NCBI GenBank assembly: GCA_900696455.1
Contig: CAADGB010000518.1
Span: forward strand, 1-37,876
Length of the DNA: 37,876 bases
Source of the DNA: an uncultured delta proteobacterium
GTDB lineage: Bacteria > Myxococcota_A > Polyangia > Haliangiales > Haliangiaceae
Direction of reading: 5' to 3'
Shown here: positions 1-37,876 of the stretch, piece after piece
Layout: each line of letters opens with the position of its first letter
Numbering within the stretch: position 1 is the first letter of the stretch
Translations under genes and position numbers: made by a program
Notes under the pieces: generated by a model
Told to the model about the DNA's origin: nothing
Database searches by the model: none
The model's input: the letters and a program-made list of their open reading frames with translations, nothing else

Positions 1-401
1 AGGCCGGCGTCGGCGCGGCGCGGCCGCGCGTCGACCGCGGCGTCGACGGGCGCGTCGACGGGCGCGTCGATGGGTGCGTCGGGCACGCCGGCGTCGGCGG
101 ACCCGAGCGCGCCGGGCTCGGCGGGCGGCGGCTCGGGGAGCGCCGGCTCGTCCTCGGCTCCCGGTGGCGGCGGGGGCGGCGTCTCCGGGTCGGGCTCCTC
201 GGGCGGCAGCAGCTCGGCCAGGGGCGGCAGCGGCGCGGTGTCGATGTCGATCACCGCCACGCCGCGCGCGCGGTCGGGCGTGATCGCGCGCAGGCCGAGG
301 AACAGCGCGGCGTGGAAGGCGATCGACAGCACCACGGCGAGCCGCCGCGGCCGACGCGCGTCGGGCGACGCCGCCGGGTCGGGTTCGAGCTCGGCTACCA
401 C
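1..401 (-). CDS. TonB-like proline-rich inner-membrane protein (C-terminus outside window)
   Basis: The gene reads leftward and its 3' end lies beyond the window. The visible N-terminus has an Arg-rich cytoplasmic start, one hydrophobic segment (about residues 20-38, LAVVLSIAFHAALFLGL), then a Pro/Glu-rich stretch (PLAELLPPEEPDPETPPPPP) and repeated Asp-Ala-Pro units (DAPIDAPVDAPVDA). This order matches TonB-type energy transducers and other myxobacterial proteins anchored in the inner membrane that span the periplasm with an extended linker. The C-terminal domain that would decide the function is not visible. I chose GTG at 399-401, preceded by GCGAGG; an in-frame ATG at 429-431 would add ten residues. 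It is divergent from the gene at 438 and shares a short control region with it. TonB is a guess from architecture; that it is a real membrane protein is fairly sure. Confidence 0.6.
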   Translation of the reverse strand, partial: MVAELEPDPAASPDARRPRRLAVVLSIAFHAALFLGLRAITPDRARGVAVIDIDTAPLPPLAELLPPEEPDPETPPPPPPGAEDEPALPEPPPAEPGALGSADAGVPDAPIDAPVDAPVDAAVDARPRRADAG

Positions 402-402
402 T

Positions 403-431
403 TTGGCAGAACCTCGCCCTCGCAGTAGCAT
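403..431 (+). promoter_or_regulatory. Sigma-70-type promoter for the gene at 438
   Basis: TTGGCA (403-408) and TAGCAT (426-431) are separated by exactly 17 bp. The -10 ends only six bases before the ATG at 438, so the transcript would start at or next to the start codon. It is one of the best-matched promoters in the window. The same region also reads TACCA-CTT-TGGCA (396-408), one base from the palindrome found at 8977 and 26229. Confidence 0.65.
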
Positions 432-437
432 CGCTCC

Positions 438-980
438 ATGGTCGAGTCCAGGCACGACGCGGGCGCCCGTCCCCTGACCGGGGACGAGGCGGCGTACGTC
501 GCGCGCGCCCGCGACACCGCGTTCGTGCTGTACGAGGGGGTGCGCGTGCCGCACCGGAGCTGCGGCATCGCGATCGCCGAGACCTTCGGCCTGCCGACGC
601 GCCCGTACCAGGCGCTGCGCAAGGGCGGGATCACCGGCGCCGGCACCTGCGGCTCGATCCGCGCCGGCGAGCAGGTGCTGGGCGAGCTCCTGGGTGATCC
701 GGATCCCACCGGCGCGGTCACCCCGGCGCTGCGCGACGCGATCACCTGGCTGCAGGCGGTGGCGCCGACCCGGCTCGAGCTCGGCGGCGCCCCCGATCTG
801 GTCTGCGCCACGCTGGTGCGTCCGCTCGGCGACTTCGCCGGCCCGCGGCGCAAGGCGTTCTGCACCAACCTGGCGGCCGAGGTCGCCGCGCTGACCGCCG
901 AGGCGCTGTGCCGGTTCGGCGCCGCCGCGGCGCCGCCGATCACCCCGGTCCCCGCCCCGCCCGCCGAGGAGGCTCGCTAG
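438..980 (+). CDS. C_GCAxxG_C_C-family-like cysteine protein
   Basis: A 180-residue soluble protein with five cysteines (42, 71, 123, 142, 158). The segment SCGIAIAETFG (41-51) followed by GITGAGTCGSIRAGEQVLG (64-82) resembles the C_GCAxxG_C_C family, in which a Gly-rich turn carries Cys-Gly and further cysteines follow; members are thought to be redox-active or metal-binding. A third cysteine region, FCTNLAAEVAALTAEALC, matches the trailing cysteines of that family. The C-terminus is a Pro/Ala tail. The start is set by a promoter whose -10 is six bases upstream; there is no ribosome-binding site. The next gene starts inside this gene's stop (TAGTG), so the two are probably translated together and work together. 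Family assignment is by eye and moderate; the catalytic role is unknown. Confidence 0.6.
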   Translation: MVESRHDAGARPLTGDEAAYVARARDTAFVLYEGVRVPHRSCGIAIAETFGLPTRPYQALRKGGITGAGTCGSIRAGEQVLGELLGDPDPTGAVTPALRDAITWLQAVAPTRLELGGAPDLVCATLVRPLGDFAGPRRKAFCTNLAAEVAALTAEALCRFGAAAAPPITPVPAPPAEEAR

Positions 981-1375
981 TGCCGATCAAGAAGGAGCAC
1001 GTCGCCGAGGTCGTGGCCGACGCGTCGAAGAAGATGAGCGACCCGAACTACTCGGCCGTGCTGGTCGGCGGGTTCGTCCAGCGCCAGACCCCGATCACCC
1101 AGTTCGTGAGCGCGCACGAGCCCGAGCTCGGGGGCGCCGACGCCATCGTCAACGTCATCTTCCACGCCGCGCTGATCGGCGAGTGCTTCGCCCGCGGCAA
1201 CGGCCGCAGCGTCCGCATCGTGTCGTTCGACGACCTCGACCGGGCCAGCGGCGGCGACCCCCTCGCGCTGCTCGAGAAGACCCAGCCCTTCCTGCACGGC
1301 TTCATCGAGGAGAACGTCGGCGAGGGCGAGGCCCGCCGCCTGCTCGCGCTGATCGCCCTGGCCATGGATCGCTGA
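980..1375 (+). CDS. Conserved-looking hypothetical protein coupled to the cysteine protein
   Basis: A 131-residue protein that begins with GTG at 980, overlapping the TAG of the previous gene by one base. I do not recognise the family. It starts with a basic/acidic helix ([18 protein letters not shown]), has a hydrophobic helix containing its single cysteine ([13 protein letters not shown], about residues 60-73), and ends in a Leu/Ala-rich helix ([12 protein letters not shown]). No signal peptide or membrane segment is visible, so it is probably cytoplasmic. Codon use fits the neighbours. The tight coupling to a putative redox cysteine protein suggests a two-component complex, but nothing in this sequence proves that. 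Function unassigned. Confidence 0.65.
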
Positions 1376-1558
1376 CGCCCGCTGTGCGCCCGCCGCGCGC
1401 CCGCCGGCCCGCGCGTCGTGCCTCGCGCCCCGCGCGCGCCGTCGCCTGCGACGTCACAGGGGCGACGCCGGGGCGGGTCGCACCCGGGCCGGTCGCCAGT
1501 CAGGACGCGCACTTGCGGCCGCCGGCCGCCGGCACGTCGCCTGCTCTGGCGTCGGTCC

Positions 1559-1783
1559 ATGCAGAAGATCATCACGCCCGGCATCTTCCTCGCGGCCGCG
1601 CTCGCCGCCGGCGCCTGCACCGATCCCGACGACCAGGAGGTCGAGGGCGACGAGCCCGACGTCGCGGCGTGCTGCGCGCCCGATCGCCCGCGCGGCAGCG
1701 ACCTGCTCTACGACTCGTTCGACCTCGGACGCGAGGCTCGCACCCGCTTCGACTTGCTGGTCGCGCTGCGCCGGCCCAAGTAG
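1559..1783 (+). CDS. Small putative lipoprotein
   Basis: A 74-residue reading frame. It begins with a short basic N-terminus and a hydrophobic segment ending in AALAAGAC (Cys20), a passable but not ideal lipobox because the -3 residue is Ala. The mature part is acidic ([14 protein letters not shown]), has a vicinal Cys-Cys pair, and ends in a basic tail. Myxobacteria carry many such short lipoproteins of unknown role. No clear ribosome site or -10 element precedes the ATG. The 183 bases before it (1376-1558) are extremely GC-rich and hold no gene that I can see. It could be a chance frame, but the signal-peptide-like start and the fit between two real genes favour a gene. Confidence 0.5.
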
Positions 1784-1792
1784 CGATCGTGG

Positions 1793-1798
1793 TAGGAA
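1793..1798 (+). promoter_or_regulatory. -10 element of the cyclophilin gene
   Basis: TAGGAA ends seven bases before the ATG at 1806, the same spacing as at 7412, 21264 and 33630. No convincing -35 or Shine-Dalgarno sequence is visible. A leaderless transcript is inferred. Confidence 0.45.
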
Positions 1799-1805
1799 CG
1801 GGTCC

Positions 1806-2327
1806 ATGGCGAACCCGACCGCGACCTTCGAGACCTCCCTGGGGACCTTCACGGCCGAGATCTTCCTCGACCAGATGCCCATCACCGCCGGCAACTTCAT
1901 CGCGCTGGCCAAGCAGGGCTTCTACGACGGCCTCCACTTCCACCGCGTGATCAAGGACTTCATGGTCCAGTTCGGCTGCGAGTTCAGCAAGGACCCGAAC
2001 AGCCCCCGCGCCGGCACCGGCAACTCGCCGCTCGGCCGCATCCAGGACGAGCACCCGCCGGCGCACAAGATCACCAACGCCATGGGCACCCTGGCGATGG
2101 CCAACACCGGCCAGCCCAACAGCGGCGGCGCGCAGTTCTTCATCAACACCAAGGCCAGCGGCAACGGCTACCTCGACTGGTTCTCGCCCGGCCCGTCCAA
2201 GCACCCGGTGTTCGGCAAGATCACGGGCGGCTGGGAGGTGGTCAAGCAGATCGAGGGCGCGCAGACCGACCAGCGCGACCGCCCGCGCACGCCGATCCAG
2301 ATGGTCCGCGTCACCGTCAGCGAGTAG
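1806..2327 (+). CDS. ppiB: Cyclophilin-type peptidyl-prolyl cis-trans isomerase
   Basis: A 173-residue cyclophilin that catalyses cis-trans isomerisation of Xaa-Pro bonds and assists protein folding. The family core is present in order: [20 protein letters not shown] at the N-terminus, the catalytic [13 protein letters not shown] (His, Arg and Phe of the active site), GTLAMANTG, and GGAQFFINT, the usual substrate-groove motif. The later LDW...HPVFGKI corresponds to the Leu-Asp-...-His-x-Val-Phe-Gly segment of PpiB. There is no signal peptide, so it is the cytoplasmic type. It stands alone, ending head to head with the kinase gene on the other strand. Length and motifs are normal for the family. 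Confidence 0.93.
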
Positions 2328-2357
2328 CCCCGGCGTCCCGCCGCCGCCGCCCCGCGC

Positions 2358-5159
2358 TCACCAGGGCGTCGAGCCGGCGTCGACTCGCCACAGCTCGCCG
2401 CGCAGCCCGTTCTCGACGATCACGACGTGGCCCTGGGACGTGATCGCGGCCTCGACCGACGTGCCGTCGGGGGCGACGTGGAGCTGCTCGGCGCGGCCGG
2501 CGGCGAGCGCCACCCGCCACACCGCCTCGCCGCGCAGGCCGGTGCGGTAGACGCCCCAGTCGCCGTCGGGCGACAGCGCCACGTCCTGCACCTCGGCGAG
2601 GCCTTCGGGCAGCACCGCCGTCAGCTCGGCGCCGGTCGCCGGATCCCACCACGACAGCGCGCCGCCCGCGGCCTGGAGCAGCACGCGGCCGCCGCCGCGG
2701 TCGACCGCGAGCGCGCGCCGCCCGCGGCGCACCGGCGTCGGATCCTCGCCGGGGCGGACGCGGTACACCGCCGGCGTGCCGTCGACGCGGGTGAACACCA
2801 CGGTGCCGTCGTCGAGGAAGAGCGGCCGGTCGTCGCCGGGGTGGCGCGTGAGCGGCTCGGGGCGGGCGTCGGCGGTCAGCGCCAGGCGGACCAGGCCGGG
2901 CGCGCTGCCCTGGCGGACGTAGGCCACGGCGTCGCCGGCGCGCGCGAAGGCGGGGCGGGCCAGGAGGTCACCGCCGTGCGCGGTGGGCAGCACGCGGGTC
3001 GCGCCGTCGGGCTCGCGCACGACCAGCTCGCGGCCGTCGTGCACCCACACCAGGCGGCCGCCGGCGCCGGTGGCGGGGCCGGCGACGGGGCCGGCGCCCT
3101 CGACCAGCGTGCGCGGCGGCGACGCGCCGTGATCGCGCAGCACGCCCCGGCGCGCGCAGTCCGAGTACACCAGCACGCCGCCGGCGGGCGCCACCGCCAC
3201 GCCGCCGGGGGCGCGCACGTCACGCACCATGTCCCACGCGTCGCGGGCGTCGGCGGTCGGCGCGAGCGCGCGGATGCCGGTCGGGGCCGGGTAGTACACC
3301 CAGCCGCGGGTGCCGAAGTCGGCGCGCCCGATGGGCCCGACGGGGCCGGCGCAGCGCAGGGCGCGGGCGCGGACGTCGACCAGGCACAGCTCGTCGGCGC
3401 CGCCGCCCGCCGGGTGGGTGACCAGCGCCAGCCAGCGGCCGTCGCGCGACGCCACCATCGAGCGCAGGCCGCGGCCACCGAGCGACACCAGCTCCTGCTT
3501 GACGCCGCCGCGCTCGTGGCGCACCGACGACGAGCCCTCGCTCACGTAGGCGAGCGCGCCGCCGAGGGCGGCGACGCCGTCGAGCTCGCCGCGGACCACC
3601 GGCTCGGGGCGAACGTCGCCGAGCGCGCCGCGACCGGCGGCCAGGGCGTAGGCGCCGCTGCGCGGCGGGTCGTCGAGGTCGGTCACCAGGTACAGCACCT
3701 GATCGCCGCCGCGTCCGGGGACCGGACGCCACGCCCAGGCCCCGTCGTCGGTGAGCGGGCGGGTCTCCTGGCGCTCGAGCGCGAGGGCGTGGAGGTCGAT
3801 GCGGCCGTCGCGGGTGAGGTCGAAGACCACGGTGTCATCGTCGATGAAGGTCGGGTTGGCGGCGCAGCCGCCGAGCTCGGTGACGCGGATCGGCGCCGCC
3901 GAGATGGCGATCGCGGCGTCGAGGGCGTCGGCCGGACCGGCGTCGGGCGTGACCTCCGCCACCCGGCCGGCGTCGACCGGCGCGGTCGCCGGCGGGGCGC
4001 CGCGGAGCTGGAGCACGACCCAGGCGCCGCCGGCGACCGCGGTGATGCCGCCCAGCGCCGCCACGGTGCGCAGCCGACGCCGCCCGGCGGTGTCGGCGTG
4101 GGCGAGCGCGGCCACGAACGCCGTCACCGACGGCGTGCGCCGGTCGCGGTCGGCGCGCAGCGCGTGCTCGATGACGGCGTCGAGCTCGCTGCTCAGGCTC
4201 GGCACCAGCTCGCGTGCCCGCGGGTAGCGCTCGGTGGCGACCTCGTCGCGGACGTCGGCCCAGGTCTTGCCGCGGTAGGGGCGGGCCGCGGTCAGGAGCT
4301 CGTAGAGCACGACGCCGAGCGAGAACACGTCGGCGCGGGCGTCGGCCTCGGCGCCGTCCATGAGCTCGAGCGCCGAGTAGCCGGGGGTGCCCATGGCGGC
4401 GCCGGCGACGGTGAGATCGGCGTCGGCCGACGGCCCGCGGTCGAACGACGCCATCGTCGGGCCGGTGGCATCGATCACGCGGGCCGGGTCGGCCGCGCCG
4501 GGCGCCGGCATCGACGGCGGGCGGCCGGCAGCCGGGGCCGCGCCGGCGCCGCCGAGGCCGGGGCGGGTGACGGCGTCGGCCGGGGCCGGGCCGTGGACGA
4601 CGTCGCCGCCGTTCCTCGGCGCCACCACCGCGTCGCCGGAGGCGGCGAGCCGGGCCGCGGCGCCGGCCTCGCCGTCGCGCCGCATGCGCTTGGACAGGCC
4701 GAAGTCGAGCACCTTGACGTGTCCGTCGGGCGTCACCATCAGGTTCGAGCACTTGATGTCGCGGTGGACGAAGCCGGCCTTGTGCGCGAACTCGAGCGCG
4801 GCGGCCACCGGCCGCACCAGGCGCAGGGCCTCGGCCAGCGGCAGGGCGCCGCGGCGGGCGAGGACCTGGCTGAAGGTGTCGCCCTCGACGTACTCCATCA
4901 CCAGGAAGATGCCGCCGTCGTGCTCGTCGACCTGGTGGACGGTGACGATGCTGGGGTGGACCAGCGCGCTGGCGGCGCGGGCCTCGCGCAGCATGCGGGC
5001 GCGGGCCTCCTCGTTCTTCTCGACCGCGCGCGGCAGCACCTTGATCGCGACCGGCCGCTCCAGCTTCTCGTCGAAGGCGCGGAAGACCTCGCCCATGCCG
5101 CCGGCGCCGAGCCGCGTCTCGATCCGGTAGTGGCCGATCCGCTGGCCCGGCTCGATCAC
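2358..5159 (-). CDS. Membrane Ser/Thr protein kinase with extracytoplasmic beta-propeller
   Basis: A 933-residue receptor-like kinase from the PknB-type families common in myxobacteria. The kinase domain (about 8-355) has the Gly loop LGAGGMGEVF (17-26), Lys40 in VAIKVL, catalytic HRDIKCSNL (132-140) and DFG (152-154). One membrane helix (about 365-385) is followed by a Thr/Asp-rich linker and a large domain of repeated beta-strand blades (WLALVTHP, VAYVRQGS, LSPDGDWGVY), a TolB/WD40-like propeller expected outside the cytoplasm. A roughly 100-residue Ala/Pro/Gly-rich insertion separates DFG from GYSALELMDG (the APE region), which is unusual. I chose GTG at 5159, with AGGA upstream; earlier in-frame codons run into the preceding gene. 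It lies 29 bases after the WYL gene and is probably co-transcribed with it. Ligand and substrates are unknown. Confidence 0.9.
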   Translation of the reverse strand: MIEPGQRIGHYRIETRLGAGGMGEVFRAFDEKLERPVAIKVLPRAVEKNEEARARMLREARAASALVHPSIVTVHQVDEHDGGIFLVMEYVEGDTFSQVLARRGALPLAEALRLVRPVAAALEFAHKAGFVHRDIKCSNLMVTPDGHVKVLDFGLSKRMRRDGEAGAAARLAASGDAVVAPRNGGDVVHGPAPADAVTRPGLGGAGAAPAAGRPPSMPAPGAADPARVIDATGPTMASFDRGPSADADLTVAGAAMGTPGYSALELMDGAEADARADVFSLGVVLYELLTAARPYRGKTWADVRDEVATERYPRARELVPSLSSELDAVIEHALRADRDRRTPSVTAFVAALAHADTAGRRRLRTVAALGGITAVAGGAWVVLQLRGAPPATAPVDAGRVAEVTPDAGPADALDAAIAISAAPIRVTELGGCAANPTFIDDDTVVFDLTRDGRIDLHALALERQETRPLTDDGAWAWRPVPGRGGDQVLYLVTDLDDPPRSGAYALAAGRGALGDVRPEPVVRGELDGVAALGGALAYVSEGSSSVRHERGGVKQELVSLGGRGLRSMVASRDGRWLALVTHPAGGGADELCLVDVRARALRCAGPVGPIGRADFGTRGWVYYPAPTGIRALAPTADARDAWDMVRDVRAPGGVAVAPAGGVLVYSDCARRGVLRDHGASPPRTLVEGAGPVAGPATGAGGRLVWVHDGRELVVREPDGATRVLPTAHGGDLLARPAFARAGDAVAYVRQGSAPGLVRLALTADARPEPLTRHPGDDRPLFLDDGTVVFTRVDGTPAVYRVRPGEDPTPVRRGRRALAVDRGGGRVLLQAAGGALSWWDPATGAELTAVLPEGLAEVQDVALSPDGDWGVYRTGLRGEAVWRVALAAGRAEQLHVAPDGTSVEAAITSQGHVVIVENGLRGELWRVDAGSTPW

Positions 5160-5188
5160 GATCGCACGTCCTGGGAGCCGATCATGGG

Positions 5189-6159
5189 TCAGCCGAGGGC
5201 GGCGCGGACGCGGGCGAGGCGCTCGCGCATGGCGGTCCGCGCGTCCTCGGGGCCGACGATCCAGGCGTGGCGGCCGAAGCCGAGCACCCAGCCGGTGACC
5301 CACTCGAAGCCTTCACAGTCGATGAGGATCTCGGCGCCGCCGTCGTCGAGCACCTCGACCTCCCCTACCGGCCAGGTGGCGCCGACCCGGGTGACGGCCA
5401 GCGGATCGAGGTGGACGCGCACGGTGACGGCGTCGGCCGACGGTACGTACAGGCGCTCGCGGCGGTAGGCCTCGAGGTCGAAGCCGGCGGGCGGGCTGAA
5501 GCGCTCGCTGGTCTCGGCCAGGGCGGCGATGCGATCGATGCGGAAGGTGCGGACGTCGCCGCGGCTGTGGCAGTGGCCGACCATGTACCACTCGCCGGCG
5601 TGGTGGACGATGCCATAGGGGTCGACCTGGCGCTTCTGCGCGGCGTGGCGCGAGGCGCTGACGTAGTCGATCTCGACGGTGGCGTGGCGGCGGGCGGCGG
5701 TGACCAGGCGGCGGAGGTGGCCGCTGACGACGGTGTCGGGCTCGGCGACCACGGTGCCGGTGGCCAGGGTCTCGGCCTCGCGGGCGTCGCGGCCGAGCGC
5801 GCCCAGGAGCTTCTTCTCGGCCGCCGCCATCGAGGTGTCGAACGGCACGACGCCGCGCTGGCGCAGGGCGCGGATGCCGAGCAGGAGCGAGCAGCCCTCG
5901 GCCGGGGTCAGGCGCAGCGGCCGGGTCAGGCGGTGGGGCAGATCGACGAAGACCCGGCCATCCTCGACCGAGACCAGCAGGTACTCGCCGGGATCGCCGT
6001 CGGGCGGGCCGACCTGGGTGAGCAGGTCGAGCTCGGCCACCATCTCGTCGCGATCGACGCCGAGCCGCCGCGCCAGCTCCTCGACCGGCACGCCATCGGG
6101 GTGCTTGGCCACGTACGGCACCACGAACAGCAGCCGGCGTAGCTTCTGGCCGATGTCCC

Positions 6160-6163
<4 letters not shown>
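5189..6163 (-). CDS. WYL-domain transcriptional regulator (second of a tandem pair)
   Basis: A 324-residue protein with an N-terminal winged-helix-like region (about 5-75, including EELARRLGVDRDEMVAEL) and a central/C-terminal WYL domain. The WYL signature appears as EWYMVGHCHSRGDVRTFRID (191-210), with Met in place of Leu, inside the usual VDPYGIVHHAGEWY and FRIDRIAAL context. WYL proteins are DNA-binding regulators whose WYL fold binds nucleic acid or nucleotide ligands. The gene starts with GTG at 6163 and overlaps the stop of the upstream WYL gene as GTGA (6160-6163), so the two are translationally coupled. Such pairs resemble actinobacterial PafB-PafC, which form a heterodimer that controls DNA-damage genes; a shared role here is only an inference. 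Confidence 0.88.
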
Positions 6164-7365
<1,202 letters not shown>

Positions 7366-7387
7366 CGGCGATCTCGTATCACGGATT

Positions 7388-7417
7388 TTGCCGCCGGCGC
7401 GCCTCGTCGGGTAGCCT
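7388..7417 (+). promoter_or_regulatory. Promoter for the outer-membrane protein gene
   Basis: TTGCCG (7388-7393) and TAGCCT (7412-7417) are 18 bp apart, a reasonable sigma-70 pair. The -10 ends seven bases before the ATG at 7425, and no ribosome site lies between, so a leaderless message is likely. Confidence 0.55.
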
Positions 7418-7424
7418 GGCGGCC

Positions 7425-7943
7425 ATGCGAGTCGCAGCGCTCACCGTGTCCGGCGTCGTCGCCCTCCTCACCGGGGCGGCGGCCGCCGAGGACCTGACCG
7501 ACACCAGCACCGAGAAGGGCTCGCTGGGCGTGGGCATCATCATCGGCGAGCCGACCGGGATCAGCGCCAAGCTCTACCTCGAGGACGACACCGCCATCCA
7601 GGCCGCGCTCGGCGCCACCTTCGTCAGCGGCGGCTTCCAGGTCCACGCCGACTACGTCCTCCATCCGTGGATCCTCGAGCAGCGCGAGGCCTTCACGCTG
7701 CCGGCCTACGTCGGCGCCGGCGTGCGCGCGATGCAGCACGGCGCCGGCCGCGACGGCGACAGCGACTTCCGCATCGGGCCGCGGGTGGTGGCCGGGCTGC
7801 TGTTCGACGTCAAGGAGATCCCGCTCGACGTGTTCGTCGAGGTCGCCGGCATCGCCGAGTACCGCTTCGGCAGCGACGACCCGGACATCAACGGCTTCGG
7901 CCTGGCCCTCAACGGCGGGCTGGGCGCGCGCTACTACTTCTGA
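7425..7943 (+). CDS. Small outer-membrane beta-barrel protein
   Basis: A 172-residue secreted protein. Residues 1-20 form a signal peptide (VAALTVSGVVALLTGAAAA, cleavage before EDLTD). The rest alternates polar and hydrophobic residues in strand-sized units (GSLGVGIIIGEPTGISAKLY, AIQAALGATFVSGGFQVHAD, LGARYYF) and ends in an aromatic residue (YYF), the usual terminal signal for outer-membrane insertion by BAM. The size suggests an eight-stranded barrel of the OmpA/OmpW-like class. No specific family is recognised. It is a single gene with its own promoter, three bases upstream of the hydrolase gene, so the two may be co-transcribed. Confidence 0.8.
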   Translation: MRVAALTVSGVVALLTGAAAAEDLTDTSTEKGSLGVGIIIGEPTGISAKLYLEDDTAIQAALGATFVSGGFQVHADYVLHPWILEQREAFTLPAYVGAGVRAMQHGAGRDGDSDFRIGPRVVAGLLFDVKEIPLDVFVEVAGIAEYRFGSDDPDINGFGLALNGGLGARYYF

Positions 7944-7948
7944 GCGTG

Positions 7949-8821
7949 ATGGGGTTCGAGTCGCTCACCGCCGTCACCGGCGACGGCGTGCGCCTGGCGC
8001 TGCGTCGCTTCGCCCCGGTCGGCAGCGGGCGGGGCGCGGTGCTGTGCACCCACGCGATGATGGTGCACGGCCGCTACTTCCCCCGCGGCGACGGCGGGGC
8101 CGGCGGCGACGGCTTCGCCGGCGCGCTCGCCGGCCACGGCCTCGACACCTACGTCCTCGACTGGCGCGGCCACGGCGACAGCAAGCCGCCGCACGCGCGG
8201 GGCGGCACCTGGACGTTCGACGACTACGTCCGCCTCGATCTGCCGGCGGCGCTGGCGGCGGTGGCGGCGCGCGCCGGGTGCGGCGGCGGCGAGGTCGGGC
8301 TGCTCGGTCACTCGCTGGGCGGGCTGGTGGGGCTGGCCGCGCTCGGCACCGGCGCGGTGCGGGTGCGGCGGCTGGTGCTGGCGGCGACCTCGGTGTGGCT
8401 GACCGGGCCGCGGGGCCCGTGGCGGCGGCGCGCGATCATGGCGGCCTACGGTGGCGTGGCGCGCGTGGTGGGCCACGCGCCGATCCGCGCCTTGCGGCTG
8501 GGGAGCGAGGACGAGCCGGCGAGCTACGTCCGGCAGCTCACCGGCTGGGCGCGGCGCGGGCGCTGGACCAGCGGCGACGGCGTCGACTACCTGGCGGCGC
8601 TGGCGCGCGTCGACGTGCCGGCGTGGGGCGTGGTCGGCCTGGGCGATCGCCTGTGCGGCCCCGACGACGCCGAGGCGCTGCTGCGCCGGCTGCGCCGCGC
8701 CGCGCCGCTGCGCGTGGTCGGTCGCGTCGCCGGCGATCCGCTCGACCCCGATCACTTCACGCTGTTCACGCGCGCCGAGCTGGCGCCGCTGTGGGCCGAG
8801 CTCGCCGCGGCGCTGGCCTGA
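7949..8821 (+). CDS. Alpha/beta hydrolase
   Basis: A 290-residue serine hydrolase of the alpha/beta fold. The nucleophile elbow is GHSLGG (Ser122). The conserved strand and turn before it, YVLDWRGHGDSKP, is typical of lysophospholipase/esterase-type members. A late GLGDRLCGP gives a candidate catalytic Asp, and DPDHF (about His269) the His, completing the triad. There is no signal peptide, although the region after the elbow holds hydrophobic stretches that may form a lid. The start is ATG at 7949; an adjacent in-frame GTG at 7946 is equally possible. It sits just behind the barrel gene and may be co-transcribed. The substrate, perhaps a lipid or ester, cannot be told. Confidence 0.85.
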   Translation: MGFESLTAVTGDGVRLALRRFAPVGSGRGAVLCTHAMMVHGRYFPRGDGGAGGDGFAGALAGHGLDTYVLDWRGHGDSKPPHARGGTWTFDDYVRLDLPAALAAVAARAGCGGGEVGLLGHSLGGLVGLAALGTGAVRVRRLVLAATSVWLTGPRGPWRRRAIMAAYGGVARVVGHAPIRALRLGSEDEPASYVRQLTGWARRGRWTSGDGVDYLAALARVDVPAWGVVGLGDRLCGPDDAEALLRRLRRAAPLRVVGRVAGDPLDPDHFTLFTRAELAPLWAELAAALA

Positions 8822-8897
8822 GCCGCGGCGCAGCCGAGGCGATCTGCTCCGACGCAGGTCGGCACCGGTGTCCTCGCCGGGACCGACCGATCGACCA

Positions 8898-8923
8898 GAG
8901 CGTGTGATTCCTTTCGCACGCTC
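8898..8923 (+). terminator. Hairpin after the hydrolase gene
   Basis: GAGCGTG (8898-8904) and CACGCTC (8917-8923) form a perfect 7-bp stem with a 12-base loop, about 75 bases after the hydrolase stop. No T-run follows, so it is only a possible terminator. The surrounding 8822-9070 holds no gene that I can support. Confidence 0.3.
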
Positions 8924-8976
8924 CGAGGGTTCGCGGGCACGGCGTGCCACCGCCGCGGTCTGGTGGCGCGCGCGCC

Positions 8977-8989
8977 TGCCAATCTGGCA
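8977..8989. promoter_or_regulatory. Palindrome TGCCA-ATC-TGGCA upstream of the PilT-like gene
   Basis: This perfect 5-3-5 inverted repeat (6-3-6 with the flanking C/G) lies 81 bases before the ATG at 9071. The identical 13 bases recur at 26229-26241 upstream of another gene pair. Related dyads occur at 396-408 and 12118-12130. Binding site for a dimeric regulator is an inference. Confidence 0.45.
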
Positions 8990-9070
8990 GCGCGCCCGGG
9001 TGCCGGCGGTGCGCAAGCGCGCGAGATCGGTCGGACGGCGGGCGGCACGGCGGCTGCACGGTCGTCGGGC

Positions 9071-10690
9071 ATGGCCGCGATCGACTCCCTGCTCCGCGTG
9101 ATGGCGCTGCGCGACGCCGAGGCCATGACCGTGACCACCGGGCAGGTGCCGTCGCTGCGACGGGCCGGCAACGCCGAGCCCATGGCGATGCCGGCGATGG
9201 AGCCGGCGCTGGTCGCCGGGTTCGTCGACGAGATCGTCCCGGTCGACGGGCGGGCGGCGCTCGAGGAGCGGCGCTCGGGAGAGTACGTCTATCGCACCAG
9301 CGGCGGCGAGACCGTCGCGGTGCTGGTCGAGCTGATCGGCGCGGGCCACCGCCTGGTGGTCCGACGCCCGGGGCGAGGCGCGGCGGCACCCGCGCCTCGC
9401 TCCCCGGGACGCGGGGCGGGTTCGGGTTCGGGTTCGGCCTCGGGTTCGGGTTCGGGTTCGGGTTCGGGTTCGGCCTCGGGTTCGGGTTCGGGTTCGGGTT
9501 CGGGTTCGGCCTCGGGTTCGGCCTCGGGTTCGGGCTCGGTCTCGGCCTCGGGTTCGGGCTCGGCCTCGGGTTCGGGTTCGGGTTCGGGCTCGGCCTCGGT
9601 CTCGGATTCGGTCTCGACCTCGGCCGTGGCGGCGGTCCCCGCGTCGATCCTCGCGCTCCTCGCCGAGGCCGCGGCGCGCCGCGCGTCGGACCTCCTGCTG
9701 TCGCAGGACCTGCCGCCGCGCCTGCGCGTCGACGGCGAGGTGACGATCCTCGAGGCGCCGGCGACCGGCGAGGACGAGCTGGCGGCGCTGCTGGCCGCGG
9801 TCGGCGCGCCGCTGGCGCCCGAGGGCGCGGGCCCGGGCAGCGTCGACTTCGGCGCCACCCTCGACGGTCAGCGCGTCCGCGGACACGGCTTCCGCCACGA
9901 GCGCGGGCTGGGCGTGGCGCTGCGCCTCATCCGGGCCGACGTCCCCACCGTCGAGCGCCTGGGGCTGCCGGCGGATCTCGTCGAGCTGGTGGCGCTGCGC
10001 TCGGGCCTGGTGCTCGTCGCGGGCCCCACCGGCGCCGGCAAGTCGACCACCCTGGCCGCGCTGGTCGCGCACCTCAACCGCACCCGGGCCGCGCACGTGG
10101 TCACGCTCGAGGATCCGATCGAGTACCAGCACCACCCCGACCGCTGCCTCGTCCACCAGCGCGAGATCGGGGTGCACGCGCCGGGCTTCGCCGACGGCCT
10201 GCGCGCGGCGCTGCGCCAGGCGCCCGACGTCATCGTCGTCGGCGAGCTGCGCGATCGCGAGACCATCGGCGTGGCGCTGTCGGCGGCGGAGACCGGCCAC
10301 CTCGTGCTCGGCACCGTCCACGCTCCCGGCGCCGCGGTCGCGATCGATCGCCTGATCGACGCCTTCCCCGAGCACCAGCAACGCCAGGCCCGCACCCAGC
10401 TCGCCGCGGTCCTGCGCGTCGTGGTCACCCAGCACCTCCTTCCGACCCGCCGCGGCGGGCGCGCGGTCGCCGTCGAGCGGGTGCCGGTGACGCCGGCGGT
10501 GGCCACGCTCATCCGCAAGAACGAGCTGCAGATGCTGGGCACGCACATCCAGACCGGGCGCGACGCCGGCATGATCCCGCTCGAGCGCAGCCTGGCGCGT
10601 CTGGTCCGCGCCCGCGACGTCGATCCCGCGGTCGCGCGCGCCGTCGCCGCCGACCTCGACTTCTTCGAGTACGTCACCCGCACGGGGTGA
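9071..10690 (+). CDS. PilT-family ATPase with duplicated N-domain and Gly-Ser repeat linker
   Basis: A 539-residue secretion/retraction-type ATPase related to PilT, the motor that retracts type IV pili. Residues about 190-300 form a PilT N-domain ([20 protein letters not shown]). The ATPase core has Walker [11 protein letters not shown] (318-327), Asp box [10 protein letters not shown], Walker [11 protein letters not shown] and His box [10 protein letters not shown]. Unusually, a second, degenerate N-domain-like region precedes it (1-105, [21 protein letters not shown]...), and the two are joined by about 70 residues of (Gly-Ser/Ala-Ser) repeats (114-182). I chose ATG 9071, where similarity begins; the frame is open further upstream. 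No pilin genes are nearby. The following gene overlaps as GTGA (10687-10690) if its first start is used. ATPase activity is well supported; the partner machine is unknown. Confidence 0.88.
9418..9619 (+). repeat. Hexamer tract encoding Gly-Ser linker
   Basis: About 200 bp built from GGTTCG with GCCTCG and GTCTCG variants, giving alternating Gly-Ser and Ala-Ser in the PilT-like protein. A higher-order unit of about 24 bp is visible. Because the unit is six bases, gain or loss of copies keeps the frame. The tract is open in several frames (Gly-Phe on the same strand, Glu-Pro on the other). Confidence 0.9.
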
Positions 10691-12066
10691 CGCTCGACCC
10701 GCCGGCGGACGGTGGTAGGCTCCCCTCCGTCAGCGTGACCCACACTCTCGAGGCGAGGGCGACGAGCCTGGCGCTGCGTCCGGTGGTCGAGGAGCTGCGC
10801 GCGCGACCGGTGATGCACGTCACCGAGATCGTCGCCGCGCTGCTCCGCGTCTGTCGGGCCCACGCGGCGTACATCGATCTGACCAAGACCGAGCCGGCGG
10901 TCCACCGCCCGCTGCTCGCGCTCGACGCCCGCCTGCGCGCCCGCTTCGCCGGCTGGCGCCGCCCGCGCTGGCCGGCGGCGCAGCTCGTCGAGCTGGCCGG
11001 CGTGCTCGAGCGCGCGATCGCCGACGCGCCGGCGCCGCTGTGCGCGTGGCAGGCGGCGCGCTGGCTGGAGCGGCGCTCGGCGCGCCACCTGGTCGGCTAC
11101 TTCGCCGGCGTCGATCGCCGGGTCGCGGCCGGCGAGCCGTGGCCGATCGTCGAGTCGCCGGCGCACTGCTACGACCTGCCCACCGGCAACCCGGCGGCCC
11201 GCGGCCGCGCCGCCGATCGCGGCGAGTGGCTGACCCTGGTCCCCGACGACACCGCCGGCGTCGACGTCCACCTGCGCTGGTGCGGGCCGTGGCTGCCGCG
11301 GGTGCGCCGCGGGCTGCGCATCGCCGTCGCGGTGCTGGCGCGCGCCAGCGACGACTTCGCGATCGATCGGCTCGAGCCCGACGCCGCACCGCGCTTCTAC
11401 AACGTCCGGCCGCGCGCGCCCGACTACCGCGCTCGCCTCGAGGCCGTGATCGCCCACGCGGTCGCCGCCCGCGCCGACCTCCTGGTGCTGCCCGAGCTGG
11501 CGCTCACCGACGAGCTGCACGCCGCGTTCGTCGCCGATCCGCGGGTGGCCGCGCTGCCGCTGGTGGTCGCCGGCTCGCGCCACGTCGGCGCCACCGGGCC
11601 GCGCCCCGGGCAGAACCTGAGCACCGTGCTGGCGCGCGGCCGCGTCCTCGCCGAGCACGCCAAGATGTCGGACTTCGCGTTCGACGACGGCGACGTCCGC
11701 CGCCACGAGCACATCCGCCCCGGGACCACCATGCACGTGCTCCTGGGCGAGCGGGCGTCGCTGCTGGTCCTCGTCTGCAAGGACGCCCTGCGCGAGGACC
11801 GGCAGGTGCTGGTGGGGCGACTGGCGCCCCGGCTCCTGGTCATCCCGGCGATGTCCCCCGAATGCGCTGATTTCCTGTCCTTCGCCGACCGGATGGCGCG
11901 GAATCCGCAGGCCCTGACCGTGGTGGCGAACATCGGCGATCCGAGCGTGGTCATCGGCCGGCCAGCTCGGGAATCTCCTGTGATCGTGAGGAACAAGCAG
12001 GTCGGAACCTGCTACGTGTACGTCGTCGGAGCGGCTCCGGATGGCGCCAATCCGGAGCCGGGGTAG
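10687..12066 (+). CDS. Carbon-nitrogen hydrolase (nitrilase superfamily) with unknown N-terminal domain
   Basis: A 459-residue protein. The C-terminal half is a nitrilase-superfamily fold with its Glu-Lys-Cys triad: Glu270 in LLVLPELALTDEL, Lys326 in EHAKMSDF and Cys364 in LVLVCKDAL. These enzymes hydrolyse or transfer amide/nitrile groups through a cysteine thioester. Residues 1-230 form a separate Arg/Ala-rich, helical domain that I do not recognise, with a Trp/Cys-containing stretch (LRWCGPWLPRVRRG). It begins with GTG at 10687, overlapping the PilT stop as GTGA; an alternative GTG at 10735 follows a TAGGCT element (10716-10721) and would remove 16 residues. No signal peptide is seen. Substrate unknown. 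The genes after it (regulator and phosphoribosyltransferase) suggest nucleotide-related chemistry, but that is a guess. Confidence 0.82.
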   Translation: MTLDPPADGGRLPSVSVTHTLEARATSLALRPVVEELRARPVMHVTEIVAALLRVCRAHAAYIDLTKTEPAVHRPLLALDARLRARFAGWRRPRWPAAQLVELAGVLERAIADAPAPLCAWQAARWLERRSARHLVGYFAGVDRRVAAGEPWPIVESPAHCYDLPTGNPAARGRAADRGEWLTLVPDDTAGVDVHLRWCGPWLPRVRRGLRIAVAVLARASDDFAIDRLEPDAAPRFYNVRPRAPDYRARLEAVIAHAVAARADLLVLPELALTDELHAAFVADPRVAALPLVVAGSRHVGATGPRPGQNLSTVLARGRVLAEHAKMSDFAFDDGDVRRHEHIRPGTTMHVLLGERASLLVLVCKDALREDRQVLVGRLAPRLLVIPAMSPECADFLSFADRMARNPQALTVVANIGDPSVVIGRPARESPVIVRNKQVGTCYVYVVGAAPDGANPEPG

Positions 12067-12095
12067 GTGCATGGCAACCATATCGGAATTATGTT

Positions 12096-12113
12096 GTTGA
12101 CGGTAACGTAAAC
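12096..12113. promoter_or_regulatory. Inverted repeat in AT-rich region before the winged-helix gene
   Basis: GTTGACG-GTAA-CGTAAAC pairs at six of seven positions, inside an AT-rich patch (12081-12115) that stands out in this GC-rich window. It lies 79 bases before the ATG at 12193, a good place for an operator used by the winged-helix protein itself. GGAATT (12085-12090) followed by CGTAAA (12107-12112) could be an ECF-type promoter; weak. Confidence 0.4.
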
Positions 12114-12117
12114 TACT

Positions 12118-12130
12118 GGCCAGACTGGCC
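12118..12130. promoter_or_regulatory. Palindrome GGCCA-GAC-TGGCC
   Basis: A perfect 5-3-5 inverted repeat five bases after the previous one and 62 bases before the ATG at 12193. It shares the GCCA-N3-TGGC core of the sites at 8977 and 26229. Confidence 0.4.
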
Positions 12131-12192
12131 CAGAACCACCCGTCACCTCGTCTCGTCAGACCGGTCCTCGCGACCGCCGAAAGGGGGCTCCC

Positions 12193-13383
12193 ATGGAGCG
12201 CGCGAACGCCCCGGACACGCTCAGCACGCCGGCCGCACCGACCACGTCGGCCGCGCCGGACGCGATCGGGCAGGTGCTCGAGCTCCTCGATGCCGGTCGC
12301 GAGGAGGACCTCGCCGAGGCGGCGTGGGTGCTCGGTGGCGAGCTGGCGAGCCGGCGGCACGACACGGTGAGCGCGGCGCGCCGGCACCTGGTGGCGGCGA
12401 CCGGCGACCCCGCCACGTCCCCCTTCGTACGCGGCTACGCCCTGGCCCTCGAGCAGCTCGCCAGCGGCCACGCCGCCGCCGAGCCCGACGTGGACGAGGT
12501 CGCGCCGCTGGCGCGCGCGGTCCACCTGCGCGCCGGCTGGCGCAAGGTGCTCGAGACCCTGGTCGCCGGGCCGGTGCGGCCGAGCGAGATCGCGGCGGCG
12601 GCGGGGCTGTCGCGCGGCCGCGTCAGCCACGTCCTGGCGGCGACCGAGCGCGCCGGCCTGGTCGAGCGGACCCGGGCCGAGGGCGACGGTCGTGAGCGGT
12701 GGGCGGGGCTGACGCCGCTGGGCGGGGTGGTGGTCGGCGAGCTCGATCACGCCCGCGCCGGGGTGGCGGTGGATCTCGACGCCGCGGTGGTGGCCACCAC
12801 GTACATGCTGGCCAAGCTCCTGGCCCGCGGTCGAGCGTCGCGGAGCGCGCTCGAGGACGCGCTGGCCGAGCACCTGGAGCCGCCGGCGGTGGCGCGCGTC
12901 GCCGACACCGCGCTGCGCGCCGCGCGTCACGCCGGGCTGGCGCTGGTCACCGGCGACCAGGCAGTCACGCTCGCCGAGCTGTACCTGCGCGACGTCCTCG
13001 GCGACGCGCTCGAGCACGCCCTCGACCCCGAGGGCCCGGCGGTGCCGGTCATCGACCTGGCGCGGGCGCGGGCGCCGCGCGGCGGCCTGGTGGTGGTGCG
13101 CTCCGAGTCGTACCGGCAGCGCTGGGACATCGCGATCGCTCGCCGCCGCCTCGACGAGCTGCGGCTCCTCGCGTCGGCCGACTGGCTGACCGGCGAGGCC
13201 GATCGCATCGTCGGTCACGACCGCCCGTTCGTGCTGGTGTACGACAGCCCGCCGCTGGCGCGCGCGGAGCGCAGCAGCGACTCGCCGGCGCGCGCGCTGA
13301 TGGGGCGGGCCGAGGACGTGTTCTGCTACAGCGTGCGCGGCACCGAGCTCCCCGAGGGCGTGCAGGCGCTCGAGGTCGCCTGA
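12193..13383 (+). CDS. Winged-helix (MarR/ArsR-like) protein with unknown C-terminal domain
   Basis: A 396-residue putative regulator. Residues about 114-175 form a winged helix: VLETLVAGPVRPSEIAAAAG, recognition helix SRGRVSHVLAATERAGLVER, and wing RAEGDGRERWAGLTPLG. N-terminal to it is a helical region of about 110 residues (VLELLDAGREEDLAEAAWVL), and C-terminal are a helical domain and a final alpha/beta part (GGLVVVRSESYRQRWDIA, RPFVLVYDSPPLA). I do not recognise the flanking domains. A clear ribosome site (GAAAGGGGG) precedes the ATG, unlike many genes here. The stop overlaps the start of the phosphoribosyltransferase gene by one base (TGATG), so they are coupled. DNA binding is likely; the long C-terminus suggests ligand sensing or catalysis. 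Confidence 0.75.
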   Translation: MERANAPDTLSTPAAPTTSAAPDAIGQVLELLDAGREEDLAEAAWVLGGELASRRHDTVSAARRHLVAATGDPATSPFVRGYALALEQLASGHAAAEPDVDEVAPLARAVHLRAGWRKVLETLVAGPVRPSEIAAAAGLSRGRVSHVLAATERAGLVERTRAEGDGRERWAGLTPLGGVVVGELDHARAGVAVDLDAAVVATTYMLAKLLARGRASRSALEDALAEHLEPPAVARVADTALRAARHAGLALVTGDQAVTLAELYLRDVLGDALEHALDPEGPAVPVIDLARARAPRGGLVVVRSESYRQRWDIAIARRRLDELRLLASADWLTGEADRIVGHDRPFVLVYDSPPLARAERSSDSPARALMGRAEDVFCYSVRGTELPEGVQALEVA

Positions 13384-14060
13384 TGCGTTCCGAGCCCACG
13401 GGGCCGCGGGTCGCCACCGCCCTTGAGATCCGCGACGTCGTCGTGATCCAGCCCCGCCCCGGCCTCCCCGCCCTCATCGAGGACGCGCTCACCCGCTCGG
13501 GCGCGCTCCTGCGCGGGCACTTCGGCCTCCAGGTCGGCAAGCACACCGAGTACTTCATCCGCTTCCGCGCCCTGGCCCGCGACGAGGCGGTGCTCGCCGC
13601 CATCGCCGGCCACCTGCTGGCGACCGTCAGCATCCCCGCCGGCGCGACCGTGCTGGTGGCGGAGTCGGCCGGCTACTTCCTGGGCGAGGCCCTCCGCGCC
13701 CGCTCCGGCGCCGCCCTGGCCGTCGCCCGCACCGACGTCGAGCGGCGTCCGGCCCGCTCGCTCCTGCACGGCGCCATCGCGCCCGGCGCGCCGGTCGTGG
13801 TGGTCAACGACGTCGTCACCACCGGCGCCTCCCTCGAGCCCCTCCTCGACCTCGCCGCCGACGCCGGCGCCACCGTCACCGCCGCCCTCGTCTTCGGCGC
13901 CCTCGACGGCACCGGCTTCCGCGCCATGCTCAACCGCCGTCGCCTCGCCGGCGACCACCTCCTCGAGGCCAGTCCCGCCTGGCCCATCACCGACCCCTCC
14001 CGCTGCGCCGCCTGCGCCGCCGGCTCCCCCCCCCTCCTCCCCGCCGCCGAGCTCAACTAA
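13383..14060 (+). CDS. Type I phosphoribosyltransferase-like protein
   Basis: A 225-residue protein with the PRPP-binding signature VVVVNDVVTTGASLEPLL (about 138-155), the acidic pair/Thr-Thr-Gly loop of type I phosphoribosyltransferases. The earlier parts (EDALTRSGALLRGHFGLQVG, HTEYFIRF) resemble orotate phosphoribosyltransferase, where similar segments shape the base site. The last 25 residues hold a Cys-x-x-Cys pair (RCAACAAG) outside the core, perhaps a metal or redox site. It is coupled to the winged-helix gene, so it is probably not the housekeeping pyrE, which normally sits with pyrimidine genes. Family assignment is firm; base specificity is unknown. Confidence 0.8.
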   Translation: MRSEPTGPRVATALEIRDVVVIQPRPGLPALIEDALTRSGALLRGHFGLQVGKHTEYFIRFRALARDEAVLAAIAGHLLATVSIPAGATVLVAESAGYFLGEALRARSGAALAVARTDVERRPARSLLHGAIAPGAPVVVVNDVVTTGASLEPLLDLAADAGATVTAALVFGALDGTGFRAMLNRRRLAGDHLLEASPAWPITDPSRCAACAAGSPPLLPAAELN

Positions 14061-14179
14061 CTTCAAGCACTTCCGCGCCGGGGACAGGATCGTGGGTCGC
14101 AACAATCTGAAAACACGGACGATTTCGGACCCGTTGCGTTTCGGTCTCCTGCCTATTCAACAGGCTGAAATGCTTGAAG
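14061..14179. repeat. Imperfect 13-bp inverted repeat
   Basis: CTTCAAGCACTTC (14061-14073) and GAAATGCTTGAAG (14167-14179) are inverted copies with one mismatch. They sit in the AT-richer island after the phosphoribosyltransferase gene and partly overlap the putative element at 14080-14305. Confidence 0.45.
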
Positions 14180-14305
14180 AAATGGGCAGATCCAGGGGCA
14201 GATCTCGATGTCGATGCGCCATGTCTCCGACGAGGGCCCGTCGAGACACAGTGGCTCCCGAAACCGTTGTGATCACCAGCGGTTGAGACCCCGGATCCTG
14301 TCCCC
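14080..14305. mobile_element. MITE-like 226-bp island with 12-bp inverted termini
   Basis: GGGGACAGGATC (14080-14091) and its exact reverse complement GATCCTGTCCCC (14294-14305) bound an AT-richer segment with no gene. The inside carries a strong hairpin (14222-14248). From memory, GGGGACAG/CTGTCCCC-type ends are often found around REP/Y1-transposase repeats, but no transposase is present here. A direct repeat AGCGGTTGA occurs at 14279-14287 and 14308-14316, the second copy being the last codons of the lipoprotein gene. A non-autonomous element or a REP-like sequence is an inference. Confidence 0.4.
14222..14248. other. Hairpin inside the MITE-like island
   Basis: TGTCTC (14222-14227) pairs with GAGACA (14243-14248), and GACG with CGTC inside it, leaving a bulged C and a six-base loop. 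Such structures are typical of REP-like or terminator elements. Confidence 0.45.
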
Positions 14306-15292
14306 TCAGCGGTTGATGGTCTTCATGGACATGGTGCCCTTCACGGGCATGCCCATCTGGCCGTCGACGGTGCCAGTGCCGCCGACCTCGAGGAGGCGGC
14401 CGGTGGCGACGTCGACGCGGGCGGCGCCGGCGAGGGTCATGGTCATGGTGCCCTTGTCGTCGCCGGCGAGCATGGTCATCTCCATGTCGAAGGTGGCGAC
14501 CCCGCCGTCGACGCCCTTGAGGGTGAAGGCCATGGCCTGGAGCGACTGCTTGTCGGTCTTGTCCGGGTTGCGGGCGTTGATCTTGGCGAGGTCGTCGGCG
14601 GTGAAGACGACCCGCGCGCCAGGCTTCCAGGTCTTGCTGGCGATGACCTCGTCCATCACGTCGGGGGTGCCCACGTTCTTCGCCTCGTCGAGGATCTCGG
14701 CCAGCTCGTCGGGCGGCGGGGTCGCGCCGTCCGCGGTGGTGGCCTGCAGCTTGCCTCCCTCGCGCCAGACGATGTAGCTCTTGCCGACCAGCGGCGAGAC
14801 CTTGTCGCGCGACTTGCCGCCCATCGTCTGCGTCTCCTTGTGGACCGGGAACGCGTAGCGGGCCTTGGTGATGATCGTCCCGTCGAGGGCCAGCACCTCG
14901 CGGCTCTCCTCGGTCGACTTCGCCATGTCCATCTCCATCGTCTTGCCGGGCGCGGCCTCGATGGTGAGCTTCATGGTCATCTCGTCGAGCTTGGTCAGCT
15001 TGTCGCCGACCTTGGGCGTGTGCAGGGGCAGCTTGAGCCCGTCGCCGGCGGCGGCCGCCGCCGCGCCCGGATCGGCGCCGCTGGCGCCGGAGGCCGTGCC
15101 CGGGCCGGCCGCGGCGCCGGACGCCGCGGCCGATCCCGAGGCGGCGGCAGCGCCCGAGGCGGTGGCCGCGCCCGACGCGCCGCCGGCGCCAGCCTCCTCC
15201 TTCTTCTTGCAGCCGGTGAGGGCCAGGGCCAGGGCCGCGGTGAGCACCGCGGTACGGAACGGACGGAACGCGCAGGGGTGGGCGAGCTTCAT
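14306..15292 (-). CDS. Lipoprotein with Ala/Ser/Gly linker
   Basis: A 328-residue lipoprotein. The signal peptide ends in LALALTGC (Cys28, good lipobox), followed by KKKEE and an Ala/Ser/Gly-rich linker to about residue 85. The folded part is rich in Met, Thr and Lys with strand-like repeats ([54 protein letters not shown]), suggesting a beta-sandwich or barrel fold outside the cytoplasm. Similar Met-rich lipoproteins are common in myxobacteria and lack known function. The start is set by TACAAC eight bases upstream. The stop borders the inverted-terminus island. Confidence 0.85.
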
Positions 15293-15300
15293 GTGTTCCG

Positions 15301-15306
15301 GTTGTA
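15301..15306 (-). promoter_or_regulatory. -10 element of the lipoprotein gene
   Basis: On the minus strand TACAAC ends eight bases before the ATG at 15292. TCGACC lies 19 bp further upstream as a weak -35. No ribosome site is present. Confidence 0.5.
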
Positions 15307-15322
15307 CACCCGCGGGTCGCCG

Positions 15323-16792
<1,470 letters not shown>

Positions 16793-16808
16793 GAGGCGGT
16801 GCGCGGTC

Positions 16809-16814
16809 AGCATA
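16809..16814 (-). promoter_or_regulatory. -10 element of the GAF activator gene
   Basis: Minus-strand TATGCT lies 16 bases before the ATG at 16792 and argues against the in-frame ATG that overlaps it. The leader would be about nine bases. Confidence 0.35.
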
Positions 16815-16840
16815 CCCGCTCTGGTCCCGGCGCGCCGGCC

Positions 16841-17710
<870 letters not shown>

Positions 17711-17754
17711 GAGTGCCCCCTTGGACCGCGCCAGACGGCGGCGCGTGGCCAGGG

Positions 17755-17907
17755 TCACTGCAGCCGCGATGCCAGCCGGCGCGCCCACCGTCCCGGGCAC
17801 TTCCCGGCGCGGGGCGGCCCCGGCGCTGCTCCGTCGCGCAGCAGGTGCTCCACGCTGGCGCAACGTCCCGGGGCGATCGCCGCCCACGCGCCGTCGGGCG
17901 CCGTCAC
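17755..17907 (-). CDS. Possible small protein coupled to the flippase gene
   Basis: A 50-residue frame starting with GTG at 17907, overlapping the flippase stop as GTGA (17904-17907), the same arrangement used by other coupled pairs in the window. The sequence is basic with two Cys ([23 protein letters not shown]) and resembles no family that I know. It could be the end of a degraded gene or a chance frame in GC-rich DNA. The overlap is the only real support. Confidence 0.3.
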
Positions 17908-19373
17908 GCGCCGCGGCGCCGGCGGACCATGTCCCGCACCAGCCCCAGCAGGTCGCGCGCGGTGTCGCGGCACACCACGAGCGCCACCGCGACGTACACC
18001 ACCGCACCCACGGCGATCTCGGCCGCCAGTTGCACCGCCACCGCCATCTCGGCCGTGGCCAGGACCTCGCCCACGCCGAGCACCGCGGCCGCCATCGCCC
18101 CACACGCCACCAGCGGCCGCACGAAGCCGGCGATCAGCACGCGCGGCCGCGGGCCGTTCTGCAGGACCAGCCACACCCCGAGCACCGCGTTGAGGGCGAA
18201 CGCGAGGCCGACCGCGACGGCGGCGGCCTCGATGCCCCACGGCGCCAGGGCCGCGATGCCGCCGAGCAGCGTGACGATCTTGACGATCTCGAGGTACATG
18301 AGCGGCAGGTTGCGCTCCTGCGCCTGCAGGTACGACGACACCACCCAGCCGATGGGCCGGAAGACGCTGAGCGCGGCCAGGATCGTGAGCAGCGGCGCCA
18401 CGTCCTGCCACTCGTCGGAGAGGAGCAGGGCGATGAGCGGCTCCGCCACCGCGCCCAGTCCGACCGCGAGCGGGAAGACGATGAGCGACAGGAGCGCCGT
18501 CGCGCGCTCGAAGGCGCGGGGCCGTCGCTCGGGCTCCATGCTGGCGAGGGACGGCAAGAGCACCATGCCGATCTGCTCGCCGATGTGGGCGGCCGGGATG
18601 TCGGCCAGGTTGTAGCCGAGGTTGTAGAGACCGGTCGGGCGGGCGCCGAGCAGGCCGCGGATCACGACCTTGTCCCAGTAGCGCGAGCCCATGTGGAGGA
18701 TCGACTCGACGGCGAGCGGGGCGCCGAAGCGCAGCATGTGGTCGACGCGCGCCCACGACCACGGCACGGGCGTGCTCCACGACCGCACGCCGACCGCGGC
18801 CAGGATGATCACCGTGATCACCGAGTACTGGGCGACGTTGCCGTACGCCACCGACCACGCGCCGTGGCCGCGGGTGGCGAAGTAGACCGTGGTGACCGCG
18901 TACACCGCCTCGCCCACGACCTGGCTGAGGGCGATGGCGCGGAAGCGCATCCGCTGGACCAGCAGCTTCTCGGGCACCGCCGACAGGCGGCGGATGCCGA
19001 GCGCCAGCGCCAGCACGGGGATGTAGACCGTGATCTCGGGGACGCCGATCACGGACTCGAGCACGACCGAGGCCAGGGCGAGCAGCCCGAGCCCGATGCC
19101 GCCCAGCACCAGCGCGGCCACGGTGGCATGCCACACCACCTCGGCGCTCTCCTCGCCGCGCCCGCGCACGATCACGTACTGCCCGAAGCCCAGGGACGTC
19201 AGCCAGCCCATGGTCAGCACCAGCACCATCGCCGTGCCGACGTCGCCGACGGCGTCCGGGCTGAGGTAGCGGGTGATGATGAGCGTCCCGATCACCCCGA
19301 CGGCACGGCCGCCGATGCTGGACAGGATCGTCCACACCGCGCCGCGGGCCGCCTTGCCGGACAGGGAGGACAT
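17904..19373 (-). CDS. Wzx-like polysaccharide flippase (MOP superfamily)
   Basis: A 489-residue integral membrane protein with about 12-14 hydrophobic helices. The N-terminus [20 protein letters not shown] and the following [19 protein letters not shown] are the hallmark of oligosaccharide flippases, and [14 protein letters not shown] matches the middle of the family. These proteins move undecaprenyl-linked sugar units across the inner membrane for O-antigen, capsule or exopolysaccharide. I chose the ATG at 19373; the ATG at 19385 and 19412 are alternatives, none with a ribosome site. No glycosyltransferase or polymerase gene is adjacent, which is odd for Wzx, so the substrate cannot be told. 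A tiny coupled frame follows it. Confidence 0.87.
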
Positions 19374-19466
19374 CGAGCCCGGCATCTTTGGGCAGCCGGG
19401 GCGCCGACGCAAGCCGGGCCGCCGCGATGCGGACGCGGCGGGCGCCGGTCGGCGCCTCGGTTCGGC

Positions 19467-20749
19467 TCACAGCCAGTCGCGCAGGCGGTAGGCGAGCCAG
19501 GCCAGGGCCTTGCGCCACCACGCCAGGGAGGTCCAGTCGGCGACGTCGAACGGCTCGCACGCGGCCTCGTCGCCGCGGAAGTCGGCCTCCATCTCGGCGC
19601 CGACCGCGGCGTCGACGATCTCGACGATGACCTCGAGGTTGTAGCGCAGGCTGCGGGCGTCGAAGTTGTAGCTGCCGATGGCGGTCCACAGGCCGTCGAC
19701 CACCGCGGTCTTGGCGTGCATCATCGGCCCGCGCCAGCGCAGGATGCGCACGCCCTGGGCCGCCAGCTTGCGGTAGATGTAGAGGCCGGCGTACTCGACG
19801 GTCTTGACGTCGGACTGGCCGGGGACGATGACCGCGACGTCGACGCCGCGCGCGACCGCGCGGGCCAGGGCCTGCCGCACCGGCCGCGCCGGCAGGAAGT
19901 ACGCGTTCTCGACGAGCACGGACGTCCGCGCCGCGTTGATCGCGGTCAGGTAGGCGCGCCGGATCGCGCCGCGGCGCTTGCGGTGGGTGTTGTCGACGAC
20001 GCGGGCCACGATCGACGCCGGTCGGGGCGCCACCGCCGTCGCCGGCGGCGGGGCGGGGTAGGGCGGGCCGCCCTGGGCCAGCCAGGCCCGGCGGAAGATC
20101 CGGGCGAGGTCGGCGACGATGGGGCCGCGCAGCTCGCAGTGGACGTCGTGCCAGCCCCGCCCGCCGTCGGCGATCGCGGCGTAGTCGTCGCTGAGGTTGA
20201 GACCGCCGGTGAACGCGACCTCGTCGTCGACGACCAGGATCTTGCGGTGGTTGCGGTGCGACAGGTTCCAGCGCGCCCGCCACGGCGCGACCGGGTGGTA
20301 CTCGATGACCTCGGCGCCGGCGTCGCGCATGCGCTCGACCTGGGCGCCGGCGAGCCCGAAGCTGCCGACGGCGTCGTACATGACCCGCACCGTGCAGCCG
20401 GCGCGAGCGCGCGCGATGACCGCGTCGATGAAGCGGCGCCCGGCCCGATCGTCCTCGAGGATGTAGGTCTCGAGCAGGACGGACGCGCGGGCGGCGGCGA
20501 TGGCGGCGAGCATCGGCGGGAAGGTCTCGGCGCCCCCGCGCAGCACCCGGACCTCGTTGCCGCGGCGCAGCCGGTACTGGCTGCGGGTGAAGCGCGAGAT
20601 CGCGGCCAGGAGCGTGCCGTCGGCGGGCGCGGCCTCGTCCGCGCGCGCGGCCTCGTCGGCAGGCGCGGCCTCGTCCGCGCGCGGCGACGCGTCCGCTCGC
20701 TCCGCCGTCGCCCGGGAGCCGCGCCCGGATCGCCTGGATCGCCTGGGCG

Positions 20750-20753
<4 letters not shown>
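19467..20753 (-). CDS. Cardiolipin synthase / phospholipase D family protein
   Basis: A 428-residue enzyme with two HKD motifs: HRNHRKILVVDDEVAFTGG and HAKTAVVDGLWTAIGSYNFD. The order and spacing match bacterial ClsA/ClsB cardiolipin synthases, which join two phosphatidylglycerols or transfer phosphatidyl groups at the inner membrane. The N-terminal 40 residues are a low-complexity Arg then Ala/Asp/Glu region (ADEAAPADEAARADEAAPAD) with no membrane helices, so it resembles ClsB more than ClsA. The ATG overlaps the greB stop as ATGA (20750-20753), which ties the two in one transcript. The C-terminal WWRKALAWLAYRLRDWL is amphipathic and may bind the membrane. Confident for the PLD fold, less for exact substrate. 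Confidence 0.88.
20627..20680 (-). repeat. Three 18-bp repeats in the cardiolipin synthase N-terminus
   Basis: Units at 20627-20644, 20645-20662 and 20663-20680 share the core GCGCGGCCTCGTC and encode Ala-Asp-Glu-Ala-Ala-type hexapeptides. Six residues per unit keeps the frame when copy number changes. Confidence 0.75.
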
Positions 20754-21256
<503 letters not shown>

Positions 21257-21263
21257 CGCGCTC

Positions 21264-21273
21264 AGTGTATGCT
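21264..21273. promoter_or_regulatory. Overlapping divergent -10 elements
   Basis: Minus-strand TACACT (21264-21269) lies seven bases before the greB ATG. Plus-strand TATGCT (21268-21273) overlaps it and lies 30 bases before the CorC-type gene at 21304. If both are used, polymerase on one would block the other. Confidence 0.5.
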
Positions 21274-21303
21274 GCGCGCGCCCGGTGACGCCACCGGCCC
21301 GCG

Positions 21304-22629
21304 ATGACCGAGATCTTCCTGATCCTGGCCCTGATCCTCGCCAACGGGCTCTTCGCTGGCGCCGCGATCGCGGTCCTCTCGGTGCGGAAGACCCGGCTGT
21401 CCGAGTACATCCGCCGCCAGGACCGGCGGGCGCTGGCGGTCAAGGCGCTGCGCGATCAGCCCGAGCGCTTCCTGGCCACGGTCCAGATCGGGATCACCCT
21501 GGTCGGCACCGCGGCCGCGGCCTTCGGCGGCGCCTCGGTCGCCGGGGCGCTCGCCGAGGTCCTGCGCGACGCCGGGGCCGGCCGCTACGCCGAGGAGGTC
21601 GCGATGGCGCTCGTCATCGCCGGCATCGCCTTCCTCGGCCTGGTCGTCGGCGAGCTGGTGCCCAAGTCGCTGGCGCTGCGCTACTCCGATCGCTACTCGT
21701 GCCTGATCGCCCGGCCGCTCCTGGGGCTGTCGCACCTGATGCGGCCGCTGGTGTGGTTCCTGACCGTGTGCTCGAACGCGGTGCTCAAGCTGTTCGGCGA
21801 CCGCACCACCTTCACCGAGACCCGGCTGTCGCGCGACGAGCTGCAGGAGCTGGTCGAGGAGGCGGCCAAGACCGGCTCGGTCGATCCGCGCGCCAGCGAG
21901 ATCGCCTCGCGCGCCCTCGAGTTCGAGGGCGTCCGGGTCGGCGAGCTGATGGTGCCACGCAACCGCGTCGTGGCGCTGCGCCGCGGCTCCACGTCGGAGG
22001 AGGTCCAGCGCGTGAGCCTCGAGGAGGGCCACTCGCGCATGCCGGTCTACGACGGGACGATCGACAACATCGTCGGCTACGTCGTGGCCCGCGACGTCCT
22101 GGCCCTGGCCTGGGAGAAGGGCCTCATCGTGCTCGAGGACATCGTCCGCCCGGCGTACGTCGTGACCGAGCCCACCCGCGCCCTCGATCTCATGCGCGAG
22201 ATGCAGCGCCGCCGCGTGCAGATGGCGGTGGTCACCGACGAGCACGGCGGGCTGGCGGGCCTGGTCACGATCGAGGACCTGGTCGAGGAGCTGGTCGGCG
22301 ACATCTTCAGCGAGGACGACAAGCCCGATACCATCCTGGTGCGGGAGCCCGAGGGCACCGCGCTGGTCCAGGGCCACGCCCCGGTGCGCAAGATCAACCG
22401 CGAGCTGGACCTCGACCTGCCGGTGGGCGCCGATCGCACCACCATCGCCGGGCTGTGCATGAGCCTGGCCCAGGCCATCCCCCAGGCCGGCGAGCGCCTG
22501 ACCACCGAGAACGGCACCGTGCTGGAGGTGGTCGAGTCCTCGCCGCGCCGGGTGCGCAAGGTCCGCATCCACCCGGTCGGCCTGCTGGCGCCGGCGCCGG
22601 GGGACGGCGGGGCGGCCGAGCCCGACTGA
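21304..22629 (+). CDS. CorC/HlyC-family transporter (DUF21-CBS-CorC_HlyC)
   Basis: A 441-residue membrane protein. It starts with a DUF21/CNNM-type transmembrane domain of about 140 residues (EIFLILALILANGLFAGAAI, VQIGITLVGTAAAAFGG, GELVPKSLAL). Two CBS domains follow (VGELMVPRNRVVALRRGST with SRMPVYDGTIDNIVGYV; VVTDEHGGLAGLVTIEDLVE), and then a CorC_HlyC domain (VQGHAPVRKINRELDLDLP). Relatives export Mg2+ or Co2+ or act in membrane stability; the CBS pair binds adenine nucleotides. The signature GDIFSEDD after the second CBS domain is usual. It is divergent from greB. Ion specificity cannot be read from this. Confidence 0.92.
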   Translation: MTEIFLILALILANGLFAGAAIAVLSVRKTRLSEYIRRQDRRALAVKALRDQPERFLATVQIGITLVGTAAAAFGGASVAGALAEVLRDAGAGRYAEEVAMALVIAGIAFLGLVVGELVPKSLALRYSDRYSCLIARPLLGLSHLMRPLVWFLTVCSNAVLKLFGDRTTFTETRLSRDELQELVEEAAKTGSVDPRASEIASRALEFEGVRVGELMVPRNRVVALRRGSTSEEVQRVSLEEGHSRMPVYDGTIDNIVGYVVARDVLALAWEKGLIVLEDIVRPAYVVTEPTRALDLMREMQRRRVQMAVVTDEHGGLAGLVTIEDLVEELVGDIFSEDDKPDTILVREPEGTALVQGHAPVRKINRELDLDLPVGADRTTIAGLCMSLAQAIPQAGERLTTENGTVLEVVESSPRRVRKVRIHPVGLLAPAPGDGGAAEPD

Positions 22630-22703
22630 CGCCTGCCCCCCGCCGAAACCGCCGCCCCGTCGGTCTGCCTCCCTCTGCCTCCCGGCGCGGGCTCCGGATC
22701 CGC

Positions 22704-22709
22704 TACAAT
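22704..22709 (+). promoter_or_regulatory. -10 element before the SPFH-like gene
   Basis: TACAAT is the best -10 hexamer in the window, 13 bases before the ATG at 22723. An ATG at 22708 overlaps it and is therefore unlikely to be the start. Confidence 0.5.
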
Positions 22710-22722
22710 GGCGGCGACCGAG

Positions 22723-23583
22723 ATGAGCCAGGTCGTCGCGAGAGATTCCGTCGCCGCCGATCACCTGGTGTATCCGTGGCCGTTCCCGCTCGGACCGTCG
22801 ATCGAGCTGGCCTGCGCGGAGGGCGAGGTCGCCGTGGTGTGTCCGGCGTGGTCGGTGGGCGCCAACCTCGGCCCTGGCCGCCACACCTGGCAGTCGCCGG
22901 AGCCGACCAAGCCGACCGCGGTCTACTTCGTCCTGACCGGACCGGTCGAGGTCCCGTTCGACATGGTCACCCAGTTCCCGATGCCGGCCACGGGGCAGGC
23001 GGTGATGGTGCGCGCGACCGGCAGCGTGCTGGTGCGGGTCGCCGATCCGGCGCTGCTGGTGGCGCAGTTCGTCGGGCTGCCCTTCGATCGCATCAACGAC
23101 GGCCTGATGTTCAGCGTGTCGACGAGCGTGGAGCGCCTGCTCGCCAAGGTGCTGCCGCGCAAGGCGGCGCTCGCCGGTACCGCCGCCGCCATCGCCGATC
23201 CGGCGGGCTGGCCGGCGCTGCTCGAGGAGCTCGCCCAGTACAACCCGACCGCCGGGGCGGTCTACGGCGTCGGCTTCGTGCGCTTCCAGCAGGTCCAGAT
23301 CCTGGTCGGCGACCACAACGGCTGGAGCCCGGCGCAGGCCTGGCAGCACGACCCGAGCGAGTCGACCGAGCGGGGCGCCGTGCCCTCCAACCCGGCGCTG
23401 GTGCCGCCGGCCGTCCCGGTGCCGGAGCTGCCGGTCGGCACCCGCGTCCTGGTCGCGCTCGCCGATGGCCTCTTCCACTCCGCGACCGTGCGCCAGGCCC
23501 TGCAGGGCTACTACGAGCTCGACGTCGGCGACACCGGCGAGACCGTCTGGGTGCCGATGGGCCAGGTCGCGCCCCAGGTCTAG
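22723..23583 (+). CDS. SPFH-like protein with C-terminal SH3/Tudor-like domain
   Basis: A 286-residue soluble protein. Residues about 15-200 resemble an SPFH/band-7-type core (GRHTWQSPEP, AVYFVLTGPVEVPFDMV, VMVRATGSVLVRVADPALL, SVSTSVERLLAKVLPRKAAL), with the strand-rich part followed by helices. The last about 50 residues (GTRVLVALADGLFHSATVRQ, YYELDVGDTGETVWVPMGQV) resemble an SH3/Tudor-like barrel that binds peptides or nucleic acid. There is no N-terminal membrane anchor, unlike stomatins; some phage-shock and virion-core-like SPFH proteins also lack it. The start follows the TACAAT element. Function unknown; membrane scaffolding is an inference. Confidence 0.6.
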   Translation: MSQVVARDSVAADHLVYPWPFPLGPSIELACAEGEVAVVCPAWSVGANLGPGRHTWQSPEPTKPTAVYFVLTGPVEVPFDMVTQFPMPATGQAVMVRATGSVLVRVADPALLVAQFVGLPFDRINDGLMFSVSTSVERLLAKVLPRKAALAGTAAAIADPAGWPALLEELAQYNPTAGAVYGVGFVRFQQVQILVGDHNGWSPAQAWQHDPSESTERGAVPSNPALVPPAVPVPELPVGTRVLVALADGLFHSATVRQALQGYYELDVGDTGETVWVPMGQVAPQV

Positions 23584-23589
23584 AACGGA

Positions 23590-23639
23590 CTGGAACACCG
23601 AACGGCTCGCGACGGCGTCCAGGCCGTTCGAGGTTCCAG
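23590..23639. terminator. Bidirectional hairpin between convergent genes
   Basis: CTGGAAC (23590-23596) pairs with GTTCCAG (23633-23639), and CGAACGGC (23599-23606) with GCCGTTCG (23623-23630), with a small 2x2 internal loop. This 15-bp stem lies in the 73-bp gap between the SPFH-like gene and the acyl-CoA dehydrogenase gene, which converge. No T-run is present. Terminator function is inferred from position. Confidence 0.5.
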
Positions 23640-23656
23640 GTCCCGCGACGGCGGGG

Positions 23657-24829
23657 CTACGTCGTCGCCGGCTTCTTCTTCTTGCCGGGGAGGATGTTCA
23701 GGAGCTTGCAGATGATGCCGAGCATGATCTCGTCGGCGCCGCCGCCGATGGACATGAGGCGGGTGTCGCGGAACGCGCGGGAGGCCGGGTTGTCCCACAT
23801 GAAGCCCATGCCGCCCCAGTACTGGAGGCAACCGTCGGCGACCTCGCGGACGAGGCGGCCGGCCTTGAGCTTGGCCATGGACGCCAGCATCGTGACGTCG
23901 CGACCGCCGACGTACTCCTCGACCGCGCGGTAGACCAGCGAGCGCAGCAGCTCGACCTCGGTCTTGAGCTCGGCCATCCGGAAGTGGATGACCTGGTTGT
24001 CGATCAGCGGCTGGCCGAAGGTGTGGCGCTCGCGGCAGTAGGCGATCGTGGCGTCGATCAGGCGCTCCATGCCGCGCAGCGAGCTGGCGGCGCCGAACAG
24101 GCGCTCCTCCTGGAACTGCACCATCTGCATCATGAAGCCCATGCCCTCGGCGCCGATGCGGTGGCGCTGCGGCACCCGCACGTCCTCGAAGTAGAGCGGC
24201 ACGGTGTCGCTGGCGCGCATGCCGAGCTTGTCGAGCTTGGCGCCGACCGTGACGCCCTTGGTCCGGGTCGGCACGACGATGAGCGACTTGTTCATGTGGG
24301 GCGCGCCCTCGCCGGTGTTGGCGAGCAGGCACAGCCAGTCGGCCTGCGCCCCGTTGGTGATCCACATCTTGCTGCCGTTGATGACGTAGTCGTCGCCGTC
24401 CTTGCGGGCGTGGGTCTTGAGCGCGGCGACGTCGGAGCCGCCGCCGACCTCGCTGACCGCGATCGCCGTCACCATCTCGCCGGCGATGGCCGGGACCAGG
24501 AACTCGCGGCGCAGCTCGTCGCTGCCCCAGCGCGCCAGGGCCGGCGTCGCCATGTCGGTCTGCACGCCCAGCGCCATCGGCACCGAGCCGCTGGCGCAGG
24601 TGCCGAGCTCCTCGGTGCACACCATCGAGTACGAGTAGTCGAGGCCGAGGCCGCCGAAGGCCTCGGGCTTGCTGACGCCGAGCAGGCCGAGCTTGCCGGC
24701 CTTGGCGAACACCTCGTGGGCGGGGAAGGCGCCGGCCTTCTCCCACTCGTCGACGTGGGGGTTGATCTCCTTGTCGACGAAGTCGCGGACGGTCTTGCGG
24801 AGCTGGTGGTGCTCTTCGGTGAAGCGCAT
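23657..24829 (-). CDS. Acyl-CoA dehydrogenase
   Basis: A 390-residue flavoenzyme of the acyl-CoA dehydrogenase family, forming the alpha,beta double bond of an acyl-CoA and passing electrons to ETF. The N-terminal helical domain begins FTEEHHQLRKTVRDFVDKEI, then comes the FAD-contacting AIAVSEVGGGSDVAALKT and YVINGSKMWITNGAQADW. The C-terminal domain has RHTFGQPLIDNQVIHFRMAE, LQYWGGMGFM and RLMSIGGGADEIMLGII. The usual C-terminal catalytic Glu (before Gly-Thr) is replaced by Gly; the base may instead be a Glu in FQEERLF, as in isovaleryl-CoA dehydrogenase. So branched or terpenoid acyl-CoA is plausible. The ATG follows GAGGGAACC; a TACGGT element (24846-24851) lies 16 bases upstream. It stands alone, with no beta-oxidation genes next to it. 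Confidence 0.93.
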   Translation of the reverse strand: MRFTEEHHQLRKTVRDFVDKEINPHVDEWEKAGAFPAHEVFAKAGKLGLLGVSKPEAFGGLGLDYSYSMVCTEELGTCASGSVPMALGVQTDMATPALARWGSDELRREFLVPAIAGEMVTAIAVSEVGGGSDVAALKTHARKDGDDYVINGSKMWITNGAQADWLCLLANTGEGAPHMNKSLIVVPTRTKGVTVGAKLDKLGMRASDTVPLYFEDVRVPQRHRIGAEGMGFMMQMVQFQEERLFGAASSLRGMERLIDATIAYCRERHTFGQPLIDNQVIHFRMAELKTEVELLRSLVYRAVEEYVGGRDVTMLASMAKLKAGRLVREVADGCLQYWGGMGFMWDNPASRAFRDTRLMSIGGGADEIMLGIICKLLNILPGKKKKPATT

Positions 24830-24896
24830 GGTTCCCTCGACCGCGACCGTACACGTCCGCCGCGGACCAGGCCAGGCGAGGTCGGGTTACACCGGC

Positions 24897-26180
<1,284 letters not shown>

Positions 26181-26185
26181 ATCGT

Positions 26186-26225
26186 CTCTCCGGAATCCGG
26201 TCGGTGGCCACCGGAATCCGGAGAG
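26186..26225. promoter_or_regulatory. 40-bp dyad overlapping the ribosome site of the FHA activator
   Basis: Two 16-bp arms (26186-26201 and 26210-26225) pair at 15 of 16 positions around an 8-base loop. Each arm contains the 11-bp palindrome CCGGA-A-TCCGG (26190-26200 and 26211-26221), with centres 21 bp apart, two helical turns. In the minus-strand RNA the 3' arm ends in GGAGAG, the likely Shine-Dalgarno sequence six bases before the GTG at 26180, so folding would hide it. Either operator DNA or an RNA switch is possible. Confidence 0.6.
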
Positions 26226-26228
26226 TCC

Positions 26229-26241
26229 TGCCAATCTGGCA
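26229..26241. promoter_or_regulatory. Second exact copy of TGCCA-ATC-TGGCA
   Basis: This is identical to 8977-8989 and lies in the 167-bp region between the divergent FHA activator and DUF882 genes, 106 bases before the ATG at 26348. It suggests a shared regulator with the PilT-like gene. Confidence 0.45.
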
Positions 26242-26347
26242 CGGCGGCGGTCTGGCCCGATGCGTCAAGCGGCTGTGATCGTTTGTGTTTCAAGGACCCT
26301 CCTGGGGGTGCTCGGTGGCACGCATGTTGATATGGTCCGGGTCAGCC

Positions 26348-26992
26348 ATGCTGTTCTCCCTCCTCCCTCTGGCGACCGTAGGCTGGCTCTCGGTCGCCCC
26401 GGCCACCGCCTCCCAGGGCACGGTCGCCGAGGTCGCCGACACCGCCGCCGCGGCCCTGGCCCAGCTCGCCGCCGACGAGGCTACCGTCCCCGTCCGCGTC
26501 TACGACGTCAACCATCGCGAGACGCGGGTGTTCCGCATCGGTCGCGACGGCAGCGTGGACGAAGCGACGCGCCAGGAGATCGATCGCATGTTCCGCTGCC
26601 GGCGCACCGACCGGCAGGCCGAGATCGATCAGGGGGCGCTCGCGATGCTGGCCGACGTCTCGGCGCGCTGGCCGGGACGGACGATCGAGCTGGTGTCGGC
26701 GTTCCGCCGCGTCGACAGCCGCACCTCGCGGCATCGCCAGGCCCGCGCCATCGACTTCCGCATCCAGGGCGTGAAGATGACGGAGGTCCGCGACTACGTC
26801 TGGGCCACCCACACCGAGCTCGGCCTGGGCTGGTACCCGAAGCAGAACTTCATCCACATGGATCACCGGCCCGGCGATCCCGACTACGCGTGGACGCAGA
26901 TCGGCGGCAAGGAGCGGCGCGGCCCGTCGTGGTCCAAGCGCGTGCGCCGCAACGAGACCCTGCGGGTGCCGGGCAGCCGCGTCGGCCTCTAG
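26348..26992 (+). CDS. Peptidase M15-like protein (DUF882/YcbK type)
   Basis: A 214-residue secreted protein. The signal peptide is residues 1-18 or so (FSLLPLATVGWLSVAPATAS). The C-terminal domain matches YcbK/DUF882, relatives of D,D-carboxypeptidases of the M15 fold: ELVSAFRR, SRHRQARAIDFRIQGV (zinc ligands His and Asp), GLGWYPKQNFIHMDHRPGD (third ligand His). Such enzymes cut or remodel peptidoglycan in the periplasm. The middle part has a linker region VRVYDVNHRETRVF. The ATG at 26348 gives a clean signal peptide; an in-frame ATG at 26324 would extend it. TATGGT (26331-26336) is a possible -10. It is divergent from the FHA activator and may share control. Confidence 0.85.
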   Translation: MLFSLLPLATVGWLSVAPATASQGTVAEVADTAAAALAQLAADEATVPVRVYDVNHRETRVFRIGRDGSVDEATRQEIDRMFRCRRTDRQAEIDQGALAMLADVSARWPGRTIELVSAFRRVDSRTSRHRQARAIDFRIQGVKMTEVRDYVWATHTELGLGWYPKQNFIHMDHRPGDPDYAWTQIGGKERRGPSWSKRVRRNETLRVPGSRVGL

Positions 26993-27000
26993 TCTCCAAT

Positions 27001-27066
27001 AGCCTCGTCGGGCCTCGTCGGGCCTCGTCGGGCCTCGTCGGGCCTCGTCGGGCCTCGTCGGGCCTG
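27001..27066. repeat. 10-bp tandem array
   Basis: GGCCTCGTCG is repeated six times (first copy starts with A) in the gap between the convergent DUF882 and gluQRS genes. The unit is not a multiple of three and is intergenic. Copy number is likely to vary between strains. Confidence 0.9.
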
Positions 27067-27072
27067 CCGGCT

Positions 27073-28002
27073 TCAGGGCTCGAACGCGAGCTCGCCGTTC
27101 CAGCGGGTCACCAGGTCCTCGTGGCGGACGCGGGACCAGGCGAACGCCGGGAGCAGCTCGGCGGGTCGGGTCGGGCGGTGGTCGGTTGCGAGGCCGACGG
27201 CGCCGGCGAGCAGCCCGCACAGCTCGTCGGCCCGGTAGCGGGCGCGCAGGGCGCTGGCCGGGGCCGAGCCGTGGAGCTTGGCCAGCTTGTCGCCCCGCGG
27301 CTCGACCAGGAGCAGGTGGTGGCGATAGGTGGGCGTCGGCAGGCCGAGCAGGCGCTGCAGGGCGACCTGGGTGGCGGTCGAGGGCGCGATGTCGCGACCG
27401 CGCACGACCCGCGTGACGCCCGCGGCCGCGTCGTCGACCACGACCACGAGCTGGTAGGCGAGCACGCGATCGCGGCGCACGACGACGGGATCACCGAGCT
27501 CGGCGGCGGGATCCTGCGACAGGTCGATCCCGCTCTCGTCGTCGATCTCCAGCCGGCCGTCGTCGAGGCGCACCCGCACCGCCTCGCCGGCGTCGCGCCA
27601 GCCGCCGGCGGGCAGCGGACGACCGCGGCAGGTGTTGGGGTAGGTCCAGCCGCCGTCGGGGGCGCGCCGCCCGCCCTGGCGGTCGCGGCGCGAGCAGGCG
27701 CACGGATAGAGGCGGCCGGCGGCGGCCAGGCGATCGAGCGCGGCCTCGTGCTCGATCCGGCGGGTGCCCTGCGCGACGACCTCGTCCCAGTCGAGGCCGA
27801 GCCACGCCAGATCGTCGACGAGCTGGCTCGACCACCCCGGCCGGCAGCGGGTGTGGTCGAGGTCCTCCAGGCGGAGCACGACGCGGCCGCCCGCGGCGCG
27901 CGCGTCGAGCCAGGCGAGGAGCGCCGCCAGCAGCGTGCCCGGGTGGGCCTCGCCGGTCGTCGACGGCGCGAAGCGCCCGACCGGCGGCGGCGTGGCGATC
28001 AT
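27073..28002 (-). CDS. gluQRS: Glutamyl-queuosine tRNA(Asp) synthetase
   Basis: A 309-residue truncated glutamyl-tRNA synthetase. It activates glutamate and attaches it to queuosine at the wobble position of tRNA(Asp). The class I HIGH region is [18 protein letters not shown]; the zinc-binding site uses Cys-Ala-Cys ([11 protein letters not shown]) and Cys in [10 protein letters not shown]; the KMSKS equivalent is [10 protein letters not shown], all as in GluQRS. There is no anticodon-binding domain, which separates it from GltX. The start at ATG 28002 follows TACGGT by eight bases; an upstream GTG at 28020 lies within the promoter. It sits alone. Confidence 0.92.
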
Positions 28003-28010
28003 GCCCGCCG

Positions 28011-28016
28011 ACCGTA
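28011..28016 (-). promoter_or_regulatory. -10 element of gluQRS
   Basis: Minus-strand TACGGT ends eight bases before the ATG at 28002. The same hexamer precedes the parvulin gene at seven bases. No ribosome site lies between. Confidence 0.5.
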
Positions 28017-28020
28017 GCAC

Positions 28021-28860
28021 CTACTTGCGGCGCGGCGCGGGCCGGGCCTTCGGCGCCGGGGCCTTGCCGGGAGCGGGGCCGAGGCCCTTGCGGTAGCGGG
28101 CCGGGATCAGCGACTCGTGCTTGACCTCCGGCGGCCCGGCGTGGGGCGGCGGCAGCGGCTCGCCGTCGGTGAAGTCCACGGTCCGGGTGCGGACCGGCGG
28201 CGGGGGCGGCGGCGGCTCGAGCACGATCAGCGCGCGGTTGCCGTCGCGCAGGCGCAGGTCGGCGCTGGAGGTGCCGGCGTCGGTCCGCGCGCTGACGACG
28301 TAGGTGCCCGGGGGCAGCCGCCACGCGCCGCTGGTCAGCGGGATCTCCGGGAAGGTGTCGATGGTGGCGGTGGCGCCGGGCGTCTTGATCACCAGCTCGA
28401 CCTTGGACCAGTCGCCGGCGGTGGCGGCGCGACTGACCGCGATCCGGGTCTGGCGGGCGGCGTCGGCGAGCGCGGCGGCCGGGTCGCCGGTGAGGCGCTC
28501 GCACGCCGGCACCAGCAGGCCGGCGCGGACGTGGTCGCCCGCGGCGCCGAGCTCGATCGCGACCTCGCAGACGCGGACGTCGTCGCCGCTGACCACGGCG
28601 CCGGTCACGTCGGGAGCCCGCTTGCTCCGGGCGCCGGGCTTGCCGGCCCGGGTGGGCCTGGCGCGCGGTGACTCGTCCCGGTCGGCGACGCCGGGGGCCG
28701 CGGGCTTCGCCGGCTGGGCCGCCGCGCCGCCAGCCGTCGCGAGCACGCCGAGGGCGCCGAGCAGGCCGAAGGCGCCGAGCCGGGCGCCGAGCCGGGCGCC
28801 GAGGGCGGCGACCGTCGCGGCGAGGGGCGGGGAGGTGCGCACGGCTGGAAGACACCGCAC
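28021..28860 (-). CDS. Secreted protein with PEGA-like domain, function unknown
   Basis: A 279-residue exported protein. A long N-terminus with repeated Ala/Leu/Gly ([20 protein letters not shown]) ends in a signal-peptidase-like site (GGAAAQPA). A basic linker follows ([16 protein letters not shown]), then a helical region with one Cys pair ([24 protein letters not shown]), perhaps a disulphide. The middle has [20 protein letters not shown], a PEGA-like beta segment seen in many myxobacterial surface proteins. Eight prolines ([10 protein letters not shown]) and a basic Pro/Ala/Lys tail end it. The start is GTG at 28860 or GTG at 28842. TACCCT (28881-28886, minus) may be the -10. No known function. 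Confidence 0.75.
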
Positions 28861-28889
28861 GGTGGGTGGCGGTTGCGCTCAGGGTAGCA

Positions 28890-29052
28890 CCGCTCCGGCC
28901 ACGCGCCCCGGCCACGCGCTCCGGCCACGGGCCCCGGCCACGCGCCCGGCCACGGGCCCCGGCCACGGGCTCCGGCCACGGGCTCCGGCCACGGGCTCCG
29001 GCCACGGGCTCCGGCCAACCGCTTCGGCCAGCCACGTCGGCCACGCGCTCCG
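28890..29052. repeat. 13-bp tandem array between divergent genes
   Basis: About 12 copies of a unit close to GGCCACGGGCTCC, with variants such as GGCCACGCGCCCC, fill most of the 232-bp gap between the divergent genes at 28860 (minus) and 29093 (plus). The unit is not a multiple of three. Its position between two promoters could let copy number change expression. Confidence 0.85.
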
Positions 29053-29081
29053 GCGCTCACGCGGGACGGGCGGCGGCGCGG

Positions 29082-29087
29082 TAGGAT
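29082..29087 (+). promoter_or_regulatory. -10 element of the DUF1415 gene
   Basis: TAGGAT ends five bases before the GTG at 29093; no ribosome site fits between. The spacing suggests a leaderless transcript. Confidence 0.45.
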
Positions 29088-29092
29088 GGGGC

Positions 29093-29776
29093 GTGGATCC
29101 GGCGCTCGAGCGCGAGGCGCGGCGGCTGCTGGCGCGCTACCAGGTCGAGGTCGTGGAGCGCTACGGCCTGTGCCCGTGGGCGCGGCCGGCCCGCGACCGC
29201 GGCGAGATCCGGGTGTGGGTGGTGGACGCGGTCGAGGCCGGCGCCACCCTCGACGCCTTCACCGTCGACGACGCGGCGGTCATCGGCCTGGTCGTGCTGC
29301 CGCGCTTCGCCGGTGATCCCGGGGCGCTGCGGCGGCTGCGCGACGACCTCCTGTCCGGAGGTCGGACGAACGAGCTGGCCCTGGCCGACTTCCACCCCGA
29401 GGCCGCGCTCGACGTCAGCGCGCCGGCGCGGCTGGTGCCGTGGCTGCGCCGCTCACCCGACCCGATGCTGCAGGCGGTCCGCCACCGCACCCTGGCGTCG
29501 CTGCGGCGCACAGCGGTCACCCTGGCGCCGGCCGAGCAGGCGCGGGCGCTGGCCGGGCACGCGCCGCCGCCGCGCCTGGATCCGGCCGACGCCGTCGCCG
29601 CCGACAACCTGGCGATGGTCCGCGCCCGGGCCGCCGAGGTGGCGGCGGCCTTCGACGACATCGCCCGTGACCGGGCCGCGACCTATGGCGGGCTCGGCGT
29701 CGCCCGGGTCGGCGCCGACGGCGCCGCCCGGGTCGTCGGCGGCGGCGTCAGCGGCGTCGTCAGTACACGCCGGTGA
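29093..29776 (+). CDS. DUF1415-family protein
   Basis: A 227-residue protein. The family core is recognisable in VVERYGLCPWARPARDRGEI (with the conserved Leu-Cys-Pro), NELALADFHPEAALDVSAPA, and RRSPDPMLQAVRHRTL (corresponding to the family's Arg-Ser-Pro...Met-Leu segment). The domain's activity is not known to me. No signal peptide is visible. The GTG at 29093 follows a -10 element by five bases. Its last 17 bases overlap the end of the convergent lipoprotein gene. Confidence 0.75.
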   Translation: MDPALEREARRLLARYQVEVVERYGLCPWARPARDRGEIRVWVVDAVEAGATLDAFTVDDAAVIGLVVLPRFAGDPGALRRLRDDLLSGGRTNELALADFHPEAALDVSAPARLVPWLRRSPDPMLQAVRHRTLASLRRTAVTLAPAEQARALAGHAPPPRLDPADAVAADNLAMVRARAAEVAAAFDDIARDRAATYGGLGVARVGADGAARVVGGGVSGVVSTRR

Positions 29777-30533
29777 CGGTCATGACCAGGTGCACGGTCG
29801 GGAAGCCGAGCGAGGCCATGGTCTGCGGCTCGTTGATCGAGCAGTCGGCGGACTTCACGTAGGAGGCGCCGGTCTCGCCGGCGGTGTTGGACCCGGGGAA
29901 GAAGATGTTGCTGGCGGCCATGCCGTCGGGCACCGACAGCTCGACGACCAGCGTGTCGCTGGCCTGGAGGACCGGGGCCGGCGACAGCGCGACCGGCAGC
30001 ACCATGCCCGAGCCGTTGTTGACGGTCACGGTCTGGCCGGCGACGTTGGTGAGGTTGGCGGTGACGAAGGCGCCGGTCAGGCGGTGCAGGCGGATCTGGA
30101 CCGCCTGCGAGGTGCCGCTGCCGGCGGTGGCCTCCTCGACGCCGAAGTCGACGCGCTGGGCGGTGAACGGCCGGGTGACGCCGTGATCGGCGAGGCGGAA
30201 CACCCGGTAGAAGCTGTTGGTGCGGGTCACGCCGGTCGCGCTGTTCGAGCAGGCGACCGCGTTGCCAGCCACGATGTTCGTGGCGTTGCTCTGCGACAGC
30301 GTGATGGTGGTCTGCATCGGCGCGTCGATGGGGCCGACCGGCGCGTCGATGGTCCCCGGCGGCGCGTCGATGGCGCCCGGCGGCGCGTCGACGGTGCCGT
30401 TCGCGGCGTCGACGTCGTCGGTGCCACCGCCGCCATCCGCCGTGGCGCAGGCGAGGAGCGGCGCGGCGAGGAGGGCGACCGGGAGGGCGACCTGGAGGGC
30501 GATCGGGAGGGCGAACAGACGCAGCCCGCGCAT
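29760..30533 (-). CDS. Cell-surface lipoprotein, Asp-Ala-Pro repeats
   Basis: A 257-residue lipoprotein. The signal peptide ends in LLAAPLLAC (Cys29; Leu-Leu-Ala-Cys is a good lipobox). The mature protein starts with a Gly/Asp linker and the repeat DAPPGAIDAPPGTIDAP, a tether common in this lineage (the protein at the start of the window has similar units). The rest, TTITLSQSN...IFFPGSN, is rich in Thr, Val and Asn with alternating strands (VQIRLHRLTGAFVTANLTNV), suggesting a beta-sandwich. Two Cys outside the lipobox may bond. The start at 30533 is chosen for the signal peptide; codons upstream are not signal-like. The convergent overlap with the DUF1415 gene is 17 bp. Confidence 0.8.
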   Translation of the reverse strand: MRGLRLFALPIALQVALPVALLAAPLLACATADGGGGTDDVDAANGTVDAPPGAIDAPPGTIDAPVGPIDAPMQTTITLSQSNATNIVAGNAVACSNSATGVTRTNSFYRVFRLADHGVTRPFTAQRVDFGVEEATAGSGTSQAVQIRLHRLTGAFVTANLTNVAGQTVTVNNGSGMVLPVALSPAPVLQASDTLVVELSVPDGMAASNIFFPGSNTAGETGASYVKSADCSINEPQTMASLGFPTVHLVMTVTGVY

Positions 30534-30638
30534 GCCCCGATGGTGCCTGCGATCCCCGCCCGGGAGCAATGCTGGACTGGGGACGGCGTGAACTTTGTCG
30601 GCTCCGGGCCGGCCGGGCCAGCCGTCGACGAGCGACGC

Positions 30639-30728
30639 GGCCGACGACGGGGCCGATGGCCCGGCCGACGACGGGGCCGATGGCCCGGCCGACGACGGGG
30701 CCGATGGCCCGGCCGACGACGGGGCCGG
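30639..30728. repeat. 24-bp tandem array
   Basis: GGCCGACGACGGGGCCGATGGCCC occurs 3.7 times in the 207-bp gap between the lipoprotein start (30533) and the end of the nucleotidyltransferase gene (30741). The unit is a multiple of three, but no real gene crosses it. Confidence 0.9.
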
Positions 30729-30740
30729 AGCCGTCCGGGC

Positions 30741-31508
30741 TCAGACCGCGAGGCGGACGCCGGCGGGGCCGGTGGCGAACGTCGGGCGAGCGGCGAGGCG
30801 AGCGTTGGCGGCCAGGAGGTCGTCGATGGTGTCGACCTCGGTGGCGTACAGGTGCCCGATGTCGACGCCGTAGAGGCTGGCGCCGTGATCGATGATCTCC
30901 TGGAACGAGGCCTCGTAGTACTCGTTGACCAGGCCCTGGCCGTGGACGCGGCGGGCGAGGGCGTCGAACAGGAGACGCGACGAGGCGGCGCTGAACAGCT
31001 CGATGCCGACCGACTCGCCCATGGCGCCCCGCACCGGCACGTGCTTGCCGATGGCGAGGACGCGATCGCTGCGATCGGCGGTGACCTTGACCTCCTCGAG
31101 GCCGATGTCACCGACGGAGCGGACCGCCAGGCAGTCGGGGCCGCGGTCGAGCAGGCCCTCGACCACGGCGAGGTCGAAGACCACGTCGCCGTCGAGGAGG
31201 ATGAACGGATCGCGCTCGAGGTGCGGCCGGAGCAGCGACAGCGAGTACGCGTTGTTGGTGGTGCGGAAGATGGGGTTGGTGACGAACTCGACGTCGAGCC
31301 CGGGGAACCAGTCGGCGACCGCGTCGCGCACCATGTGCTCGAGGTAGCCGGTCCCGATCACGAACTGATCGAAGCCGCAGCGCATGAGGCTGGTGATGGT
31401 CCGCCGCAGGATGGGGACGCCGGCGACCGGGAGCAGCGTCTTCGGGGTGTCGTCCGAGTACGGACGAAGCCGGGTCGCGCAGCCGGCAGCGAGGATGGCA
31501 GCCTTCAT
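30741..31508 (-). CDS. Sugar/polyol-phosphate nucleotidyltransferase (LicC/IPCT-like)
   Basis: A 255-residue GT-A-fold nucleotidyltransferase. The nucleotide loop is AAILAAGCATRLRPYSDDTP with KTLLPVAG, close to the family signature Gly-x-Gly-Thr-Arg-Leu, with Ala in place of the second Gly. NNAYSLSLLRPHLERDPFIL is the pattern seen in LicC-type and inositol-phosphate cytidylyltransferases; LLDGDVVFDL is the metal-binding Asp pair. It is divergent from a CDP-alcohol phosphatidyltransferase, so it probably makes CDP-inositol or a similar CDP-alcohol for that enzyme. The ATG at 31508 begins the conserved sequence (MKAAILAAG). Substrate is inferred from the neighbour. Confidence 0.82.
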   Translation of the reverse strand: MKAAILAAGCATRLRPYSDDTPKTLLPVAGVPILRRTITSLMRCGFDQFVIGTGYLEHMVRDAVADWFPGLDVEFVTNPIFRTTNNAYSLSLLRPHLERDPFILLDGDVVFDLAVVEGLLDRGPDCLAVRSVGDIGLEEVKVTADRSDRVLAIGKHVPVRGAMGESVGIELFSAASSRLLFDALARRVHGQGLVNEYYEASFQEIIDHGASLYGVDIGHLYATEVDTIDDLLAANARLAARPTFATGPAGVRLAV

Positions 31509-31539
31509 GGTTCGCCCGCCGGCCTTGCAATGGACGTGC

Positions 31540-31680
31540 ACGACCGGGGATCAGGTGGTTAGGCCAGCAGGGGTGTTGAAAAGTGGTCAGGTGGGGCTAC
31601 CACAGCCTGCCGATCGACCAAAAGCTGCCACCTGGGTGTCACTCCCGCTCCGCCAGCCTGTAATGAATGCCACATCTTGA
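31540..31680. other. AT-richer intergenic segment, possible element relic
   Basis: The gap 31509-31788 has a less GC-rich part with GTTGAAAAGTGGTCAGG and CCAAAAGCTGCCACC; CAGGTGG (31588-31594) and CCACCTG (31628-31634) are inverted. It resembles an insertion-sequence end more than a promoter, but nothing is complete. Promoters for both divergent genes must also lie here. Identity unknown. Confidence 0.2.
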
Positions 31681-31788
31681 CGCCCCGCGGCGGGCAGCCC
31701 GCGCGGCGGCGGTGGCGTCCCGACCTGGCCACGACGGCTGCCATGTCGCTGGCGGAGACAGCCCGAGCCGGTCCAATCTACGCGTCCC

Positions 31789-33126
31789 TTGGCCTCCGCG
31801 GGATCGCCCTTCGACGCCATCGTGCTCGCCGATCTACCAGGCGCCGACGCGCGCGTGGTCGGCTTGACCCTGGCCGAGCGCGCGCGCCGCGTGGCCGGCC
31901 GCGCCGGCGCCGCGCGCGTCCTGGTCGCGCGCGACCGCGCGGCGATCGCGCGCTGGTGGGCGGAGCCCGCGCGCGCCGACGCGGTGCTGGTGCTCCGCGC
32001 GACCGATCAGCTCGTGCACACGCCGCTGGTCAGCGGCCTACCGGCGGCGGACGGCGAGCAGGTGGTGGCGACGGCGCCGCCGAGGGCCGCCGCCGACGAC
32101 GTGGCAGCCGGCGCCTACGCCGGCGCGCTGCTGGCGCGGGGCGCGGCGGCGTCCGCGCTGGTCGCCGCGCTGGCCGCCGGCGACGACGATCGCGCGCTGG
32201 GCGCCGCGGCCCTGGCCGCCGGCGCGACCGCGGTCGCGCACGGCGAGATCGCGCGCCACCCGGCGACCACCCGGGCCGAGCGCAAGGCCGCCGCGCGCCT
32301 GCTCTACCGCATCATCCACAAGACCCAGGACAACGCGATCACGCGCTACCTGTACCGCCCGGTGTCGTTCCCGCTGACCCGGCTCCTGGTGCACACGCCG
32401 GTGACGCCCAACCAGGTGTCGTACGCGGTGGCGGTGCTGGTGGCGATCGGCTGCTGGCTGACCGCGCGCGGGCCCATGAGCTCGGCCATCGCCGGCACCG
32501 CGCTGTGCCTGTTCGCGTCGTACGTCGACTGCTGCGACGGCGAGATCGCCCGCCTCAAGCTCCTGTCGTCGCGGTTCGGGGCCTGGCTCGACACCGTCAT
32601 CGACGAGCTGTCGCAGATCGCGTACATGGCGGCGCTGGGCTGGCACTGCCGGGCGTACTTCGGCGTCGACTACCTGGGCGACCTCGGCTTCGATCCGTGG
32701 CTGTGGGCGATCGCGATCGGCGCGGTGACCTACGTGGTCACGATCTACATCGTGTACTTCAACATCATCGTCGTCGTCGGCTCGGCCAACAGCCAGGACT
32801 ACGTCGGCCGCTTCGAGGTCGTCGACGGCGCCGAGCCGGGGACGGTGCGGCTGCGGCCGGCGGCGACCCAGGCCATCGCCACCCGCGACGAGCTCCACCC
32901 GGCGCTCAAGTGGCTGGCGACCTACCTGCCGTACGTGGTGCGCAAGGACTTCATCTCGTGGGGCGCGCTGCTCCTGGCCTTCGCCCACCTCACCCAGGTC
33001 GCGTTCGCGATGCTGGTGCTGGGTGGGCCGGTGACCGCCATCATCGTCGGCGTCGACCACCTCAAGCTGCGCGGTCAGCTCCGCGCCATCGCCCGCCGCG
33101 GCTGCCGCCTCACTCGATCCGCTTGA
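31789..33126 (+). CDS. CDP-alcohol phosphatidyltransferase with degenerate nucleotidyltransferase-like N-domain
   Basis: A 445-residue membrane enzyme. The CDP-alcohol signature Asp-Gly-x2-Ala-Arg-x8-Gly-x3-Asp-x3-Asp appears as CDGEIARLKLLSSRFGAWLD followed by TVIDE. Several membrane helices surround it (VSYAVAVLVAIGCWLTA, YVVTIYIVYFNIIVVVG). The N-terminal 160 residues (FDAIVLADLPGADARVVGLT, ADAVLVLRATDQLVHTPLV) look like a decayed GT-A domain without its catalytic loop. ATTRAERKAAARLLYRIIHK and TPVTPNQVSY match bifunctional inositol-phosphate cytidylyltransferase/di-myo-inositol phosphate synthases. The product may be an inositol phospholipid or phosphate. The start is uncertain: TTG 31789 is used, and no good site precedes it. 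The active cytidylyltransferase is probably the divergent gene. Confidence 0.78.
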   Translation: MASAGSPFDAIVLADLPGADARVVGLTLAERARRVAGRAGAARVLVARDRAAIARWWAEPARADAVLVLRATDQLVHTPLVSGLPAADGEQVVATAPPRAAADDVAAGAYAGALLARGAAASALVAALAAGDDDRALGAAALAAGATAVAHGEIARHPATTRAERKAAARLLYRIIHKTQDNAITRYLYRPVSFPLTRLLVHTPVTPNQVSYAVAVLVAIGCWLTARGPMSSAIAGTALCLFASYVDCCDGEIARLKLLSSRFGAWLDTVIDELSQIAYMAALGWHCRAYFGVDYLGDLGFDPWLWAIAIGAVTYVVTIYIVYFNIIVVVGSANSQDYVGRFEVVDGAEPGTVRLRPAATQAIATRDELHPALKWLATYLPYVVRKDFISWGALLLAFAHLTQVAFAMLVLGGPVTAIIVGVDHLKLRGQLRAIARRGCRLTRSA

Positions 33127-33622
33127 TGATGTGGAAGCCGAAGTCGGTCTCGACGACGCCGATCTCGCCGACGTCGAGGCGCAGGCCGAGCTGGCGGAAC
33201 TCGATGACCAGGCGGGCGTCGGGGGTGACCTCGTAGGCCTCGGCCTGCTCGGCCGAGCCCCGGTCCTCGCTGTGCAGGGTCATGAGGGCGTCGAAGTCGG
33301 CGCCGGCGCCGAGCTGCTTGACGAGCTGGCGGACCTGGCGCTCGGCGGCGCGCTTGTCGCGCTCGAGGGCGCGCTCGTCGGCGCCGCCGCCGAAGGCCGC
33401 GGCCTTGTCCCGCCACGAGATCAGGATGTGCTTGACCTGGGTGCGGTTGGCGCGCGGCTCGCGGTCGAGGATCTCGGTCGTCTCGACGGTGGCGGTGGCG
33501 GTGGCGGTGTTCGCCGACGAGCCCATCTTGTTGTTCATGGTCGGCCCGGTCATGCCGGTCGGGCCGCAGGCGGCCGTTCCGAGCGCGGCGGCGAGGGTCA
33601 GGCGAGCGAGCGAGCGGTGCAT
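33110..33622 (-). CDS. Parvulin-type PPIase lipoprotein
   Basis: A 170-residue protein. The signal peptide ends in ALGTAAC (Cys19, a weak lipobox). A Met/Asn/Thr-rich linker follows, and then a parvulin (PpiC/SurA-type) domain: QVKHILISWRDKAA, AERQVRQLVKQLGAGADFDA, LHSEDRGSAE, RLDVGEIGVVETDFGFHIIK. Parvulins isomerise Xaa-Pro bonds; here the enzyme would act in the periplasm or at the outer membrane. The C-terminal GFHIIKRIE is the family's last strand. The ATG at 33622 follows TACGGT by seven bases. Its end overlaps the convergent CDP-alcohol transferase gene by 17 bp. Confidence 0.88.
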   Translation of the reverse strand: MHRSLARLTLAAALGTAACGPTGMTGPTMNNKMGSSANTATATATVETTEILDREPRANRTQVKHILISWRDKAAAFGGGADERALERDKRAAERQVRQLVKQLGAGADFDALMTLHSEDRGSAEQAEAYEVTPDARLVIEFRQLGLRLDVGEIGVVETDFGFHIIKRIE

Positions 33623-33629
33623 CGCGAGG

Positions 33630-33635
33630 ACCGTA
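33630..33635 (-). promoter_or_regulatory. -10 element of the parvulin gene
   Basis: Minus-strand TACGGT ends seven bases before the ATG at 33622, the same hexamer and nearly the same distance as for gluQRS. Confidence 0.5.
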
Positions 33636-33688
33636 GCACGGGGTCCGGCGGGCTTGCGCCGGGCCGCGAGAGCGGGCACGGTGCGCGC

Positions 33689-34078
33689 GTGTCAGCTCCC
33701 GACGATCCGGCGCGTCCCCCGTCGATCCCGCCCGCGCTCCCCGCCGGCGACGTCGCCGCCCCGCGCGCCCCCGGCGACCTCATCACCTACCTGCCGCCGC
33801 GGGTCTGGTACCTGACCTCGAACGGCGACACGATGTGGTGCCGTCGCCCCTACGGCTTCTGGTTCTCGTCGAGCGAGGCCGCCGCCGCGTTCGCGGCCGC
33901 GATGGGGACCGGCGAGGAGCTGAGCCCGATCGGGCTCGACGCCCGTGATCTGGTGACCGAGGACGCGCTGGGCGCGCTGCGGGAGCTCGACGTGACGCGG
34001 ATCTTCATCGATCCCCAGGTCGACGCCGACAGCGGCGACGTCCACGGGACGATCCTGCGGCTCGAGGGCTTGAACTAG
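33689..34078 (+). CDS. Hypothetical protein
   Basis: A 129-residue soluble protein that begins with GTG at 33689 in the 66-bp region shared with the divergent parvulin gene. It starts with a Pro/Ala-rich tail (DDPARPPSIPPALPAG), has a compact middle with Trp and Cys (YLPPRVWYLTSNGDTMWCRR, YGFWFSSSEAAAAF), and ends in strand/helix alternation (LRELDVTRIFIDPQVDADSG). No signal peptide, membrane segment or family is recognised. Codon use fits the neighbours, with G or C in nearly every third position. Confidence 0.65.
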   Translation: MSAPDDPARPPSIPPALPAGDVAAPRAPGDLITYLPPRVWYLTSNGDTMWCRRPYGFWFSSSEAAAAFAAAMGTGEELSPIGLDARDLVTEDALGALRELDVTRIFIDPQVDADSGDVHGTILRLEGLN

Positions 34079-34128
34079 GCGGCCGGTGGCCGCGGCGCGG
34101 CGCCGCGCCGGTGCGCCGTCGCGCGCGG

Positions 34129-37041
<2,913 letters not shown>

Positions 37042-37047
37042 GGCAGG

Positions 37048-37053
37048 TGGATA
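37048..37053 (-). promoter_or_regulatory. -10 element of the SNF2 gene
   Basis: Minus-strand TATCCA ends six bases before the GTG at 37041. No ribosome site fits the short gap. Confidence 0.4.
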
Positions 37054-37171
37054 GTCGGTGTCGCGCCGCCAGGCAACCCGCGGCTCGCCCGGATCCGCAC
37101 GCCCGAACCGGGCCGATCGGCGGCCTGACTCGTACCCCGGTCGTGCTGGCGGCCCTGGTCCCGAACGGTGC

Positions 37172-37177
37172 TAACGT
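37172..37177 (+). promoter_or_regulatory. -10 element of the ECF sigma gene
   Basis: TAACGT ends seven bases before the ATG at 37185. The 143-bp region between the two divergent genes also holds TATCCA for the SNF2 gene on the other strand. Confidence 0.45.
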
Positions 37178-37184
37178 CCGGGTG

Positions 37185-37775
37185 ATGAGCGCCGCGCGAT
37201 CGCGCACGCCGACGGTGGACGCCGCCGACGACGCCGACGACGTCGCGCTGGTGGGCGCCATCGCCGCGGGCGATCGCGCCGCCCTGGGCGCGCTCTACGA
37301 CCGCCACGGCTCGCTGCTCCTGGCGCTCGCCCTCCGCATCGTCCGCGACCGCCGCGAGGCCGAGGATCTGCTCCACGACGTCTTCCTCGAGGTGTGGCGC
37401 AGCGCCGGCGACTACGACCGCGGCCGCGGCCGGGTCCGGACCTGGCTCGTCGTCCGCATGCGATCGCGCGCGCTCGACGTCGCCAAGAGCGCGCGGGTGG
37501 CGCGGCGCAGCGGCGACGAGACGGCGCTCGAGCGCGCCGCCGGCGACGACGACCTCGGCGGCGCGCCCGATCGCCAGCGGGTGCGGGTGGCGCTCGCCGC
37601 GCTCGGCGACGATCAGCGCGCGGTGCTCGAGCTCGCCTACTTCGACGGGCTGACCTGCACCGACATCGCGGCCCGGCTGGCGATCCCGGTCGGCACGGTG
37701 AAGTCGCGGCTGGCCGCCGGGCTGGAGCGGCTGCGCCGGGTCCTGGCCGCGCGCGGCGAGGAGGTGCGATCGTGA
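37185..37775 (+). CDS. ECF-type RNA polymerase sigma factor
   Basis: A 196-residue group IV sigma factor. Region 2 is seen in GDRAALGALYDRHGSLLLAL and REAEDLLHDVFLEVWRSA (the acidic core-binding part), then VRTWLVVRMRSRALDVAK. Region 4 has ALGDDQRAVLELAYFDGLT, the helix-turn-helix CTDIAARLAIPVGTVKSRL and a basic end. The linker (VARRSGDETALERAAGDD) is acidic and short, without extra domains. The ATG at 37185 follows a -10 element by seven bases. The next gene overlaps as GTGA, the usual layout for a sigma/anti-sigma pair, so activity is likely controlled by it. Confidence 0.92.
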   Translation: MSAARSRTPTVDAADDADDVALVGAIAAGDRAALGALYDRHGSLLLALALRIVRDRREAEDLLHDVFLEVWRSAGDYDRGRGRVRTWLVVRMRSRALDVAKSARVARRSGDETALERAAGDDDLGGAPDRQRVRVALAALGDDQRAVLELAYFDGLTCTDIAARLAIPVGTVKSRLAAGLERLRRVLAARGEEVRS

Positions 37776-37876
37776 GCGCCGATCCGCGCGCGCCCGAGGC
37801 GCTGGCCGCGCGCGCCGCCGGCGCGCTCGACGACGAGGAGCGGGCGGCCGTCGACGCCGCGGTCGCTGCCGCGCCG
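37772..37876 (+). CDS. Probable anti-sigma factor (N-terminal fragment)
   Basis: Only 35 codons are visible before the window ends. The start GTG overlaps the sigma gene stop (GTGA, 37772-37775) and has a good ribosome site (GAGGAGG). The N-terminus (RAPEALAARAAGALDDEERA) resembles the zinc-finger-less start of anti-sigma factors, in which Leu-Asp-Asp-Glu-Glu is common. The membrane helix or zinc motif that would confirm this lies outside. Position and coupling are the main evidence. Confidence 0.7.
   Translation, partial: MSADPRAPEALAARAAGALDDEERAAVDAAVAAAP

Follow-up and report, generated by a model that had tools for sequence, protein, structure and literature searches.

Enhancers of sigma54-dependent promoters are palindromic sites, as a rule present in multiple copies and helically phased, that are found some 80-200 bp upstream. 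Combinations of a sigma54 enhancer pair with a divergent activator and its target are already known: in Desulfovibrio, many activators are transcribed divergently from the sigma54 promoter that they control and use palindromic upstream activating sites, as exemplified by DVU3142-ohc (PMC4641369). Activators in which an FHA domain accompanies the sigma54-activation domain are numerous in myxobacterial genomes, with at least 47 matches per genome to proteins of this type, and the literature searched did not yield a description of the binding site of any such activator. Here we analyze a stretch of 37,876 nucleotides (hereafter, the window) from an uncultured delta proteobacterium of the Haliangiaceae, which carries an imperfect dyad next to one such gene. 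We consider it probable, on the strength of sequence comparisons, that the dyad represents two upstream activating sites serving the divergent promoter of a peptidase gene, with the FHA activator as their presumed binder and with probable autoregulation. What is new is the sequence of the sites, their association with an activator of the FHA type, and the peptidase as a proposed target.

Two palindromes between divergent genes

The dyad is located between the activator and peptidase genes, which are transcribed divergently, in the following arrangement:

24897-26180, minus strand: activator with FHA, sigma54-activation (AAA+, GAFTGA) and Fis-type HTH domains (Pfam FHA, Sigma54_activat and HTH_8; GAFTGA present in the translation); likely binder of the sites
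26186-26225: the whole imperfect dyad, with 15/16 pairing around an 8-nt loop; its outer pairs are not conserved
26188-26202: site A, candidate enhancer/operator, CTCCGGAATCCGGTC, with core CCGGAATCCGG at 26190-26200; core kept in six congeners, with CTCCG-N5-CGGAG-type dyads in distant orthologs
26209-26223: site B, candidate enhancer/operator, CACCGGAATCCGGAG, with core CCGGAATCCGG at 26211-26221; 21 bp from site A, the spacing kept in six congeners and in genome G011
26230-26242: third small conserved palindrome, TGCCA-N3-TGGCA; 8/13 columns invariant in congeners, TGNCANNNTGGCA in 7/7
26316-26331, plus strand, toward the peptidase gene: sigma54-type -24/-12 promoter TGGCACG-CATG-TTGAT (TGGCACGCATGTTGAT), 11/12 to TGGCACG-N4-TTGCW
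26348-26992, plus strand: gene for a secreted, MepK-like M15_2/DUF882 peptidase (Pfam PF05951, E 2.2e-14); likely target

The peptidase gene product is 214 residues long and combines a signal-like N terminus with the M15_2/DUF882 domain; its match to the NCBIfam MepK model falls below the model's cut-off. The activator may start at GTG 26180 or at TTG 26171, with the ATG of its orthologs in G002, G003, G004 and G006 aligning with the latter. Sigma54 itself is encoded in the genome (RpoN; Sigma54_DBD at G000:C56, E 1.2e-63). A divergent M15 gene adjoins the activator in all orthologs found, across the genus, the family and the order, and the recognition helix of the activator is nearly invariant among these orthologs.

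In relatives without an activator beside the peptidase gene (loci L201-L211), the gene upstream of the latter resembles the beginning of an acyl-CoA dehydrogenase (MRFTEEHQ...), and a member of the same family is found in the window just beyond the activator (23657-24829, minus strand). The layout of these relatives suggests that the activator gene was inserted between the acyl-CoA dehydrogenase and peptidase genes. Several of the peptidase upstream regions in activator-less relatives contain a TGTCCG-N2-ATCCGTAC-like element.

As described in the first-pass annotation, the dyad is composed of two 16-nt arms (26186-26201 and 26210-26225) which pair at 15 of 16 positions (94% complementary) around an 8-nt loop, and the operator-like pair that it had pointed out within the arms is also present: the two copies of CCGGAATCCGG are in the same orientation and 21 bp apart, each forming a palindrome about one central base, and they are the only two matches in the window with up to one mismatch allowed. 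A dyad with 15/16 pairing and a loop of 3-12 nt occurs once in the window and once across four order-1 Markov simulations of it, so that the dyad alone is only mildly unusual in this GC-rich sequence; its significance comes from its conservation, rather than from improbability as such. The third palindrome, generalized as TGNCA-N3-TGGCA (minus strand TGCCAGATTGGCA), is found beside the dyad in all congeners, while a similar one in G011 flanks the dyads on the opposite side; it is perhaps part of the activator's own promoter. That promoter was not found, and the consensus scan yielded neither a sigma70 promoter nor a terminator. A candidate sigma54 promoter pointing toward the activator, at TGGCAGGACTCTCC, was rejected by eye, as it is missing the GC of the -12 element.

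DNA sites versus an RNA switch

Six genomes of the same genus, as well as more distant genomes, contain orthologs of the activator, and the upstream regions were aligned for seven congeneric sequences, i.e. the window and its six congeners. Each of the congeners (6/6) retains the two 11-mers at a spacing of 21 bp, with the sites conforming to CCGGAWTCCGG. Invariant columns make up 19 of the 22 site positions, as opposed to 24/122 in the remaining intergenic sequence, promoter excluded (Fisher p 2.8e-9). Even in G011, in which the activator is 66% identical and the intergenic region is hardly alignable, two such palindromes are still found 21 bp apart. The concern that the dyad might not be conserved in close relatives, raised by the first-pass annotation itself, does not hold, and its notion of an operator-like pair is strongly supported by a strictly kept CCGGAWTCCGG and a fixed 21-bp spacing in the face of a changing spacer sequence.

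The pair is also largely specific to this locus. Five congeners match the exact pair pattern; in four of them this locus is its sole genomic occurrence, and G003 has a second one. The window's own genome has three further occurrences, which belong to a different repeat class. Among 36 genomes, CTCCGRWWWYCGGAG is found in ten places, five of which correspond to the activator-peptidase intergenic region, while one of the others, in G022 C156, is located ahead of a further sigma54 promoter (11/12 match). Within each of the seven congeneric sequences the central bases of both sites are either A/A or T/T, and they switch together between the window and G002 with the spacer unchanged, a concerted change of the two copies.

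On the minus strand, GGAGAG (26191-26186) forms the end of the 3′ arm, five bases upstream of GTG 26180, and the dyad was initially read as an RNA fold hiding this ribosome site, i.e. as a translational switch for the activator. The predicted fold is indeed stable (-53.7 kcal/mol, z -4.4), and GGAG lies within the 3′ arm in the window and in four congeners. In the other two, G003 and G006, however, the spacer sequence is changed, the outer CTC...GAG pairs are lost together with the ribosome site in the stem, and an ATG follows two bases after the second palindrome; the G006 sequence does not fold into the proposed hairpin at all, and the layout differs again in distant orthologs. In an eight-sequence alignment, only one pair of the proposed stem is changed on both sides, a count reached by 497 of 500 shuffles. 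Four outer or closing pairs are broken in several sequences, and the central pair forms in 0/7 distinct rows, because both sites always carry the same central base. No Rfam match was found in the window. Neither compensated pairing nor a ribosome site that stays in the stem throughout the relatives was found, and we rejected the RNA switch, regarding it as very improbable. The comparison proposed in the first-pass annotation, of compensating changes expected for RNA with strict conservation expected for DNA, came out on the side of DNA: the 11-mers are kept, and covariation does not exceed that in shuffled alignments. What is retained is palindromic 11-mers and helical phasing, as for dimeric DNA-binding sites. 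Judging from these patterns, the dyad would work as DNA, not RNA, and the hairpin is a by-product of two similar adjacent palindromes. The same alignments bear on the suggestion that translation starts at TTG 26234, which would make the dyad coding: the frame is open up to that codon, but in G002, G003 and G006 the number of bases separating the dyad from the conserved start is changed by an amount not divisible by three, so that the dyad is out of frame there and cannot be coding. The suggestion was consequently rejected, its probability being practically negligible.

The peptidase promoter and related palindromes in the genome

The sigma54-type promoter ahead of the peptidase gene was missed in the first-pass annotation. 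In the congeners its -24 and -12 blocks are kept and the intervening N4 varies; throughout the genus the -12 element departs from TTGCW in being TTGAT, which is an unusual variant. Transcription is predicted to start at ~26341, approximately 7 nt before the peptidase ATG, so that translation would be nearly leaderless. Relative to the predicted start, the site centres fall at about -125 and -146, and the distance from the proximal site centre to the -24 element is 101-102 bp in the genus and 92 bp in G011. The window pair, two 11-bp palindromes placed 21 bp (two helical turns) apart, thus has the spacing of an enhancer and lies within the usual distance. The stretch between the dyad and the promoter also contains GATC-N8-TTG, conserved across the genus, which we considered as an IHF-like site and dismissed because it does not match the IHF consensus.

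In 13 of 13 loci with neighbouring activator and M15 genes, a sigma54 match of 9-11/12 precedes the M15 gene, and 12 of them have a CTCCG-N5-CGGAG dyad scoring 9-10/10, with 8/10 in G014. By comparison, 13 M15 homologs without an adjacent activator, from the same family of genomes, score just 6-8/10 for the dyad and, in 12 cases, 7-8/12 for sigma54, with G009 scoring 10/12. Since the dyad consensus was drawn from the activator-linked loci, the scores in those loci are partly circular, although the comparison with the activator-less ones is not.

Related palindromes are dispersed in the genome, with 31 occurrences of CCGGAATCCGG and 85 of GKCCGRRATCCGGMC versus 0 for the reversed patterns. They form clusters, each with two or three palindromes at offsets of mostly 17-23 bp, with the motif KCCG-N5-CGGM (e.g. 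loci L006, L011, L013, L020, L007, L009, L010 and L026; related loci L243-L249, L251 and L261). In all 17 clusters examined, the last palindrome is followed by a sigma54 match of 10-11/12, as compared with no more than 9 at random control positions, and the match starts 31-33 bp past the last palindrome in 10 clusters and 41-44 bp past it, one helical turn farther, in the other 7. With each of the 17 clusters placed before a sigma54-type promoter, CCG-N5-CGG palindromes in this lineage behave like enhancers of sigma54 promoters, and this supports the same reading for the window pair.

Genes directly downstream of the clusters include recA, radC, a YifB/ComM-like ATPase, REP-type tyrosine transposase-like proteins and a second FHA-sigma54 activator (L272). 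Orthologs of the cluster-linked recA in the genus, in G009 and G011 and, within the same order, in G024 likewise show a sigma54 match of 10-11 at around -42 to -57, in most cases accompanied by palindromes, and second recA copies have neither. The clusters look like a sigma54-driven recombination or competence-like regulon, which is apparently undescribed; sigma54 control of recA was not found in the literature searched. This gene set is more surprising than the window element, and as a by-product of the analysis it is to be judged separately. Three of the cluster-controlled genes (L007 1594-2532, L009 1612-2586 and L239 481-1479) encode similar proteins (PTIDHEAPVAVLRE...) with no Pfam match, which may resemble Rpn-type putative transposases; they would begin at about the predicted transcription start and may be leaderless. 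A tentative scheme, which we put forward as a possibility rather than as a likelihood, would have the FHA-type sigma54 activators of this order share a CCG-N5-CGG enhancer family, with paralogs reading the flanks: a GKCCG-N5-CGGMC branch, arranged in clusters of two or three, would serve a recombination/competence-like programme (recA, radC, comM-like and transposase-like genes, and its own FHA activator), and a CTCCG-N5-CGGAG sister branch would serve the cell-wall endopeptidase.

The abundance of dispersed copies might also mean that the dyad is just two members of a short-palindrome (REP-like) repeat family without a local role, and the counts of 31 and 85 against 0 for the reversed control would fit such a family. 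The flanks, however, differ, being GT/GG...AC/CC in the dispersed copies and CT/CA...TC/AG in the window copies; the location of the window pair is shared by every congener, and in four of the five with an exact match no second pair of this kind exists in the genome; and the dispersed family is itself found at a fixed distance from sigma54 promoters. On account of its flanks and fixed location, the window pair was not assigned to the repeat family, and conservation at one locus largely refutes the REP-like reading, leaving it only a slim chance. Somewhat better, although still unlikely, is the view that the sites are operators for another DNA-binding protein, such as a repressor of the activator gene, and that the peptidase sigma54 promoter uses other sites. 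In its favour, the sites abut the translation start of the activator, and the third palindrome is also conserved nearby without having an assigned binder. Against it, dyads of this type accompany the FHA activator gene throughout the family and the order, M15 genes that lack the activator have none upstream, and related palindromes precede sigma54 promoters throughout the genome.

Proposed function and relation to known systems

The pair of upstream activating sites is, in our reading, linked to a sigma54 activator in the adjacent gene, which has both GAFTGA and HTH_8, with the dyads absent where that gene is absent; a -24/-12 promoter is located downstream of the sites, and the host encodes sigma54. 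Most likely, the activator would bind the two palindromes as dimers through its Fis-type HTH. Its FHA domain would receive a phospho-signal leading to oligomerization, and the bound activator may then loop to sigma54-RNA polymerase at 26316-26331 and turn on the gene for the secreted M15 peptidase. The window also contains a Ser/Thr protein kinase domain protein (2361-5303, minus strand), about 20 kb from the activator gene, and this kinase is a possible source of the phospho-signal. The autoregulatory switch envisaged in the first-pass annotation stands in part: the sites adjoin the start codon of the activator, and binding there would probably regulate its expression too, which makes autoregulation plausible, but the divergent peptidase promoter is better supported as the target. 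With nameable candidate sites, promoter and target, one conserved branch of FHA activators becomes directly testable; at the same time, a tempting RNA-switch reading has been corrected, and the trail has led to a larger set of sigma54 promoters with related palindromes.

The locus resembles Shine-Dalgarno-sequestering RNA switches in the stable stem with a ribosome site in its 3′ arm, as seen in the window sequence, but differs from them in that the stem ends, the ribosome site and the pairing all vary, with conservation confined to the DNA palindromes and their phasing. With myxobacterial FHA-sigma54 activators, none of which was found to have a defined binding site in the literature searched, it shares the domain order FHA - AAA+ (sigma54 activation) - HTH_8, the genome being of the Myxococcota/Kofleriaceae-like range by its nearest hits, and a candidate site pair and target are proposed here. 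A close parallel is provided by NtrC/NifA-type systems and those of Desulfovibrio (DVU3142-ohc, PMC4641369), which likewise have an activator divergent from a -24/-12 promoter, palindromic sites ~100 bp upstream with helical-turn spacing, GAFTGA and a Fis-type HTH. Unlike in those systems, the site sequence here is CTCCG-N5-CGGAG, for which we found no description in the literature searched, the sensor is an FHA domain, the -12 element in the genus is TTGAT, and the target is a secreted M15 peptidase.
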